From the NCBI GenBank assembly GCA_026390815.1, contig JAPLFH010000056.1:62001-126000 (forward strand): 64,000 nt of DNA, given 5' to 3'. Made by a program: the position numbers and the translations under genes. Shown piece after piece: positions 1 through 64,000 of this stretch (position 1 is its first letter; each line of letters opens with the position of its first letter). The DNA is from Ignavibacteriales bacterium (GTDB lineage Bacteria > Bacteroidota > Ignavibacteria > Ignavibacteriales > SURF-24). The notes beneath the pieces were generated by a model. It was not told the DNA's origin. It did no database searches and saw nothing but the letters and a program-made list of their open reading frames with translations.

Positions 1-289
1 CCTGCGCCAAATCTATTCCGAATGGTCCATACATTTCAATATAAACAGAATCGGGCTTTTGAAGAATTACTTTGAAACTAACAGTAGTATTAATTTCCGC
101 AGTAGATATACCGATACTGCCAACTCCTTCAAAATTTTTAACTTTCCTTCTGTTCGCTTCTAATTTTTTTATTAATCTTTCTGAAGGTAATATCTCAACT
201 GATTCACTGGGTTTAGAAGGAATACAACCAGAAATGAATGAAACTAAAACAATTATTACTACCGATAGAAAGAAAGTACTTTTCCTCAC
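1..289 (-). CDS. LolB/DUF4292-like lipoprotein, 3' end missing
   Basis: Only the first 96 codons are in the window; the gene runs off the left edge. It starts with GTG, and this GTGA overlaps the TGA stop of the TPR lipoprotein gene before it, so the two are probably translated together. The N-terminus is a short hydrophobic segment ending in a lipobox (SFISGC), so the product is an exported lipoprotein; this is seen directly. The mature part (LEANRRKVKNFEGVGS, then the strand-like IEMYGPFGIDLAQ) resembles the LolA/LolB-like DUF4292 lipoproteins common in Bacteroidetes, which are thought to act at the outer membrane. That family call is from pattern memory and is moderate. Confidence 0.6.
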   Translation of the reverse strand, partial: MRKSTFFLSVVIIVLVSFISGCIPSKPSESVEILPSERLIKKLEANRRKVKNFEGVGSIGISTAEINTTVSFKVILQKPDSVYIEMYGPFGIDLAQ

Positions 290-2094
290 AAATCACCTTT
301 TTCAATTTTTTGTTTGAGTTCTGGATTATCTGCATTTAACTGCAATGCTTTTTGCCAGATTACAACAGCCTCGTTTTTATTTCCCTTCTTACAAGAAATA
401 TCTCCAAGATGTTCTAAAATAGTAGCATTTTGCTTATCGATCTCAGCAGCTTTACTTATATATTTTTCTGCTGTTTCATATTTGTCTAATTGAAAATAAA
501 CCCAGCCAATGGTATCGAGATAGGAAGAATTTAATGAATCCTTTGCAATTGCTTTTTTAGACATTTCCAAAGCAAGCGGCAACTTTTCTCTCCTTTCTGC
601 CAAGGAGTAAGCAAAATTATTTAGAACTAAAGCATTGGTGGAGTCGAGACTTATTGCCTTTGAATAAATACTGTCGGATTCATGAAATTTCTTCAATGAA
701 TTATATATTAATCCAAGTGTACCAAGCAATTCTACATTTTTAGGATCAATCTTTATCGCTTCATTTAAATAATAAATTGATTCATCAGCCTGCTTTAATT
801 GGCTTAGTGTATAACCATAAGCGGAAAGCGCATTCAAATCTTTTGGATTAAGCTCAACCGCTTTCTTTAAATATTTCTTCGCATCTTTAAATTGATTCAT
901 CTGAGAGTAAGACAGCCCGAGAATTAAATTTACAGCAAAATCATCCGGGAAATTCTGAACTGCTTCTTCCATCAAAGTAACAGCATTTGAATATTTTTTA
1001 TTATCAAAGTAAAGTCCGCCTAACCGTACCCAGGCTTCTCCATTCCAGCGTGCTAATTCAGTTACCTGTTTAAAGTATGAAATGGCAAGTGTATCATCTT
1101 TTTCTTTCAAAGCAATTTCACCAAGAAACATTTTAATCTGCCAATTCACTGTATCTTTATCAAGAGCAAGAAACAATGTCTTAGTAGTTGATAATAAAGT
1201 ACTATCTTTAAACGATTGGGCTAAGTATATTGAGCCGATTCTTACCTTGGTATCAAGAGGAATATTTGGATTCTTTAGCAGAATGGAGTATTGAGTTGCG
1301 GCATCAATCCAATTATTTTGCTGCACAAATATTTGCGCTTTCTGTTCTATAAATACAGGATCTTCAGGAAATTGTTTTAACAAGTCATTAACTTTTTCCA
1401 ATGCTTTATCAAACTTTTTAGCTTTCAAATAGGTTTCAACCACAAGTTTTTGAAGATCGGTGTTAGAAGGATCGATTGCAGAAAGCTGCTCTACTGAGTT
1501 AACAGCTTCTTCAGTGTTTCCCATTCTCTCATAAAGTTCTGCAATGCGAACAAGTACATTCCAATCGGGTCCAGTTAGTTCAAATAATTTTTTATAAATA
1601 CCCAAAGCTTTTAATGGTTTCGATTGTTCACATAAAACAGCAAGATTGAAATATGCTCTTGCGTCAGTTGAATCAAGCTGGATTATTTTTTCATACGCAA
1701 CTGCTGCAGAATCATTTATGCGGGCAGCGTTGTAGATATCGGCTAACAAATTGAAATAATCTGTATTGGTTGAATCAAGGTTAACTGATTTTCTTGAATT
1801 GGTAAGAGCAAGTGAAAGCTTGTTTAACAAATAATAATCTTTGGCTAAGGCATAATAAATTCCAGGGGATTTATCGAAAGTGAGCGCATCCTGATATTCT
1901 AAAATAGCCGATGCGTAATCACCCTTCATATCAGCAAGGTTACCATTAATAAAATGGTCCATTGCCTCTTTTGGTTTTTTGGTTTGAATTTCTCCACTGC
2001 GTGTAATTGATTCTTTTTCCTTCTGTATCTTAGACGAAGCACAACCAATCAGTACTGATGCACATACCAGTGTTATTATTAATTTTCTATTCAT
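286..2094 (-). CDS. TPR-repeat lipoprotein
   Basis: A 602-residue exported lipoprotein: residues 1-18 form a signal with lipobox LIGC. Nearly all of the rest is a run of more than ten tetratricopeptide repeats of about 34 residues, with the usual pattern of W/L-x-LG-x-x-Y, A and P at the repeat ends (for example near the C-terminus, TIGWVYFQLDKYETAEKYIS). TPR solenoids bind other proteins, so a scaffold role in the periplasm or at the outer membrane is the best guess; the partner is unknown. It is the first gene of a pair with the downstream DUF4292-like lipoprotein, with which it shares a 4-base overlap. Confidence 0.85.
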   Translation of the reverse strand: MNRKLIITLVCASVLIGCASSKIQKEKESITRSGEIQTKKPKEAMDHFINGNLADMKGDYASAILEYQDALTFDKSPGIYYALAKDYYLLNKLSLALTNSRKSVNLDSTNTDYFNLLADIYNAARINDSAAVAYEKIIQLDSTDARAYFNLAVLCEQSKPLKALGIYKKLFELTGPDWNVLVRIAELYERMGNTEEAVNSVEQLSAIDPSNTDLQKLVVETYLKAKKFDKALEKVNDLLKQFPEDPVFIEQKAQIFVQQNNWIDAATQYSILLKNPNIPLDTKVRIGSIYLAQSFKDSTLLSTTKTLFLALDKDTVNWQIKMFLGEIALKEKDDTLAISYFKQVTELARWNGEAWVRLGGLYFDNKKYSNAVTLMEEAVQNFPDDFAVNLILGLSYSQMNQFKDAKKYLKKAVELNPKDLNALSAYGYTLSQLKQADESIYYLNEAIKIDPKNVELLGTLGLIYNSLKKFHESDSIYSKAISLDSTNALVLNNFAYSLAERREKLPLALEMSKKAIAKDSLNSSYLDTIGWVYFQLDKYETAEKYISKAAEIDKQNATILEHLGDISCKKGNKNEAVVIWQKALQLNADNPELKQKIEKGDL

Positions 2095-2190
2095 ATATAA
2101 AATGTTCTTTCTTAAAAAAGATACTTTTTAAGTGCTTTAATAACAAGTTAAATTTTGATTACAAATTTACTATTTATATTTTTGATTTGT

Positions 2191-3096
2191 ATGGAAAAAT
2201 TTGACACTGGAATAGCATTTACATGGGAGTATGACGAAGATTTCATTGTTTTATTAGAAGAGATGTTTCATCAAGCTCAGCTTACAACTTTTTTAATTAA
2301 ACCATTTAATGTATTTGAAATTACAGAACGATTTAAAAAACGTTCTCTTACTTTTACTTCATATCTTGATAGAGCTTCGGATGTGGATTTTAACTTTGCG
2401 GAGATTGCTCACATTCTAACACGCCGCAATGTTAGGATTTTTAATCCATATAAATTGATTCATCATGCAATTGATAAAGCCACAATGCATCTTGAGTTTA
2501 TTACTGCTGGAATTAACACACCATACTCTATTATCATTCCTCCATTTAGTGAAAGACAGCAAATCTATATTTCCCTTGATGACCTGGCGATTCTAGATAA
2601 ACCATTTATTATTAAACCTTGTAACACAACTGGTGGCGGAATTGGAGTTGTAACCGGAGCGGAATCCTTAAAAGATGTACTTGACCACAGGACTCATCAT
2701 AACAACGATAAATATATTTTACAGGAAAAAATTTATCCCCAGATGTTTGATGGAAAAAGATCATGGTTCAGGTGCTTTTGGGCTTTTGGAAAAGTAATCC
2801 TAACCTGGTGGGATGATCTGACACATCGTTACACAATTTTAACCCAGGAAGAAATCTTACGATTTGAACTTCAAGATCTTTTTACTATTACTAGAAAAAT
2901 TGCAAAGCTTACTAACCTCGATTTTTTTTCAACTGAGATTGCTTATTCAACTGGAGAAAAGTTTATTGTGGTTGATTACGTAAATGATCAATGCGATATG
3001 CGGCTGCAATCCAAACACTTTGATGGTGTGCCTGATGATGTTGTGAAGCAGATAATTCTTAATATGATTAAAGCAGTTAAAAAGCAATTAGCCTGA
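2191..3096 (+). CDS. ATP-grasp domain protein (RimK/glutathione synthase type)
   Basis: A 301-residue cytoplasmic protein. The central part holds an ATP-grasp nucleotide-binding fold: FIIKPCNTTGGGIGVV gives the Lys and the Gly-rich loop, YILQEKIY is the strand that carries the adenine-side residues, and a C-terminal FIVVDYVNDQCDMR supplies the metal-binding acidic/Asn pair. Family members join a carboxylate to an amine with ATP through an acyl-phosphate; the substrates here cannot be read. I use the ATG at 2191 because an upstream TTG frame (2155) would add only a hydrophobic stub with no ribosome site. It stands alone, divergent from the TPR operon and followed by a hairpin terminator. Confidence 0.65.
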   Translation: MEKFDTGIAFTWEYDEDFIVLLEEMFHQAQLTTFLIKPFNVFEITERFKKRSLTFTSYLDRASDVDFNFAEIAHILTRRNVRIFNPYKLIHHAIDKATMHLEFITAGINTPYSIIIPPFSERQQIYISLDDLAILDKPFIIKPCNTTGGGIGVVTGAESLKDVLDHRTHHNNDKYILQEKIYPQMFDGKRSWFRCFWAFGKVILTWWDDLTHRYTILTQEEILRFELQDLFTITRKIAKLTNLDFFSTEIAYSTGEKFIVVDYVNDQCDMRLQSKHFDGVPDDVVKQIILNMIKAVKKQLA

Positions 3097-3176
3097 AAGA
3101 TGTAGGGGAGAAATTTCAGGTAAAAATTTCCCCGCAAATTTTATATTCAAATGAACGCCAGATATTTTTAATATTC

Positions 3177-3211
3177 AAAATTCCATTGGGTTTATATTAA
3201 TGGAATTTTTT
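3177..3211 (+). terminator. Rho-independent terminator after the ATP-grasp gene
   Basis: An 11-bp stem (AAAATTCCATT / AATGGAATTTT) with an 11-base loop, running straight into a short T tract. It lies about 80 bases after the stop codon. A second imperfect hairpin (GGGG..AAATTT / AAATTTCCCC) sits at 3104-3133 just before it. Confidence 0.6.
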
Positions 3212-3255
3212 GCTTGGGATTTAGTTTTTGGGATTTGCCTTTTGGAATTTGGTAT

Positions 3256-4209
3256 TTAAAACACCATATCTTCTTCAATGGTCTTTAGAAGATTAAGATA
3301 ACTGTTATATCTTTCTGGAAAAATCATTCCTTCATCAACGGCTTTAATAACTCCACATTCAGGTTCGTGGTAATGTGTGCAGGTATTAAACCGGCAATCC
3401 TTTATAAATGGAACGAAATCAATAAAGTAATGGCTAAGATTTTCTTTACGAATACCATACGGATCAATTTCACGGATTCCAGGCGTATCAATTATAAAAG
3501 TACCTTCTTCAACTTCTTTTAGCACACTTGTTACTGTAGTGTGTTTTCCTTTTGAAGTTGAAGCACTAATTTCTGAAGTTTTAAAATCAAGGTCCGGATA
3601 TAATGAATTAAGAATAGTTGATTTGCCAACTCCGGAAGAACCCCAGAATAAATTTTTCTTTCTTGCTAATTCATTTTTAATACTTTCGATTCCAACCAAA
3701 TTTTTAGTACTGCAAAGTAAAACTTTGTAACCAATCTGTTTATACATCTCAGCCCAACCTGCAATTTCTGTATCCAAACCTAAATCAATTTTGTTGATAA
3801 GAATGTAGACTTTAAAATGTGAGCTTTCACCTGCAACTATAATTCTATCAATTGATTTGTTATTAAACTTTGGCTGGCTAACACTGGTAACAATAAATAA
3901 ATTATTAATGTTCGATGCAATAACTTGCTCTAATCTTTCTCCACGATAACTGGAACCTTTTAATTTTGGCGCTTTGCGGGAAAGATAATTTTCTCTTTTA
4001 TGAATTAACGAAATTACTCCGGTACCATCAGCATTCAATTCATATTCAACTTCATCACCAACAACAACAAGATTTACTTTGTATAGTTTGTCCTTCTTAA
4101 GATTAAACTCTACTTTAAATTTACCACGTAGAGAGCATCTTATTTCTTTTGCTTCACTGGATATAATATAAATATTGTTGCTCTCAACCTTACATACTAA
4201 ACCTTTGAT
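3256..4209 (-). CDS. rsgA: Ribosome small-subunit GTPase RsgA, apparent ATC start
   Basis: Circularly permuted GTPase that helps 30S maturation. The motifs come in the permuted order: NKIDL (G4), STK (G5), GSSGVGKST (P-loop), DTPGI (G3), then a C-terminal zinc knuckle C-x4-C-x-H-x5-C (CRFNTCTHYHEPEC). The full-length family protein begins with an OB fold, and that fold is encoded here in frame up to 4209 (KGLVCKV..., RGKF, VGDEVEYEL). The frame has no ATG, GTG or TTG before the TTG at 4038, and it is closed by TAA four codons before the preferred start. The codon aligned with the family's initiator Met is ATC, with GGAGG four bases before it. Length from ATC is 317 residues, normal for RsgA. 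Identity is firm; the start is inference. Confidence 0.9.
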   Translation of the reverse strand: MKGLVCKVESNNIYIISSEAKEIRCSLRGKFKVEFNLKKDKLYKVNLVVVGDEVEYELNADGTGVISLIHKRENYLSRKAPKLKGSSYRGERLEQVIASNINNLFIVTSVSQPKFNNKSIDRIIVAGESSHFKVYILINKIDLGLDTEIAGWAEMYKQIGYKVLLCSTKNLVGIESIKNELARKKNLFWGSSGVGKSTILNSLYPDLDFKTSEISASTSKGKHTTVTSVLKEVEEGTFIIDTPGIREIDPYGIRKENLSHYFIDFVPFIKDCRFNTCTHYHEPECGVIKAVDEGMIFPERYNSYLNLLKTIEEDMVF

Positions 4210-4226
4210 TGTACCTCCGTTTCTTT

Positions 4227-4256
4227 AAAGCACTTTATTCAAAAATAAAGTGCTTT
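4227..4256 (-). promoter_or_regulatory. Perfect 11-bp hairpin just upstream of the rsgA ribosome site
   Basis: AAAGCACTTTA and TAAAGTGCTTT pair perfectly around an 8-base loop. On the minus strand the 3' arm ends about 9 bases before the GGAGG that precedes the rsgA ATC codon. There is no T run after it, so it is less like a terminator and could be a leader structure of the rsgA mRNA; it may also simply mark the end of the barrel operon. Confidence 0.45.
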
Positions 4257-4303
4257 ACAATGGAATCCAAAAGTGAGGTGAATTTTGAAGTGAGATTGAG
4301 TTG

Positions 4304-4330
4304 GCGGTGCAGGTTATTCATCTGCACCGC
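4304..4330 (-). terminator. GC-rich hairpin after the FadL-like gene
   Basis: An 8-bp stem GCGGTGCA / TGCACCGC with an 11-base loop lies 5 bases past the stop codon of the barrel gene. The T tract expected for an intrinsic terminator is missing. The same 8-bp stem is used in the rpoD terminator at 56947-56965. Confidence 0.45.
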
Positions 4331-4335
4331 AATGA

Positions 4336-5784
4336 TTAAAATCTATAAGAAAAAGTTAATATTGCATTATGATATTTAATTTCCTGGTTGGTTCTAGAAA
4401 CACCAGAACCGTAATTATCGCCAAAATCTTTCCACCAGCCATACGCATAAGCAGCATCAATAGAAAATGTTTCATCAGCTAAGAAACCGAGTCCACCAGT
4501 AATATATTTCTTATCGTAATCAGTAGGATCTCCTTTATATGGAGAAGGATTAAGGATAAAGCCTCCACGCACACGCACGCCAACACCAGGAATTGTATAT
4601 TCTGCACCAACATTAAAGTTAGCCACGCCTCTGAATAATTCTTTAATATCCTTATTGTTGTCGCTCATCTTTCTTTCGCTTAAACCAGTTGTAAATTCCA
4701 TCTGTGTGTAATCGATATAGGAAATATCGGCATTCAAAAATAAACCAGTATAATTAACAGAACCACCGGCAGTGAATACAAATGGAGTTGTAACATCATA
4801 TTCCACATTACTTTCTAATGGCGGCTCAATTATATAGCTTTTACCAGTTCCAAAATCACTTCTTCCATTCACAATATAAGATTCTTTTATTGTGTATATG
4901 GTTGGAAATTTTATACTTGCACCATACCTGGCTCCAAATTTATTTGATGAAAAAACCTGGTGAAGGAAACCAACTTTTGCATCCCACCCGGCAATATCCC
5001 AATTAAGAACATCGTTTAAATAAAATGTTTGAAAATCTGCTGTTGTAATATCCCCTGGAACGGTTAAAACATTTGTTCCATAAATATTTTTAATATCGTC
5101 TTCATAGTAATCGCGTGTTCTTTTATATGTACCGCTGTATAAATTTAGTGTAGCACCAATATAAATTTCTTTTGCAACTTCAGCGGCAGCAGAGAACGCC
5201 CATTTACCAATTCCACCGCTTGAAAGAATTGTTCCTTCCTGATTTAATCTACCATTAATTGGAGTTTTATTCCCGGTGGAATCGGTAAGGAAAAGCAAAT
5301 ATGAAACATCACCAATTCCTAAAAGAGATTGAATCATCGAGCTGTTACCACCATTATATCCCTTAAAACTAACTGCGTTATTAAATTCCTTTTCACGGCT
5401 ATAACCTGCAGCAACAACAAAGCTTCCTCTTATTGTTGGAAAAGGAAAAACAAAACTTAACTGATCCAATTTAGTAGCACTAGTTGAGTAATCAGTTTGG
5501 TTGTTAAAGAAAGTAACATTGTTATTAAATTTATTGTAATGAAGTCCTCCGGCAAATTCCATTCGCTTCACTAATCCAAGTCCAGCGGGATTGAAAAAAA
5601 CTGCGGAAAAATCATCGCTTAAACCGGTATAGGCATTTCCCATTCCTAATGCGCGCGCATTAAAACCTAATCCAAAATCGGATAATCGTAAAGCATCGGA
5701 ACTGTTTTGCGCTTTAACTTCATTTGCAAAAAAGAAAAATGAAATGAAGAATACCGTGATTAAATAAAAAATATTTCGTTTCAT
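4336..5784 (-). CDS. FadL/PorV-like outer-membrane beta-barrel
   Basis: A 482-residue protein with a signal peptide ending in VKAQ. The mature N-terminus (LSDFGLGFNARALGMGNAYT, then DDFSAVFFNPAGL) is the hallmark of the OmpP1/FadL and PorV/UPF0164 group of outer-membrane barrels, and the rest alternates in barrel fashion, ending in aromatic SYRF. Such proteins carry hydrophobic compounds or, in PorV, hold T9SS cargo; which applies here cannot be told from sequence. It is the last gene of a tight operon with three lipoproteins: its ATG overlaps the TAA of the preceding lipoprotein by one base (TAATG). A hairpin follows its stop. Confidence 0.75.
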   Translation of the reverse strand: MKRNIFYLITVFFISFFFFANEVKAQNSSDALRLSDFGLGFNARALGMGNAYTGLSDDFSAVFFNPAGLGLVKRMEFAGGLHYNKFNNNVTFFNNQTDYSTSATKLDQLSFVFPFPTIRGSFVVAAGYSREKEFNNAVSFKGYNGGNSSMIQSLLGIGDVSYLLFLTDSTGNKTPINGRLNQEGTILSSGGIGKWAFSAAAEVAKEIYIGATLNLYSGTYKRTRDYYEDDIKNIYGTNVLTVPGDITTADFQTFYLNDVLNWDIAGWDAKVGFLHQVFSSNKFGARYGASIKFPTIYTIKESYIVNGRSDFGTGKSYIIEPPLESNVEYDVTTPFVFTAGGSVNYTGLFLNADISYIDYTQMEFTTGLSERKMSDNNKDIKELFRGVANFNVGAEYTIPGVGVRVRGGFILNPSPYKGDPTDYDKKYITGGLGFLADETFSIDAAYAYGWWKDFGDNYGSGVSRTNQEIKYHNAILTFSYRF

Positions 5785-6113
5785 TATCTTCTCCTTAAAT
5801 TTTCATTTCTTCCGCCATCATTATCCCTGGAACTTGTAATACCAGGAATTCTTTTACGAGGCGGATCAGTTTTTTCTGGATTTTGATTTACTGGTTGAAT
5901 TGGTCTATACTTCACTATAGGAACAGTTATAGACACTGGCGGTGGCTCCGGGGGAGGAACAGGATCACAATCACAAGGTTCTTGAGGATCTGGTGGATAA
6001 TAAATAATGGTTGTCGAATAATCCTTATATACTCCAGTATTAAACGGATAGCATCCCGTAAAATAAATTACTGCGGATAAAAAAAATCCTGCAATTAAAT
6101 TTATACGTTTCAT
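5784..6113 (-). CDS. Pro-rich small lipoprotein with RRR tail
   Basis: A 109-residue lipoprotein with lipobox FTGC. The mature part is rich in proline (PPDPQEP, VPPPEPPPV) with a Cys-Asp stretch CDCD, and it ends SSRDNDGGRNENLRRR. The motif SSRDNDG-x-R followed by a terminal RRR is shared with the next lipoprotein upstream, and the terminal RRR with both. It overlaps that gene by four bases (ATGA) and the barrel gene by one. I do not recognise a family. The shared tail suggests a common partner or sorting step, which is inference. Confidence 0.7.
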   Translation of the reverse strand: MKRINLIAGFFLSAVIYFTGCYPFNTGVYKDYSTTIIYYPPDPQEPCDCDPVPPPEPPPVSITVPIVKYRPIQPVNQNPEKTDPPRKRIPGITSSRDNDGGRNENLRRR

Positions 6114-6697
6114 CTTCGTCTCCCGGAATCTGTTGAACGGTTTCCATCATTATCCCTTGAACTTGGAGTACTTGAAGAATTTCTATCAGAAGAATCACTA
6201 CTCTTGGTTGTTTCCTTTGATTGATTAGTGGATGAGGAGGATCCGCTGTTACCGCTTGTAGTTGGCGATGGCAGATTGATTTGTGGACTTCTATCGCGAG
6301 CGGCTCCTCTTTCAGAACTATTGTCCCTGGATTTACCAGTATACTGTTCAGTCTTTTTATATTTAGCTGGCGGGGCAACTTCCAGCCACCAGGGATAATT
6401 ATAATAATATCCATAATTGCCAAAATATGAATCGGAATAGTAATCTTCATTTAAATCGTAATAACTAAAGTTGGAATATGAAGGATGTGTCTTAAGAATT
6501 TCTGGTGTTACAATATTTCTTGGAGCAATATCTTTATGGCAACTGCTACAGTCATCATAGAATGTAACATTATTTTCATATGTGTATCCATTTTCATCCG
6601 TGTTTTCTATACTTGGATGTACAAGAATTGTATAGCATCCCGTAATTAACGATAAAAAAGTTATTATAATTATTACGAATAAAAATTTAGCTTTCAT
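6110..6697 (-). CDS. Lipoprotein with one CxxCH motif and RRR tail
   Basis: A 195-residue lipoprotein (lipobox LITGC). Near residue 50 it has CSSCHKDIAP, a single c-type heme attachment motif. Next comes a very aromatic stretch (YYSDSYFGNYGYYYNYPWW), then a Ser/Asn/Gln-rich low-complexity part, ending SSRDNDGNRSTDSGRRR. If heme is attached this is a membrane-anchored monoheme protein; no Met ligand is obvious, so the CxxCH may instead be a thiol or metal site. It sits five bases after the larger Tyr/Arg-rich lipoprotein and overlaps the next gene by four bases. No known family recognised. Confidence 0.7.
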   Translation of the reverse strand: MKAKFLFVIIIITFLSLITGCYTILVHPSIENTDENGYTYENNVTFYDDCSSCHKDIAPRNIVTPEILKTHPSYSNFSYYDLNEDYYSDSYFGNYGYYYNYPWWLEVAPPAKYKKTEQYTGKSRDNSSERGAARDRSPQINLPSPTTSGNSGSSSSTNQSKETTKSSDSSDRNSSSTPSSRDNDGNRSTDSGRRR

Positions 6698-6702
6698 TTT
6701 GG

Positions 6703-7794
6703 TTACCTTCTTCTTTCACCACCGCCGCTGCTTCCTCTTGATTGAGTTCCAGAACTTCGCGGGGACTCGCTACGTGATGGCGGACTATAACTACGTGGAG
6801 ATTCATTCCTGGTTGGAGGACTATATGTTCTGGGCGTTTCATTTCTTGAAGGAGGGTTGTAGCGTGGAGATTGATTTTTGCTTGGTGGATTATAACTTTC
6901 TCTTCCGTTACTTCTTCTTTCATTTCTTGGATAAACTTTTCTGTTGCCATCATTTCTTTTCCGATCCTGAACTCTGGGATTGCTGCTCTGTATATCTTTA
7001 CCGCGTGGCTTTAATACTTTTATATCTTCATTCCTATTTGTTTTCCCTTTCTTCTCTATCCTGTCTCTTCTATTTTGATCAGCCATTTTTCTTTCAGTTG
7101 TTCTGGATACAGAATTATCAATTCTTGTACGATTGTCTCTGGAAAGCGTTCTGTTGTTACCAGCATCGCGTAAAGTATTCCTATTATCCTTACTCCGCGT
7201 AATAGAAGAATTTGAATTTCTACCGGTCACTAAGTCCCGAGTTCTAAAACTGCTGCCTCTACCGCCATCTTTATCTCTCAATCTAGTAAAATCATTTTTT
7301 CGATATTTTTGATTATCATGAAAATAATAATTGTTATATCCACAATAACCGGGATAGTTCCAATAATTCCAATTCCAGGACCAATATGGATTATAATAAC
7401 TATAAGGTGAGTAATAAATGTCAGACCAGTACCAATCTGAATAAAATGGATCGTAGTAATTATCGAATGATACTCCTAAACTGATTCCCGGGTGGTAACC
7501 CCAATAATATCTTTTATAAAATGGTTGGTAATAAGGTTCATTATAATAATTGTTTACATCTGGGTTATTGGAATAATCACCTTCATCATTTGCATAATAG
7601 TTAGAATCTGCTTGCGTGGAATCGTATTCATCAGCATAATTGTTGTCTCTTTCTTCATAATTTCTTGTTTCTTCTCTCTGGTACTTTTTCTTCTGATACC
7701 GTGAATCCGGTATGTAGATTTGTGTATAACATCCCCAGAAAAAACTGAGTGTGAGAATTACAGTTAAGGATAAAACAATTTTATTATTTTTCAT
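6703..7794 (-). CDS. Tyr/Arg-rich low-complexity lipoprotein with RRR tail
   Basis: A 363-residue lipoprotein (lipobox FWGC) and the first gene of the four-gene operon; GAGG lies 7 bases before its ATG. Residues about 85-165 are extraordinarily aromatic (for example PYWSWNWNYWNYPGYCGYNN). Residues about 165-300 are rich in Arg, Asp and Asn. Residues 301-346 hold four copies of a Y-[NS]-P-P-[ST]-[RK]-x-x-[ST]-P-R repeat, and the chain ends GGGERRR. It contains RLRDKDGGR, a diverged form of the SSRDNDG-x-R box seen in the other two lipoproteins. Function unknown. Low complexity makes other frames look open too, but the lipobox start and tight spacing fix this one. Confidence 0.75.
   Translation of the reverse strand: MKNNKIVLSLTVILTLSFFWGCYTQIYIPDSRYQKKKYQREETRNYEERDNNYADEYDSTQADSNYYANDEGDYSNNPDVNNYYNEPYYQPFYKRYYWGYHPGISLGVSFDNYYDPFYSDWYWSDIYYSPYSYYNPYWSWNWNYWNYPGYCGYNNYYFHDNQKYRKNDFTRLRDKDGGRGSSFRTRDLVTGRNSNSSITRSKDNRNTLRDAGNNRTLSRDNRTRIDNSVSRTTERKMADQNRRDRIEKKGKTNRNEDIKVLKPRGKDIQSSNPRVQDRKRNDGNRKVYPRNERRSNGRESYNPPSKNQSPRYNPPSRNETPRTYSPPTRNESPRSYSPPSRSESPRSSGTQSRGSSGGGERRR
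6757..6894 (-). repeat. Four in-frame copies of an 11-12 residue Pro/Arg repeat
   Basis: Codes for YNPPSKNQSPR, YNPPSRNETPR, TYSPPTRNESPR and SYSPPSRSESPR in the C-terminal part of the large lipoprotein. Unit length 33-36 bases; the copies are diverged at the DNA level, so the repeat is under protein-level selection rather than a fresh slippage product. Confidence 0.8.
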
Positions 7795-7936
7795 ATCATA
7801 CCTCGTAAATGCTTATTACAGAGATTTAAAGAACAATTTATGTGCCTCGTAAAATATGATAAAGAAAGGAATAAACAACAATGTAGATATTTTGCTGTAT
7901 TAAAGAATATACGGTTGTGTAGCTTTTAAACAACAA

Positions 7937-8755
7937 CTAAAAGATGGGTTTTATAAATTCAACTTTTATTGCACGATCTGCAGAACCGGGGTTAAGTTTT
8001 TTATTGCTCAATAAATCTCGCAAATCGAATCCAAGAGTAAATCCATCGCCTAATGACCATCTTACACCAGCATTTAGATAACCATTACCATCGCCTAAAG
8101 ATTTTTTGGAATTATCATTTATTGCAAAATCATATTCTGCAACTACAGAAATTTTTGAGCCAATTGTTTTTTCTGCCCCAATAATAAAATTTAAATCCTT
8201 TTCCTGATCATCTGTTTCAAGAGAATAATTCATACAACCATGAAGACTTAAATAACCCAGGAATTGAAAATTTTTTGATGCTGAGGCAAAAAATCCAGGC
8301 GATTTAATTTTGAACCGGTTAACTTCAAAGTCTGATGTGCCAAGAAAAGTCCCACTAAATTCGCTGTATTTGGTAAAGAATTGCCCTTTTCCTTGAGAGT
8401 CAAATCCAAGTGCTATGGCAGGGGTGGCGTCGGTTTCTTCAATTATTTTTACTTTGATATCAACTCCAGGAAGTTTATACCATTTAGGTGACCCAACTCC
8501 AATAAAATTTGCAGCGCCGTATGAAATTCCAAAACTAAAATTATCAAAAACACCTACTTCCAATCTGGAGATTAATACACCGTCAGGCATCAAATAAATG
8601 TTTGTTCCAACATTTCCCTTTTTTAAAACTCCTGCGGTTGGCATATCTACAATAAACTGATTCTCCAACTTTGCATCAGCGCCGGCAGTACCTTGGGCAA
8701 AACTACAAACAGTAAGAAGAAGAATAATTGGAAAGATTATTTTGAGGATTTTCAT
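7937..8755 (-). CDS. Outer-membrane beta-barrel protein (YjbH-like)
   Basis: A 272-residue protein with signal peptide ending CSFAQG. The mature chain alternates hydrophobic and polar residues in short strands with Gly/Asn turns, and ends in a strand with terminal Phe (KVEFIKPIF), the usual signal for outer-membrane insertion. A stretch VGVFDNFSFGISYGAANFIG is like barrels of the YjbH/DUF3575 kind. It is separated by about 140 bases from the RRR-lipoprotein operon, on the same strand and upstream of it, so co-transcription is possible. Precise role unknown. Confidence 0.6.
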   Translation of the reverse strand: MKILKIIFPIILLLTVCSFAQGTAGADAKLENQFIVDMPTAGVLKKGNVGTNIYLMPDGVLISRLEVGVFDNFSFGISYGAANFIGVGSPKWYKLPGVDIKVKIIEETDATPAIALGFDSQGKGQFFTKYSEFSGTFLGTSDFEVNRFKIKSPGFFASASKNFQFLGYLSLHGCMNYSLETDDQEKDLNFIIGAEKTIGSKISVVAEYDFAINDNSKKSLGDGNGYLNAGVRWSLGDGFTLGFDLRDLLSNKKLNPGSADRAIKVEFIKPIF

Positions 8756-8827
8756 ATTAAGCCCACTCTGTTAATAAAACACTTCTTCGCTAAATCCACT
8801 TCACTAAGATAAAAATATTTAATTTAA

Positions 8828-9214
8828 TTATGCTAAATTTTTTACAATTAAAATTTCTAATATCGTGGGTATTAAGGAATAATTTGTACTGATCTTAATT
8901 TGTACTTTTCCTTCTTGTCCGATTGACCTAATAATTAAAATACCCTTCGAAGTATCCTCGTATACAACTTCGATATAATTAAAACCCTCTAAAATTTTAA
9001 ACTCTGTCTTTACTTGCCTGAATGGTGCACGTTTACCAAAAGAATTTATTGGAATTGCTTCAATTCTAACTATTGACTTGTTATCAGTAAAGAGTTCTTT
9101 TGGTTCAACAAGAAAATCAACCTCGTAAATATTTAGAACATATTGCCATATAAGAAATGAAAAGATTAAAGCAAAACTGAGGATAAAGATTATCAATAGC
9201 ATTTTGTAATGCAT
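8828..9214 (-). CDS. Membrane-anchored protein with one beta-sandwich-like domain
   Basis: A 128-residue protein: one N-terminal transmembrane segment (residues about 5-27), then a short domain (DFLVEPKELFTDNKSIVRIE ... GKVQIKISTNYS) with the strand spacing of a bacterial Ig-like/invasin domain. The anchor has no lipobox or cleavage site, so it should stay in the inner membrane facing the periplasm. It lies 26 bases after cysS on the same strand and is probably its operon follower. I do not recognise a named family. Confidence 0.5.
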   Translation of the reverse strand: MHYKMLLIIFILSFALIFSFLIWQYVLNIYEVDFLVEPKELFTDNKSIVRIEAIPINSFGKRAPFRQVKTEFKILEGFNYIEVVYEDTSKGILIIRSIGQEGKVQIKISTNYSLIPTILEILIVKNLA

Positions 9215-9240
9215 GCTAATATATGATTGAAATAGTAGAA

Positions 9241-10668
9241 TTATATTTCAAGTAATTTTTGTTTTTTATATGTGGTTTTATCTTTTTCGTCCTTCAGGAT
9301 AACACCCAGATTTTTTAATTCGTCCCGTATTTTATCTGCAAGTACAAAGTTTTTTTCTTGTTTGGCGTTTAATCTTAATTTGATTAATAGTTTTATTAAT
9401 TCATCTTCTCGCGATTCTTGAAAGGTTGCCTCCTGGTTACCCCAAACCAATATACCAAGAACATTTCCAGTTGTAGGAACTAAAAAATCTTTAATTTTTT
9501 GATAAAAACTAAAATCTAAATTATCATCATTTTCTGAAATAATTTTATTTATTTCACGAATAAAATCAAAAATTACGGCAATTGCTTGAGGAGTATTAAA
9601 GTTATCATCCATTGCCGATTCGAAATCAATTTTATATTTAGAAAACTCAAATTCAGGAATAATTGAAGAGTGATTTTTTAACTTTAATTGATCTTCCACC
9701 TTTTCAATTAAATTGGTAAGCTTTTCCAATCCTTTTTGAGCACCAAAAAGAACATCTTCACTAAAATTCAATGGTCCGGCATAATGTGTCTGGGCAAAAA
9801 ATAACCTTATAGCTTCTGCCGAATATTTTATTAAAATTTCACGCGCTGTAAAAAAATTTCCAGTTGATTTAGACATTTTCTCGTTTTGGATATTCAGAAA
9901 TCCAAAATGCATCCAATAATTCACAAAGTTCTTTCCAATAACGGCTTCACTTTGTGCAATTTCATTTTCATGATGTGGAAAAATCAGATCGCTTCCGCCA
10001 GCATGAATATCTATCGGTGTATTTAAATATTTCATACTCATTGCAGAACATTCAACATGCCAACCAGGTCTGCCTTTACCCCAGGGGCTGTTCCAGAATG
10101 GTTCTCCTTCTTTAGCTTTTTTCCACAAGGCAAAATCCAGTGGATTTTTTTTCTGTATATTTATTTCAACACGCGATCCAGATTCTAATTCATCTATTTT
10201 TTTACCACTCAGCTTGCCATATTCAGGAAACCTCGAAACGTCATAAAAAACATTTCCATCAACATTATAAGCAATTTCCTTTTCTATTAATCTTTTAATA
10301 AGTTCAATTATTTCATCTATGTTTTCAGTTGGTCGAGGATAAAAATCAGCCTTTTTTACTTTTAATTTTTCCAAATCACTAAAGAATGCATTGATGTACT
10401 TTTCCGAAATTTCTCTAAATGCCAAATTTTCGTTCTGGGCTTTTTTAATAATTTTATCATCGATATCAGTTAAATTCATTACGTAGGTTACTTTAAATGC
10501 TTTATATTCAAAATAACGTCGAATAATATCTGCCATTATAAAAGATCTTGCATTCCCAATATGAAAATAATCATATACTGTTGGACCACAGACATAAATT
10601 CCAACTTCATTAGGCACATTTGAGTGGAATTCTTCAGTTTTCTTAGTTAGCGTATTATATATTTTCAT
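9241..10668 (-). CDS. cysS: Cysteinyl-tRNA synthetase
   Basis: Class I aminoacyl-tRNA synthetase that charges tRNA-Cys in the cytoplasm. Seen: the active-site zinc ligand in CGPTVYD (Cys27), the HIGH motif as HIGN (residues 36-39), the second zinc cysteine in VECSAMS, HHENE with the His/Glu ligands, and KMSKS followed by TGNF. Length is 475 residues, normal for the family. I start at the ATG at 10668, preceded by an AG-rich site; an upstream frame to 10713 would add 15 residues unlike any CysRS. Confidence 0.95.
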   Translation of the reverse strand: MKIYNTLTKKTEEFHSNVPNEVGIYVCGPTVYDYFHIGNARSFIMADIIRRYFEYKAFKVTYVMNLTDIDDKIIKKAQNENLAFREISEKYINAFFSDLEKLKVKKADFYPRPTENIDEIIELIKRLIEKEIAYNVDGNVFYDVSRFPEYGKLSGKKIDELESGSRVEINIQKKNPLDFALWKKAKEGEPFWNSPWGKGRPGWHVECSAMSMKYLNTPIDIHAGGSDLIFPHHENEIAQSEAVIGKNFVNYWMHFGFLNIQNEKMSKSTGNFFTAREILIKYSAEAIRLFFAQTHYAGPLNFSEDVLFGAQKGLEKLTNLIEKVEDQLKLKNHSSIIPEFEFSKYKIDFESAMDDNFNTPQAIAVIFDFIREINKIISENDDNLDFSFYQKIKDFLVPTTGNVLGILVWGNQEATFQESREDELIKLLIKLRLNAKQEKNFVLADKIRDELKNLGVILKDEKDKTTYKKQKLLEI

Positions 10669-10964
10669 CTTTCTTTTTTTATCAAAAATAAAGATAATCG
10701 AAACGTTTATCAATAACTTAGATTTAAATTTATGAAGTCAATATTCTATCAAATAATTTCCATTCTGAACGGTGTTGGTCGATTCCCATGTGATCAACAC
10801 TTGTTATAATTTCCTTTTTTTGAGATGATAACACTGCGTTTTCTTATAATTGGCAAAATTTCCCAGTCAACTATAAATATTTTCAACATTTTTTAATCTA
10901 TTTTATGGTGCAATAGTTGTTATTCAACAAAGAAAATAACTAACTATTTTATTGGAGAAAATAT
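10669..10964. other. Divergent intergenic region between cysS and the cytochrome gene
   Basis: No ORF of note. It holds an imperfect 9-bp inverted repeat (GTGTTGGTC at 10772-10780, GATCAACAC at 10792-10800) and must carry the two divergent promoters. TTGGAG just before the cytochrome ATG is its ribosome site. Confidence 0.5.
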
Positions 10965-13049
10965 ATGAAAGGGAAAATACTATTCATTTTTACCATTTTG
11001 ATGATTGCTTCACTCCACACTTTTTCTCAACAAGCAATAATTAAGAATGAACCTGTTAGCCCAGAAAAAATAATTAAGATGGGTTTAACTCAAACAACAA
11101 ATTCCGTTTCTACCGGATTAAATGTTGTATCAAATGGTGTATATGTTTACCTTGCACCAGAAAGTATGGATGAAACTGATCCAGTTACAAATGCATCCTG
11201 GTCATTTGTTTCAAAACCGGTTGGTTCAAATGCCGATTTTAACAATATGTCGGATTTGTGGGTAAACTTTAAAACAGATGTAAAAGGCGCCTATAATGTA
11301 AAAATGTCCTTTACAACTGCAAAGGGTTCACACGATACTACACTTACAGTTTATGCTGCCGACTTTATCGGAAATCCAGCATTTGATGGCGTTCAACCGC
11401 AGGGACTTAATTGTATGTCTTGCCATTCTTCAGATGCAAAATTCACAGATATTTATTCACGATGGCAGTCTTCCGGACATGCTAATATCTTTAAGGCACA
11501 AATAACCACACCTACAGCGCATTATAGTCCAAGCTGTATGAAATGTCACACAGTTGGATATGATCACAATGTCGTTTCCAATAATAATGGTTTTGATGAT
11601 AAAGCCACAGAACTTGGTTGGAAATGGCAAGGACCTTCTAATGTTGGCAAATGGGATACATTGAAAACTCAATTTCCTGGATTAGTTGCCTTTGCAGAGA
11701 TTGGTTGTGAAAACTGCCATGGACCAGCAAGTGAGCATGCCCTTGGCAACGGACCAAAATCTGAAACAATTATGATAGATGCAGCTGCAGGCGCTTGCGC
11801 TTCCTGCCATGATGAACCTTGGAGACACAACAAAGTTTCTGAGTATGAAAACTCAGTTCACTCAGAAGCAATTTGGGAAAGTGGATTTGCCCAAAGTTCA
11901 GGTTCAAGTTACAAGAACAATAGTCTTGGTAATTGCATCAGATGCCACGATGGAAATGGTTTTATTAATTATACAAAAGGAAAAACCACAGAAACAAAGG
12001 GTATGACCTTAGGAGATCACAGATCAATTACTTGCGCTACCTGTCATGATCCTCACGGAAATTCAAATGAATTTTCTTTAAGAACAACTCCTGCAAGTGG
12101 TGACACACTTGGCAATGGATATGCTTATACAGAAGGTGGAGTTGGCAAAACTTGTATGAGCTGCCATAAAGCAAGAAAAGATAATGTTTCATATACAAAA
12201 GCAAAGGTTACATCTTCTCATTGGGGACCACATTCTTCAGTTCAAACCGATGTTTTCTTGGGAAAAAATGCGGCAGAATTTGGAACAGCATATAATACTA
12301 CAAATGTCCATACACTTGTATTACAAAATGCCTGCGTTGATTGTCATATGCAAGCAACAACAGATACTGGTACAGTAACCCGCGATAGAGTTGGTGGACA
12401 TAGTTGGAAAATGGCTGATGAAGAACATAATTATGACCACACAGCAAAATGTCAATCCTGCCATCCTGGAAAAACTAAATTTTCTGATTTCACCGCAGAA
12501 GCAGATTATGATGGCAACGGAAATACTGAAAGTATTCAAAACGAAGTAAAGGGATTGTTAACTAAATTAAGTATTGCGCTTCCTCCAGCGGGAATTGATT
12601 CAATTTCTTGGGTTGATATTGGTGCCTTGAATGATGAAAAAATAAATAAAGCATGGTGGAATTATCAACTTATTGCTAACGATGGAAGTTATGGTATGCA
12701 CAATGCACAATTTGCAGTTGCAATACTTCAACAATCTTTAGCTACGCTTACTGGTGTAGAACCAGATAATTCAGCAGCAACTCCAAAGTCCTATGAATTA
12801 TCTCAAAATTTCCCAAATCCATTTAACCCGAATACAAACATCCGTTTCTCTATTCCGGTTTCTGGAAATGTTACTTTGAAAATTTATGATGCTGTTGGTA
12901 CCGAAGTAGCAACACTGACAAATGGTTTCTTAACTGCTGGTTCTTATAAAGTAAACTGGAATGCTGGTAATAACGCTTCTGGTGTTTACTTCTATAAACT
13001 AACATCAAAGAATTTTAATATGGTTAAGAAAATGCTACTCGTAAAATAG
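10965..13049 (+). CDS. Nine-heme c-type cytochrome with T9SS sorting domain
   Basis: A 694-residue secreted multiheme cytochrome. After a signal peptide (ending FSQQ) comes an Ig-like region to about residue 135, then nine CxxCH heme motifs from residue 150 to about 500 (CMSCH, CMKCH, CENCH, CASCH, CIRCH, CATCH, CMSCH, CVDCH, CQSCH), several followed by HG or PHG as in cytochrome c554-like proteins. Residues about 610-694 are a type IX secretion sorting domain (SQNFPNPFNPNTNIRF ... GVYFYKL ... KKMLLVK). So the protein should pass the outer membrane and sit on the cell surface or be released. Likely an electron-transfer protein; an enzyme of the hydroxylamine-oxidase/c554 group is possible. 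It is monocistronic with its own terminator. Confidence 0.92.
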   Translation: MKGKILFIFTILMIASLHTFSQQAIIKNEPVSPEKIIKMGLTQTTNSVSTGLNVVSNGVYVYLAPESMDETDPVTNASWSFVSKPVGSNADFNNMSDLWVNFKTDVKGAYNVKMSFTTAKGSHDTTLTVYAADFIGNPAFDGVQPQGLNCMSCHSSDAKFTDIYSRWQSSGHANIFKAQITTPTAHYSPSCMKCHTVGYDHNVVSNNNGFDDKATELGWKWQGPSNVGKWDTLKTQFPGLVAFAEIGCENCHGPASEHALGNGPKSETIMIDAAAGACASCHDEPWRHNKVSEYENSVHSEAIWESGFAQSSGSSYKNNSLGNCIRCHDGNGFINYTKGKTTETKGMTLGDHRSITCATCHDPHGNSNEFSLRTTPASGDTLGNGYAYTEGGVGKTCMSCHKARKDNVSYTKAKVTSSHWGPHSSVQTDVFLGKNAAEFGTAYNTTNVHTLVLQNACVDCHMQATTDTGTVTRDRVGGHSWKMADEEHNYDHTAKCQSCHPGKTKFSDFTAEADYDGNGNTESIQNEVKGLLTKLSIALPPAGIDSISWVDIGALNDEKINKAWWNYQLIANDGSYGMHNAQFAVAILQQSLATLTGVEPDNSAATPKSYELSQNFPNPFNPNTNIRFSIPVSGNVTLKIYDAVGTEVATLTNGFLTAGSYKVNWNAGNNASGVYFYKLTSKNFNMVKKMLLVK

Positions 13050-13091
13050 ATTTTCCTCCTCATATAAATGCATCTCATCTCTAAGTAAGAA

Positions 13092-13116
13092 GGCTCCGTT
13101 ATAAGGAGCCTTTTTT
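13092..13116 (+). terminator. Rho-independent terminator of the cytochrome gene
   Basis: GGCTCC / GGAGCC stem (extended by AA/TT), 7-base loop, followed by six Ts. Strong intrinsic terminator 42 bases after the stop codon. Confidence 0.9.
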
Positions 13117-13221
13117 AATGAAGTGAACCTTGAATTAGAAAAATGCAAAAGAAATTAACTGAATAGGAAATTAAAAAAATATTTTTCAAGTTGATTGTAA
13201 TTAAATTAGTTAATATTTTTC

Positions 13222-13319
13222 GTTGAGCGCTGAAGAAAGATATTGTATTTTTATATAGGTAAGATTGACCCCCCAATTACCTTCGATATGAATAGAATAC
13301 TTCAGCGCTCATTTTTTTT
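13222..13319 (+). ncRNA. Candidate small structured RNA of about 95 nt
   Basis: A perfect 11-bp inverted repeat (GAGCGCTGAAG 13225-13235; CTTCAGCGCTC 13300-13310) encloses a second hairpin: AGGTAA at 13257-13262 pairs with TTACCT at 13277-13282, continued after a GA bulge by TTG/CAA, with a loop of ACCCCC. The outer right arm runs into A and a tract of eight Ts. A TTG (13191-13193) 17 bases before TAATATTT (13211-13218) could be its promoter, which would place the RNA 5' end right at the outer stem. It lies after the cytochrome's own terminator, so it is not needed for that gene. Structure is seen; being a transcript is inference. It could also be a plain long-stem terminator. Confidence 0.4.
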
Positions 13320-13613
13320 GTAGCAATATTACCTTTTGCTAAAACGAAAATCTTTTGTAAGGATATAAGAACTTTATTTTTATTTTTTTTCATCCTTTTA
13401 GAAATTTAAGTAATCAACTCATTTAGTGGTAAACCTTGTTTCGCTCCTTTAGATGAATTTCACTCATTATTATCAGTATTAAACTTAGGAAGAATTGAAT
13501 TTAAGGAAGTTGCTTTAATTATACTCGCCCAAGAATTTAAACTTATGTTCGCGTTTTTACAGAGCTCTCCTTCCTTTTGAAGAAGTGATGAATGAATGAA
13601 TGGATAAATTAAC

Positions 13614-13644
13614 TTGACTTGAATAAATAATACTCTTACTTTAG
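13614..13644 (+). promoter_or_regulatory. Bacteroidetes-type promoter of the barrel paralogs
   Basis: TTG at 13614-13616, 20 bases, then TACTTTAG at 13637-13644 (7 of 8 to TAnnTTTG). It sits 31 bases before the ATG. Confidence 0.45.
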
Positions 13645-13674
13645 CACCACTACTTCTAAAAATTGAGGGGTATC

Positions 13675-14370
13675 ATGAAAATAATTCTATTGAGTACTTT
13701 TATTTTTGTAATTTTTTTATTCCCGCTTCATTCTTTTGCAGAAGTTGACAGTCTTATTGTAAAATCAGATTCAAGTTTATTGCATCTGAAAAATGCAGTT
13801 CAATTTCATTTAGTCAACCAAATAGCATTTTCATATAAACTAATTATGTCTGAAAGATTCTGGCTTAGATTCAAAGCAGATATTTCCGGTGCAATCGAAA
13901 AAAAAGATGAAAATTCGGAATGGATTGAAGAAGATGAGCAAAAAGGCATGTCATTATCCACTTCCACTAGTGATAAAAAAGAATTTAGCATTTCTTTCCA
14001 AAGCTTCTATTCACCTTTCCAAAGCAGTCTAATACAATTTTATTTAGGATTAGGACCTATTCTAGCCTATTCCTATTCAAAAACTAAAAGTGAAAGTAAA
14101 TATATTGATCTTAATACTAATTATTTTAGATATAGTACTCCTTCTACGTATACCACAAATATTTATTCTTTTGGTATTGCATTAACTGGGGGTTTAGAAT
14201 TTTTCATTTACAATAAGTTGAGTTTATTTTCAGAGTATACAATTCAATTTTTATATAAGCGTGAAAAAAATAACACCGATTATAAACCTGGATATTTGAG
14301 TAACAGTACAAATGATACTTACACTTTAAATTTAAGCAAGGTTCTCATCGGAATTAGTATTTACTTCTAA
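13675..14370 (+). CDS. Outer-membrane beta-barrel, tandem paralog 1
   Basis: 231 residues from the ATG at 13675, which has GAGGGG six bases before it; an upstream TTG in frame lies inside that ribosome site. The signal peptide ends in SFAEVDS. The mature protein is made of barrel-like strands (VQFHLVNQIAFSYKLIMSER, YLGLGPILAYSYSK) and ends with SIYF, an outer-membrane insertion signal. The next gene has the same strand layout, and the two form a tandem pair. Function unknown; small 8-10 stranded barrels of this size often serve as porin-like or adhesion proteins. Confidence 0.65.
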   Translation: MKIILLSTFIFVIFLFPLHSFAEVDSLIVKSDSSLLHLKNAVQFHLVNQIAFSYKLIMSERFWLRFKADISGAIEKKDENSEWIEEDEQKGMSLSTSTSDKKEFSISFQSFYSPFQSSLIQFYLGLGPILAYSYSKTKSESKYIDLNTNYFRYSTPSTYTTNIYSFGIALTGGLEFFIYNKLSLFSEYTIQFLYKREKNNTDYKPGYLSNSTNDTYTLNLSKVLIGISIYF

Positions 14371-14387
14371 AAAGTTTTAATAAAAGT

Positions 14388-15086
14388 ATGAAACTTGTTA
14401 AAAATTTTTTATTAATTCACTTCGTAGCGTTTTTAATATTATTCTTTTCTCCAAAAGGATTGTTTTGTCAACCCGATTCAAATCAAATAAGTAAATCGGA
14501 TGCTAGTTATAATGAAATTCAGTTTAATTTTATAAACCAGATTTCGGTTGCTTATAAATATAGTTTTTCGAATGAATATGCTTTAAGAATATTAATTGAT
14601 GCTTCAGGATATCTTAATAATGAAAAACGAACCTCGTTATATAGTTACAATTCAGAAATAAACGATATTAAACTAACTACAAATAAAACCATCTTTCAAA
14701 ATAGAGTAGTTACGGTCAATTTATTTGGTATGTATTCAATTGTTAATAAAATGAGATATAAAATAAATGCTGGTCTAGGTCCTTCTTTTAGTATAGGTGA
14801 TCGTTCTACAAAATTTACAAGTTGGGAAAAGATCATTATGTCTGGTGAGACTAGGACAGGTTATGCTTTTTATAAAGAATTCATTTGGAGCTATGGAATT
14901 GGATTTTCAATAGGATTTGAATTTCAAGTTTTTAATACATTTTACTTAATTTCTGAATATAACTTTACGTATAACTATATACGAAGTAAATCAAATTCTC
15001 AATATCCACCTCAACCGAATTCTAATTCTGAATCCTGGAATCTCAAATTAAACAATGTAGTTATCGGGATTGGTTTTTATTTTTAA
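14388..15086 (+). CDS. Outer-membrane beta-barrel, tandem paralog 2
   Basis: 232 residues with signal peptide ending GLFCQ. It lines up with the preceding barrel over the full length: QFNFINQISVAYKYSFSNEY against QFHLVNQIAFSYKLIMSERF, GLGPSFS against GLGPILA, FYLISEYNFTYNYIRSKSN against LSLFSEYTIQFLYKREKNN, and the same last strand ending in aromatic YF. The gap between the two is 17 bases, so they share a transcript. The 3' end overlaps the 3' end of convergent rluD by 26 bases. Confidence 0.65.
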   Translation: MKLVKNFLLIHFVAFLILFFSPKGLFCQPDSNQISKSDASYNEIQFNFINQISVAYKYSFSNEYALRILIDASGYLNNEKRTSLYSYNSEINDIKLTTNKTIFQNRVVTVNLFGMYSIVNKMRYKINAGLGPSFSIGDRSTKFTSWEKIIMSGETRTGYAFYKEFIWSYGIGFSIGFEFQVFNTFYLISEYNFTYNYIRSKSNSQYPPQPNSNSESWNLKLNNVVIGIGFYF

Positions 15087-16056
15087 GTTCAAACAGTAAC
15101 TTATTAATATCCTCGGGCAAATCAGTTTCAAACTTTACAAACTCATTTGTGTGTGGGTGAATGAATCCAAGTGTTTTTGCATGAAGAGCCTGTCGGGGCA
15201 TTATATCCAGCAAATTATCTATTCTCTGCTTCATCTTTGGAAGAGTGGAACCATAAACAATTTTATTTCCGCCGTAAGTTTTATCTCCAAAAATTGGGTG
15301 GTTGATTGACGAAAGATGTACTCTTATTTGGTGAGTTCGTCCGGTTTTCAAATTCAATTTAAGCAGAGAAGTAAATTCAAATTCCTCCAGTACTTTGAAG
15401 TGTGTGACTGCGGTTTTTCCATCAGTTTCACTAACAGCAAATTTTTTTCTATCACTTTTATTCCGGGCAATATTTTTTTCAATCACTCCTTCCACTTCTT
15501 TAAATAGTCCCCAGCAAACCGCCCAATATTCTCTTTCAATATTATGTTTAGAAAATTGTTCAGCAAGTTTCGCGTGTGTCCAATCATCTTTGGCAACAAC
15601 AAGAATTCCACTTGTGTCTTTGTCTATGCGGTGTACAATTCCAGGTCTGCTGGGCTCATTCAATCCGCTTAATTTTTTAGAATGATGAAGAAGTGCATTA
15701 ACAAGTGTACCGGTATAATTGGCATAAGCTGGATGAGCAACCATTCCCGCAGCTTTATTTACAATTATCAAATAATCATCTTCGTAAATAATATCGAGCG
15801 GTATTTCTTCCGGTTCTGTATTTTCCGGCCGTGGAGAAATCGGAATTTCAACATCAATTATATCAAGCGGTGAAACTTTGTAGTTGGCTTTTGCTGGAAT
15901 GTTGTTTACTAAAACTAAATTTGCTTCAATTAATTTTTGTATTTTACTTCGTGTTGCATTCTCTATATGATGTGTAAGAAATACATCAATTCGTTCCTTA
16001 ATTTTTCCTTGTGGAATATCAAATCGGTATTTCTTTGTTGTTATCAGGTTTGTCAT
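15061..16056 (-). CDS. rluD: 23S rRNA pseudouridine synthase RluD family
   Basis: 331 residues. An N-terminal S4 RNA-binding domain (about 15-75) precedes the catalytic domain with HRIDKDTSG, where the Asp is the nucleophile of pseudouridine synthases, and the RTHQIRVHL motif near residue 240. RluD modifies helix 69 of 23S rRNA. It is the last gene of the yggS-ileS-lspA operon and its start overlaps the upstream lspA by 38 bases. The neighbour order lspA-rluD is the same as in Bacillus (lspA-ylyB), which supports the assignment. Confidence 0.9.
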   Translation of the reverse strand: MTNLITTKKYRFDIPQGKIKERIDVFLTHHIENATRSKIQKLIEANLVLVNNIPAKANYKVSPLDIIDVEIPISPRPENTEPEEIPLDIIYEDDYLIIVNKAAGMVAHPAYANYTGTLVNALLHHSKKLSGLNEPSRPGIVHRIDKDTSGILVVAKDDWTHAKLAEQFSKHNIEREYWAVCWGLFKEVEGVIEKNIARNKSDRKKFAVSETDGKTAVTHFKVLEEFEFTSLLKLNLKTGRTHQIRVHLSSINHPIFGDKTYGGNKIVYGSTLPKMKQRIDNLLDIMPRQALHAKTLGFIHPHTNEFVKFETDLPEDINKLLFELKNKNQSR

Positions 16057-16750
16057 TATTTAATGCTGGTTGATCATTATTTACTTCTTTATTATCTGGT
16101 GAATTTTGAGTGCTAGCCTCAGAAATATTTTGGTTTAATGATGAATTCATTTCACCTTCTAATTGTAGATTGGAATTTGTTCCAATTCCCGCCAAAGCAG
16201 CTTCATTTTTTTCGGCAAGCTTTCTGCTGAATAAAATTAAAAGAATAACACCAACAGAAACAGCCATGTCTGCAACATTAAAAATTGGCCAGCGGTCATA
16301 TATATAGCCAAACAGGTTCAAATCAAAGAAATCGACATCAACAAAATCAACAACCTTGCCCTGAAAAAGCTGTGCATAGCCATATATTACACCATAGAAT
16401 ACACGGTCAATTAAATTTCCAATTGCACCACCAAGAATTAATGCAAGTGAAAACCTAAGCATAAATCTTTCATTACGATTTTGATAAAGGTAAATTAATA
16501 TTCCAATGCTTGCTGCAATTGAAAATATTGATAGAAAAAGCTTTGATGATATTCCGATATCAATTCCAAATGCCATCCCAGGATTTTCTACAAATGTAAT
16601 TCTAACCAGCGAACCAAAAATTTCATGCTTATCTCCATATCCAAGTCCATTAGAATGAATCCCTAAAATTGGAATTGAAAATCCCTTAATGAAAAATTTA
16701 GAGATTTGATCAGCAAGAACAATAAGTATGGTTGTTATAAGTATTCGCAA
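16019..16750 (-). CDS. lspA: Lipoprotein signal peptidase (LspA), copy with C-terminal tail
   Basis: Signal peptidase II, an inner-membrane aspartyl protease that cuts prolipoproteins before the lipidated Cys. Four transmembrane segments and both catalytic boxes are present: GNLIDR and FNVADMAVSVG, plus FVENPGMAFG. After residue about 180 there is a 60-residue Asn/Gln/Asp-rich tail (LNQNISEASTQNSPDNKEVN) not usual for LspA. It is next to a second full LspA gene upstream. Both copies look active; the tail is unique to this one. Confidence 0.9.
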   Translation of the reverse strand: MRILITTILIVLADQISKFFIKGFSIPILGIHSNGLGYGDKHEIFGSLVRITFVENPGMAFGIDIGISSKLFLSIFSIAASIGILIYLYQNRNERFMLRFSLALILGGAIGNLIDRVFYGVIYGYAQLFQGKVVDFVDVDFFDLNLFGYIYDRWPIFNVADMAVSVGVILLILFSRKLAEKNEAALAGIGTNSNLQLEGEMNSSLNQNISEASTQNSPDNKEVNNDQPALNNDKPDNNKEIPI

Positions 16751-16808
16751 GTTAATTCCAGGATTAAAATTTATTTTATGTTAAAAATAATTCCGTATTT
16801 AATTTCTC

Positions 16809-17390
16809 TCAAACGGATGAGGCTTTTTCTAAATCATGATTTCCTAATTTATTTTGTAAGCCGCCTGAATAAAAAAGCAGTAATACAACTCCAATAAAAA
16901 CTGCAATATCAGCAATATTAAAAATTGGCAAATGGTTATATGTGCGCCCAAACAGGCTAATATTAATGAAATCAACTTTAATAAAATCTACAACCTTACC
17001 AAAGCACAACGGACCATAGCCAAAAATTAATCCGTAAAAAAGCCTGTCAATCAAATTACCAATGGCGCCACCTAAAACTAACGCAACAGAAAATCTTTTC
17101 AAGAATTGTTCATTGCTTATTTTATACAAATAATAAACTATGGCTAAACAAATTACAATTCTAAAAATAGTAATTAATAGTTTGTATTCATCCCCAAAGT
17201 CAATTCCAAATGCAATTCCAGGGTTTTCTATAAAAGTAAATGAAAGGAATGTTCCAATAACATTATACTCATCACCATAAATCATCCCTTTTAATGAAAT
17301 GTGTAGGGATGGAATTGAAATGCCTTTAATAAATAATTTACAGGTTTGATCTGCAATTACAATTAGAAATGAAACAAAATATATTTTCAA
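16809..17390 (-). CDS. lspA: Lipoprotein signal peptidase (LspA), second copy
   Basis: 193-residue paralog of the next gene, with the same membrane layout and intact catalytic boxes GNLIDR and FNIADIAVFIG and the conserved FIENPGIAFG. It lies 15 bases after the DksA-like gene and 58 bases before the other lspA. Two adjacent lspA genes are uncommon; the duplicate may divide the substrate load of this lipoprotein-rich cell, which is inference. Several polar residues inside membrane segments differ between the copies, so their substrates may differ too. Confidence 0.88.
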   Translation of the reverse strand: MKIYFVSFLIVIADQTCKLFIKGISIPSLHISLKGMIYGDEYNVIGTFLSFTFIENPGIAFGIDFGDEYKLLITIFRIVICLAIVYYLYKISNEQFLKRFSVALVLGGAIGNLIDRLFYGLIFGYGPLCFGKVVDFIKVDFINISLFGRTYNHLPIFNIADIAVFIGVVLLLFYSGGLQNKLGNHDLEKASSV

Positions 17391-17405
17391 TAATAATTCA
17401 AATAA

Positions 17406-18140
17406 CTATTTATTTTTTTCTTGTTTCTGTTTAACTGGCAAACATAATTGGCTATGCGGAACTGCCATCAATCTTTCCTTCGGAATTAAAGGGCAAGTTG
17501 GACACAAATTTTGTGGCTCATCTATACATTCAATGCAAATTCCATAAGTACCGGTTTCAATACGATGAAGAGCGTCATCCAGGTATCCTAGAAATTTATT
17601 TTCTCTTTGCGCCCATAAGAAAATCTTTTCTCTTTCCATTGCATCTGTTCCCTGCTCTGCCATATGAAGCGAATAGGGAGAGTTTTCATTTACATATTGC
17701 CCGGTACTTGGATCCATCATTTGTTCTTTTAAATTCTGAAGCTGTTCCAGAATTTCCACTCTCTTATCCAGAATAACTTTCTTGAATGCATCCAGATCCT
17801 CTTTTCCATAGCCCTTCACTTTACGAACTACTTTTTTTGGTGAAGTAACCTCTACTACTGTATGAGCAGGAACTTTTTTCGTTACTTTCGGAATTTTATT
17901 TACTTTTTCCTTCTTCTCAACTTTAATTTTTTTAGCATTTTTTAATTCAATCTTTTTTGTCATAACACCTTTCACTTTATTTTTAACGGCTTTTTCCTTT
18001 ATCAATTTCTTTTTTACCGGGGCACTTTTTGCCTTGGGATTTACTTTTTTAGCAACTGGTTTTACAGCTTTTTTTACAACCTGCTTTGCCTTTGCAGCAG
18101 AAGTTTTTTTTGCTGGTTTCGTATTCGATTTAGCTGCCAT
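17406..18140 (-). CDS. DksA/TraR zinc-finger protein with histone-like Lys/Ala N-terminus
   Basis: 244 residues in two parts. Residues 1 to about 110 are a Lys/Ala/Pro low-complexity arm (AKQVVKKAVKPVAKKVNPKA) like the tail of histone H1 or bacterial H1-like proteins, fit to bind DNA or RNA. Residues about 115-244 are a DksA/TraR/YteA-type coiled coil and zinc finger, with CIEC, an inserted CPTC, and the LIPKERLMAVPHSQLC ending. DksA proteins reach into the RNA polymerase secondary channel and tune transcription. Position between ileS and lspA matches ylyA of Bacillus. The exact target is unknown. Confidence 0.8.
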   Translation of the reverse strand: MAAKSNTKPAKKTSAAKAKQVVKKAVKPVAKKVNPKAKSAPVKKKLIKEKAVKNKVKGVMTKKIELKNAKKIKVEKKEKVNKIPKVTKKVPAHTVVEVTSPKKVVRKVKGYGKEDLDAFKKVILDKRVEILEQLQNLKEQMMDPSTGQYVNENSPYSLHMAEQGTDAMEREKIFLWAQRENKFLGYLDDALHRIETGTYGICIECIDEPQNLCPTCPLIPKERLMAVPHSQLCLPVKQKQEKNK

Positions 18141-18167
18141 TATATAACCTCCAAAACTAAAAATATT

Positions 18168-21100
18168 TTATAGTTCTACCTTTTTAATATTGATCGCACA
18201 TTTATATTCGCCAATTTCAAATTCCTGCTTATAACCATCGAAAATTTTATCAGAAAATTTATCGGCTAATATTTCATTTATAATATATTCCTTAAAAGAG
18301 CGAACTGAATTTACTAATTTTTCTGAACCTTCAAAACTAATACTTATCCTATCAACAACATCAAGCCCTGCCTCTTTACGCATATTCTGAACGCGGTTTA
18401 CAAATTCCCTTGCTAATCCTTCCGCCAATAAATTGTCATCAAGTTTTGTATCAATTGCTACCGTAACGTTATCTTCAGTTTCAACAAGCCAGCCAGCTAT
18501 CTCTGTACTTACTATTTCAACATCATCCCGCGTAATTACAATTTCTTCATCATTTAATTGAATAGAAACAGTTTCACCTTTTTCTATTTGTGCAATTTCT
18601 TTTTTACCAAGAGTACGAATTGCATTAGCAACAGGATTTGCTTTTTTGCCAAATTTAGGTCCAATCGACTTGAAATTGGGTTTTGCTGATTTGCTAACAA
18701 TCTCAGAATCGTCTTCAAGTATTACCAGTTCTTTAATATTCACTTCTTCAAGAATTACTTCCTGCATTTTATTTATTGCAGTCCGCATTGTTTTATCAAC
18801 TGCTACCATCATCTTGCTTAACGGCTGTCGAACCTTCAAGTTGTTTTTGGCACGCATCGAACGTGCAATTCCAACTACACGCTGCGCAATATCCATTTTT
18901 TCTTCAAGTTCTTTTTCAGAGTAAGATGGTTTTAAAAATTCTGTTAAATGAACTGATTCAGCATTTTCTCTACCGGTAACTTTGTTCAGGTTCAGGTAAA
19001 TTTCTTCGGAAATAAATGGTGCGAATGGAGAAGTTAATTTAACAACTGAATTCAGGCATTCGTACAAAGTCTGATACGCAGAAAGTTTACTCTTGTTCAT
19101 TTCCGATTTCCAGAACCTTCTTCTGCTTCTTCTTACATACCAGTTAGAAAGCTGATCGATAGTAAATGAAGACACAAGTCTGGCAGCTTTTGTAACATCG
19201 TAATTGTCCATCAACTCTTCATACTCAGAAATTACAGAGCTAAGTTTAGAAATTATCCAGCGGTCAATCTCCGGTCTTTCTTCATACGGAATAAAATCTT
19301 CCCTGAAAGAAAAATTATCGATGTTTGCATAAAGAGCAAAGAATGAATAAGTATTAAGCAAAGTTCCAAAGAATTTCCTCTGAACCTCAACAATGCCTTC
19401 TTCATCAAACAAAGTTGGTTTCCATGGAGGACTTGTAGTAACCAGATACCAGCGTGTTGCATCTGCGCCATATTTATCAAATAATTCAAAAGGACTAACA
19501 GTATTCCCTTTGGATTTGGACATCTTCTGTCCAAACTTATCAAGGATAAGTTCGTTAACAAGAATATTTTTATAAGCGACACTATCAAACAGCATTGTAG
19601 CAATTGCGTGCAAAGTATAGAACCATCCGCGTGTTTGATCAATTCCTTCGCAAATAAAATCGGAAGGAAAATTTTCCTCGAACCATTTTTTATTTTCAAA
19701 AGGATAATGATATTGAGCAAACGGCATTGCTCCGGAATCGAACCATACATCAATCAATTCTGGTGTTCTTCTGTAAATTTTTCCATTCCGTTCGAAGAAA
19801 ATTTCATCAACAAATGGTTTGTGTAAATCAATTTGTTCAAGTTCGGAAACAGAAATTCGTTTCCCATCTTTCTCAATAAATCCTTCTTTTAATTGATCTA
19901 TGCTGCCCACAGCAAACATATCATTGTCTTCACTAACCCAAATAGGAAGTGGAGTAGCCCAAAAGCGGTCGCGTGAAAGCGCCCAATCTTTATTCTCTTC
20001 AAGCCAGTTTCCAAAGCGTCCGCTGCCAACTTCGGATGGAACCCAATTGATTGTTTTATTCAGATCTACCATGCGCTTAGCAATTGAAGTTGTTCTTATA
20101 AACCAGGATTCTCGCGCGTAATAAATAATCGGCACATCCTGGTTTCTCCAGCTAAAAGGGTATGAGTGAAGAATAGTTTCCCGTTTGAATAATCTCCCCA
20201 TCTCTTTAAGTTTTTTAATAATATGTTTGTCAGCATCTTTAACAAACTGCCCGGCAAAATCTGTAACTTCACTTGTAAACAATCCACCTCTTGTAACCGG
20301 CTGTAGCATTGGAAGGTTATACTTTTTAGAAATTTCATAATCATCTGCACCAAACGCCGGGGCAATGTGAACAATACCAGAACCATCTTCTGTGCTTACA
20401 AAATCTCCTTCAATAACATAATAAGCTTTTTTGTTTGGTATAACATAAGTGAATAGCGGTTCGTATTCTTGTCCGGCTAATTCGTGCCCTTTATATTCTG
20501 CAACAATTTCCGGTTCACCATCAATAACAGCAAGGCGGGATTTGGCAAGAATTAAATATTCATCTTTGATTTTTACTTTCAGATAATCAATGTCAGAACC
20601 AACAGCAAGTGCCACATTGGAAATAAGTGTCCAGGGTGTTGTAGTCCATACCAAAAAATAAGTTGGTCCTTCTTTTGTAAATTGGGAATCTTTTAACGGC
20701 ATTACAACATAAACAGAAGGATCCTGAACATCACGGTAACCGAGAGCGAGTTCGTGAGAAGAAAGAACCGTTTCTGATTTTGGATCCTGAGGAACAACTT
20801 TGTAATCTTTATAAATAAGTCCTTTATCAAATAAAGTTTTTAACGCCCACCAAACTGATTCGATGTATTCATTGGTGCAGGTAACATAAGCATCATCAAG
20901 ACGAAGCCAGTAGCCCATGCGGGTAGTCATCTTTTCCCACATATCAGTATACTTAAAAACAGAATCTCGGCAGGCGGCGTTATATTTTTCTATTCCGAAA
21001 TCTTTTATTTCACTTTTGTTTTTTATTCCAAGCGCTTTTTCAACTTCAATTTCTACAGGTAAACCGTGTGTATCCCAACCTGCTTTGCGATGTACCTGGT

Positions 21101-21329
21101 AGCCTTTAAGAGTTTTGTAGCGGCAAATTAAATCCTTTAAGGTTCTTGCCATTACGTGGTGTAAGCCAGGTTTGCCATTGGCAGTTGGCGGACCTTCATA
21201 AAAAGTAAACGGTTTTGTTTCGCTGCGTGTTGTAACACTTTTTTCAAAAATATTATTCTTATTCCAGAACTCTAATATGTTATTTTCGATCTCCGGATAA
21301 CCAATTTTTTCTAAGTTTTGTTTGAACAT
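18168..21329 (-). CDS. ileS: Isoleucyl-tRNA synthetase, type 2, with swapped HIGH motif
   Basis: 1053-residue class I synthetase that charges tRNA-Ile and edits valine. The motif expected to read H-x-G-H is G-L-H-H here (residues 55-58, after PPTANGKP), and KMSKS is intact (KMSKSKGNTVSP). The connective editing domain and a long C-terminal region without the zinc finger of type 1 enzymes point to the type 2 (eukaryote-like) IleRS. Type 2 enzymes tolerate mupirocin, and those with GXHH are reported as extremely resistant. It sits between a membrane-protein gene and the DksA-like gene in the long operon. Confidence 0.95.
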   Translation of the reverse strand: MFKQNLEKIGYPEIENNILEFWNKNNIFEKSVTTRSETKPFTFYEGPPTANGKPGLHHVMARTLKDLICRYKTLKGYQVHRKAGWDTHGLPVEIEVEKALGIKNKSEIKDFGIEKYNAACRDSVFKYTDMWEKMTTRMGYWLRLDDAYVTCTNEYIESVWWALKTLFDKGLIYKDYKVVPQDPKSETVLSSHELALGYRDVQDPSVYVVMPLKDSQFTKEGPTYFLVWTTTPWTLISNVALAVGSDIDYLKVKIKDEYLILAKSRLAVIDGEPEIVAEYKGHELAGQEYEPLFTYVIPNKKAYYVIEGDFVSTEDGSGIVHIAPAFGADDYEISKKYNLPMLQPVTRGGLFTSEVTDFAGQFVKDADKHIIKKLKEMGRLFKRETILHSYPFSWRNQDVPIIYYARESWFIRTTSIAKRMVDLNKTINWVPSEVGSGRFGNWLEENKDWALSRDRFWATPLPIWVSEDNDMFAVGSIDQLKEGFIEKDGKRISVSELEQIDLHKPFVDEIFFERNGKIYRRTPELIDVWFDSGAMPFAQYHYPFENKKWFEENFPSDFICEGIDQTRGWFYTLHAIATMLFDSVAYKNILVNELILDKFGQKMSKSKGNTVSPFELFDKYGADATRWYLVTTSPPWKPTLFDEEGIVEVQRKFFGTLLNTYSFFALYANIDNFSFREDFIPYEERPEIDRWIISKLSSVISEYEELMDNYDVTKAARLVSSFTIDQLSNWYVRRSRRRFWKSEMNKSKLSAYQTLYECLNSVVKLTSPFAPFISEEIYLNLNKVTGRENAESVHLTEFLKPSYSEKELEEKMDIAQRVVGIARSMRAKNNLKVRQPLSKMMVAVDKTMRTAINKMQEVILEEVNIKELVILEDDSEIVSKSAKPNFKSIGPKFGKKANPVANAIRTLGKKEIAQIEKGETVSIQLNDEEIVITRDDVEIVSTEIAGWLVETEDNVTVAIDTKLDDNLLAEGLAREFVNRVQNMRKEAGLDVVDRISISFEGSEKLVNSVRSFKEYIINEILADKFSDKIFDGYKQEFEIGEYKCAINIKKVEL

Positions 21330-21378
21330 TTTTCCGTACTATTTTTTACTGAATTATGAATTAAAATGATTTATTGAA

Positions 21379-21996
21379 TTATTCCCGTTCTTCGTATTTC
21401 CGGATCAGCTCTCTTTCTATTTGAATAAACTCTTTCAAATTTCTTTCAAGTTTTTCTTTTTTATCAATAAAACTTTTTGCCTGGGTTTCAGCATCCAGAA
21501 TAATTTTTTCTGCTTTCAGTTTTGCTTCCTTCAATTCCAATTCGGCTTCTTTTTTTGCATCGGTAATCAATTGTTCGTATGCTTCAACTCTAAAATTTTG
21601 ATTTGAAAGATGTTTTTGAATTGTAAGCAATTCTTTAACAGCCATTCCAAAAAATCCCATACAACCCAGTGTAACATCACGTAAACTATAAAGGATCAAG
21701 TTCTCAGCAATAAACTGGCTTGAGCCAAAATATTCTTTGAAAACGGAAATCAAAATTACACTTAAAGCCGTGGTAGCAACAATCATTGCAAAGACAATCC
21801 TACCACCAAACTTCCAGCCAAGCGTTGTGGTAATTAACCAACCGCATGCAAAGGAAAAAAGAGAAAGCACAAACCAAACTGCAAAATTCAAATCGCCAAA
21901 AGAAAAAAGTTTTGTATCTAAAAAGTTGGATACAAAAACGAATAGAGAAAGTAGTAAAGGCGTTAAATAATAATATTTCTTTCTCTGTGCATTCAT
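21379..21996 (-). CDS. Four-helix membrane protein with C-terminal coiled coil
   Basis: 205 residues: four hydrophobic segments (about 10-30, 38-58, 65-85, 100-120), then a charged helix of about 75 residues rich in Lys, Glu and Ala (KKEAELELKEAKLKAEKI), surely a coiled coil on the cytoplasmic side. Its ATG overlaps the punA stop by four bases. In Bacillus this place near divIVA is held by ylmG, also a small membrane protein, but the sequence is not YlmG-like. No family recognised; a partner of the DivIVA-domain protein is a reasonable guess. Confidence 0.6.
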   Translation of the reverse strand: MNAQRKKYYYLTPLLLSLFVFVSNFLDTKLFSFGDLNFAVWFVLSLFSFACGWLITTTLGWKFGGRIVFAMIVATTALSVILISVFKEYFGSSQFIAENLILYSLRDVTLGCMGFFGMAVKELLTIQKHLSNQNFRVEAYEQLITDAKKEAELELKEAKLKAEKIILDAETQAKSFIDKKEKLERNLKEFIQIERELIRKYEERE

Positions 21997-22814
21997 AATT
22001 TTTTAATCACTTCTTTCATAATTATAGTCATTTTTGGTTCAGCCTTCATCGCTGTTTCAATTATTTGCTGAACTGAAACCGGTTTTAGAGTTTCTGGAAA
22101 ACATTCATCAGTAATAATGCTAATTCCCAGAACTTTCATTCCCATATGATTTGCAATTATATTTTCCGGGATGGTAGACATACCAACTACATCTGCTCCG
22201 GTTGCACGCAGGAATTTATATTCGGCGCGGGTTTCCAGATTTGGCCCGGGAACAGCTATATAAACACCTTTCTGGATTTTTAATTTGTTTTCAAGTGCAA
22301 CTTCTTCGGCAAGTTTAATAAGTTCTAAATTGTATGGTTCACTCATGTCTGGAAATCTTGGACCAAGTTCATCTTCATTTTTTCCAATAAGAGGATTATC
22401 CCCCAGCAAGTTGATGTGATCAGTCATCAACATTATATCGCCACGTACATAATCGGCGTTCATACCACCGCAAGCATTGGAAACAAGCAAAGTATCAACA
22501 CCAAGGAATTTCATTACACGTACCGGGTAAGTAATTTGCTGCATTGTGTAGCCTTCATAGTAATGGAAACGACCCTGCATTGCTACAACATTTTTTCCAT
22601 TAATCTTTCCAAATATCAGTTTACCGTTATGCGATTCTACTGTTGATAATGGGAAATGAGGTAAATCAGCATAATTAATTTCGGCAGTAATCTCAATTTC
22701 TTTAACTAACCCGCCAAGTCCGGTTCCCAATATTATTCCAATTGAATAATTTTCAGATGTCTTTTCTCTGATTACTTGCAAAGTTTCATTTATTTTGTTT
22801 AATAAGTCGGTCAT
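21993..22814 (-). CDS. punA: Purine nucleoside phosphorylase
   Basis: 273 residues, trimeric type (PNP/MTAP family). It cleaves purine nucleosides with phosphate in salvage. Seen: GTGLGG near the start (phosphate site), ESHNGKL (Ser/His of the phosphate site), GRFHYYEG, SNACGG, PGPNLETRAEY with the purine-binding Glu, and MSTIPE. At the place of the human Asn243, which reads the purine 6-oxo group, this protein has Asp (SIITDECFP). It overlaps divIVA and the next membrane gene by four bases each. Confidence 0.9.
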   Translation of the reverse strand: MTDLLNKINETLQVIREKTSENYSIGIILGTGLGGLVKEIEITAEINYADLPHFPLSTVESHNGKLIFGKINGKNVVAMQGRFHYYEGYTMQQITYPVRVMKFLGVDTLLVSNACGGMNADYVRGDIMLMTDHINLLGDNPLIGKNEDELGPRFPDMSEPYNLELIKLAEEVALENKLKIQKGVYIAVPGPNLETRAEYKFLRATGADVVGMSTIPENIIANHMGMKVLGISIITDECFPETLKPVSVQQIIETAMKAEPKMTIIMKEVIKKL

Positions 22815-23347
22815 AATAATTTTTCCAAAATATCATCTACATCTATATCAAGTTTTTTTGTCTGTTCAAGTTTTTTTGCAGCATTAACTTCATTTGGAAA
22901 TTCATCGGTTTTTATATCAAGCAATCCTGCCTGCGAATTAATTAATGCTTTTAATTTAGCAACTATAAGCGCTTTCTCCTCTCTTAATCCTAAAACAGAA
23001 TTCCTAATTCCATCAGCCGCTTCTCTTGCTTTATCAAGGATTTGCTGCGCTTTTATCTCAGCTTCTTTTAGCATTAGAACAGATTGTTTCTTTGCAGAAT
23101 CTACAGCCCGGGAAGATGATTCGTGTGCCTTTAATAATGTATCCTGCAAATTTTTTTCAATCTTCCGGTATTCATTAATTCTGGAAGTTGTTTTTTCAAG
23201 ATCCTTTTTAAGAGAATCATTTTCATTGTTCAGTTTCTCAAATTCATCTGAAAGTTTTTCAAGAAATAGCTGCACTTCAGCTTTATCGTAACCACGAAGT
23301 GATTTATTAAACTCCTGGTTTTTAATATTGAAAGGAGAAAACTTCAT
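22811..23347 (-). CDS. divIVA: DivIVA-domain coiled-coil protein
   Basis: 178 residues. The first 40 residues match the DivIVA membrane-binding head (FSPFNIKNQEFNKSLRGYDK, then AEVQLFLEKL), followed by a long coiled coil to about residue 140. DivIVA proteins mark curved membrane at poles and division sites in Gram-positive bacteria; related proteins are common in other phyla with unclear roles. The location right after yggS and before ileS is the same as in Bacillus. Start fixed by the four-base overlap with yggS. Confidence 0.85.
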   Translation of the reverse strand: MKFSPFNIKNQEFNKSLRGYDKAEVQLFLEKLSDEFEKLNNENDSLKKDLEKTTSRINEYRKIEKNLQDTLLKAHESSSRAVDSAKKQSVLMLKEAEIKAQQILDKAREAADGIRNSVLGLREEKALIVAKLKALINSQAGLLDIKTDEFPNEVNAAKKLEQTKKLDIDVDDILEKLL

Positions 23348-24045
23348 TGTTCCTTCCAGCTTTTGGAATAATTCCGTTCACCAAATATTGCAGTTCCTAA
23401 CCTAATCATTGTTGAACCTTCTTGAATCGCAATTTCAAAATCATTTGTCATTCCCATTGAGAGTTCAGGTATTTTGAAACCTTTTTCATTTAAGATGGTC
23501 TTTAATTTACGTAAATCAGAAAAACATTTCCTAATATTTTTTTCATCTTCGGTAAACGGAGCCATCGTCATTAAGCCAACCAAATTTAAATACTGGGCAT
23601 TCTGTGCATAAGCAACTGAATCAAAAATTTCCGAAATATTTCTAATACCGTATTTTTCTTCCTCTTCAGATGTTTTTATTTCTAATAGAATTTTTTGAAT
23701 ACACTTTAATTTTTGTGCCTGATTATTTATTTCTTCAGATAATCTTAAGGAATCCACAGAATGTATATAAGCCGCTTTACCTACAACAAATTTAACTTTG
23801 TTCCTCTGAAGGTGTCCGATAAAATGCCAATCAATGTTATCTGCAACCAAAGGAAATTTTTCCGCGAATTCTTGAGCCTTGTTCTCACCTAAATCTTTTA
23901 TACCAACTTTAATCACTTCTTGAATAGAGGTGATTCCTGTGTTTTTACTAACCGCAATAATTTTAATTTCATCTGGATTTCTTCCAACGTTTTTACAAAT
24001 ACGAGTTATCTTTTCTTTAACAATATTTAGGTTTTCAGAAATCAT
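23344..24045 (-). CDS. yggS: YggS/PLPBP family pyridoxal-phosphate homeostasis protein
   Basis: 233-residue PLP-binding barrel without known enzyme activity, linked to vitamin B6 and amino-acid balance. Seen: the PLP lysine in IIAVSKN (about residue 34), LGENKAQEF, HFIGHLQRNK, GLMTMAPF and the C-terminal LSMGMTNDFE and MIRLGTAIFG. It is the first gene of the long operon; a promoter-like sequence lies just before it and leaves a very short leader without a clear ribosome site. Confidence 0.92.
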   Translation of the reverse strand: MISENLNIVKEKITRICKNVGRNPDEIKIIAVSKNTGITSIQEVIKVGIKDLGENKAQEFAEKFPLVADNIDWHFIGHLQRNKVKFVVGKAAYIHSVDSLRLSEEINNQAQKLKCIQKILLEIKTSEEEEKYGIRNISEIFDSVAYAQNAQYLNLVGLMTMAPFTEDEKNIRKCFSDLRKLKTILNEKGFKIPELSMGMTNDFEIAIQEGSTMIRLGTAIFGERNYSKSWKEQ

Positions 24046-24061
24046 ACACGAATTGGGTGTG

Positions 24062-24092
24062 TAAACGTATTGGTTTTAGGAATAAAAATCAA
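24062..24092 (-). promoter_or_regulatory. Promoter candidate for the yggS-divIVA-ileS-lspA operon
   Basis: On the minus strand TTG (24092-24090), 20 bases, then TACGTTTA (24069-24062), 7 of 8 to TAnnTTTG. The expected start would lie only about 10 bases before the yggS ATG. Confidence 0.45.
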
Positions 24093-24132
24093 CGCTATAA
24101 TCGCTCTATTGTAATTCCCGGGTATTGATCAA

Positions 24133-26034
24133 TTATTTTTTAAATACAACCTTGAACGAAGAACCCTGCCCTTTTGTACTATCAACAATAATTTCCGCAT
24201 TATTAAGCACGGCATATTTTTTCACTAAAGCTAATCCCAATCCGTTCCCTTCAAATCTTCTGGAGTAACCTGATTCTTCCTGGGCAAATGGGCTAAACAG
24301 ATTTTTCTGGAAATCTTTTGAGATTCCAATTCCAGTATCTTTTACTTCAACATAAATTTCATTTTGGTCATTTTTGTCTAAGATGAGTTCTATTTTACCT
24401 TTTGGAGTATATTTTATTGCGTTATCTATTAGGTTGGTAAATATTTGTGTAACCGTATAAAGATCGCAAAGTACAAGTTCAGTTACATTTTCATTTTTAA
24501 AAATAAACTCTAAATTTCTTTCTTTAGCTGTTGCTGCAAACTCCACATAAACAATATTAAGTATTTCTTTTTGAAGATCAATTTTTTTAGGATTCAATTC
24601 AAAATTACCGGTTTGAAGTTGTGACATATTAAGAATAAGATCAATAGTTCTTACCAGTCTTCTACCACCACTTTCAATAATCTGGAAACTTGAAACTAAA
24701 TCATCATTCACTTTATCAATTAAATCATCCTTTATTAAAGCAGAAAAACTAAGAATAGTATTAACAGGAGTTCTGATCTCGTGCGACACCTGGGCAAGAA
24801 ATTCTGTTTTTAATCTATCGGATTTTTCAGCTTCTTCCTTTGCTTTAATTAACTCCTTTTCTGCTTTACTTCTAGTTTTAATGTTCAAGAATAAAAATAC
24901 TATCGTTACAGAAAGGATTAAAAATGCAATTGAAATTATCCAAACGTATTCAATGTATTCATTATAAAATGAAGTTGGTTTATTTATTACAAGTCGGTTT
25001 AAAGGAAGTTCACTTGCATTAATATTGAATTTTTTTAATTGGTTATAATCAAACAGGTATCTAAAATTTCCGTTTTCAATTACCGGAATTTTAAAAGCAT
25101 TTTCACCATTCAAAATTTTGGCAGCCATATCTGCTAAGACAATACCTTGAGTAAATGATTTAACCTGTAAACAACCAACTACACCATAATTCAATGTTGA
25201 ACTCCAACAACTATAAATTGGAACGTTCAACTTTCTGGATAATGTTAAAGCTGTCTTTTGTGGAGAAAGAAATTGTCCCTCAGCATCTGTCATTAATCCA
25301 AATAGAAGTATTAAAGAATTTGAAGCTGCTTTTTTTAGCGCTTCAATATCTGAAACAGAAAATTTCTTAAAAACTCTAAAATTTACAACGTTACTTAAAT
25401 GTGGTAATAGGCTATCTATTAATCGATATTGTTGTTTACCTAAATTACTCTCATCAAACAGAACCAAAACATTCTTTATTTCTGGATGCAACACAATTGC
25501 TGTTTCAATCAACGGTTCCAGGCTAATTTTATCAACAATACCGGTTATAGATCTTTTAACTGCTGCAGCAGTATAATCAATATCTGAAATACCTGAAAAC
25601 AAGATTGGGATATCAGGGAAATACTTGTCAGTTCGATCAATTAAGAACCGGAAAGATCTATCGTCAATAGCAACAATTAATTTTGGGTGCTTGTTTATAA
25701 ACTTATCTCGAATAGTTTTTTCATCTTCTGGATTGTTATTAATTGATAATAATGAATTAAAATCGATATATATTGTTTCAGTTTCTACCTGGGGTAATTT
25801 ATTAATTAAAGAAAAGACAAAACTGTTTAATAAGGAACTGGTCCATGTATATTCTGGCTCTTGGGATTTTATTATTAAAACGAAATTCTTGTGTGTTTCC
25901 GGTTGTTTTGCAATAAGTTCTGTTATAAGCAAATATTGAAAAACCAAAATTAAGGAAACTATTAAGATCACCTTAGCTGAGTTTCTGGGTGAAATAAAAT
26001 TAGATTTTTGAAGATTAGAATGTGTATAGTTCAT
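24133..26034 (-). CDS. Sensor histidine kinase with ABC substrate-binding-like sensor
   Basis: 633 residues: membrane anchor near residue 30-45, a periplasmic domain (about 50-355) resembling the ABC_sub_bind fold (NVLVLFDESNLGKQQYR, LLFGLMTDAEGQFLS), a second membrane helix near 365-385, then HisKA with the phospho-His in AQVSHEIRTPVN and a HATPase domain (DLYTVTQIFTNLIDNAIKY, DTGIGIS, GNGLGLALVKKY). It would sense a small periplasmic ligand and phosphorylate a response regulator. No regulator gene is next to it, so it is an orphan kinase. Its kinase core is closely related to that of the PAS kinase at 36.6-38.8 kb. Confidence 0.88.
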   Translation of the reverse strand: MNYTHSNLQKSNFISPRNSAKVILIVSLILVFQYLLITELIAKQPETHKNFVLIIKSQEPEYTWTSSLLNSFVFSLINKLPQVETETIYIDFNSLLSINNNPEDEKTIRDKFINKHPKLIVAIDDRSFRFLIDRTDKYFPDIPILFSGISDIDYTAAAVKRSITGIVDKISLEPLIETAIVLHPEIKNVLVLFDESNLGKQQYRLIDSLLPHLSNVVNFRVFKKFSVSDIEALKKAASNSLILLFGLMTDAEGQFLSPQKTALTLSRKLNVPIYSCWSSTLNYGVVGCLQVKSFTQGIVLADMAAKILNGENAFKIPVIENGNFRYLFDYNQLKKFNINASELPLNRLVINKPTSFYNEYIEYVWIISIAFLILSVTIVFLFLNIKTRSKAEKELIKAKEEAEKSDRLKTEFLAQVSHEIRTPVNTILSFSALIKDDLIDKVNDDLVSSFQIIESGGRRLVRTIDLILNMSQLQTGNFELNPKKIDLQKEILNIVYVEFAATAKERNLEFIFKNENVTELVLCDLYTVTQIFTNLIDNAIKYTPKGKIELILDKNDQNEIYVEVKDTGIGISKDFQKNLFSPFAQEESGYSRRFEGNGLGLALVKKYAVLNNAEIIVDSTKGQGSSFKVVFKK

Positions 26035-26122
26035 ATTTTACAGTAAACCTAACAATAAAATTTTTATTAGGCGATAATTTGTGGATTAAATAATTCTTTA
26101 GCAATATAAATTCTAAAATAAT

Positions 26123-26153
26123 TTTGTATTACATATTCTAAAGTTTACTTTTA
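26123..26153 (+). promoter_or_regulatory. Promoter candidate for metG
   Basis: TTTG at 26123-26126, 19 bases, then TACTTTTA at 26146-26153 (7 of 8 to TAnnTTTG), about 60 bases before the start codon. Confidence 0.4.
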
Positions 26154-26213
26154 AGGTATAATCCTTATATTTATTAAAAATTCATTATATTTCACACAAA
26201 AAATCTGAGCAAA

Positions 26214-28256
26214 ATGGATAAAGAAAAAATTATTGTAACATCCGCCCTACCCTATGCAAATGGAAAAATTCACCTTGGGCATTTAAGTGGAGCTTATCTA
26301 CCGGCTGATATTTATGTAAGATATAAAAGACTAAAAGGTGCCGACATCATTTACATCTGTGGCTCAGATGAGCATGGTGTTCCAATTACTATCACTGCTG
26401 ATAAAGAAAAAGTAAATCCTAAGGAAATTATTGACCGTTATCATAACCTAAATAAAGATGCTTTCCAAAAATTTGGGATAAGTTTTGATATTTATTCTAG
26501 AACGAGTCTTCCAATTCATCACGAAACTGCAAAGGAATTCTTTCTAAATTTTTATAATCAATCCATATTAAATGAAAAAAACACTTTCCAGTTTTATGAT
26601 GAAAAAGTAAAAATGTTTTTGCCAGATCGGTATGTTGAAGGAACCTGCCCTAACTGCGGCAATGAGCAGGCAAGAAGTGATGAATGCGAAAATTGTGGTG
26701 CATTGTACGATCCATCTGATTTGAAAAATCCAAAAAGTAAAATTACCGGTGAAACACCGGTGCTTAAAGAAACCACTCATTATTATTTCCCTCTTGGAAA
26801 GTTTCAAACGAGATTGGAAAAATATGTGGATGAAATGAACCAGGCTTATAATTGGAAAGAAAACGTGCTTCAATACTGCCGTGGATGGTTTAAAGATGGT
26901 TTACAGGATAGAGCGGTTACCCGCGATCTTGATTGGGGTGTTCCCGTTCCTCTCGATTCTGCCAAAGGAAAAGTTCTTTATGTATGGTTCGAAGCTGTTC
27001 TCGGTTATATATCTGCCACCAAAGAATTATCAATAAAAAAAGGAAATGAAAATCTTTGGAAGGAATATTGGCAAAATCCTGAAACAAAATATGTTGCTTT
27101 TATTGGAAAAGATAATGTGGTTTTTCATACCATAGTTTTTCCCGCAATGTTAATGGCTTGGAATGATGTAAGTAAAGATAAATTCATCCTTCCACAAAAT
27201 GTTCCGGCAAATGAGTTTTTGAATTTTGAAGGAAAGAAATTTTCCAAAAGCCGGAACTGGGGAATTGATGTTGATGATTTTCTCAATCTATTTCCTGCTG
27301 ATTCACTCCGGTATACACTTGCTGCAAATCTTCCGGAAAGCAGAGACACCGATTTTTATTGGAAAGAATTCCAGGCAAGAAACAATAGCGAGCTTGCAGA
27401 CATTTTGGGAAATTTTGTAAATCGTACTTTTACTTTTGCACATAAACATTTTGAAGGTAAGGTACCAACAAAAGGAAGCCTGGCTACAATTGATAATGAA
27501 ATGTTAAAGCTGCTTGAAGAATATCCGCAAATGGTAAGCGATCTTTTTGAAAAATATAAAATAAAAGATAGCGTTACAGAAATGATGAATCTTGCCCGTG
27601 CTGGAAATAAATACTTTAATGATTCCGAACCCTGGAAAACTGTTAAATTTGATAAGGAAAAATGTGGCAATACAATTAATATTTGTCTTCAAACAATCTA
27701 TACATTGGCAGAATTATTCTCTACTGTAATTCCATTTACATCCGAAAAGATTTTTAAGATGTTGAATTCTGCGCCTACAACTTGGAATAATGCAGGAAAT
27801 GAAAATCTGAAAGCAGAACATCAACTTAACATGCCGGAAATTCTTTTTAATAAAATAGAAGACAAAACGATTGATGAATTAACACTTAATCTTTATAAAG
27901 TTGATGAAGCAGTTAAACCGGAAGAATTTGAAGTAATTCCAATTGATGATTTCAAAAAAGTTCAGCTAAGAACTGCGCAGATTATCTCAGCCGAAAAAAT
28001 TAAGAAAAGCGATAAACTGCTCAAACTTCAAATTGATTTGGGATCTGAACAACGGCAAGTAATTGCTGGAATTGCCCTAAGTTATCAACCCGAAGAATTG
28101 ATCGGGAAAAAAGTAATTGTTGTGGCTAATCTTAAACCAGCTAAATTAATGGGTCTGGAATCAAACGGAATGATCCTGGCGGTGGAAAATTCAGAAGGCA
28201 AAGTTGATGTTTTAGAGGTTAAAGATTCTATTAAAGTTGGAACAAGAGTAAAATAA
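26214..28256 (+). CDS. metG: Methionyl-tRNA synthetase with C-terminal tRNA-binding domain
   Basis: 680 residues. Class I synthetase for tRNA-Met. Seen: HLGHLSG (HIGH motif) near residue 21, a zinc knuckle with CPNC and CENC near 145-165, and KFSKS in place of KMSKS (GKKFSKSRNWG, about 345). The last 110 residues (VQLRTAQIISAEKI, KPAKLMGLESNGMIL) are a Trbp111/EMAP-like OB fold that helps hold tRNA and make dimers. Length fits the long bacterial form. Single gene with its own promoter. Confidence 0.95.
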   Translation: MDKEKIIVTSALPYANGKIHLGHLSGAYLPADIYVRYKRLKGADIIYICGSDEHGVPITITADKEKVNPKEIIDRYHNLNKDAFQKFGISFDIYSRTSLPIHHETAKEFFLNFYNQSILNEKNTFQFYDEKVKMFLPDRYVEGTCPNCGNEQARSDECENCGALYDPSDLKNPKSKITGETPVLKETTHYYFPLGKFQTRLEKYVDEMNQAYNWKENVLQYCRGWFKDGLQDRAVTRDLDWGVPVPLDSAKGKVLYVWFEAVLGYISATKELSIKKGNENLWKEYWQNPETKYVAFIGKDNVVFHTIVFPAMLMAWNDVSKDKFILPQNVPANEFLNFEGKKFSKSRNWGIDVDDFLNLFPADSLRYTLAANLPESRDTDFYWKEFQARNNSELADILGNFVNRTFTFAHKHFEGKVPTKGSLATIDNEMLKLLEEYPQMVSDLFEKYKIKDSVTEMMNLARAGNKYFNDSEPWKTVKFDKEKCGNTINICLQTIYTLAELFSTVIPFTSEKIFKMLNSAPTTWNNAGNENLKAEHQLNMPEILFNKIEDKTIDELTLNLYKVDEAVKPEEFEVIPIDDFKKVQLRTAQIISAEKIKKSDKLLKLQIDLGSEQRQVIAGIALSYQPEELIGKKVIVVANLKPAKLMGLESNGMILAVENSEGKVDVLEVKDSIKVGTRVK

Positions 28257-28355
28257 AGGCAACCATGGTTCTGAAATCAAAATAGATTTTAAGATCATCC
28301 TTCTTGGAAGTGCGATAACCTAAAGATTAATTTAATTCACAAATTCTTAATTACC

Positions 28356-28387
28356 TTGCATTTTTAGGGGGCTTTAAGTTAAATTTG
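28356..28387 (+). promoter_or_regulatory. Promoter candidate for the PpiC/SurA operon
   Basis: TTG at 28356-28358, 21 bases, then TAAATTTG at 28380-28387, a perfect TAnnTTTG. A good GGAGG site follows just before the ATG. Confidence 0.5.
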
Positions 28388-28418
28388 AATTCAAAATTTC
28401 AAACTGGAGGTAAAATAA

Positions 28419-30392
28419 ATGCGTATTCGGATTTCATTGGCTCTTATAATTATTACATCATTCATCGTTTCTTCCTGCTCCCCTGAGCATTCAAAAATTG
28501 TAATTGCCGAATTCGGCAAAGATAATCTTACTCTTGGTGAGTTCGAAAATGCATACGCTAAAAATGTTGGCGGAATTGAAACAGCTAAAAAAGATTCAAT
28601 AGCAAAGTATATAAACTTTCTTGATCTATATGTAAACTTTAAAATGAAGCTTAGGGATGCCAGCGTTAGAGGTTACAATACAGATCCGGCTTTAAGTGCA
28701 GAATTGAATGATTATAAAGAAAAAGTGGGCATTTCCTATTTGATTGAAAAGCAAATTGTTGAGCCCGGCATAAAAAAATTGTATGATCAAAGAAAATATG
28801 AAATGAGAGTAAGTCACATCATGATCCGTCCAGATTCCGTAGAAGAAAAATCAAAAACTTTAGCTTACCAAATTTTAGATAGCTTAAAATTAGGAAAGAA
28901 CTGGAATGACATGGCAAAAAAATATTCCGCTGACCAGTACTCTAAAAACAAAGGTGGAGATATTTATTGGTTAACTGCTGGTATGATTATTCCAGAATTT
29001 GAAGATGCTTTCTACAATACTGAGATTGGCAAAGTAAATCCAGTACCAGTTAAAACGCGTTATGGATGGCACATTATAAAAGTAACAGAAAAAAGGGAAA
29101 GAATTCCCCAGGTTAGAGCAAGTCATATTCTAATCGATTTCAGAATTGATTCCACAAAGACTGATTCTGTTGCAGCAAGAAAACAAATTGAAGACATCAA
29201 AAATCAATTGAACAATGGTGCCGATTTTGCTGAACTCGCTAAAAAATATTCTGAAGACCCGAGCTCTAAGGAAAATGGCGGCGATCTTGGATTCATCGAA
29301 CGAAGAATGATGGTTCCGGAATTTGATGAAGCTGCTTTCAACCTAAAAAAAGGTGAGGTTTCAAATATCGTTAGAACAAATTTTGGCTACCACTTAATTA
29401 AGGTAACTGATACAAAACCTTATCCTTCATTTGAAGATGAAAAAGAAAATCTAAAAAAACTTTTTAAGAAAACCAGGTATGATAAAGCTTATGCTGATTT
29501 GGTAAGTAATCTAAAAGTGAAATATAATCTTAAACTTAACGAGAACACTATTTCTTTCTTTGCAAAGAATATAGATTCCACAAAAGTTGGTCCTGATTAT
29601 TGGAAAAAATCCTGGAGAGACCAAATTAAGGATGCAGAAGTTTATTCTTACGCCGGTAAAAAAGTTATTGTAGATACTCTTTTTAGTCGAATGGAAAAAT
29701 CAGCAGAGAATAACAAATTAGTTGATGCAAAAATGATTACTGCTGCAGCAAACAAAGATGGAGAAAACTCAGTTCTTGCAGAAGAAGCAAATAACCTGGA
29801 TAAATCTGATCCACAATTTGCATCACTGATGGATGATTATAAAAACGGAATCCACATTTTCAAACTTCAGGATGATGAGGTTTGGAGCAAGGTTAAAATT
29901 GATAGTGTTAAACTTTTGGATTTCTACACAAAGAATAAAGATAAATACAATTGGACTGACAGAGTAAAATTCCAGGAAATCTTTTCTAGAAAAGATTCCT
30001 TAATAAATGTTTACTATGATAAATTAACCAAAGGTGAAAGCTTCGATACTTTAGCCACTAAGTTTACAGAACGTCCGGGCTTTAAAGAAAAAGCAGGCAT
30101 GTATGATTTGGTTGATTTAACAAATCCTATTGCAACGGAAGCAAATAATCTGCAAATAGTTGGTAGTTATTCAAAACCATTTAAGAATGGCGGGGGCTGG
30201 TCTATAGTAAAATTGATTGCTAAAGAACCTGCTCGTACAAAAACTTTTGAAGAAGCTAAAGCAGAAGTTTCCGGACAGTTCCAGGAAAGTGAAAGTAAAA
30301 GACTTGAAAACGAATACATAGCAAAGCTAAAGAGTATGTACAAACCAGAAATCAATTACAGCAAACTTGAAGAAGCTTTCAAAACAAAGTAA
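28419..30392 (+). CDS. Periplasmic PpiC-type peptidyl-prolyl isomerase lipoprotein
   Basis: 657-residue lipoprotein (lipobox VSSC). After a SurA/PrsA-like N-terminal helical part it has two parvulin domains: RVSHIMIRP ... GGDIYWLTAGM ... YGWHIIKV and RASHILIDF ... GGDLGFIERRMM ... FGYHLIKV. A third region near residue 500-580 looks like a degenerate parvulin (KFQEIFSRKD). Such proteins assist folding of exported and outer-membrane proteins. First gene of a three-gene chaperone operon. Confidence 0.9.
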   Translation: MRIRISLALIIITSFIVSSCSPEHSKIVIAEFGKDNLTLGEFENAYAKNVGGIETAKKDSIAKYINFLDLYVNFKMKLRDASVRGYNTDPALSAELNDYKEKVGISYLIEKQIVEPGIKKLYDQRKYEMRVSHIMIRPDSVEEKSKTLAYQILDSLKLGKNWNDMAKKYSADQYSKNKGGDIYWLTAGMIIPEFEDAFYNTEIGKVNPVPVKTRYGWHIIKVTEKRERIPQVRASHILIDFRIDSTKTDSVAARKQIEDIKNQLNNGADFAELAKKYSEDPSSKENGGDLGFIERRMMVPEFDEAAFNLKKGEVSNIVRTNFGYHLIKVTDTKPYPSFEDEKENLKKLFKKTRYDKAYADLVSNLKVKYNLKLNENTISFFAKNIDSTKVGPDYWKKSWRDQIKDAEVYSYAGKKVIVDTLFSRMEKSAENNKLVDAKMITAAANKDGENSVLAEEANNLDKSDPQFASLMDDYKNGIHIFKLQDDEVWSKVKIDSVKLLDFYTKNKDKYNWTDRVKFQEIFSRKDSLINVYYDKLTKGESFDTLATKFTERPGFKEKAGMYDLVDLTNPIATEANNLQIVGSYSKPFKNGGGWSIVKLIAKEPARTKTFEEAKAEVSGQFQESESKRLENEYIAKLKSMYKPEINYSKLEEAFKTK

Positions 30393-31188
30393 AATTAAAA
30401 TTGGCGTTATACTTCTTGCCGCAGTATTTATTGGCTGCGGCAATGAAGAGCCAAAAAAAAATTATGTTGCAAGAGTTGACGAATCTTACTTAACTAAAAA
30501 AGATATCGCTGCCGACCTTGATACTGTTAAACTTCAAGAAAGCCGCAGAGTTGAATATATAAGAAATTGGGTGGAGACTGAACTTCTTTATACTGAAGCT
30601 GTTAAAGAAGACATTCTTGATGACCAAGTTTACAAACGAACTTTGGAAAAATCCAAAAAGGAATTAGCCAAAGCATTTTTACTCCAAAAGTTTTTTGCTG
30701 AAAATGAAATTGAATATAAACAACAGGAATTGATCGACTATTACAATTCGAACAAGAATGAATTCAAATTGTTCTACGATTCTTATCTCTATAATTCAAT
30801 TGTATTCAATGATGAAGACAAAGCAATTCTTTTCAGAACTACCTTAATTGAAAGTGATTGGAATAAAGCTGTAAATGTATTCAGCGGTGATCCATCGATA
30901 ATATCGGAAAAAATAAATATATTATCATATGATTACCAGGTTCAACCGATTGATTTGCTTTCAATTATTCAGCAATTGCTTCCAAATGAAGTAAGTATAA
31001 TTTTAACCATGGAACCAAAAAAGTATACGGTGGTTCAATTAATTAAAAAATATTCACGGGATGAAATTCCCGAATTTGAAATTATAAAAAAAAATGTTGA
31101 AGATAGATTTTTAACACTGAAAAAACGGGAATTGTTAAAAGATTTTATGCGGCAGCTCTACTTAAAGTATAAAGTTGAAATTAAATAA
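30367..31188 (+). CDS. SurA-like chaperone lipoprotein without parvulin domain
   Basis: 273-residue lipoprotein (lipobox FIGCG). It has the N- and C-terminal helical parts of SurA/PrsA proteins (RNWVETELLYTEAVKEDI; FEIIKKNVEDRFLTLKKREL) but no recognisable isomerase domain between them. The only usable start is TTG at 30367, inside the end of the previous gene (26-base overlap), because a stop precedes it in frame and no ATG or GTG follows before the lipobox. It should work with its two neighbours on outer-membrane protein folding; this is inference from context. Confidence 0.7.
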   Translation: MKKLSKQSKIKIGVILLAAVFIGCGNEEPKKNYVARVDESYLTKKDIAADLDTVKLQESRRVEYIRNWVETELLYTEAVKEDILDDQVYKRTLEKSKKELAKAFLLQKFFAENEIEYKQQELIDYYNSNKNEFKLFYDSYLYNSIVFNDEDKAILFRTTLIESDWNKAVNVFSGDPSIISEKINILSYDYQVQPIDLLSIIQQLLPNEVSIILTMEPKKYTVVQLIKKYSRDEIPEFEIIKKNVEDRFLTLKKRELLKDFMRQLYLKYKVEIK

Positions 31189-31196
31189 GGTAAAAA

Positions 31197-32468
31197 ATGA
31201 AAAAGTTTTTGTTAATTTTTACACTGATTCTTATAGCTAATATTTACGCACAGGAAGCTTTAGATAAAATTGTAGCTGTTGTAGATAATGAAATTATTCT
31301 TCAGAGTGAGTTAGATTTTCAAACAAGCTTATTGGCATCACAGCAAAGAATTGATGCCTCTAAGCCAAACGTCAAAAAGCAAATACTTAATTCAATGATC
31401 GAAGAAAAACTTCTTTATGCAAAAGCAAAATTGGATTCAATTAGTGTAACAGATGATGAAGTTAGCCGACAAGTAGATTATAGAATCGAAATGTTCGTTC
31501 AGCAATATGGTTCTAAGGAAAAGGTAGAACAGGTTTATGGGATGAGCATAGAAAAAATAAAAAGAGAATTACGTGATGATGTTCAAAAATATTTGATGGC
31601 AGAATCTTTAAAACAAAAAATGTTTGGAATGATGGATGCCACCCGCAGAGAAGTTGAAGAGTTTTATAATGATTACAAAGACTCGCTTGGATTAATCCAG
31701 GAGAAATATAAGCTCGCACACATTTTTATTAATCCTAAAGCTGGAGAAAAAGTAAAACAGAATGCTAAAGAGCGAGCTTTGGCAATTTTGGATTCAATTA
31801 AAGCAGGTAAAGATTTTGCTGAAATGGCTAAGAAATATTCTGAAGATCCTGGCAGTGCAGTACAAGGAGGCGATTTAGGTTTTACAAAACGAGGAAGACT
31901 TGTACCTGAGTTTGAATCTGCCGCATTCTCTTTAGCTGATGGACAATTATCAGAACCAGTAGAATCTGTTTTTGGTTTTCATATAATTCAATTGGTGGAA
32001 AGAAAAGGCGAGTCAATTCATTCGCGTCATATTCTTATCAAAATAAAAGAAGATGCTGATGCTGATCTTAAAGCAATTGAACAGTTAAATGATATTAAGG
32101 ACAGTGTAAGAGTTGGCAAACAATCTTTTGAGTATTATGCTAAGAAATATAGTGATGACAAGGAAACTGCAAAACTTGGCGGTCTTTTGGGAAATTTGGA
32201 TCTTGGACAATTAGATAAAACACTTTTAGAAATTGTTGGCAAATTAAAAGTTGGTGAAATAAGTTTTCCTAAACGGATGGATCTTGGACAAGGAATTTAT
32301 GGTTATCATATTGTTTACCTGATGACCAAGACACCGGAACATAAACCAAATTTGGAAATAGATTATAATGAGATAAAGCAAGCGGCAGAATTGCATAAGC
32401 AACAAAAGTTATATGTAAATTGGATGAAAGAACTTAAACAAAATATTTTTTGGGAAATCAGATTATAA
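31197..32468 (+). CDS. surA: SurA periplasmic chaperone / peptidyl-prolyl isomerase
   Basis: 423 residues with signal peptide ending IYAQEA. The mature protein begins LDKIVAVVDNEIILQSEL, the SurA signature, then a helical chaperone core, then two parvulin domains (KLAHIFINPK ... GGDLGFTKRGRLV and HSRHILIKIK ... GGLLGNLDLGQL), and a C-terminal helix. SurA brings barrel precursors to the BAM complex. It follows the SurA-like lipoprotein by 8 bases and precedes a MoxR gene by 10. Confidence 0.92.
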   Translation: MKKFLLIFTLILIANIYAQEALDKIVAVVDNEIILQSELDFQTSLLASQQRIDASKPNVKKQILNSMIEEKLLYAKAKLDSISVTDDEVSRQVDYRIEMFVQQYGSKEKVEQVYGMSIEKIKRELRDDVQKYLMAESLKQKMFGMMDATRREVEEFYNDYKDSLGLIQEKYKLAHIFINPKAGEKVKQNAKERALAILDSIKAGKDFAEMAKKYSEDPGSAVQGGDLGFTKRGRLVPEFESAAFSLADGQLSEPVESVFGFHIIQLVERKGESIHSRHILIKIKEDADADLKAIEQLNDIKDSVRVGKQSFEYYAKKYSDDKETAKLGGLLGNLDLGQLDKTLLEIVGKLKVGEISFPKRMDLGQGIYGYHIVYLMTKTPEHKPNLEIDYNEIKQAAELHKQQKLYVNWMKELKQNIFWEIRL

Positions 32469-32478
32469 AGGAAGCAAA

Positions 32479-33474
32479 GTGAATTATCCGAATGAAACTT
32501 CAGATGTTGCATTGGTAGAAAATCTTTCAGATTCTGTTAAACAGATTAAAAAAGAAATTGGTAAAATTATTATTGGTCAGGATGAAATTATCAATAATCT
32601 TCTAATCTCACTGCTATCCAAAGGACACTGCCTTCTTGTTGGTGTACCGGGATTGGCAAAAACTCTTCTTATAAAAACTCTTGCTGAAGTGTTGGATTTA
32701 AAATTCAGCCGAATTCAATTTACACCGGATTTAATGCCCAGCGATATTACTGGTACTGAAATAATTGAAGAAGATTCAGCTACTAAGAAAAGATCATTCA
32801 GGTTTATTCAGGGACCAATATTTGGCAATATCATTTTAGCTGATGAAATAAACAGGACGCCACCTAAAACGCAATCGGCTTTGTTGGAAGCAATGCAGGA
32901 ACACAAAGTTACTGCTGCCGGCGTATCTTATACTTTATCAGAACCATTCTTTGTACTTGCTACACAAAATCCAATTGAACAGGAAGGAACTTATCCGTTG
33001 CCTGAAGCTCAATTAGATAGATTTATGTTCAATCTGTGGTTAGATTACCCATCGTACAATGAAGAAATTGAAATTGTAAAATCAACCACAAGCCAATATG
33101 CTGCACAACTTGCAAAAATTTTAACTGCTGAAGAGTTAGTAAAATTTCAGGATTTAATTCGAAAAGTACCGGTTGCTGATAATGTAATTGAATTCGCTGT
33201 CAACCTAGTAAATCAAACCCGGCCAAAAAATCCACAAGCACAAAAATTCATAAAAGATTGGATTAGCTGGGGTGCTGGTCCAAGAGCATCTCAATATCTT
33301 ATCTTAGCTGCAAAAACAAAAGCTGTGCTGGAAGGAAGATTTACACCAAACATTGATGATGTAAAATATGCGGTTACACCAGTATTGCGCCACAGAATAA
33401 TTGTTAACTTTAATGCAGAAGCAGAGGGAATATCTTCGGTAGATATAATCAAAAAGCTGATTGAAGGGAAATAA
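32479..33474 (+). CDS. MoxR-family AAA+ ATPase
   Basis: 331 residues from a GTG start with AAAGGA before it. Walker A is GVPGLAKT, Walker B is ILADEINR, and the arginine-finger region is EAQLDRFMF; the MoxR signature NPIEQEGTYPLPEA is clear. MoxR ATPases act as chaperones that mature or activate partner complexes, often with a von Willebrand A protein; no such partner is next to it here. It is last in the PpiC/SurA operon, so a link to envelope quality control is likely but unproven. Confidence 0.9.
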   Translation: MNYPNETSDVALVENLSDSVKQIKKEIGKIIIGQDEIINNLLISLLSKGHCLLVGVPGLAKTLLIKTLAEVLDLKFSRIQFTPDLMPSDITGTEIIEEDSATKKRSFRFIQGPIFGNIILADEINRTPPKTQSALLEAMQEHKVTAAGVSYTLSEPFFVLATQNPIEQEGTYPLPEAQLDRFMFNLWLDYPSYNEEIEIVKSTTSQYAAQLAKILTAEELVKFQDLIRKVPVADNVIEFAVNLVNQTRPKNPQAQKFIKDWISWGAGPRASQYLILAAKTKAVLEGRFTPNIDDVKYAVTPVLRHRIIVNFNAEAEGISSVDIIKKLIEGK

Positions 33475-33499
33475 ATTAGAATGGGCAAACTACGAACGA

Positions 33500-34558
33500 C
33501 TACTTCTTAATTATCGAATAATTCTTATATCCATTATAAATTTCTTTTGCTGCTGTTCTAATAACAGTTGCAGTTGGTACTGCCAGCAGCATTCCAAAAA
33601 CTCCCATTACCTGGCTACCTGCAATGATTAATATTATTATAAGAAGCGGGTGCATATCAACACTTTTAGAAAAAATATTTGGTTGAATGAAACCATTATC
33701 CAATGCATAAACAATTGAAAACATAATTAAAATCGAAGGGATCATTGAAAAATTTCCAAACTGAGCAATGGAAATTATCATCGCAGGAATTGATCCAATG
33801 ATTGGTCCGAAATAAGGGATCAAATGCCCAATACCAGCTATTACTCCAATTGGAACTGCATTATTAACCCCCAAAATTGAAAGCCCAACTGCACTTAATA
33901 CACCAACAAAAAACGCATCGAGAATCCATCCACGAACAAATCTTCCAAGCTGAACGCTGATTTGCCTGATAACCCAATAGGAAACTTCAAAATATCTGTT
34001 GGGCATAATATTCAAAACACCTTTTATAATTCCTTTATTATCTTTTAAAAGAAAGAATGTCATAAACGGAACAATTACTGCAACAGCAACAATCGAAACA
34101 ATACTTGAAACCAGATTAGAAAGACTATCTAGAAAGTTTATGAAAAAAGAAGAGATCCATATTTCTATTTTTCCGGCTATAGTGCCGGATTTAATAAAAG
34201 GTACATAGGTTATTATTGTTTTATCCAGGCTTCTAAGAAATTGCTTGATGTTACTCTGATTGATTGAAGTGCTTAGATTTATAATTTGGTCAGTTAGTTG
34301 AGGAACCACATAAGAAAAACCCAGGAAAATCAAATAGAAACAAACAAGAATTGTAAAAAGTGTTGCAATAAATCTATTAACACCTTTATTCTCCAAAGCT
34401 GTTACAACAGGATTAAGAATAAGTGCAAGAAGAAGTGATATTACCAGCATCAAAATAATATCAACAAATAAGTAGGAAATTAATAACAAAGCTAACACAG
34501 CAGAAACAATCAGAAAAGATTTATTCAACCATTTGTATGTTTTTTCTGTAATCGGCAT
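33500..34558 (-). CDS. AI-2E family membrane transporter
   Basis: 352 residues with about seven to eight transmembrane segments and the family's pattern, including RFVRGWILDAFFVGVLSAVG, AGIGHLIPYFGPIIGSIPA and the C-terminal HPLLIIILIIAGSQVMGVFG. The family holds exporters of varied small molecules and sodium/proton antiporters, so the name AI-2E is historical and the substrate is open. Convergent with moxR, 25 bases apart, without an obvious terminator. Confidence 0.85.
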   Translation of the reverse strand: MPITEKTYKWLNKSFLIVSAVLALLLISYLFVDIILMLVISLLLALILNPVVTALENKGVNRFIATLFTILVCFYLIFLGFSYVVPQLTDQIINLSTSINQSNIKQFLRSLDKTIITYVPFIKSGTIAGKIEIWISSFFINFLDSLSNLVSSIVSIVAVAVIVPFMTFFLLKDNKGIIKGVLNIMPNRYFEVSYWVIRQISVQLGRFVRGWILDAFFVGVLSAVGLSILGVNNAVPIGVIAGIGHLIPYFGPIIGSIPAMIISIAQFGNFSMIPSILIMFSIVYALDNGFIQPNIFSKSVDMHPLLIIILIIAGSQVMGVFGMLLAVPTATVIRTAAKEIYNGYKNYSIIKK

Positions 34559-34771
34559 TTATTTCTTTATTTTCTCTTTTATCCCCTGCTAATATTCTGA
34601 ATTAAAAACAAAATTTCAATTAAAAAGTTTGGGTTTGTTTAAAATTCGCAAAATCTATATTTCATCCCAACAACTAAGCAGGTATAAACACTTAGAATCT
34701 TGAAGTAAACTCATACCAATTTTTTGTATATTTACCAGCAAATTTTTCATCAATATTTATGGAACTTAGTT

Positions 34772-35758
34772 ATGGCAGAAATTGAATTATTAGCAAGAAT
34801 AAGAAAGAGTGCTGCTGAAAAAGGTAAAACAATTGTTCTTCCGGAATCGCACGATGATAGAGTTCTAAAAGCGGCAGAAGTTTTAGTAAAAGAAAAAATA
34901 GCCGGAGTAATTACGATTGGCACTGAGGAAAAAATTAAAGAGAGTGCGAAAAGATTAAACATAAATTTAGATTCAGTACAAATTATTGATCATGTAAAAT
35001 CTAAGAAGCTGAATGATTTTGGGGAAATATTTTACCAAATGCGTAAAGCAAAAGGAAAAGAAATTCCGCTGGAAAAAGCAATTGAAACTATAAAGCGGGA
35101 TATTTTCTTTGGCGCAATGATGGTTAAAGAAGGTTTGGTTGATGGCTCCGTTTCTGGCTCAACAGCAACTACAGCCGACGTGATGAGAGCTTCAATACAA
35201 GTTGTTGGAATGCCAATGGGAATTTCTATCGTTTCCAGTTTTTTCTTAATGGTATTTCCAGAAAAAGTTTATAGCTTTGCCGATTGCGCTGTTAACCCAA
35301 ACCCAGATGCAAAACAACTTGCAGACATCGCAATATCTACAGCTGAGAATCATAAAAAGTTAACAGGTGAAGAATCTTATGTTGCTATGCTTTCATTCTC
35401 TACCAAAGGAAGCGCTGAACACGAGCTGGTAGATAAAGTTCGTGAAGCAACCAGAATAGCTAAAGAAAAACGTCCGGACCTAAACATCGATGGAGAAATG
35501 CAGTTTGATGCAGCAATAATTGAATCCATCGGTAAGAAAAAAGCTCCGGGCAGTTCTGTTGCAGGAAGAGCTAATGTGCTTATTTTCCCAGATTTGCAAG
35601 CTGGTAATATTGGTTATAAGATTGCAGAACGTCTTGGTGGTGCACAGGCAGTCGGTCCTATTAGTCAGGGATTAAGCAAACCATTCTTCGATCTGAGCCG
35701 AGGTTGCAGTGTAATGGATATTGTTAATACAGCGGCAATTGCAGTATTGATGGTGTAA
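34772..35758 (+). CDS. pta: Phosphate acetyltransferase
   Basis: 328 residues from the ATG at 34772; an upstream in-frame ATG at 34724 would add an unrelated 16-residue stub. It swaps acetyl between CoA and phosphate (acetyl-CoA to acetyl-phosphate). Seen: VLPESHDDRVLKAAE near the N-terminus, GLVDGSVSGSTATTADVMR, FADCAVNPNP, and the C-terminal GPISQGLSKPFFDLSRGCS. Only the catalytic PTA_PTB domain is present, as in short-type Pta. No acetate kinase gene is nearby. A hairpin terminator follows. Confidence 0.93.
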   Translation: MAEIELLARIRKSAAEKGKTIVLPESHDDRVLKAAEVLVKEKIAGVITIGTEEKIKESAKRLNINLDSVQIIDHVKSKKLNDFGEIFYQMRKAKGKEIPLEKAIETIKRDIFFGAMMVKEGLVDGSVSGSTATTADVMRASIQVVGMPMGISIVSSFFLMVFPEKVYSFADCAVNPNPDAKQLADIAISTAENHKKLTGEESYVAMLSFSTKGSAEHELVDKVREATRIAKEKRPDLNIDGEMQFDAAIIESIGKKKAPGSSVAGRANVLIFPDLQAGNIGYKIAERLGGAQAVGPISQGLSKPFFDLSRGCSVMDIVNTAAIAVLMV

Positions 35759-35784
35759 TCCTTTCACGAATAAAATATTTAAAA

Positions 35785-35813
35785 TAGCGTTGTAATTAAA
35801 ATTTACAGCGCTA
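35785..35813 (+). terminator. Hairpin terminator of pta
   Basis: TAGCGTTGTAA pairs with TTACAGCGCTA (11 bp, one G-U) around a 7-base loop; a short T-rich run follows. Confidence 0.6.
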
Positions 35814-35918
35814 TATCTTTTAATCACAACAAATAATCCCCCGAATACATTGAACTTTGATTACAGAAGTTCTGTTTTAATTATTACAAATTCTAAATCA
35901 ATCATTTGAAAGGGTACA

Positions 35919-36500
35919 ATGAAAAAATATATTTTGATAATACTGCCAATATTTTTGATTGCAATAAAGGTAAATCTGTTCGCCGAAAAAAAAGAAAAGG
36001 ACAACAATAAAATGAAAAATAATATCAGCGGTATTTCTGTTAAGGATATGAATTTAAAGGAAATTCCGCTTTCTTCATATAAAGGAAAAGTACTGTTGAT
36101 AGTTAATGTGGCAAGTGAGTGTGGTAATACACCCCAGTATAAAGATCTGGAAGAGATTTATAAAAAATATAATTCGAAAGGATTTGAAATATTAGCTTTT
36201 CCGTGTAATGATTTTGGTCAGCAAGAGCCTGGAACGAATGAAGAAATAAAAAATTTCTGTTCAACAAAGTATGATGTTACATTCAAGCTCTTCAATAAAA
36301 TAAAAGTTCTTGGTGAAGAAAAGGAACCGCTTTATAAAAAACTTACAGATAATGGAGTTACTGAAAAATCAGAGATTAAATGGAATTTTGAAAAATTCCT
36401 TATCTCAAGACAAGGTGAAATTGTTGAAAGATTTATGAACAAAGTAAAACCATCCGATTCGAGAATTATTTCTGCAATTGAAAAAGAGCTGGCGAGGTAA
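35919..36500 (+). CDS. Exported glutathione peroxidase-like thiol peroxidase
   Basis: 193 residues with an N-terminal hydrophobic signal (residues 1-22), so it should act outside the cytoplasm. The catalytic set is present: peroxidatic Cys68 in NVASECGN, Gln in FGQQEP, and Trp-Asn in IKWNFEKFL. Cys is used in place of selenocysteine. FPCNDFG carries a second Cys that could serve as resolving thiol with thioredoxin, as in most bacterial members. GAAAGGG before the ATG supports the start. Single gene, convergent with the PAS histidine kinase. Confidence 0.9.
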   Translation: MKKYILIILPIFLIAIKVNLFAEKKEKDNNKMKNNISGISVKDMNLKEIPLSSYKGKVLLIVNVASECGNTPQYKDLEEIYKKYNSKGFEILAFPCNDFGQQEPGTNEEIKNFCSTKYDVTFKLFNKIKVLGEEKEPLYKKLTDNGVTEKSEIKWNFEKFLISRQGEIVERFMNKVKPSDSRIISAIEKELAR

Positions 36501-36618
36501 AGAAGTGTTAATTTCACAAACTCGATTCCAGGTTACTAATGTTTAATATAAAATTAGATTCGCAAAGCAAGCGATTGGATTGAGTTGTAAAAATTTCAAA
36601 TTGAAATTGCGGTAAGAT

Positions 36619-38769
36619 TTATTTTCTACCATGTTTGAAACAAATTGTAAACGTTGTTCCCTCTCCTTTCTCGCTATTTACAATTATTTTAGCTCCATTC
36701 ATTTCAGTATATTTTTTTACCAGTGCTAAACCAAGTCCATTTCCTTCAAACCGTCTTGTATATCCGCCTTCTTCCTGGGAGAAAGGTTCAAACAGAAATG
36801 GTAAATATTCCTGCGAAATACCAATTCCCGAATCTTTAATATCAACACATATCTCATTGGTTAAATTCTTGTACAACTTTATTTGAATTTTACCTTTTGG
36901 AGTATACTTAACAGCATTGTCTAACAGGTTAATAAATATTTGTTGAAGAGAATACGCATCACCAAGAATTTTGGCATGGTCAATCTCTTTAAGGAATTCC
37001 AACTTAAGAAGTTTTAAGTTACTAGGAGTTTGAAATTCACGGATACATTCAAAAAGTATTTCCTTTGAAAGATCAATTTCAGTAATATTAATTTCAAAAC
37101 TTCCTGTTTGAATTTCTGCCATATTTAATATTTGATCAATCGTCCGGATGATTCTCTTACCGCCATTATCAATACTATCAAAACTCACTTCTAAATCATT
37201 ACTTAATTTTCCCTGCAATTCTTCTTTTAATAATGAAGTAAAACTTAAAATAATGTTTATTGGTGAACGAATCTCATGAGACATTTGGGCTAAAAAATCT
37301 GTTTTTAACCTGTTAGATTTTTCCGCATCTTCCTTGGCTTTTATCAATTCCTTTTCTGCTTCTTTACGTTCTGTAATATCACGACCTATAACTACAAGTC
37401 CTCTTCTTCTCCCATCCTGGTAATAAAGAGGAAGTTTAATTATATCAAAAACATGATAGGTCCCATCGCTTTTAGGGATAACTTCTTCAACACGCGAAAG
37501 TTTTCCTTTCTGCCATGAAGATTCATCGGAGGATTCAAAAAATACAAATGCTTTTTGATGAAAGCTGCTATACTTAGCAAGTTCAGAATCTTTTTTGCCA
37601 ATATAATCCACACCCTCAAGATCAAAAAGTTTCAAATAAGCCTCGTTTGCTTTCAGCCATTGTCCTCCGCCATCTTTAAAACAGACAATATCCGGCATTG
37701 AGTTAATTAACATTCTAAAAAGATCTTCACTTGCTTTAAGTTCATCTTCAGCTTTAACTTTTGCAGTAATATCATTTGCAAGCACAAGAATTCCCTCACT
37801 TCCATCAGTTAATGGAAATTTAGTTTCATTTAGTTCTACAAAAATTATCTTTCCATCTTTACGAACATTTTTTACAATATGATGAAGGTTATTACCTGAT
37901 ACTAATTTTTTTATATGATCTTCAATCTCGTGTGCAGATTCAGGAAGCGCAAATAGGCTCACATTCTTTCCGATCAATTCTTCCCTGGTATAACCATGGC
38001 AATTATTTACAGGATGATTCACATCCAGCAAATTTCCCTTTTGATCAATTACCATTATTTCGCTTGGTGAATGTTCGAATAAAGTCCGGTACCGGTGTTC
38101 ATTATCTGCAAGGATCTTTTCTGTTTTCTTATGCTCTGCAATCTTCTTATGCAATTTCTTGTTTGTTTCTTCAAGCTGGATGGTTCTTTCCAAAACACGT
38201 TTTTCAAGTTCTTCATTTAAACGAATAATTTCCTGTTCTGCTTTTTTTCGTTCGGTAATATCTCTTGCAGTTGCAATTACTGACTGAACTATTCCATCAA
38301 TTGAATATTCAGGCACCAGCAACCAATCAATCCATATATGATTCGGCAGTTCAAATTCTATTCTGTTTAGCTTTTTTGATTTTATCACTTTTTCAATTGC
38401 TCTTTCCCAAATTTCTACCAAGTGTTTTGAAAATCCCATTTCTGAATGCGTTTTACCAATAAACTCTTCAGGTGAAAAACCTGTTTGATTTTTTACCGCG
38501 GGATTTACATATAGATGACGATGGTTGGTATCGAACCGCATAATTACATCAATTGAATTTTCGATAAAGGATTTGAAAGGATCAGTTGCAAAATTTGAGG
38601 AAATTTTCCCTTCTTTGTTCTCCTTTTCATTTGCAACTATTTTTTCAACTGAATTTTTCAAAATTTTACTTCTATAATTGAGTTGTGTGTTTGCCATATC
38701 CCCGGGTAGTGTTTTATTTAACTCCACTTTTTCAATTGGTAAGCTTTTCATTTTCTTGTTCGATTTCAT
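36619..38769 (-). CDS. Soluble PAS-domain sensor histidine kinase
   Basis: About 716 residues with no membrane segment. Three PAS domains (about 65-180, 225-335, 345-465) are joined by a coiled coil (LNEELEKRVLERTIQLEETN); then come HisKA (AQMSHEIRSPINIILSFTSL, with the phospho-His) and HATPase (NLLDNAVKYTPKG, DSGIGIS, GNGLGLALVKKY). The PAS-linked GRDITERKEAEKEL motifs are typical. It is an orphan: no response regulator is adjacent. I use the ATG at 38769; a GTG at 38784 would add five residues. Confidence 0.88.
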   Translation of the reverse strand: MKSNKKMKSLPIEKVELNKTLPGDMANTQLNYRSKILKNSVEKIVANEKENKEGKISSNFATDPFKSFIENSIDVIMRFDTNHRHLYVNPAVKNQTGFSPEEFIGKTHSEMGFSKHLVEIWERAIEKVIKSKKLNRIEFELPNHIWIDWLLVPEYSIDGIVQSVIATARDITERKKAEQEIIRLNEELEKRVLERTIQLEETNKKLHKKIAEHKKTEKILADNEHRYRTLFEHSPSEIMVIDQKGNLLDVNHPVNNCHGYTREELIGKNVSLFALPESAHEIEDHIKKLVSGNNLHHIVKNVRKDGKIIFVELNETKFPLTDGSEGILVLANDITAKVKAEDELKASEDLFRMLINSMPDIVCFKDGGGQWLKANEAYLKLFDLEGVDYIGKKDSELAKYSSFHQKAFVFFESSDESSWQKGKLSRVEEVIPKSDGTYHVFDIIKLPLYYQDGRRRGLVVIGRDITERKEAEKELIKAKEDAEKSNRLKTDFLAQMSHEIRSPINIILSFTSLLKEELQGKLSNDLEVSFDSIDNGGKRIIRTIDQILNMAEIQTGSFEINITEIDLSKEILFECIREFQTPSNLKLLKLEFLKEIDHAKILGDAYSLQQIFINLLDNAVKYTPKGKIQIKLYKNLTNEICVDIKDSGIGISQEYLPFLFEPFSQEEGGYTRRFEGNGLGLALVKKYTEMNGAKIIVNSEKGEGTTFTICFKHGRK

Positions 38770-38824
38770 AACTAATTTCAACACTTACAAAGTTGTAATT
38801 TAGTTGTTTTAAAGAAATCTTTAC

Positions 38825-39004
38825 CTAGGAACAAGTAGCCCTCTTAAAGTATGTCATCAATATAGTAATATTATCAATTATTGTTTGAATTTTTTCTAGT
38901 GATAAATTTTCGGGAAGAGATTCTAATTTTATATTAATCAAACATATCTTGTTTGAAGAAATAATTACGGTATAGGGAAGTTTGCTTGAATTATATTGAA
39001 TAGA
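38825..39004 (-). other. 59-codon open frame in phase after the rhodanese stop
   Basis: Directly after the TAG stop of the rhodanese gene the same frame stays open for 59 codons to another TAG. The product reads protein-like (SLPENLSLEKIQTIIDNITI, then LMTYFKRA). No ATG begins it; a TTG inside could start a 38-residue peptide. It may be a decayed C-terminal extension, a small separate gene, or chance in AT-rich DNA. Confidence 0.25.
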
Positions 39005-39349
39005 CTATTTTTCTATTTGCCCCCGCCATTTAATTATGCCACCATTCAAATTGAATACTTCCTGGAATCCTAACTCCAGCATATGTTTTACTGAAGAATA
39101 ACTTCTGCTTCCGCTCCGGCAATAAACAAAAAATGTTTTAGTTTTGTCCAGGCTTTCAATTTTATTTCTGAAATCATCTTCGTAAAAATCTATGTTTTTG
39201 GAACCGGGAATATGCCCGCCGCCAAATTCCTCGGGAGTTCTAACATCCAAAATTTCGCAGCTTTTATTTTCTTCAATTCGTTTTGCAAAGCTTTCTGTAT
39301 CAAGATTAAAATGTGAATCTGTTTTTAGGAAAGAAAATAATCCGGGCAT
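39005..39349 (-). CDS. Rhodanese-like sulfurtransferase
   Basis: 114 residues, a single rhodanese domain: DVRTPEEFGGGHIPGSKNI, then the active-site loop CRSGSRS with the catalytic Cys. Single-domain rhodaneses carry sulfane sulfur. It is the last gene of the SUF operon, where it could feed or detoxify sulfur in Fe-S assembly. No signal peptide, so cytoplasmic. Confidence 0.88.
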   Translation of the reverse strand: MPGLFSFLKTDSHFNLDTESFAKRIEENKSCEILDVRTPEEFGGGHIPGSKNIDFYEDDFRNKIESLDKTKTFFVYCRSGSRSYSSVKHMLELGFQEVFNLNGGIIKWRGQIEK

Positions 39350-39440
39350 AAAAACTACTCCTTTTACCTTTAAGTTTAATTGGATGTAAAAATTGAATTT
39401 CTGATTTCAAAAAATAATTTTTGAATCGTTAATAAATAAT

Positions 39441-39914
39441 TTAGGATGAGAAGTTTGAATCAACATAATTACTGAACTTATAATCAAAGCTGTTCTGGCT
39501 TCCCATTAAATCTTTTAAAGTAGTATTCTTTAAAACACCATCAACGGAATTTTGAACAATGCGCCAAAGCGAACGAACTGAACAATCAATTGTGTTAGTG
39601 CAAATCAACTCAGCTCCGGTATGAGTATTACAAAAATCTTCCTCCTGAAATAATTTACCTCCTAGGCACTCCAATACATTACCAAGCACAATTCTTTCCG
39701 GTGGAATAGCCAAAGTATAACCGCCAATTTGTCCTCGGGAGCTTTCAAGAAATCCACCGAGTCTTAAAGTACGTAGTAGTTTAGCTACGTTGTGCTGGGA
39801 GATTCCTTCGTATTGGCTAATTTCCGGAATAGTGAGTGATTTATTTACCAGGCTGAATTTGGCAATTCTTAGCAGACAACGTAAACCATATTCCTCTTGT
39901 GCACTGAACTTCAT
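39441..39914 (-). CDS. Rrf2-family regulator, probable Fe-S sensor of the suf operon
   Basis: 157 residues. N-terminal winged helix (MKFSAQEEYGLRCLLRIAKF, SQHNVAKLLRTLRLGGFLES, GQIGGYTLA) is typical of Rrf2/IscR/SufR. The C-terminal loop has three cysteines (C-x9-C-x5-C), the arrangement used to bind a Fe-S cluster. Encoded inside the SUF operon, it most likely reports cluster status and controls that operon; the palindrome in front of sufB is a candidate site. Confidence 0.87.
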   Translation of the reverse strand: MKFSAQEEYGLRCLLRIAKFSLVNKSLTIPEISQYEGISQHNVAKLLRTLRLGGFLESSRGQIGGYTLAIPPERIVLGNVLECLGGKLFQEEDFCNTHTGAELICTNTIDCSVRSLWRIVQNSVDGVLKNTTLKDLMGSQNSFDYKFSNYVDSNFSS

Positions 39915-39988
39915 TTTAACACCTTACAAATTTTCAATTGGCGTATTGAACAAATTAATCTTTTTGAAACAATATGCCATTAAAAGAA

Positions 39989-40522
39989 TTAATTCAATTT
40001 TGGAATTGAAGAACCGCATGCTTTTGCATGTACAAGTTTTTCAAAAGATTCTTTAGTTATCGAAGGACCTTTTTTAGAACAGAACTTGTTAAAAATTTCC
40101 ACCAAATCATTTGCAACTTTTTTCGCCGAATTTCCTTCAATATCCATCCGTTCCATCATATAAACTAATTTACCATCTTTAAATAATGCAGCAGAAGGAG
40201 AAGACGGTGCGTATCCAACCATTAAAGCTCTTGCCCTGTCAACAGCATCTCTATCCTGTCCTGCAAACACAGTAGTTAAATGATCGGGAATAATTTCATT
40301 TTGTAAAGCAAGATTAATTCCGGGGCGTGCGCTACCGGCGGCACATCCGCAAACTGAATTTATTACAACTAAGACGGCTCCTTTATTTGGATCCGTTAAA
40401 TATTCATCTACTTTATCAGGTGTTTGCAATTCAACAAAACCAGTATAAAGAAGTTCGTCCCGCATCCATTGAACAGCTTCGGGATCGTAAATTGGTTGTC
40501 GTTTTATATTTATCTCGAACAT
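39989..40522 (-). CDS. Bacilliredoxin BrxA/BrxB (YphP/YqiW) family
   Basis: 177 residues with the CGC active site in NSVCGCAAGSARPG, the hallmark of the YphP/YqiW (DUF1094) family. In Bacillus these remove bacillithiol from modified proteins. It has a clear AAAGGA site before the ATG. Placement in the SUF operon between sufT and the Rrf2 gene suggests repair of cysteine thiols during Fe-S assembly; whether this organism makes bacillithiol cannot be told from the window. Confidence 0.88.
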   Translation of the reverse strand: MFEINIKRQPIYDPEAVQWMRDELLYTGFVELQTPDKVDEYLTDPNKGAVLVVINSVCGCAAGSARPGINLALQNEIIPDHLTTVFAGQDRDAVDRARALMVGYAPSSPSAALFKDGKLVYMMERMDIEGNSAKKVANDLVEIFNKFCSKKGPSITKESFEKLVHAKACGSSIPKLN

Positions 40523-40659
40523 TTTTTATCCTTTCAGAATAATTATTTGATAATTTCAAGAATGAATTGCTCAATTTTTTAAGTGTACAATTTAACAATT
40601 GTTCAATTTAGTTTTTCATTAACCAGTTATAACAAATATTTTATATTAAAGTACAGAGT

Positions 40660-40974
40660 TTAGAAAAATCCCAACTCAACTTTTGCAACTTCACTCATCA
40701 TATCTTTGTCCCATGGTGGATTCCAGACTAAATCAATGTAAACGTCCTTAACATCTTTTACCGATTTTACTTTTTCTTTTACCTCGCCAGGAAGAGATCC
40801 GGCCACCGGACACATAGGCGAAGTTAACGTCATCTTTACCTGAACATTGGTTTCATCATCAATTTTAATTTCATAGATCAAACCTAATTCATAAATATCC
40901 ACAGGAATTTCCGGATCGTAACAGGTTTTTAATCTTTGAATGATTTCCTTTTCTATAAATTGTTTATCTATCAT
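40660..40974 (-). CDS. sufT: SufT / MIP18-family Fe-S assembly factor
   Basis: 104 residues, a whole DUF59 (MIP18) domain: CYDPEIPVDIYELGLIYEI, then MTLTSPMCPVAGSLPG with the conserved Cys, and VWNPPWDKDMMSE. Such proteins help move clusters to target proteins. Lies between sufU and the bacilliredoxin gene, with AT-rich spacers of 90 and 137 bases on either side. Confidence 0.9.
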   Translation of the reverse strand: MIDKQFIEKEIIQRLKTCYDPEIPVDIYELGLIYEIKIDDETNVQVKMTLTSPMCPVAGSLPGEVKEKVKSVKDVKDVYIDLVWNPPWDKDMMSEVAKVELGFF

Positions 40975-41064
40975 ACTTCTTAATATTTTCTATTTTTGAA
41001 CAATAGTTAAATTGTTGATAAACATTTTTCCAACAATTTAGCAATTAAACAACGCAACATTTTT

Positions 41065-41517
41065 TTACTCAGTCGTCGCTAAATTTTCTTTTTCTTTCAA
41101 AGCTGTAAGCATTGTATGCCAGGCAAGACTTGCACACTTTACCCGTGCCGGGTAATCTCTTACACCAGAAAATACTGCAAGTTTTCCAAGCTGCTCCGGA
41201 TCAATTTCAGTTCCTATTTTTGAAGTTACAACCTGATGAAATACTTCAAATAACTCTTCAGCTTCTTTCTTTGATTTTCCTTTTAGAATTGAAGTCATCA
41301 ATGAAGCAGATGATTTTGAAATTGCGCAACCACTTCCCTGGAATGAAATATCTTTAATCTTTTCATCTTCAAGATCGATATATACCCAAAGATGGTCACC
41401 GCACAGCGGGTTATATCCTTCACTTTCATGGTTGCAATGTTCGCACTTCCTAAAGTTGCGCGGACTTTTATTATGATCCAGAATTACTTCCTGATAGAGT
41501 TGACTTAAATCTGACAT
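41065..41517 (-). CDS. sufU: SufU zinc-dependent sulfur acceptor
   Basis: 150 residues, IscU-like. Zinc ligands are visible: Cys and Asp in NPLCGDHLWV, Cys in GSGCAISKSS, Cys in RVKCASLAWHT. SufU takes sulfur from the SufS cysteine desulfurase and passes it to SufBCD. The start overlaps the sufS stop by one base. The 20-residue insert between the second and third ligand regions marks it as SufU rather than IscU. Confidence 0.93.
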   Translation of the reverse strand: MSDLSQLYQEVILDHNKSPRNFRKCEHCNHESEGYNPLCGDHLWVYIDLEDEKIKDISFQGSGCAISKSSASLMTSILKGKSKKEAEELFEVFHQVVTSKIGTEIDPEQLGKLAVFSGVRDYPARVKCASLAWHTMLTALKEKENLATTE

Positions 41518-42788
41518 TAGCTTAAAACCCGGATTACTTTATGAATACCATAAACAAGTTGATCTATTTCTTTTTTTGTATTATAAAATGCAAACGATGC
41601 CCGCGCCGTTGCAGGTATTCCAAACCGCTGCATAACCGGTTGTGTACAATGATGCCCGGTTCGAATTGCAATTCCTTCGCTGTCTAAAATAGTTCCTATA
41701 TCGTGCGGATGGATATTATTCAAAATGAATGATACAACTGCGGCTTTATTTTTAGCCGTTCCAATAATTTTTAATCCATTTATCGATAACAATTTTTCAG
41801 TGGCGTATTCCAAAAGATCATGTTCGTGTTTGGCAATCAAATCAAAATCTAATTTATTCAAATAATCTATGGTAGAACCCAAAGCAATATTTCCGGCAAT
41901 ATTTTGTGTGCCTGCTTCAAACTTGTTGGGGATGTCATTAAAGATTGTTTTTTCAAATGTAACTGAGCGAATCATATCACCGCCAGTTTGGTAAGGCGGC
42001 ATTGCATTTAGTATTTCCGCTTTACCGTATAAAACTCCGGTGCCTGTTGGCCCAAACAATTTGTGTCCGGAAAAAACAAAAAAGTCACAGTCAAGTTTCT
42101 GTACATCCACTTTTATATGAGGAACTGCCTGAGAGCCATCAATTAGTACTGGAATGTTTCTATTGTGTGCAAGTTCAATTATTTCTCTAACTGGATTTAT
42201 AGTGCCAAGCGAATTAGAAACCTGAACAACAGAAACCAATTTCGTTTTATTATTTAACAGATTTTTATATTCATCTAAAATTAATTCACCATCATCGTTC
42301 ATAGGAATTATTCGAAGCTTTGCTTTCTTCTCCTCGCAAAGAATCTGCCAGGGAACAATATTAGCGTGATGCTCCATCGCAGAGATTATTATTTCGTCTC
42401 CTTCATTTACATTATTCCTGCCGTAAGAATGGGCAACTAAATTAATAGATTCAGTTGCACCCCTGGTAAAAATAATTTCGCAGGCGCTTAATGCATTAAT
42501 AAACTCTTTTATTTTCAACCGGGCATCTTCATAAGCAAGCGTTGCCTGCTCGCTAAGATAATGAACGCCTCTGTGGATATTGGAATTCAGATTAAGATAA
42601 AACTCTTTCTCAGCATCAATTACAGAAAGAGGTTTTTGTGCAGTTGCTGCATTATCCAAATAAACCAATGTTTTATTTCTAACTTTTGTTTGTAGAATTG
42701 GAAAATCTTTTCTGATTAATTCCACATCAAAAGTTTTAGTGGTTTTTGTTCTACGTTCAACATCAGAAATTATAATTTCATTGCTCAT
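41517..42788 (-). CDS. sufS: SufS cysteine desulfurase
   Basis: 423 residues, class II PLP enzyme that removes sulfur from cysteine. Seen: [14 protein letters not shown], the PLP lysine in [11 protein letters not shown], and the persulfide-carrying Cys in [11 protein letters not shown]. About 20 residues longer at the N-terminus than the core. Directly coupled to sufU. Confidence 0.95.
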
Positions 42789-42796
42789 TGTATTCC

Positions 42797-44134
42797 CTAT
42801 CCGACAGAAACTTGATGAAGTCTGTCTAATATTTTTTCGCTAAGTTGATCTTTCAATTGATCAATTTTTATAAGATCAATAATATCGCTTGCGAATGCTT
42901 TAATTAAAATTGAACGCGCTTTTTCTTTACTAATGCCACGGGATTGAAGATAAAACAATGATTGATCATCCAACTGTCCAACCGTTGCACCATGGCTGCA
43001 TTTTACATCATCAGCAAATATTTCAAGCTGCGGTTTTGTATCAATCCTTGCATCCCTGGAAATAAGAAGATTTTTATTTGATTGATACGCCAGAGTTTTT
43101 TGTGCATCTTTTCTAACAATTACTTTTCCGTTAAAAACGCCCCTGGATTTTTCATCCAGAATTCCTTTGTAAAGTTCATTGCTGTGGCAGTGCGGTTTTG
43201 CGTGGTCAATCAATGTATGGTTATCAACCAACCTTTTCCCATCCGCCAAATACAAACCGAAAAAGTGGCACTCGCTGTTTTCATCAGCAAGAACTGCATT
43301 CAAATCATTGCGGATTATTTCTCCACCCATAGAAATAGTTGTCGAAGTAAATACGCTTGATCTTTTCTGGTGAACTTCCGTCCTGCTAATGTGGAAAGCT
43401 TTGTCCCCTTCATTTTGAATTTTATAGAAATCCAATATCGCATTTTCTTCCAGCACAATTTCATTTACTGAATTGAGCAAATAAGGATTTTCTGAAATGC
43501 TATGATAACTTTCAATAATCTTCGTCTGACTATTTTTACCGGCAAGCAAAATATTTCTTGGCTGGGCTAAAACGTTGGTTTTTTCATCTCCGGAAAGAAA
43601 TAGAAAATGAATTGGATCTTCAACAATTAAATTTTCCGGTATCTTAATTATAACACCATTCAATGAAAACGCTGTATTTAAGGCAACAAAACCATTATCA
43701 ATTTTTACATACTTGGAAAAATGATTCTCAATATATTTTACATCCGATTGTGAAAGAGAATTAAATTTTATTACTTCAATTTTTTCTGTCTGAGGTAAGC
43801 GTCTGGAAAGTTCTTTAACATATATTCCATTAACAAAGACTAAAAGAGTAGCTTTCAAATCCTTGATTAAATATTTCTCAATTTCATTTGCTGTAATACT
43901 GGTTTCATTTTCCAGAACTGCGGGAACATAATTGAAATTTAATAACGGAGTTAAGTTTGTGTATTTCCAATCTTCACTCTTTGTTGTTGGAAATCCAAGT
44001 TCGGCAAACTTTTCAATCGCTTGTTTCCGTAAACCATGAATGTAAGTCTTGGATTGTCCATTCAAATTTTTCTCAAAAATTTTAAACTTCTCGTTGTACC
44101 ATTCTTTCAAATCTATTTTATTCGGTTGATCCAT
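42797..44134 (-). CDS. sufD: SufD, SufBCD scaffold subunit
   Basis: 445 residues; beta-helix protein that pairs with SufB on the SufC ATPase. Seen: [15 protein letters not shown] in the N-terminal helical part and the conserved C-terminal [20 protein letters not shown]. Eight bases separate it from sufS and 18 from sufC. Confidence 0.93.
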
Positions 44135-44152
44135 TTATTCATTTCCTGCTAG

Positions 44153-44923
44153 TTAAACCGTTTGAGTAATAATTTCTTCATCCTTAACCCAGTCGTAACC
44201 TTTCTCCTCAAGCTCAAACGCTAATTCTTTACCACCCGATTTTACGATTTTCCCTTTATAAAGAACGTGAACAAAATCCGGGACAATAAAATCAAGTAGC
44301 CGCTGATAGTGTGTAACAACAACCACAGATTTTTCCTTACTCTGTTCTTTGAAAACATTAACACCATTTGCTACAACTTTTAAGGCATCAATGTCCAGAC
44401 CTGAGTCTGTTTCATCTAGGATTGCAAGTTTAGGATCTAATACCGCAAGCTGAAAGATTTCATTTTTCTTTTTTTCGCCGCCGGAAAATCCCTGGTTAAC
44501 TGGTCTGCTTATCAGCGATTGATCCATATTAACGACTTTCATTTTTTCTTTGATAAGAGTTAGGAACTCCATAGCATCCAGTTCTTCCAAACCTTTGTGC
44601 TTGCGAATTTCATTCAACGCAGTTTTAAGAAATGTTGCGTTACTTATTCCCGGAATTTCCACGGGATATTGAAACGCAAGGAAAATTCCTTCGTGTGCTC
44701 TTTCTTCAGGATTTAATTCCAGCAGGTTCTTTCCTTCAAAAATAACTTCTCCGGAAACAATTTCGTATCCTGGTTTTCCTGCAAGAACATTAGCGAGTGT
44801 ACTTTTACCGGAACCGTTAGGTCCCATTATGGCATGAACTTCGCCAGCTTTTATTTCTAAATTTATTCCGCGTAATATTTCTTTTCCTTCAACATTAACG
44901 AACAGATCTTTAACTGATAACAT
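44153..44923 (-). CDS. sufC: SufC, ABC-type ATPase of the Fe-S scaffold
   Basis: 256 residues from the ATG at 44923, which has AGGAAA six bases before it; an open frame to 44992 lies in a short tandem repeat and is not likely translated. Walker A GPNGSGKST, signature GFSGGEKKKNEI, Walker B LAILDETDSGLD. SufC uses ATP to drive assembly on SufB-SufD. It has no membrane partner, as expected. Confidence 0.95.
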   Translation of the reverse strand: MLSVKDLFVNVEGKEILRGINLEIKAGEVHAIMGPNGSGKSTLANVLAGKPGYEIVSGEVIFEGKNLLELNPEERAHEGIFLAFQYPVEIPGISNATFLKTALNEIRKHKGLEELDAMEFLTLIKEKMKVVNMDQSLISRPVNQGFSGGEKKKNEIFQLAVLDPKLAILDETDSGLDIDALKVVANGVNVFKEQSKEKSVVVVTHYQRLLDFIVPDFVHVLYKGKIVKSGGKELAFELEEKGYDWVKDEEIITQTV

Positions 44924-44990
44924 TTTTATTTCCTGATTTATATTCATTGTTATATTGTTTAATTGTTCCATTGTTTCTTGTTCATTTTTC

Positions 44991-45046
44991 ATTCTTCATT
45001 CTACATTCTACATTCTACATTCTACATTCTACATTCTTCACTCTTC
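44991..45046. repeat. Heptamer tandem repeat between sufB and sufC
   Basis: Five perfect ATTCTAC units (44998-45032) flanked by near copies ATTCTTC on both sides and a more diverged unit at the end. On the coding strand this is GTAGAAT. It fills most of the gap between the sufB stop and the sufC ribosome site. Confidence 0.9.
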
Positions 45047-45047
45047 C

Positions 45048-46493
45048 TCATCCCACGCTTCCTTCCAGACTTACACTTAAAAGTCTTTGCGCTTCAACTG
45101 CAAATTCCATCGGTAGATTGTTGAACACTTCTTTGCAATAACCATTTACAATAAGATTGATAGCATCCTCAGTTTTAATTCCTCTTTGATTCAAATAAAA
45201 AATCTGATCTTCACCAATTTTTGATGTTGTAGCTTCGTGCTCTACAGTAGCAGTAGAATTATCAACTTCCAGGTATGGGAATGTGTGCGCACCGCATTTA
45301 TCGCCAAGTAAAAGCGAATCGCATTGCGAATAGTTTCTTGCACCTTCAGCCTTAGCTGAGATTCTTACCATACCTCTGTAAGTATTATTGCTCCTTCCGG
45401 CAGAAATTCCTTTTGAGACAATTGTGCTTCTTGTATTTTTTCCAAGGTGAATCATTTTGGTTCCGGTATCTGCCTGCTGGTAATGATTTGTTAAAGCAAC
45501 AGAATAAAATTCGCCGATTGAGTTTTCCCCCTGAAGAATACAGCTTGGATATTTCCACGTAATAGCGGAACCGGTTTCAACCTGCGTCCAGGAAATTTTA
45601 GAATTTTTTCCTCTGCATGCACCACGCTTTGTAACAAAATTATATATTCCTCCCTTTCCTTCAGAATCACCTGCATACCAATTTTGTACGGTTGAATATT
45701 TTATTTGCGCATTATCCAAAGTAACCAATTCTACAACTGCGGCGTGTAACTGGTTTGTATCACGGATGGGCGCTGTGCAGCCCTCAAGATAACTTACGTA
45801 TGCGCCTTCTTCGGCAACAATTAATGTTCTCTCAAACTGTCCTGTATCTGAAGCATTAATTCTGAAATAGGTTGATAATTCCATCGGGCATCTTACACCT
45901 TTGGGTATGTATACAAATGAACCGTCTGAAAATACAGCGGAATTAAGCGTAGCAAAAAAATTGTCTGTATATGGAACAACTGAACCAAGATATTTTTTAA
46001 TCAGGTCCGGATGGTTTTGAATTGCTTCAGACATCGAACAAAAAATTATTCCGAACTCCGAAAGTTTTTCCTTGTAAGTTGTAGCCACGGAAACACTATC
46101 GAACACAGCATCAACAGCTACACCTGCCAATAATTTTTGTTCATTCAACGGTATACCCAATTTTTGAAATGTCTTTAATATTTCCGGTTCTACCTGGTCA
46201 AGGCTATCATACTTAGCTTTTTGTTTTGGAGCTGAATAATAAACAATATCCTGGTAATCGATTGGAAGATAAAAAACATTCTGCCACTTTGGTTCGGTCA
46301 TCGTTAGCCAATGACGGTAAGCTTTTAACCGCCATTCTGTCATCCATTCAGGTTCATTTTTTTTTGTAGAAATTAAACGGATAATATCTTCGCTCAAACC
46401 TTTTGGAGCCGAATCCATTTCAACATCTGTTACAAATCCATATTTATATTCGTTGTTAGCTATCGACTCAATTGTCTTAACTTCGGTACTCAT
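45048..46493 (-). CDS. sufB: SufB, Fe-S scaffold subunit
   Basis: 481 residues, first gene of the SUF operon. Seen: [20 protein letters not shown] at the start, [49 protein letters not shown], and the C-terminal [20 protein letters not shown]. SufB holds the nascent cluster. AAAAGGATGAG lies before the ATG, and a 7-3-7 palindrome lies 24 bases upstream of it. Confidence 0.95.
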
Positions 46494-46516
46494 TTCTCAT
46501 CCTTTTCAAAAAGTGG

Positions 46517-46533
46517 TTGATTAACTTAATCAA
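46517..46533 (-). promoter_or_regulatory. Perfect palindrome in front of sufB, candidate Rrf2 operator
   Basis: TTGATTA-ACT-TAATCAA, a perfect 7-3-7 inverted repeat 24-40 bases before the sufB ATG. An Rrf2 regulator is encoded in the same operon, so autoregulation through this site is plausible; no known consensus was matched. Confidence 0.4.
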
Positions 46534-46684
46534 TCTGGAAAAAAATAGCAAGATTGCTCTTAAAAAATTTTCTTTTGTACCTTAATAACAGAAATGAAAC
46601 AAATAAGGTTTCCAAATAACCTAAAAATTCGAATTGAAGGTCCGGGGGAAGAAGTTAGATTATAAAAAGCCTAATCTCATTATT

Positions 46685-46754
46685 GTCATTCCCATGAAAG
46701 TGGGATTCCAGACTTTTAATGCGGTTTATAGATTCCTGCTTGCGCAGGAATGAC
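46685..46754. repeat. REP/MITE-like palindromic element
   Basis: About 70 bases bounded by GTCATTCC and GGAATGAC. Inside are two hairpins: ATTCCCA..TGGGAT near the left end and ATTCCTGC..GCAGGAAT near the right end. This is the look of a dispersed 'TCATTCC-hairpin-GGAATGA' repeat. It sits between the sufB promoter and the 3' end of the M28 peptidase gene. Confidence 0.65.
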
Positions 46755-46789
46755 GTTAATATGTATTGATTTGCATTGGCAATTTGATT

Positions 46790-49324
46790 CTATTTTATCA
46801 AGCACATCTTTCTACTGGATCTAAAATCTCCAGCATTTAAGATGTAAAAATAAATTCCGCTTGAAAATTTGCTGCCATCAAATACAACCTCATAATTACC
46901 TGGTTGTTTCTCTTCGTTAACAAGTGTTTCGATTTCCCTTCCAAGTATATCAAATATCTTTAATGATATTTTTGTCATTTCACCTCTTACGCTTGACGGA
47001 ACAGAATATTCTATTTTTGTTGCTGGATTGAATGGATTCGGATAATTCTGATATAAAAAATATTCCGCAGGAATAATATTTTCTTCTTTACTTTCTACTT
47101 CCGTTGTCTCGTTAAATTTATTTAACATTATGTTTTGCACAAGTTCTTTTGCTTGTTCCTGTTTCATATAGTAAAGAGGAAAGCTGAGTGTTATTACTTT
47201 ATAATCATTACCAAGGTATTCTACTCCGACAGGCATTCCTTTCATACTGCCTTTTATGGTTGTAGAATCAAATTTGGTATCATAGGTATATATTTCCTTG
47301 GCTCCAGGTGCAGCAGAAATACTTTCAATATTTTTTAAATGAAAATTAAAATTTGATGTTGTCTTAGTAGTATCAACCTCCAACAAATTATAACTTAGAT
47401 CGATTGGCTTTGCACTAAAAAAGAGTGTATTTGGCTTTCTTTCCGCATTCTTTATCTTGAAGACATCATACATAAAATCTCCAACAATGTAGTCTTCTTT
47501 ATAAGAAGTATTATTTACCAAAGCTTTTGAAGGAAGATAACTAACAAACAATAATCTTCCGCCAGCCGCTAAATATTTTTTAATATCCTCCTTGCTTTCA
47601 TAAGCAAGCAAATTTAATTCATCATTGCCATGCCATACAACTGTAGAGAAAGCACCAAGATCTGCGAAAGTAACATTTCCCTCTTTTGCTATATCATAAT
47701 CCTTTTTGTTAAAGTTAGAAAGCAATTGATTAAAAAAAGCATCAACTTGTTCATCTGATGGATTGGTTAATATTCCAGTACCATCCTTTGTTTCATCAAC
47801 AACTAAAATTCCTTGATCTAATGAAACTGCACGTGATTTAATCTTTTCTGTTTTTGGACTTTCATTTAATTGGCTATCAATTGCTGCAATTGAATAATAA
47901 TAATACTGACACTTTTGAACAGTATTATCTAAATAAAAAGTATCCCGAACAACCTCGTTATTAACTCTCAAAGGCAGATCATCAAGATTATTTGAACGAT
48001 AAACATTATAGCCAATTATATCATTCTCCTGGTTAGGATTCCATTTTAATTCTATCTTTCCCATAGTCGGCATTACTAAAAAAGCCGTCGGGGTTAAAGG
48101 AATACTTCTGGGCGTCTGGGTTTTTTCTATGAATAGACTTTCATTCCCGTCTTTATCTAAAGAGGCAATACCAATGAAATAAGCGGTATCAGATGAGAGG
48201 TTAGTTATGATGAGAAAATTATTTGTGGTTATAAATGATGTATCATAAACCCCATGCTGTATGCCCAGATAAATTTTATAGCTAAGAAGACTATCTTCAT
48301 TTTTATCCCACGTGCAAATTAATGAATGACCATTTCCCCAATCAATAACCTTTATGTTTCCAGCATTTGGTGGTGCTTCTGCTGCGGAAATTACTGTAGC
48401 GCAAATTCCTTTAATAGCTTCTGTACAATATTCAACATTTAGATTCGCCAAAACATCATTTTGAGAATGAATATTTGGCGTTATATCAGTTTCCATAAAT
48501 CCTATTGACGGAAATCCAAACATATTAAATGCATAACTGTCGGAAGGATCGCCTAACGAACCAGTCACCGGAGTAATTTTTGAAAAAGGTCTGAAAGTTG
48601 TTTTAGTAAATTCTCTAAAATTAGCAAATCCATCATAGTAATTAATTTGTACTTTAGATTCTGTTAGAGGTTTTAAAGTATGACCTATCATATCAAGGTT
48701 AATAAGAAATCTTATTTTTTCCTGTCTTTCATAAGCTCTTTTAGCATAATATCCACTTCCATATCTCCCAATTTCCTCTGCTGCAAATGCTATAAATTTA
48801 ATAGAAGCAGAAAATTCATAACCTTTTAACTTTATCACACGGGCTATTTCAAGCAGTGAAGCAACACCGGTTGCATTATCATCTGCTCCTGGCGCTGAAA
48901 TCAATGGACTTGTATATGAAAACGAATCATAATGTGCACCTAAAATAACTGTTTCATTATTCCCGGCTTCGCCGGATAATGTTGCAATTACATTCCTTTG
49001 TAATATGGAATCTTTTTGATTATAATCGGCGACTAAAAAAGATTCATAATCAACCTGTTTATACCCAAATCTTTTGAAAGTTTCTGAAACCCATAATGAA
49101 ATTGAATCCCTATTAGTGCAATAGGCATATCTTGTTTTAAAATCCTGCAATGACTGAATATAGCTTCTGATTGAATCACGGTTAATCTCTGAAACTATAC
49201 TTGTAATAAGAGAATCTGTAGACGGTGAATTGGAAGATTTACTAAATATCGGATTTGTTTGTGAAGCAATAAATCCTGCTAAAAGCAAATGAAGATAAAA
49301 TATGCTGATGATAATAGATTTCAT
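46790..49324 (-). CDS. Secreted M28 zinc peptidase with FN3 and T9SS domains
   Basis: About 844 residues from the ATG at 49324 (GAGGGG before it). After a signal peptide comes an M28 aminopeptidase domain with zinc ligands in VILGAHYDS, SAPGADDNATG, FAAEEIGRYG, NLDMIGHT and HSQND. Then fibronectin type III-like repeats, a domain resembling the glutamine-amidotransferase/ThuA fold (TVVWHGNDE, KYLAAGGRLLFVSYLP), and a T9SS sorting domain (QNYPNPFNPATKIEY ... GIYFYILN ... KMCLIK). It should act outside the cell on peptides. One of four T9SS cargo proteins in the window. Confidence 0.9.
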   Translation of the reverse strand: MKSIIISIFYLHLLLAGFIASQTNPIFSKSSNSPSTDSLITSIVSEINRDSIRSYIQSLQDFKTRYAYCTNRDSISLWVSETFKRFGYKQVDYESFLVADYNQKDSILQRNVIATLSGEAGNNETVILGAHYDSFSYTSPLISAPGADDNATGVASLLEIARVIKLKGYEFSASIKFIAFAAEEIGRYGSGYYAKRAYERQEKIRFLINLDMIGHTLKPLTESKVQINYYDGFANFREFTKTTFRPFSKITPVTGSLGDPSDSYAFNMFGFPSIGFMETDITPNIHSQNDVLANLNVEYCTEAIKGICATVISAAEAPPNAGNIKVIDWGNGHSLICTWDKNEDSLLSYKIYLGIQHGVYDTSFITTNNFLIITNLSSDTAYFIGIASLDKDGNESLFIEKTQTPRSIPLTPTAFLVMPTMGKIELKWNPNQENDIIGYNVYRSNNLDDLPLRVNNEVVRDTFYLDNTVQKCQYYYYSIAAIDSQLNESPKTEKIKSRAVSLDQGILVVDETKDGTGILTNPSDEQVDAFFNQLLSNFNKKDYDIAKEGNVTFADLGAFSTVVWHGNDELNLLAYESKEDIKKYLAAGGRLLFVSYLPSKALVNNTSYKEDYIVGDFMYDVFKIKNAERKPNTLFFSAKPIDLSYNLLEVDTTKTTSNFNFHLKNIESISAAPGAKEIYTYDTKFDSTTIKGSMKGMPVGVEYLGNDYKVITLSFPLYYMKQEQAKELVQNIMLNKFNETTEVESKEENIIPAEYFLYQNYPNPFNPATKIEYSVPSSVRGEMTKISLKIFDILGREIETLVNEEKQPGNYEVVFDGSKFSSGIYFYILNAGDFRSSRKMCLIK

Positions 49325-49438
49325 ATAATCCCCTCTGTTTATTTTCAAAAGCAATTTATAACAATCGTTTTATAAAAACAAGTAAATCAGTTTTATCTTT
49401 AAGTCTATTTATCAAATATTAAAATGTCTTAAGTATCA

Positions 49439-50737
49439 TTATTTAATTAAGATCATTTTCTTAACAGAGCGAAAACTGCCTGCTCGTAGTTCATAAAAGT
49501 ATATTCCGCTAGAAAATCCCGCTGAGCGTGAGCTTGCGTTAAATTCTATTTGATAAAAACCTGCTGGCTTTTCTTCATTTACTAATGTTGCTACTTCTCT
49601 TCCCAGAACATTATAAACTTTTAGTTCTACAAATCCTGGGGCAGGAATTTGATATTCTATTTTGGTTGTTGGGTTGAATGGATTGGGATAATTTTGGGAA
49701 ATTGAATAATGTATGTTTTCATCCTTATTTTGCTGAATATTAGTTGCCACTCCACCATTATTATTTGTTCTGAATATTTTCCCGTTATCACATAATAACC
49801 AACCGTTATTGCTGTCAGTAAATTTAATATTTCTTCCCCCCAAACTTCCGTTTACAAGTTTACTCTCAGTCCAGGTAGTTCCAGTATCGCTGCTGAAAAA
49901 TAATTTATCAAAATCAGTAAACCATAACCTGGAAGGATAGCCTGACAGAAATTCCAAATCGTGGTGGCTGCTTTTTGATTGAATTGATAATTCTTTCCAG
50001 TTAATACCCCCATCAGTTGTTCTGAATAATCTGTCAGTTGAAGGCCAATTATCAGTAATAATTATTCCGATATTATTATCATAAAATTTGAGCATATAAA
50101 TATTTTTGGTGGGATATTTTATTGATGCCCAATTTCTACCACCATTTATTGTTTTAAATAATTTAGATGTCCACGTATCAAAAAAATACCCGGTATTAAA
50201 ATCTGGAAAATCTATTGGATAAAATTGATCCCGAGAATATGCACCGATAAGAAAGGAATCATTTACTGCGACCCAATTTTTACCACCATTATTGGTTTTA
50301 AGTATTAAAGCCGGAGTTTTACTATTTGGTGCATCTCCAACAGCAACACCATTATCCATATCAAACATTTTTATATAATCAAAAAAACTGGTTTTACTTG
50401 AGTCAAGATATTGTAAAGACCAATTTATTCCACTATCTGTTGAATTAAATATTTTTACATCGGTACAAAACCAAATATTATTTTCATTAGTAAGTGTTAC
50501 TATATTTGCATCCGGGGATTCGGGAGATGAAATTAATTTCCATGTTTCGCCTTTATCAGTAGTAATATAAAATGGTCTTGGCAAATCACCTTTTAAATGA
50601 ATTATAGCTGTACTACTATCACAAACATCAATTGAATTAACTGAAGACCACATGCTTGGTAATGAAGGATTTTTGACTGAATACCATTGTGCGGTAATAT
50701 TCAGATATAAGAGAAGTGTTAAAAATAATATTTTCAT
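49439..50737 (-). CDS. Secreted BNR/YCF48-like beta-propeller with T9SS domain
   Basis: 432 residues. A signal peptide (ending NITAQ) is followed by repeats of TTDKGETWKLISSP, STDSGINWSLQYL, TNNGGKNWVAVND, TINGGRNWASIKY and so on: the Asp-box (S-x-D-x-G-x-x-W) blades of BNR/YCF48 propellers. The C-terminus is a T9SS sorting domain (SQNYPNPFNPTTKIEYQIP ... SGIYFYELRAG ... KMILIK). Enzymatic activity is not shown by the motifs; such propellers are often binding modules. Confidence 0.88.
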   Translation of the reverse strand: MKILFLTLLLYLNITAQWYSVKNPSLPSMWSSVNSIDVCDSSTAIIHLKGDLPRPFYITTDKGETWKLISSPESPDANIVTLTNENNIWFCTDVKIFNSTDSGINWSLQYLDSSKTSFFDYIKMFDMDNGVAVGDAPNSKTPALILKTNNGGKNWVAVNDSFLIGAYSRDQFYPIDFPDFNTGYFFDTWTSKLFKTINGGRNWASIKYPTKNIYMLKFYDNNIGIIITDNWPSTDRLFRTTDGGINWKELSIQSKSSHHDLEFLSGYPSRLWFTDFDKLFFSSDTGTTWTESKLVNGSLGGRNIKFTDSNNGWLLCDNGKIFRTNNNGGVATNIQQNKDENIHYSISQNYPNPFNPTTKIEYQIPAPGFVELKVYNVLGREVATLVNEEKPAGFYQIEFNASSRSAGFSSGIYFYELRAGSFRSVKKMILIK

Positions 50738-50758
50738 AAAAGGTTCCTTTTAATTTAC

Positions 50759-50923
50759 CTAACAACAATTGATTTCCTTTACTAAAGATGCTTTTGATGA
50801 AATAAAGGTATTGAGATCAATAAACTTCATTTTAGTAGAGAATATGAAAACAATGCCGAAAAATATTCTTAACAGATTGAAGAAGAATGAGGTGGGTTCT
50901 TGTTTATTATACTTTAGTTCCAT
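50759..50923 (-). pseudogene. Possible truncated DoxX/MauE-like membrane protein fragment
   Basis: A 54-codon frame whose middle (FFNLLRIFFGIVFIFSTKMK) reads like the first helix of DoxX/MauE-family membrane proteins, then stops at KEINCC. A full member would have about 130 residues and four helices. It starts at an ATG with GGCGGGATAAA before it and lies 21 bases before the propeller gene on the same strand. Likely a decayed gene; chance cannot be excluded. Confidence 0.3.
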
Positions 50924-51138
50924 TTTATCCCGCCGATGTAAGGTTACTAAAACAATAATCACAATAGAATTAAAAACTAAGTGCAACGTAATAGTAAAGG
51001 ATCTTAATGTCAAATATTATTTATTTTAAAAAAACTTCAGCTTTTTCTTTGGCTTCGTGTTATTTCTGTCCTTCTTAGTTCCATTTGTCTACTCAGTTGT
51101 TTTTTGAAATTTACTTCTTTCTGAGGCGACATTTGTCG
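50924..51138. other. AT-rich gap between M14 peptidase and propeller genes
   Basis: Together with the DoxX-like fragment this leaves 400 bases without a sure gene. I see no strong hairpin apart from the small GCGACA/TGTCGT near 51125-51138 just after the carboxypeptidase stop. Confidence 0.4.
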
Positions 51139-53775
51139 TTATTTCAGGATTATCATCTTCTTTGTTTCAGAAAAATTTCCGGCAACCAATTTATAATAAT
51201 ATATTCCACTGGATAAACTGTTTGCATTGAATTCAAACTGGTAAATACCGGATGGCTTTTTTTCATTAACCAAATCGGCAACTTCATTTCCCAAAACATC
51301 ATAAATTTTTAAAGTAACATAACTGGCTGTTGAAATCTGGTAACTGATAGTTGTTGATGGATTAAAAGGGTTCGGATAATTCTGGTTCAATTCAAATCCA
51401 TAGTTATTTCTTACAAAAACTTCAATTGATTTAGAGTTTTTAGTAGTACCATCAAAATCCTGCTGTACAATCCGGTAATACGATTTTCCAATTGTTGGAT
51501 TAGGATCAATAAATGAATATTCGCTTAATTGATTTGTCGTTCCATTTCCTTTTAAAAAAGCAACTTCCAACCAGCTTTTATTGTCGCTTGATTTCTGAAT
51601 CTGAAAACCTTTATTGTTTAATTCCGTTGCGGTAGTCCAGCTTAAGAGGACAGAATTATTTTCAGCAATGGCAGAAAAGGAAATCATTTCAACAGGAAGA
51701 AGCATGTAATGTAGAATTGTAATATCATCGATATACCAACCATCTTGCGTTGAATAAGAATCTGAGTGAAGTTCAAATCGTATTTTAATTTGCTTACCGC
51801 TTAATGAAGAAATATCTATTTCCTCCTTAACCCATTCGGGTTCGCTTCCATCGTAAAGATATTGCCCGGCAGGTTGAAAGTTACCTGTTGCCATATTGCT
51901 ATATTTGCCTGGAAGTGCAAACCAAGTTGAACCATTGTTAGTTGTAAACTTTATTTGTCCATAATCATAATCAGCTTCAATGTTGAACCGGGTCCAGAAT
52001 GAAAATACGGAATTTGAAATTCCAGTAAGGTCTATTGAATTTTTTAAAGTCATTAATATATTTGCATTGTTTGGGTAATCTCCATTTTTACTATCAGTAT
52101 ATGAGTTAGGAGGGCTGTAAAAAAAAGAAGTTGTGTTAGACCAGCCGGATGTTCCGTTCATTGTCCACAAATCAGAAATATTGTTTGTTGTATCCTTAAA
52201 AACATTTTGCGGCACACCAAGGAAAAAACCAATTGTATCACTTTCTGTTTGTACACCATCTGTAAAGATGTTAAAAACTAATTTTATTTTACCTTGCGAA
52301 ATAGCATCAGGTAAAATTGCAAATGTAAATGGAGAAACAGTGCTTACTTCAGTTCTTTCAGAAATGGAATTGAAATTAACTGAAGAATTATTAACAACAA
52401 CTTCAGGATTTAACGAAACAAGCTGAGCGGTTATATTACTTGCAGAAGAAAGACCCTTGTTCTTTAAAACCGCAGAAAGGTTAACATTATCCCCCGGATT
52501 AAAAAACTGTTTATCAAATGAATACGAATGCAAACCAACAAAACCACCAGCAGCCCAGGTTAAATAAAGATTTGGGAAAAGATTTTCCTGAGCTATAGTG
52601 AATATATCACTTCCAGTTGCCCAAAAGCCTGTGTTACCAACTTCGGGAGTCATAGAAATTATTTTGTTCTTTGTTGATTGTTCACCATACATCCAGTCGT
52701 CGGAATCTCCGTTTGTAGGATAATTAACAGTGGTATAACCGGTACCACACAAATAGTTATTGAACTGCGTCATATCAGAAGAAAATTCACGGAAAATTTC
52801 CGAGTCTGGAGTTTCGCTAAAAATATAACCCCATGGGTAAATTAAATAATTACCATACGTATGATAATTTAAAGCTGTTTTGAAATTATGCGTATTGCAA
52901 AGATTGCTGACAGCCTGTATTTCCGGTTCTGAAAAAGGTGCAGTTCCCCGGTAGGTTTCATCATATAGCGAAGGGCTCGATCCAACATTGTCATATCCCC
53001 ACATGTAACCATAATTTCTATTTAAGTCTACTCCATCCGGACTTCTCCGGTTCTTTCGCCACATTCCCCCGCTCCCATTAAATTCATAACCATCCACATT
53101 TACTACCGGTACAAAATAAATTTGTCTATTGTTTACTAGGTAAGTTACTTCGGGATTGGTTCCATAATTTTCCAATAAGTAAAACATAAAATACATTACA
53201 GACATCATTCCTTCCGGCTCCCTTGCATGAGTTAAACCAGTAAATAAAACTTCTGGTTCGTTTTCATTCTGATCCGGATTATCTGAAATCTTAAATGCAT
53301 ATATCGGACGATTTTCTACCGAAGTACCAAGCTGAAATTTTTGAGTTGTTATTGCCGGATACTTAAAATGCATGGTATCAAGTTCATTATTCACTTCCTG
53401 CAAAGTATAATGACCGCCCTTTGAACCATAACCGAATCCTGAAACTCCAAACATTTGGATGCTTTTTTGCAGTATTGATTTTTCTTCAGAATTGCTTAGC
53501 TTAGGCAATTTTGAATAGTACTTATTCCAATCATCAATCAGAACATCATACTTATAACTTGAGTTGCTTAATTTTTTAAATTCCTTGTCACTTAAAAAAA
53601 TTGAAATTGAATTGTCTTTTCTTTCAAATTTAGCTTCATCAACTGCAAAGCCCATACTGGCAAGGTTAATAATATCCTGTTTATCAGCCAGATAAATTTT
53701 TATTTTTTTATAATTTTGTGCATTTACTGAAGCAATAAATAAAACAACTACAAAAAATGACAAGAAAGTTTTCAT
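51139..53775 (-). CDS. Secreted M14 zinc carboxypeptidase with T9SS domain
   Basis: About 878 residues. Signal peptide ending SVNAQ; a propeptide-like part; then the M14 domain with HxxE in THAREPEGM (zinc), substrate Arg/Asn in VDLNRNYG, zinc His in LNYHTYGNYL and catalytic Glu in TPEVGNTG. After that CARDB-like and jelly-roll regions (WYIDDITI), then a T9SS sorting domain (NQNYPNPFNPSTTISYQI ... GIYYYKLVAG ... KMIILK). It should trim C-terminal residues from peptides outside the cell. I start at 53775 (GGATCC before it); an ATG 12 bases earlier is possible. Confidence 0.93.
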   Translation of the reverse strand: MKTFLSFFVVVLFIASVNAQNYKKIKIYLADKQDIINLASMGFAVDEAKFERKDNSISIFLSDKEFKKLSNSSYKYDVLIDDWNKYYSKLPKLSNSEEKSILQKSIQMFGVSGFGYGSKGGHYTLQEVNNELDTMHFKYPAITTQKFQLGTSVENRPIYAFKISDNPDQNENEPEVLFTGLTHAREPEGMMSVMYFMFYLLENYGTNPEVTYLVNNRQIYFVPVVNVDGYEFNGSGGMWRKNRRSPDGVDLNRNYGYMWGYDNVGSSPSLYDETYRGTAPFSEPEIQAVSNLCNTHNFKTALNYHTYGNYLIYPWGYIFSETPDSEIFREFSSDMTQFNNYLCGTGYTTVNYPTNGDSDDWMYGEQSTKNKIISMTPEVGNTGFWATGSDIFTIAQENLFPNLYLTWAAGGFVGLHSYSFDKQFFNPGDNVNLSAVLKNKGLSSASNITAQLVSLNPEVVVNNSSVNFNSISERTEVSTVSPFTFAILPDAISQGKIKLVFNIFTDGVQTESDTIGFFLGVPQNVFKDTTNNISDLWTMNGTSGWSNTTSFFYSPPNSYTDSKNGDYPNNANILMTLKNSIDLTGISNSVFSFWTRFNIEADYDYGQIKFTTNNGSTWFALPGKYSNMATGNFQPAGQYLYDGSEPEWVKEEIDISSLSGKQIKIRFELHSDSYSTQDGWYIDDITILHYMLLPVEMISFSAIAENNSVLLSWTTATELNNKGFQIQKSSDNKSWLEVAFLKGNGTTNQLSEYSFIDPNPTIGKSYYRIVQQDFDGTTKNSKSIEVFVRNNYGFELNQNYPNPFNPSTTISYQISTASYVTLKIYDVLGNEVADLVNEKKPSGIYQFEFNANSLSSGIYYYKLVAGNFSETKKMIILK

Positions 53776-53880
53776 TTTTGGATCCATTTGTTAAGAGACA
53801 TAATTTATGATTTCAAGATAATCATAAATTATATTTTTAGCTTCAGATAAATTTCCCCATAATTGTTGTAATAATTCTCT

Positions 53881-53911
53881 TTGCTTTTGTTAAGTCTGTG
53901 GTTTAATTTTT
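53881..53911 (+). promoter_or_regulatory. Promoter candidate for the C1B peptidase gene
   Basis: TTG at 53881-53883, 20 bases, then TAATTTTT at 53904-53911 (7 of 8 to TAnnTTTG), 50 bases before the ATG. Confidence 0.45.
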
Positions 53912-53960
53912 CACGGGAAGTAAAAAAAATAATTCTCAAATCAATATTCGGGATATTAAT

Positions 53961-55190
53961 ATGAAAAATACAATTTTAGTCCTTTGTCTGGTTACATCTT
54001 TAAGCATTGTTGCTAACCTTAACGCACAATCCCAGCATAAGGATAAAGCTGTTTTCCAGGATTCTAAAAACGAATTTTACGAAAATATGCAGAAAGAAAT
54101 TAAGCAATACAACGCAAAAGAAACTCAAAAGAAAAATCCTTTTAGAGTTGATTTTACCGGACTTGATTTTCCTACCGATAGAAATTTATATAAAGAATAT
54201 TGGCACAACGAACCACTTAACCAGGGAATGACTGGTACTTGCTGGTGCTTCTCTACCACTTCATTTTTTGAATCGGAAATTTTCCGTTTAACGAATCGCA
54301 AAATTAAACTTTCAGAAATGTACACGGTTTATTGGGAATATGTTGAAAAGGCAAAAAGATTTATTGCTGAACGCGGAAACTCCAATTTTGCTGAGGGTTC
54401 CGAAGGTAATGCTGTTAAAAGAATTTGGGAGAAATATGGAGTTGTTCCAGAAGAAGTTTATAATGGAAAACAACCCGGACAAAAACATCACGATCACTCT
54501 AAGATGTATGCGGAGATGAATAATTATCTTCAATCAACCAAGAAAAATAATTGTTGGAATGAAGATGAAGCAATTGCTACAATCAAATCAATTATGAATC
54601 ATTATTTGGGCGAACCACCGCTTACTATTTCTGTAAGCGGCACAAAGATGACACCGCTGGAATATTTTAAAAATGTAGTTAAGTTAAAAATGGATGATTA
54701 TGTTGACTTGATGTCATTGATGGAGATTCCATATTACAAACAAGGAATGTACAATGTTGAAGATAACTGGTGGAAAGATAGTTCGTATTACAACGTTCCT
54801 CTTGATGAATGGATGATTTATTTGAAGAGTGCAATTAAAAATGGTTTTACTATGGCAATTGGTGGAGATGTTTCTGAACCAGGATACGATTCGCACGTTG
54901 AAGTTGGAATCATTCCTTCTTTCGATATTCCATCAGATTATATTGATGAGAATGCCAGACAATTTAGATTCAGTAATGGAACAACCGGTGATGACCATGG
55001 AATTCACATTGTGGGCTATACAGAAAAAAATGGCAAACTTTGGCTTATAATAAAAGACTCAGGCGCTGGTGCTCAAAATGGAAAGAATGTTGGTTACAAT
55101 TTTTATCACGAAGATTATGTGAAATTAAAAATGATTGATTTTATGGTACACAAAGATGCTGTTCAGGAATTATTAAAAAAATTCAAATAA
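53961..55190 (+). CDS. Exported C1B (bleomycin hydrolase/aminopeptidase C-like) cysteine peptidase
   Basis: 409 residues with signal peptide ending LNAQS. Catalytic motifs: Gln and Cys in NQGMTGTCWCFSTTSF, His in GDDHGIHIVGYTE. Where papain-like enzymes have Asn (NSWG), this protein reads IIKDSGAG, so the third residue is Asp; this variant is common in Bacteroidetes members as I recall. It lacks a T9SS tail, so it should stay in the periplasm. Divergent from the M14 gene; a long hairpin follows. Confidence 0.88.
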   Translation: MKNTILVLCLVTSLSIVANLNAQSQHKDKAVFQDSKNEFYENMQKEIKQYNAKETQKKNPFRVDFTGLDFPTDRNLYKEYWHNEPLNQGMTGTCWCFSTTSFFESEIFRLTNRKIKLSEMYTVYWEYVEKAKRFIAERGNSNFAEGSEGNAVKRIWEKYGVVPEEVYNGKQPGQKHHDHSKMYAEMNNYLQSTKKNNCWNEDEAIATIKSIMNHYLGEPPLTISVSGTKMTPLEYFKNVVKLKMDDYVDLMSLMEIPYYKQGMYNVEDNWWKDSSYYNVPLDEWMIYLKSAIKNGFTMAIGGDVSEPGYDSHVEVGIIPSFDIPSDYIDENARQFRFSNGTTGDDHGIHIVGYTEKNGKLWLIIKDSGAGAQNGKNVGYNFYHEDYVKLKMIDFMVHKDAVQELLKKFK

Positions 55191-55200
55191 TTTTTTTTAC

Positions 55201-55238
55201 ATGAATCGCACAATAAATGTTTTTATTGTGCGATTCAT
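55201..55238 (+). terminator. Perfect 17-bp hairpin after the C1B gene
   Basis: ATGAATCGCACAATAAA and TTTATTGTGCGATTCAT pair without a mismatch around a 4-base loop (TGTT). It begins 11 bases after the stop codon; a T run precedes it and only a weak T run follows. It probably ends the peptidase transcript, yet it lies only 24 bases before the EamA start. Confidence 0.6.
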
Positions 55239-55261
55239 TTATCAACGCCCACTCACCTATA

Positions 55262-56104
55262 ATGACAGAACATAACAAATCCATTTTCCTTTTGCTTTTT
55301 ACTGCAATACTTTGGAGTTCAGGCGGAGTTTTAATCAAACTTGTGGACTGGAATCCAATTGCAATAGCCGGTGGAAGAAGTGCAATAGCATTTATATTTA
55401 TTTTTCTTATCAGAAGAAAAATAAAAATTGAACTGACATTTATAAAAATTGCTGGTGGATTAGCATATGCCGGTACTGTCATTCTGTTCGTGTTATCTAA
55501 CAAATTAACTACAGCAGCAAATGCAATTCTACTTCAATTTACAGCACCAATTTATGTGGCAATTTTTGGTAACTGGTTCTTGAATGAAAAAATGTCTCGC
55601 CGTGATGTTGTTACAATTATATTAGTATTGTGTGGAATGACTTTATTTTTTTTAGATAAATTATCAACTGGAAATATGATTGGAAATATAACTGCCATTT
55701 TAAGTGGAGTTACTTTCGCCTGGCTTGTTCTATTATTGCGTAAACAAAAAAAAGAATCACCGATTGAATCAATTGTTTTGGGCAATGCATTTACTGCAGT
55801 AATCGGGTTACCATTTATGTTCAGCTCAACTCCTTCAATGGAAGGTTGGATTGGATTGTTACTATTAGGCGTATTTCAACTGGGATTATCTTATATATTA
55901 TACACCAAGGCAATTAAGCACGTAACCGCAATTGAAGCAATTCTAATTCCGGTATTAGAACCAATCTTAAATCCAATTTGGGCATTGATTTTCCTTAGTG
56001 AGAAACCAGGGATTTGGTCCGTAGTCGGGGGTGGAATAGTTATTCTATCAATTACTTTTAGAAGTGTTGGTATTATTTTGAAAAGGAAAATTATAACTTC
56101 TTAA
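55262..56104 (+). CDS. EamA/DMT-superfamily transporter
   Basis: 280 residues, ten predicted membrane segments in two EamA halves (each with the LWSSGGVLIKL / EAILIPVLEPILNPIWALIF pattern). Drug/metabolite transporters export amino acids or other metabolites; the substrate is unknown. I use the ATG at 55262. An in-frame ATG at 55217 lies inside the hairpin and would add an unlikely leader. No ribosome site is visible. Confidence 0.85.
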   Translation: MTEHNKSIFLLLFTAILWSSGGVLIKLVDWNPIAIAGGRSAIAFIFIFLIRRKIKIELTFIKIAGGLAYAGTVILFVLSNKLTTAANAILLQFTAPIYVAIFGNWFLNEKMSRRDVVTIILVLCGMTLFFLDKLSTGNMIGNITAILSGVTFAWLVLLLRKQKKESPIESIVLGNAFTAVIGLPFMFSSTPSMEGWIGLLLLGVFQLGLSYILYTKAIKHVTAIEAILIPVLEPILNPIWALIFLSEKPGIWSVVGGGIVILSITFRSVGIILKRKIITS

Positions 56105-56119
56105 TATTTCCATTAGAAA

Positions 56120-56821
56120 TTATTCCTTTATCAAATCCGGGTCTAATCCATGTTTTTTAAATAATTCGGAATATTTATTTGACACATCATTCTTCAGGTT
56201 AGTCATATAATTTACAAAATCACCTAAGGTAACATCACCACCATACTGAAAATAATATTCTGTCAACTGTTCAATATATTTTTTGCTTAGTACAGAAATA
56301 TTATTAAATGAAATGGAGTTGTAAGTACCAAGATTGTCCAGCTTTTTTTCTTCTTCGGGTCTAATAACGTCTTCTTCCTCAAGAGTTGAATAATCATCAA
56401 CATCATTTTCTAATTCTTTTCGGGCAGCCCAGTTTTGTGCGATATGAAAAAGCGTTGTAAGTATTTCTTTAATTCTTTCGTCTCTTTCTGATTTAAAATT
56501 CTCATCAACATTCAGGTTATTAGCTTCAATTTCCAAATCATTTAACAATGTAGGCAGATCGACAGTATTATTTTTATTATTTACCATATCCTTAAATTTT
56601 TCATGGATGGTTTCATCAAAAGCTATATCGCAATCGCTGTTTATATTGTTTTCTTTCAATAAATTCATAATATCTTCTTTCTTATCAGGACATCGCCTGG
56701 AAAGGAACTCATCTGTAAGATTGAAGTTTCTATAACAATCCTCAGGTTGGTCTACTAAGCTAATAAGATATGATTTTAATTTTATGAGAGTAAGAAAAAG
56801 GTCAAAACTTTCAGAATTCAT
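56120..56821 (-). CDS. Unknown acidic protein encoded after rpoD
   Basis: 233 residues from the ATG at 56821 (GGAG six bases before it); the frame is open back to 56962 but that would run through the rpoD terminator. Helical, acidic, with no membrane segment or signal. The C-terminus (GDFVNYMTNLKNDVSNKYSE) looks like a helix-rich interaction end. I do not recognise a family. It may have its own promoter because a strong terminator separates it from rpoD. No function is proposed. Confidence 0.6.
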   Translation of the reverse strand: MNSESFDLFLTLIKLKSYLISLVDQPEDCYRNFNLTDEFLSRRCPDKKEDIMNLLKENNINSDCDIAFDETIHEKFKDMVNNKNNTVDLPTLLNDLEIEANNLNVDENFKSERDERIKEILTTLFHIAQNWAARKELENDVDDYSTLEEEDVIRPEEEKKLDNLGTYNSISFNNISVLSKKYIEQLTEYYFQYGGDVTLGDFVNYMTNLKNDVSNKYSELFKKHGLDPDLIKE

Positions 56822-56941
56822 CATTATCTCCGATGTAAATAAGAAACCCGCTGGAAAATTAAGAATTTCCCTGTAAAATACTAAAACAATTATCGGTGAA
56901 AATAATAAATAATTAAATGCTAGTGTGTTTTGAAAAGATTT

Positions 56942-56966
56942 AAAAAGCGGTGCAAATTGCACCGCT
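56942..56966 (-). terminator. Rho-independent terminator of rpoD
   Basis: AGCGGTGCA / TGCACCGCT, a perfect 9-bp stem with a 3-base loop, then five Ts on the minus strand. It starts 11 bases after the rpoD stop codon. Confidence 0.92.
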
Positions 56967-56976
56967 CTAATTACTG

Positions 56977-57837
56977 TTAACCTAAATATGCCTGAAGTTG
57001 TGTACTTCTTGAGGTGTGTCTTAACCTACGGATTGCTTTTTCTTTGATTTGTCTTACTCTTTCTCTTGTAAGATTTAACTTCTCACCAAGTTCTTCAAGT
57101 GTTAAAGAGTATTCAGTATCCAGACCAAAATAGTATCTAATAACCGTAGCTTCTCTTTCTGTTAAGGTCGAAAGTGCGTCATTAATTTCATTTTTCAAAG
57201 ATTCTTTCATCAATGAATGATCTGGCGTCTGCTGTTTATCATCATGAATAACATCAAGCAGATTGTTACTGTTATCATCACTTTGAGCGAAAGGCGCATC
57301 CATTGATATATGTCGTCCAGAGATTTCTAATGCATAAGCAACTTCTTCTTCATCCATTTCAAGCTCTTTGGCAAGTTCTGCAACAGTAGGTTGTCTTTCA
57401 TACAATTGCTCCAGTTCATTATAAGCTTTAGCAATTTTATTCAAAGCTCCAACCCGATTTAACGGTAAACGAACCATCCTGGCATGATCACCAAGCGCCT
57501 GAAGAATAGATTGTCTGATCCACCAAACTGCATACGAAATAAACTTAAATCCTTTTGTTTCATCAAACTTCTTAGCAGCCTTAATCAAACCAACATTTCC
57601 TTCGTTTATTAAGTCGCCGAGAGACAAACCTTGATTTTGATATTGTTTTGCAACACTTACAACAAACCTCAAATTTGCCTTAGTTAATTTTTCTAAAGCA
57701 TCTTGATCCCCCCGCCTTATTTTTATAGCTAAATCAACTTCTTCATCCGGAGTAAGCAACTCGACTTTACCGATTTCCTGAAAGTACTTATCCAAGGATT
57801 GGCTTTCGCGTTGAGTATATTGCTTAGTTATTTTCAA
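56977..57837 (-). CDS. rpoD: Primary RNA polymerase sigma factor (RpoD/SigA)
   Basis: 286 residues, the short Bacteroidetes-type housekeeping sigma. Region 1.2 ([20 protein letters not shown]), region 2 ([38 protein letters not shown]), region 3 and region 4 ([14 protein letters not shown] type turn, [18 protein letters not shown]) are all present. The start is TTG at 57837: a TAA lies two codons before it and no other start precedes the conserved KITKQ. AAGGAG is ten bases upstream. This factor should read the TAnnTTTG promoters noted in the window. Confidence 0.95.
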
Positions 57838-58374
57838 TTTTTATTAACTCCTTTATAGTTGTCAGATTTCCAATTCTATATTTTTTCAACAAATTTCTAA
57901 TTTTGTAATCTATCGATATTGTTTATTACTGTGTTTATGAGGATTTTTCATAAAATAATCTTTAGAATCATTGATTTTTAATTTTTTTTCGTATATTTCT
58001 TATGAACAAATCTAAAAACTTTCATTTCTTCAATTTAATCTTAGTCCGATAAAAATCAAAGTTATTTCATGCAAACGCTAAATATATAAATTTAATTCCA
58101 ATCTTTAAACACAAAAATTTAGCACCATTTATATTTTTACTTAATTTCCCATTTCTTATACTTAAAATTCAATTTTGTAGTTCCTAATAATTTTAAGAAA
58201 TATTTTAAATGAAAATGTATTATCGCCAGAAAAAAGAATTTTTCAATCTTTTGAAGTTAATTTGGAGTGTAAAAATTAATCTACACTGAAAATGATGTTT
58301 TTGTGGAATAATTTAAAGATTACTGCCGGCAAATCCTAAAAAATGACATACCGGCAGCAATTGGGAGATTATGT
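57838..58374. other. AT-rich region upstream of rpoD
   Basis: 537 bases without a gene. It must hold the rpoD promoter and leader. Very AT-rich with stops in all frames. The only clear structure is the hairpin at 58323-58357 near the end of the next gene. Confidence 0.6.
58323..58357 (-). terminator. Hairpin after the acidic repeat protein gene
   Basis: CTGCCGG / CCGGCAG, 7 bp with a 21-base loop, 17 bases after the stop of the minus-strand gene. GC-rich in an AT-rich setting; T tract weak. Confidence 0.5.
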
Positions 58375-59028
58375 TCAGTTTTTATGCTTTTTCTTGTTAA
58401 TTTTTTTAATAATTATATGGTCCGTTTTTTCATCACAATCATTCTTTTCTATTTTTATCCTTATTTTTTGTGGGCTATCTACACCGGCTTCTTTTTCGGT
58501 ATCCTTTAAGAATTTTTCAGCTTCTTCACCTTTATATACATCAACTTTTTCTTTCCCATCTTCGGTAGTGGTTACTGTAACCTCTTTAACTCCATTTACA
58601 ACATCTACTTTAATTTTCTTTTCAATGTTTTTCCCTTCCATATCATCACTTTTTGATTTCCAATAAAATTTATCCACGAGGGAATCTTCATCATCAAACA
58701 TTATTATTTCATCATCTCCTTGCCAACAAGATATTTGATCATTTGTATCGGAAGAATCTCCATCATCGGAAATTACAATTACTTTTTTTGATTTAACTTT
58801 TTCTTTTGATGCAAGTAAATCAAATATTTTTTTCGCTTCTTTACCTTCAAAAGAAACTTCCCCCTTGTCCGAAGTGATAGTAATTTTATTTACATCTCCA
58901 TCCAGTTTTTTTAGTTTTTCCATTATTTCTTTTTTAGACTGGCTATAAACATTTACATTCATCAATCCAACAATTAAAAATAAAATAATGCTAACCCCAA
59001 TTTTGTTCGGATTTTTTTTCGAGCTCAT
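58375..59028 (-). CDS. Exported acidic protein with internal duplication
   Basis: 217 residues with a signal peptide ending NVYSQ and AAAGGAG before the ATG. Two related units are visible: VNKITITSDKGEVSFEGKEA ... IFDLL and VKEVTVTTTEDGKEKVDVYK ... FLKDTEKE, each a beta pair followed by a helix. Between them is an Asp/Ser-rich stretch (DDGDSSDTNDQ). The C-terminus is basic (KKINKKKHKN). No family recognised; a periplasmic binding or metal-buffering role is possible but not shown. Confidence 0.6.
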   Translation of the reverse strand: MSSKKNPNKIGVSIILFLIVGLMNVNVYSQSKKEIMEKLKKLDGDVNKITITSDKGEVSFEGKEAKKIFDLLASKEKVKSKKVIVISDDGDSSDTNDQISCWQGDDEIIMFDDEDSLVDKFYWKSKSDDMEGKNIEKKIKVDVVNGVKEVTVTTTEDGKEKVDVYKGEEAEKFLKDTEKEAGVDSPQKIRIKIEKNDCDEKTDHIIIKKINKKKHKN

Positions 59029-59170
59029 AATAATTCTCCTTTTTTTCTGAACAAAATTTACTTATTACCGAAGTAATACCAGCGTTAAAAAATGTTAAAT
59101 AATGTTAATTGATTTTTCTTAAAGAAATTTATTTTGTGAATTGAATTGAAGGGAGAAATTATTTTGAAAT

Positions 59171-59217
59171 TAAAAAACCCTTCAGAAAAAATTCTTTCGA
59201 ATAATTAAGAAGGGTTT
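59171..59217 (-). terminator. Terminator of the RRM protein gene
   Basis: AAACCCTTC / GAAGGGTTT, 9-bp stem, with a T run on the minus strand after the second arm. About 30 bases after the stop codon. Confidence 0.75.
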
Positions 59218-59248
59218 AAAAAATTGATTGTTTTATTAGAGCTAAAAC

Positions 59249-59608
59249 TTAAAAACGTCTTCCGCCACCGCTGTTACCGAATCCACCACCAAATCCGCCG
59301 CCGCCAGTTCTTTTTCTTTGATCATTTCCACCTCGTCCGCCGCCGCCAGTTCTATTATCTGTTCTTTTAGGGCGTGCTTCATTAACAGTAATTTTTTGTC
59401 CCTTTAGATCCTGTGTGTTTAATTCGTTAATTGCAGTAACCGCTTCAGTACGACTTGCCATTTCAACAAACCCGAATCCTTTTGAGCTACCAGAAAAAAG
59501 ATCTCGAATTACCTTGGTACTTTTAACATGACCGAACTGTGAAAATAATTTTTCTAAATCCTGTTCGGTTACATCTTTGGCTAAATTGCCAACAAAAATA
59601 TTCATCAT
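59249..59608 (-). CDS. RNA-binding protein with RRM domain and Gly-rich tail
   Basis: 119 residues: one RRM (RNP2 IFVGNLA, RNP1 SKGFGFVEM) and a Gly/Arg-rich tail (RTGGGGRGGNDQRKRTGGGG). Proteins of this build are small cold-inducible RNA chaperones in cyanobacteria and Bacteroidetes. Two ATGs in a row follow AAAGGAG; the second (59605) has the better spacing. The gene has a GC-richer tail than its surroundings because of Gly codons. Confidence 0.92.
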   Translation of the reverse strand: MMNIFVGNLAKDVTEQDLEKLFSQFGHVKSTKVIRDLFSGSSKGFGFVEMASRTEAVTAINELNTQDLKGQKITVNEARPKRTDNRTGGGGRGGNDQRKRTGGGGFGGGFGNSGGGRRF

Positions 59609-59899
59609 TCTCTCCTTTGAGATATTTGTAAAAAAAAGTTTTAAAATTCGTTGAAATTGCTAAGTGAGATTTGCTCTTAAATTAAACTTCAATAATGGAT
59701 TTAAATGTACTGCATATTGGAGTTTTCAATATTCAACATTCTTAAGCACTAAACAACGGGTTAATCGACTTATACCAGAATAGCTTTGGTAGCGGTAGAA
59801 AGTTAATTACCAAATTTAATTTAGCCCTAATAAATCAATTAAGCAAGAAAATTAATACTTCTGATGAATGACAAAATATGGAAAACATCCTAATGAAAT
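59609..59899. other. AT-rich spacer between RRM and XRE genes
   Basis: 291 bases. A loose inverted repeat TTTGGTA / TACCAAA (59785-59814) is the only structure I see; it should also hold the RRM gene promoter. Confidence 0.4.
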
Positions 59900-60253
59900 T
59901 TAGCCAAATGATTTTTTAATCTCCTCAATTCTTCTGGCAAAATCCTCCATTTTATCTATTGGTACTCCCTTGGCAATATCACGTAAATCAACGGGCATAG
60001 CAGGAAGTAATTTTTGAAGCGGGTGATTTTCACTCACTTTAATTTTATCGTCATTTGTCCATTCCATCAGATCATTTGGTGTACATTCAAATATGGCACA
60101 TAATTTTTCAATTTGATTTGGTGAAAAAGAGGATACTTTGTGATTTATAATCCGATAGGCTTTGTCTTTTGGAAAACCAGCTTCCATAAGGAAAATTGCT
60201 GGTTTGCTAATCCCTTTCATTTTAAACAAACGTTCGAAGTTGTATTTTAACAT
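59900..60253 (-). CDS. XRE-family DNA-binding regulator
   Basis: 117 residues with an N-terminal Cro/C1-type helix-turn-helix of the YozG-like kind (FERLFKMKGISKPAIFLMEA ... FSPNQIEKLCAIFECTPNDL, then MEW). The C-terminal 45 residues are helical (MEDFARRIEEIKKSF), perhaps for dimer formation. AAGGAGG is five bases before the ATG and a palindrome overlaps the -10 region, so it likely represses itself. Its other targets are unknown. Confidence 0.85.
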   Translation of the reverse strand: MLKYNFERLFKMKGISKPAIFLMEAGFPKDKAYRIINHKVSSFSPNQIEKLCAIFECTPNDLMEWTNDDKIKVSENHPLQKLLPAMPVDLRDIAKGVPIDKMEDFARRIEEIKKSFG

Positions 60254-61141
60254 CGCAACCTCCTTAAATTATACCGGTACCGAGTACTGGTTTTAAATTC
60301 TGATTTTAATAAAATCTAAAATTTCATTTACAGAATGATTTATCCAATACCCGGACACCTGTTGTGGTTAACAAGAAATATGATTCCGATGGTGAAAATA
60401 TAAAATGATATGAAGAAATGCAAGAAATTTTTGATGAAACGCGATAATTTAATTTGTTAATGCAACAATATTATTTTGAAATTGGAAGTAATGATCAGCA
60501 AATCAGAGTTTTAAATATATAATATGAGATAAAAACGCGATTAGTATATATACTTCTTTGAAAACAACAAATTATCAGCAGTATTAAGGAAATACTTGGC
60601 AAATATTTGAACAAATTTTGCAGTAATATGAAATAATGTTGCAAAAACGAAGAATATATTTGTAAATATAACGAGTCGAATATAATTATAGTGCAAATAT
60701 GTTATATTTTTAATGTTTGTAAATACTAAAGTTGCATTATTTAAGAAGTAAATTCAGATATATATGAAATTGATTTTTACTTGTCTCAATCACGCTATGT
60801 ATTGCTCACCGGAAAAATCACAAATAAAATTTCTTAATAGCCGATTTATAATTGTAATGTAGTTGATGAAAATAACAGAATGGGAACTTGTCAATTTTCA
60901 AATGGAATCACCACTGGATAAATACATTCAAAAATTCCAATAAAGCAGTTCCAATTTTGCAGATGATAAATGGAAAATTTTTTAATATTGAGATGGGGTT
61001 GAATTTTGAATCTACGAATTTAAAAAGTTAGTTAATACGAGCAATAAAATATTATTAAAAAACTATTGAGTAGAATTCAATAAATAATATTATCGACACA
61101 TTGAAAAATTTGCCGTTCGGTTTGAGTCAGTAATTATTAGT
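60254..61141. other. 0.9 kb AT-rich region with only degenerate coding traces
   Basis: No intact gene on either strand. One stretch (60346-60447) reads protein-like, TRTPVVVNKKYDSDGENIK then, after a TGA, YEEMQEIFDETR, as if the end of a lost gene. Another short frame starts at an ATG near 60475. No tRNA, hairpin terminator or repeat is visible. Confidence 0.5.
60268..60291 (-). promoter_or_regulatory. Palindromic operator overlapping the -10 box of the XRE gene
   Basis: ACCAGTAC-TCG-GTACCGGT on the minus strand (8-3-8, one mismatch), followed directly by TATAAT and then AAGGAGG and the ATG. The position is ideal for autorepression by the XRE protein. Confidence 0.55.
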
Positions 61142-61675
61142 CTAATTCAGTTCCTCATATGTCATTTGAATTCCCTCAACAGTTAATGCTTCAGGTACTT
61201 CAATAAATGTTTTATTGTTTTCCATTGAAAACGTTTTTCCAGGAGGTGAGAATGTAAGCTTTATATTTTTAATTAACTTGTTGGTAGTTGAGAATACATA
61301 GATCTGTGTTTTATTATCTTTTGTCAGAAGTTTAACTAGTATAGTTGATTCACTATTTGTAAATGATTGTGATCCGGTCTTTGCTATAAGGTTAACTGAA
61401 TCAGCCGCCAAGTGATACTGATCCTCGCCTTGAGCTAATTCTATTTGTTTGGGATAAAGTGTAATAGTTTTAGGCTTACTCTCTGATATTTCAGCAAAGA
61501 ATTTATTACTCAACCCATCCTTTATTTCAGTATCAATTGAATTATGAAAAGATTTATAATATTCAATCTCTTTGGTGTATAAAGAATAATTTTCATCTAT
61601 GTACTTCAACTTATTGACAGGAAGAGTTTCCCGATAATAAACGTAATCAAATATATCTTTTTCACTTATTTGCAT
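61142..61675 (-). CDS. Unknown protein, anti-sigma-like N-terminus
   Basis: 177 residues, no signal peptide or membrane helix, AAGGAG before the ATG. The N-terminus (SEKDIFDYVYYRETLPVNKL, then YIDENYSLYTKEIEYYKS) has the pattern of anti-sigma or zinc-less FecR-like start regions in Bacteroidetes. The C-terminal half is beta-rich (LKLTFSPPGKTF type strands). It is 54 bases after the larger unknown gene. A partner of that protein is likely; the anti-sigma idea is weak inference. Confidence 0.55.
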   Translation of the reverse strand: MQISEKDIFDYVYYRETLPVNKLKYIDENYSLYTKEIEYYKSFHNSIDTEIKDGLSNKFFAEISESKPKTITLYPKQIELAQGEDQYHLAADSVNLIAKTGSQSFTNSESTILVKLLTKDNKTQIYVFSTTNKLIKNIKLTFSPPGKTFSMENNKTFIEVPEALTVEGIQMTYEELN

Positions 61676-61728
61676 TTAGCACTCCTTACTATATAATACA
61701 TCCCAATTATGTGTCATTCCGAAATTAT

Positions 61729-62718
61729 TCAACGATCTTGAGCAAGCAGATCTTTTGCTGTCTGCTTCATTATCTTAACCAGGTATTCCAAAATGTTATC
61801 ATATTTGTTTTTATAATTTTCCCTGGATAATTCAGCATTGTATTTCTTAACATATTCATATAATCCGATATTTATCCCACCATCTTTAATGTCAAAAGCA
61901 ATATCTTTCAATGCGCTGGTTAATAATTCAGCTTCTTCACCGTTTATTTTATTCGTACTAACGTATGACTTAACCAATTTGATAATTGAGGCATTCAGAC
62001 TATTGGACATTAATTCTTCTGTGTAGACGGTTTCAGTTATTGAATCATCTGCCACTGCGTTATGTTTCGGTTCATTAAGTTTTGTAATCCTTAATGCAAG
62101 TGCATTTAATGGAACAGCCGGGAAATAATCTGTTTCTGATTTCAAATAAACAAACAAGCTTTTAGGACAATCGGCATCAGTAAAAATATAAGATGGCAAT
62201 TGTTCTAGTTGATCTCTATCTGATAATTTTTGTCCGGGAGTTATTTGTTCCATTTCCGAAATATAGCATTGCCCGAAGTGCCGAACTTTATAAAACCCAA
62301 ACTGAATAATTTTATCATTTATTTCTTTAAGCGCTATCGCATAAAGAGGATCAACCTTTCCTAATGCTTTGCTTAAATGATGTTCTGCTCTTATAAATAT
62401 CAGTTGATGGAGGAAAAATAATGCATCAGAGTTTGACCGAATCGGCGGTTCCCATTTATTGTAAGCCGAAAGCAGCCGATCATACTTCCTGCCATTGCGT
62501 TCCAGAAAAAGAGCGGTGATTATTTCCATTATTGCGTCGTTAAAATCACAATCTAATCTGTTGTTTAGGAAATTATACTTATGATGATTCTTATTAAGAT
62601 ACTCTCTGGCAATATTGTAAGAGGCTTGAAAAAGCAAATTGATATCCGGATTAGTTTCATCACCGGAGATAAGTTTTTCAAATGTTAGGTAGATTTTGTC
62701 AATAATCCGTTTTTGCAT
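61729..62718 (-). CDS. Unknown helical protein, partner of the next gene
   Basis: 329 residues from the ATG at 62718; the frame is open further but with a poor Cys/Tyr-rich leader. The protein is mostly helical and soluble. A region near residues 50-130 (DFNDAIMEIITALFLERNG, DALFFLHQLIFIRAEHHLSK) has a faint likeness to sigma-70 region 2, but no region 4 DNA-binding helix pair is seen. I do not recognise a family. Together with the next gene it could be a sigma/anti-sigma-like pair or another two-protein module. Confidence 0.55.
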   Translation of the reverse strand: MQKRIIDKIYLTFEKLISGDETNPDINLLFQASYNIAREYLNKNHHKYNFLNNRLDCDFNDAIMEIITALFLERNGRKYDRLLSAYNKWEPPIRSNSDALFFLHQLIFIRAEHHLSKALGKVDPLYAIALKEINDKIIQFGFYKVRHFGQCYISEMEQITPGQKLSDRDQLEQLPSYIFTDADCPKSLFVYLKSETDYFPAVPLNALALRITKLNEPKHNAVADDSITETVYTEELMSNSLNASIIKLVKSYVSTNKINGEEAELLTSALKDIAFDIKDGGINIGLYEYVKKYNAELSRENYKNKYDNILEYLVKIMKQTAKDLLAQDR

Positions 62719-62937
62719 AGTGCAATATACAATTTGATAAATAACTTTTAAATATTTGCACAAAGTAAAAATCATTATTTTTAATGAGTAGCATTTTGTA
62801 TTACGCAAAAATCAAAGATGTAATAACTCTTTAGAAATGTCATAGATACGACTCGATAGAAATGTCAGTAAGAATTAACTTAGAGTCCAACAAAAGAAGG
62901 ACTGAAGAAAATGAAAACATTTTGATAAGGTAATGAA

Positions 62938-63177
62938 ATGAAATTTACATACGATCCGCGATATAATATTGCTTATATCTGTTTCAAAGAAAAAACAGAA
63001 GGCGTTGAAACTTTAAAACTAAGCGATGAACTCTGTGTAGATATGTCACCTGATGGAACATTATATGGCGTAGAATTACTTAATGCAAACGAACAACTAA
63101 AAAGCGGTTCATTGAAAGAATTAGAAATTATAAATGAAGCAAGTAGTGAAAGGATTACATTTCCTTTGGCAAGTTAG
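62938..63177 (+). CDS. DUF2283 family small protein
   Basis: 79 residues. MKFTYDPRYNIAYICF, then VDMSPDGTLYGVELLNA, match the DUF2283 pattern (compare D-x-x-x-D-x-L-Y-I and V-x-G-I-E-I-L-x-A). These small proteins are common next to toxin-antitoxin-type genes and in accessory DNA; activity unknown. AAGGTAATG before the ATG is compatible with translation. Confidence 0.8.
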   Translation: MKFTYDPRYNIAYICFKEKTEGVETLKLSDELCVDMSPDGTLYGVELLNANEQLKSGSLKELEIINEASSERITFPLAS

Positions 63178-63219
63178 ATAATTCTATTCCAAAAGAGAAA
63201 TAACTGAAAACATCATAAC

Positions 63220-63516
63220 CTAATTTAATCTTGATTTCCAGTAATTTGGTTTTCGATGTAAATGCATAAAAGCAATAATTTGTATGGAATTATTTTTTAA
63301 ACGATAAATAATTGCAAAGGGATATTTTGTTAACAAAAAACGGCGGTAGTTCTTGGAATATTTTCGCCAAGTCTTCGGAGCATTTTGTATTATTTCAATT
63401 CCTCTTTCTATTTCATCAAGAAATAATTTTCCCAGTCCCTCAACTTTTGAATCGTAGAAATGAATAGCTTCTTTAAGCTCTTCGAATGCGGCAGGGTGAA
63501 TTAGTACTGGCACCAA
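63220..63516 (-). CDS. ParE/RelE-type toxin
   Basis: 98 residues, ParE/RelE fold: AAFEELKEAIHFYDSKVEGL (two N-terminal helices), RKYSKNYRRFLLTKYPFAI, YRLKNNSIQIIAFMHLHRKP, W. The start is TTG at 63516 or GTG at 63513, one to four bases after the antitoxin stop. ParE toxins act on gyrase and RelE on ribosome-bound mRNA; which type this is cannot be told. Confidence 0.85.
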   Translation of the reverse strand: MVPVLIHPAAFEELKEAIHFYDSKVEGLGKLFLDEIERGIEIIQNAPKTWRKYSKNYRRFLLTKYPFAIIYRLKNNSIQIIAFMHLHRKPNYWKSRLN

Positions 63517-63517
63517 T

Positions 63518-63739
63518 TTATTTTCTTCTTAGTTGTTTCTTTACCTTATCCCATGCAAGAAGTTTAACATCTTCATTATCTATTTCACCTATTCTTTTTT
63601 CTATTTCATATTGCCATTCTTTTTCGGCTTCAATGTCGTAATTAGATTCAAGACTGACTACTAATTTTTGAGCAATAAATGCGCGTTCTTTTTCGCTTAA
63701 TAAAAGAATATTATTTAATAATTCATTAAAGCTTTGCAT
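63518..63739 (-). CDS. Antitoxin, addiction-module family (TIGR02574-like)
   Basis: 73 residues: an N-terminal helical part (LLLSEKERAFIAQKLVVSLE) and a C-terminal toxin-binding part with W and R (EKEWQYEIEKRIGEID, LLAWDKVKKQLRRK). This is the pattern of small antitoxins paired with ParE/RelE toxins. It is just upstream of the toxin, the usual order, and it has AAAGGGA before its ATG. Confidence 0.82.
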   Translation of the reverse strand: MQSFNELLNNILLLSEKERAFIAQKLVVSLESNYDIEAEKEWQYEIEKRIGEIDNEDVKLLAWDKVKKQLRRK

Positions 63740-63941
63740 ATTTAATCCCTTTATTTACAGCAAAAAAATAATCAAAGATAATTAGTTAGTCAATACGCAT
63801 ACAAAATACAGTGAATTATTTTGTGGAAAAACTCAAAGAGTCTTTTCAAATCGATCTTACACATCCCATACATAAAAAAAACGAAAAAAAATTGAGATGA
63901 TTTTTGGAAGCTAACAACTGGGCTACGAATGAAAAGATTAA
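63740..63941. other. Spacer at the right end
   Basis: About 200 AT-rich bases between the antitoxin start and the end of the DUF433-like gene. It should hold the promoter of the toxin-antitoxin pair. No structure seen. Confidence 0.4.
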
Positions 63942-64000
63942 TCAGCAAATAAGAAATGTTGCCTGTAAGTCTTCGGGTTTTAAGTTCGGCAGTTCTTTAA
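63942..64000 (-). CDS. 3' end of a DUF433-like antitoxin gene (partial)
   Basis: The last 18 codons of a minus-strand gene that enters from the right edge: KELPNLKPEDLQATFLIC then TGA. The L-P-x-L-x-x-E-D-[LIV]-x-A pattern is the C-terminal signature of DUF433 (VapB-like) proteins; family members usually go on with a few more residues (FA), so a frameshift just before the stop is possible. Too short for certainty. Confidence 0.35.
   Translation of the reverse strand, partial: KELPNLKPEDLQATFLIC

What the first reader, a model, noticed from the sequence alone, without database searches (positions are those of the whole stretch)
4336..7794. Operon of three lipoproteins sharing a C-terminal RRR tail plus an outer-membrane barrel
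Three lipoproteins in a row, otherwise unlike each other, end in ERRR, GRRR and LRRR. Two share SSRDNDG-x-R in the last 40 residues and the third has RDKDGGR. They are packed with 5-base, 4-base-overlap and 1-base-overlap spacing and lead into a FadL/PorV-like barrel. A shared basic terminal tag on lipoproteins next to a barrel suggests an unrecognised surface-display or anchoring system. No described system that I know has these parts.
Basis: partly seen in the sequence, partly recalled or inferred. Interest (0 to 1): 0.72.

Follow-up and report, generated by a model that had tools for sequence, protein, structure and literature searches.

The report
Arginine-capped lipoproteins beside outer-membrane barrels
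A row of outer-membrane lipoproteins in Ignavibacteria ends, by clear evolutionary selection, in a short run of positively charged residues, is nearly always found beside the same barrel protein, and may help tie the outer membrane to the negatively charged cell wall, although that role is still a guess.

Summary
Three lipoproteins (A, B, C) end in ERRR, GRRR and LRRR, share an R-[ND]-x-x-G-x-R motif, and sit tightly in front of a FadL-superfamily barrel (F). The operon, usually preceded by a second small barrel (Y), is conserved across Ignavibacteria and in some sister clades. The last residue is Arg/Lys in 92-95% of 166 homologues, against 12-15% inside the same tails. I tested the dull explanation: in the window the RRR codons are also the Shine-Dalgarno sites of the next genes. 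This is not sufficient, because tails stay basic when the next gene lies more than 12 bases away, and ordinary coupled genes do not end this way. An unrelated exported family, DUF6600, shows the same basic end (25 of 27). F is neither BamG (the genome has a separate one) nor PorV. The lipoproteins lack the acidic surface-export signal, so 'surface display' is not supported. My best guess is a periplasm-facing lipoprotein-barrel assembly whose Arg-rich disordered tail binds an anionic envelope polymer, probably peptidoglycan. Existence and selection of the tail: about 0.9. Mechanism: about 0.35.

The parts
6703..7794 (-). Lipoprotein A (363 aa): GCYTQ lipobox, acidic Tyr-rich start, Tyr/Trp-rich middle, Arg/Ser-rich disordered tail ending GERRR
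6110..6697 (-). Lipoprotein B (195 aa): GCYT lipobox, one CxxCH, YYxxPWW block, disordered tail ending GRRR
5784..6113 (-). Lipoprotein C (109 aa): short B/C-type lipoprotein ending LRRR; present in only some relatives
4336..5784 (-). F: FadL-superfamily outer-membrane barrel (482 aa)
7937..8755 (-). Y: stand-alone 12-stranded barrel matching the N-terminal barrel of YjbH/GfcD; conserved upstream partner
8828..9214 (-). S: 128 aa protein with one N-terminal hydrophobic helix, conserved upstream of Y in the order
6706..6714 (-). RRR codons of A (AGA AGA AGG); overlap the Shine-Dalgarno-like AGAAGG of B (6706-6711)
6113..6121 (-). RRR codons of B (AGA CGA AGA); overlap the end of the Shine-Dalgarno-like GGGAG of C (6120-6124)
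5787..5795 (-). RRR codons of C (AGG AGA AGA); overlap the Shine-Dalgarno-like AAGGAGA of F (5790-5796)
7258..7278 (-). R[ND]xxGxR motif of A (RDKDGGR), between the Tyr/Trp block and the disordered tail
6137..6157 (-). R[ND]xxGxR motif of B (RDNDGNR), starting 15 residues from the C-terminus
5808..5828 (-). R[ND]xxGxR motif of C (RDNDGGR), starting 14 residues from the C-terminus

Best explanation
This is a conserved outer-membrane operon. SHOWN by sequence: A, B and C are predicted lipoproteins. A has an acidic Tyr-rich first zone, a Tyr/Trp-rich middle and an Arg/Ser/Gly/Asn-rich disordered tail. The last two to four residues of A, B and C are under selection to be basic, independently of ribosome-binding sites. 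The lipoproteins travel with a FadL-superfamily barrel (F), and in Ignavibacteria with a YjbH-type barrel (Y). [quoted passage not shown] The basic tail hangs into the periplasm and binds an anionic envelope polymer by charge, most likely the carboxylates of peptidoglycan. A non-covalent link between the barrels and the wall results, and the basic end keeps the free terminus bound. The same basic end on DUF6600 proteins would then be convergent use of the same kind of ligand.
For: Conserved order S-Y-A-(C/B)-F next to rsgA; lipoprotein directly upstream of F in named Ignavibacteria; A and F present together or absent together next to Y in more distant loci. Basic end is position-specific: R/K 92-95% at -1, against 12-15% in the tail. 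Shine-Dalgarno control: R/K at the end in 38 of 40 tails whose next detected gene is more than 12 nt away, some of which hide an unrecognised closer gene. Coupled genes in general end with two or more Arg in the last three residues in only 1-2%. DUF6600 proteins outside the operon: 25/27 basic. No acidic export signal after Cys in A/B, but present in BamH of the same order. Charge split in A: median net -10 in the first 100 residues, +13 in the last 100. F models as a FadL-type barrel at pLDDT 91.6.
Against: No binding partner, localisation or phenotype is known. The surface-export rule was worked out in Bacteroidia and Flavobacteriia and may not hold in Ignavibacteria. Nothing in the sequences points to peptidoglycan rather than lipopolysaccharide or a barrel as the ligand. 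The R[ND]xxGxR motif suggests something more specific than charge, and it is largely absent from DUF6600 proteins (2/27).
Confidence: 0.38

Rival explanations
1. Docking signal: the R[ND]xxGxR motif and basic C-terminus form a short linear motif that plugs into barrel F (or Y) during assembly, so that the lipoproteins are subunits of the barrel, as BamH is of BamG.
For: A and F are tied to each other in every clade seen. The motif is highly enriched over shuffles (42/58 against 1.7 expected in B/C; 50/108 against 6.6 in A) and all but private to these three proteins in the genome. The closest fold of F is BamG, a barrel that holds a lipoprotein (PMC12611786).
Against: DUF6600 proteins carry the same basic end without belonging to this operon. 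Some A tails lack the motif.
Confidence: 0.22
2. Protease cap: basic C-termini protect exported disordered tails from periplasmic proteases that grip non-polar C-termini, and have no ligand.
For: Two unrelated exported families with long disordered Arg-rich tails share little but the basic end.
Against: Too few other exported disordered tails to test the rule; the two clear ones found are not basic. It does not explain the internal motif.
Confidence: 0.17
3. Split relative of the GfcD/YjbH exporters: Y plus F together export or insert a lipid-anchored polysaccharide or other amphiphile, with the lipoproteins as accessories.
For: Y passes the Pfam YjbH cut-off over the N-terminal barrel only, has 12 predicted strands, and its best PDB hits are FapF, the same match reported for the N-half of GfcD/YjbH (PMC9603273). 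FadL-type barrels have a lateral opening. GfcD joins a 12-stranded barrel to one with a lateral gate (PMC11494523).
Against: F is of the FadL family, not the GfcD C-terminal barrel. No polysaccharide-export (Wza-type), GfcB or GfcC homologue was recognised next to it. Y also occurs without A and F.
Confidence: 0.1
4. Surface display or anchoring system with the basic tail as a sorting tag.
For: Conserved tag, conserved barrel.
Against: No acidic surface-export signal; no transmembrane segment before the basic end as in known C-terminal sorting signals; no set of client lipoproteins with the tag in the third of the genome that was read.
Confidence: 0.07
5. By-product of Shine-Dalgarno sequences: AGG/AGA codons placed for the next gene happen to encode Arg.
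For: In the window all three RRR tails overlap such a site. Tail Arg codons are 90% AGR in tight pairs, against 67% in the rest of the proteins.
Against: Tails stay basic when the next gene is far away and has its own site; coupled genes in general do not end in Arg; DUF6600 tails are basic too, and in the own genome no same-strand gene follows.
Confidence: 0.03

Closest known systems
BamG-BamH(-M or I-K) of the Bacteroidota BAM complex (PMC12611786, PMC12578637)
   Same: A FadL-superfamily barrel partnered with lipoproteins; best PDB match of F is BamG 9hiv_F (E 8.5e-22)
   Different: F scores 51.5 bits against the BamG cut-off of 250. The genome has a separate BamG with a BamH-like gene next to it. 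A, B and C do not resemble that BamH-like protein, and they lack the acidic surface-export signal.
YjbH/GfcD exopolysaccharide barrels (PF06082; PMC11494523, PMC9603273)
   Same: Y matches the N-terminal 12-stranded barrel, above the curated cut-off
   Different: Y has only one barrel, and the rest of the gfc/yjb operon was not seen
[quoted passage not shown]
   Same: FadL-superfamily fold and a similar N-terminal ARALGMG...NPAG block
   Different: F is far below the family cut-off (46.7 against 90), while 20 other proteins of this genome pass it
DUF6600 (PF20245) exported proteins
   Same: Aromatic-rich domain followed by an Arg/Lys-rich disordered tail with a basic C-terminus (25/27)
   Different: Not lipoproteins, not in this operon, and mostly without the R[ND]xxGxR motif
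Braun's lipoprotein (Lpp)
   Same: Outer-membrane lipoprotein with a basic C-terminus; proposed role as a link to the wall
   Different: Lpp is joined through a C-terminal Lys (own knowledge). Here the last residue is Lys in only 6% of A and 28% of B/C, so covalent linkage is unlikely.

Membership tests
BamG | Score above the NCBIfam BamG cut-off (250 bits) | tested here: not met
   51.5 bits for F; the true BamG is G000:C12:79044-80219 with 250.8 bits
BamG | Binds BamA and BamH | not testable with these tools
   Only gene neighbourhood seen: the BamH-like gene is next to the other barrel
PorV/PorQ family | Score above the NCBIfam cut-off (90 bits) | tested here: not met
   46.7 bits
FadL/OmpP1/Toluene_X superfamily | Pfam gathering score and FadL fold | tested here: met
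   44.2 bits against 29.7; AlphaFold pLDDT 91.6; Foldseek hits to BamG, FadL and TodX
YjbH/GfcD (protein Y) | Pfam gathering score | tested here: met
   26.0 bits against 24; 19 of 24 members match at E below 0.01
YjbH/GfcD (protein Y) | Second, C-terminal barrel | tested here: not met
   Y is about 255-272 aa and matches model positions 11-118 of 658 only
Surface-exposed lipoprotein (Bacteroidota export signal) | Acidic residues directly after the lipidated Cys | tested here: not met
   None in 97/108 A and 42/58 B/C; at least one in the BamH orthologues read. The rule itself is untested in Ignavibacteria.
Lpp-type covalent wall linkage | C-terminal Lys | tested here: not met
   Last residue Lys in 6% of A and 28% of B/C
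C-terminal sorting signals (LPXTG, PEP-CTERM and similar) | Motif, then hydrophobic helix, then basic cluster | tested here: not met
   No hydrophobic stretch near the C-terminus; tails are Ser/Arg/Gly/Asn
c-type cytochrome (lipoprotein B) | CxxCH haem-binding motif | tested here: inconclusive
   Present in 9 of 58 B/C sequences and in a B of a sister clade, absent elsewhere; haem binding not testable

The most novel reading that the evidence does not exclude
Ignavibacteria use a C-terminal basic 'cap' as a shared code on exported Arg-rich disordered proteins of at least two unrelated families (these lipoproteins and DUF6600). The cap is recognised by a common envelope receptor or polymer, and in the lipoproteins it is combined with a second motif that ties them to a FadL-type barrel. 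Together they form a non-covalent outer membrane-to-wall tether not described before.
Probability: 0.2. Interest if true: 0.75.

Novelty: new variant of a known kind. Interest (0 to 1): 0.5.

Why it matters
Ignavibacteria and their relatives have a complex outer membrane with almost no experimental work. This operon is conserved through the class and beyond it, and its lipoproteins match no Pfam or NCBIfam family. A position-specific basic C-terminus, kept in two unrelated exported families and not explained by translation signals, makes a clear and cheap hypothesis about how disordered envelope proteins are held or protected. If it is a wall tether it would be a non-covalent alternative to Lpp.

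Tried and rejected
F as BamG: rejected, because the genome has a separate BamG and F is far below the cut-off. F as PorV: rejected. Shine-Dalgarno artefact: plausible from the window alone, rejected as sufficient by three controls. Covalent Lpp-like linkage: rejected on residue identity. General tag on many lipoproteins: not found in 33% of the genome; motif search over the whole genome found only the operon and one unrelated protein. Link to the type IX secretion system by co-occurrence: every Y-positive genome sampled has SprA, but so do most genomes of the phylum, so this is uninformative. Amyloid secretion from the FapF match of Y: fold similarity only (TM about 0.45), and the same match is reported for GfcD/YjbH. 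Raw RRR-stop pattern over the genome is uninformative because frame is unknown. No Rfam element in the region; the promoter and terminator scan found fewer sites than the shuffles on average. Literature searches found no description of the operon, of DUF6600, or of such tails.
Full report
WHAT IS THERE. On the minus strand, 7794 to 4336, the window holds A (363 aa), B (195 aa), C (109 aa) and F (482 aa), with a 5-base gap, a 4-base overlap and a 1-base overlap. A, B and C have clear lipoboxes (WGCYTQ, TGCYTI, TGCYPF) and end in GERRR, GRRR and LRRR. None matches Pfam or NCBIfam with any significance. F passes the Pfam cut-off for Toluene_X/FadL. Upstream are Y (7937-8755), a small barrel that passes the Pfam YjbH cut-off over its N-terminal part, S (8828-9214) and cysS; downstream is rsgA.

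CONSERVATION OF THE OPERON. A search of 96 related genomes with B and reading of about 40 loci shows the order S-Y-A-(C or B)-F, mostly next to rsgA, throughout the order, with A almost always starting CYTQ. Many members of one family of the order have only A before F; C is scattered. A scan of named genomes with the F alignment gave 80 loci, all Ignavibacteria or bins labelled Bacteroidota or related. A CYT lipoprotein lies directly upstream of F in at least 74 of the 78 loci that have upstream sequence (some gene starts read). In 20 more distant loci found through Y, A and F are both present near Y in 12 and both absent there in 8. So A and F form the tied pair, while Y can occur alone. In several of these clades a penicillin-acylase (S45) gene follows F; in the window's genome the single S45 gene is elsewhere.

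THE TAIL IS SELECTED. After removal of near-identical tails, 108 A-type and 58 B/C-type proteins were compared position by position. At -1, R/K is 92% and 95%; at -2, 60% and 84%; inside the tail (-60 to -10) R plus K is 15% and 12%. RRR itself is only the commonest form in A (22/108); RSR, RGR, RTR, SRR, GRK and GRR are common. So the rule is 'basic end', not 'RRR'. A second motif, R[ND]xxGxR, is in 42/58 B/C proteins (1.7 expected in shuffles), mostly 13-15 residues from the end, and in 50/108 A proteins (6.6 expected), mostly 150-240 residues from the end, at the border between the Tyr/Trp block and the tail. Over the whole genome, in-frame R[ND]xDGxR occurs in A, B, C and one unrelated protein. 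Among 722 other exported proteins with ordinary C-termini in the sample, 11% have two or more basic residues in the last three.

THE DULL EXPLANATION TESTED. In the window every RRR overlaps the Shine-Dalgarno-like site of the next gene: AGAAGAAGGTAACCAAAATG (A to B), GGGAGACGAAGATG (B to C), AAGGAGAAGATAATG (C to F). Arg codons AGG and AGA are exactly what such a site encodes, and this genome does use such sites (136 of 318 genes against 17 at a control position). But: (i) where the next detected gene starts more than 12 bases away, and often has its own site, 38 of 40 tails still end in R/K (a few of these 40 hide an unrecognised closer gene); (ii) in 100 and 208 other tightly coupled pairs only 1-2% of upstream proteins have two or more Arg in the last three; (iii) DUF6600 proteins, which lie elsewhere and in the own genome have no same-strand gene behind them, end in basic residues in 25 of 27 cases. 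The site therefore shapes codon choice (90% AGR in tight pairs against 67% elsewhere) but does not explain the residues.

A FOURTH PROTEIN WITH THE SAME END. Reading 1.51 Mb of the genome gave 1181 ORFs of at least 80 aa; four end in RRR: A, B, C and a 439 aa exported, non-lipidated DUF6600 protein ending SRSSNGGGERRR (A ends SRGSSGGGERRR). Its relatives keep the basic end. The exported proteins with Arg-rich disordered tails that the scan found belong almost all to these two families. This weakens the idea of an operon-specific anchor tag and points to a shared property of such tails.

WHAT THE BARRELS ARE. F: AlphaFold pLDDT 91.6; PDB matches BamG (9hiv_F, E 8.5e-22), FadL and TodX, with PorV far lower; the F and BamG profiles align over nearly the whole length at 98.5% probability. 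The genome has its own BamG, with a BamH-like gene beside it, and 20 proteins above the PorV-family cut-off. F is thus a separate branch of the FadL superfamily. Y: 12 predicted strands, pLDDT 77, best PDB match FapF at TM about 0.45. PMC9603273 reports the same match for the N-terminal half of GfcD/YjbH, and PMC11494523 describes that half as a 12-stranded barrel. Y is the only YjbH-family protein in the genome.

WHICH SIDE. Bacteroidota surface lipoproteins carry acidic residues just after the lipidated Cys (PMC12578637). A and B/C have none at +2 to +7 in 97/108 and 42/58 cases. The BamH orthologues of the same order (CSDSPGP, CNQDPTS, CKSDEPG, CSDEPSS and others) all have at least one. This favours the periplasmic face, with the caveat that the rule has not been tested in Ignavibacteria.

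ARCHITECTURE OF A. The first 60 residues are 22% D/E and 18% Y; residues 60-140 are 26% Y and 8% W; the last 150 are 15% R and 19% S. Median net charge is -10 in the first 100 and +13 in the last 100 residues. A chain of this kind could bind polyanions, and the Tyr/Arg content could also favour self-association; both are inference.

CONCLUSION. Real, conserved and undescribed in the libraries and papers searched. The most likely role is a periplasm-facing lipoprotein-barrel assembly whose basic, disordered tail binds an anionic envelope polymer, with peptidoglycan the first candidate. Docking into a barrel and protection from proteases are serious rivals. Limits: signal peptides and disorder were judged by simple rules; homologues are not independent; only 33% of the genome was read gene by gene; no experiment exists.

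Noticed in passing
G000:C7:143149-144468 (L279:3149-4468): Exported DUF6600 protein ending GGGERRR; DUF6600 proteins of the order end in basic residues in 25 of 27 cases, and in this genome no same-strand gene follows.
   Followed up: yes
window 6110-6697; L025, L026, L027, L028, L029, L030, L042, L230: Lipoprotein B of two families of the order and of a sister clade carries an HP(x)V...CxxCH pattern, a single CxxCH that could bind haem or a metal; the third family of the order lacks it.
   Followed up: partly
L223, L224, L225, L228, L232, L233, L239, L240, L241: A penicillin-acylase-like (S45) gene follows F in several sister clades (three checked with Pfam), which may hint at an N-acyl or hydrophobic substrate for F.
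   Followed up: partly
G000, 28 places listed: The genome has 20 proteins above the PorV-family cut-off, many beside proteins with type IX sorting-like C-termini: an unusual expansion of possible shuttle proteins.
   Followed up: no
window 7937-8755: Y is a free-standing version of the N-terminal barrel of GfcD/YjbH and is found without A and F in other clades; it may be an old module of its own.
   Followed up: partly
window 10965-13049: Multi-CxxCH protein with a type IX sorting-like C-terminus, a probable secreted multihaem cytochrome.
   Followed up: no
L032 (G047) 9093-9521: A B lipoprotein that has lost its basic tail (ends SEKTYE) and overlaps F by 20 bases, possibly a recent frameshift.
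   Followed up: no
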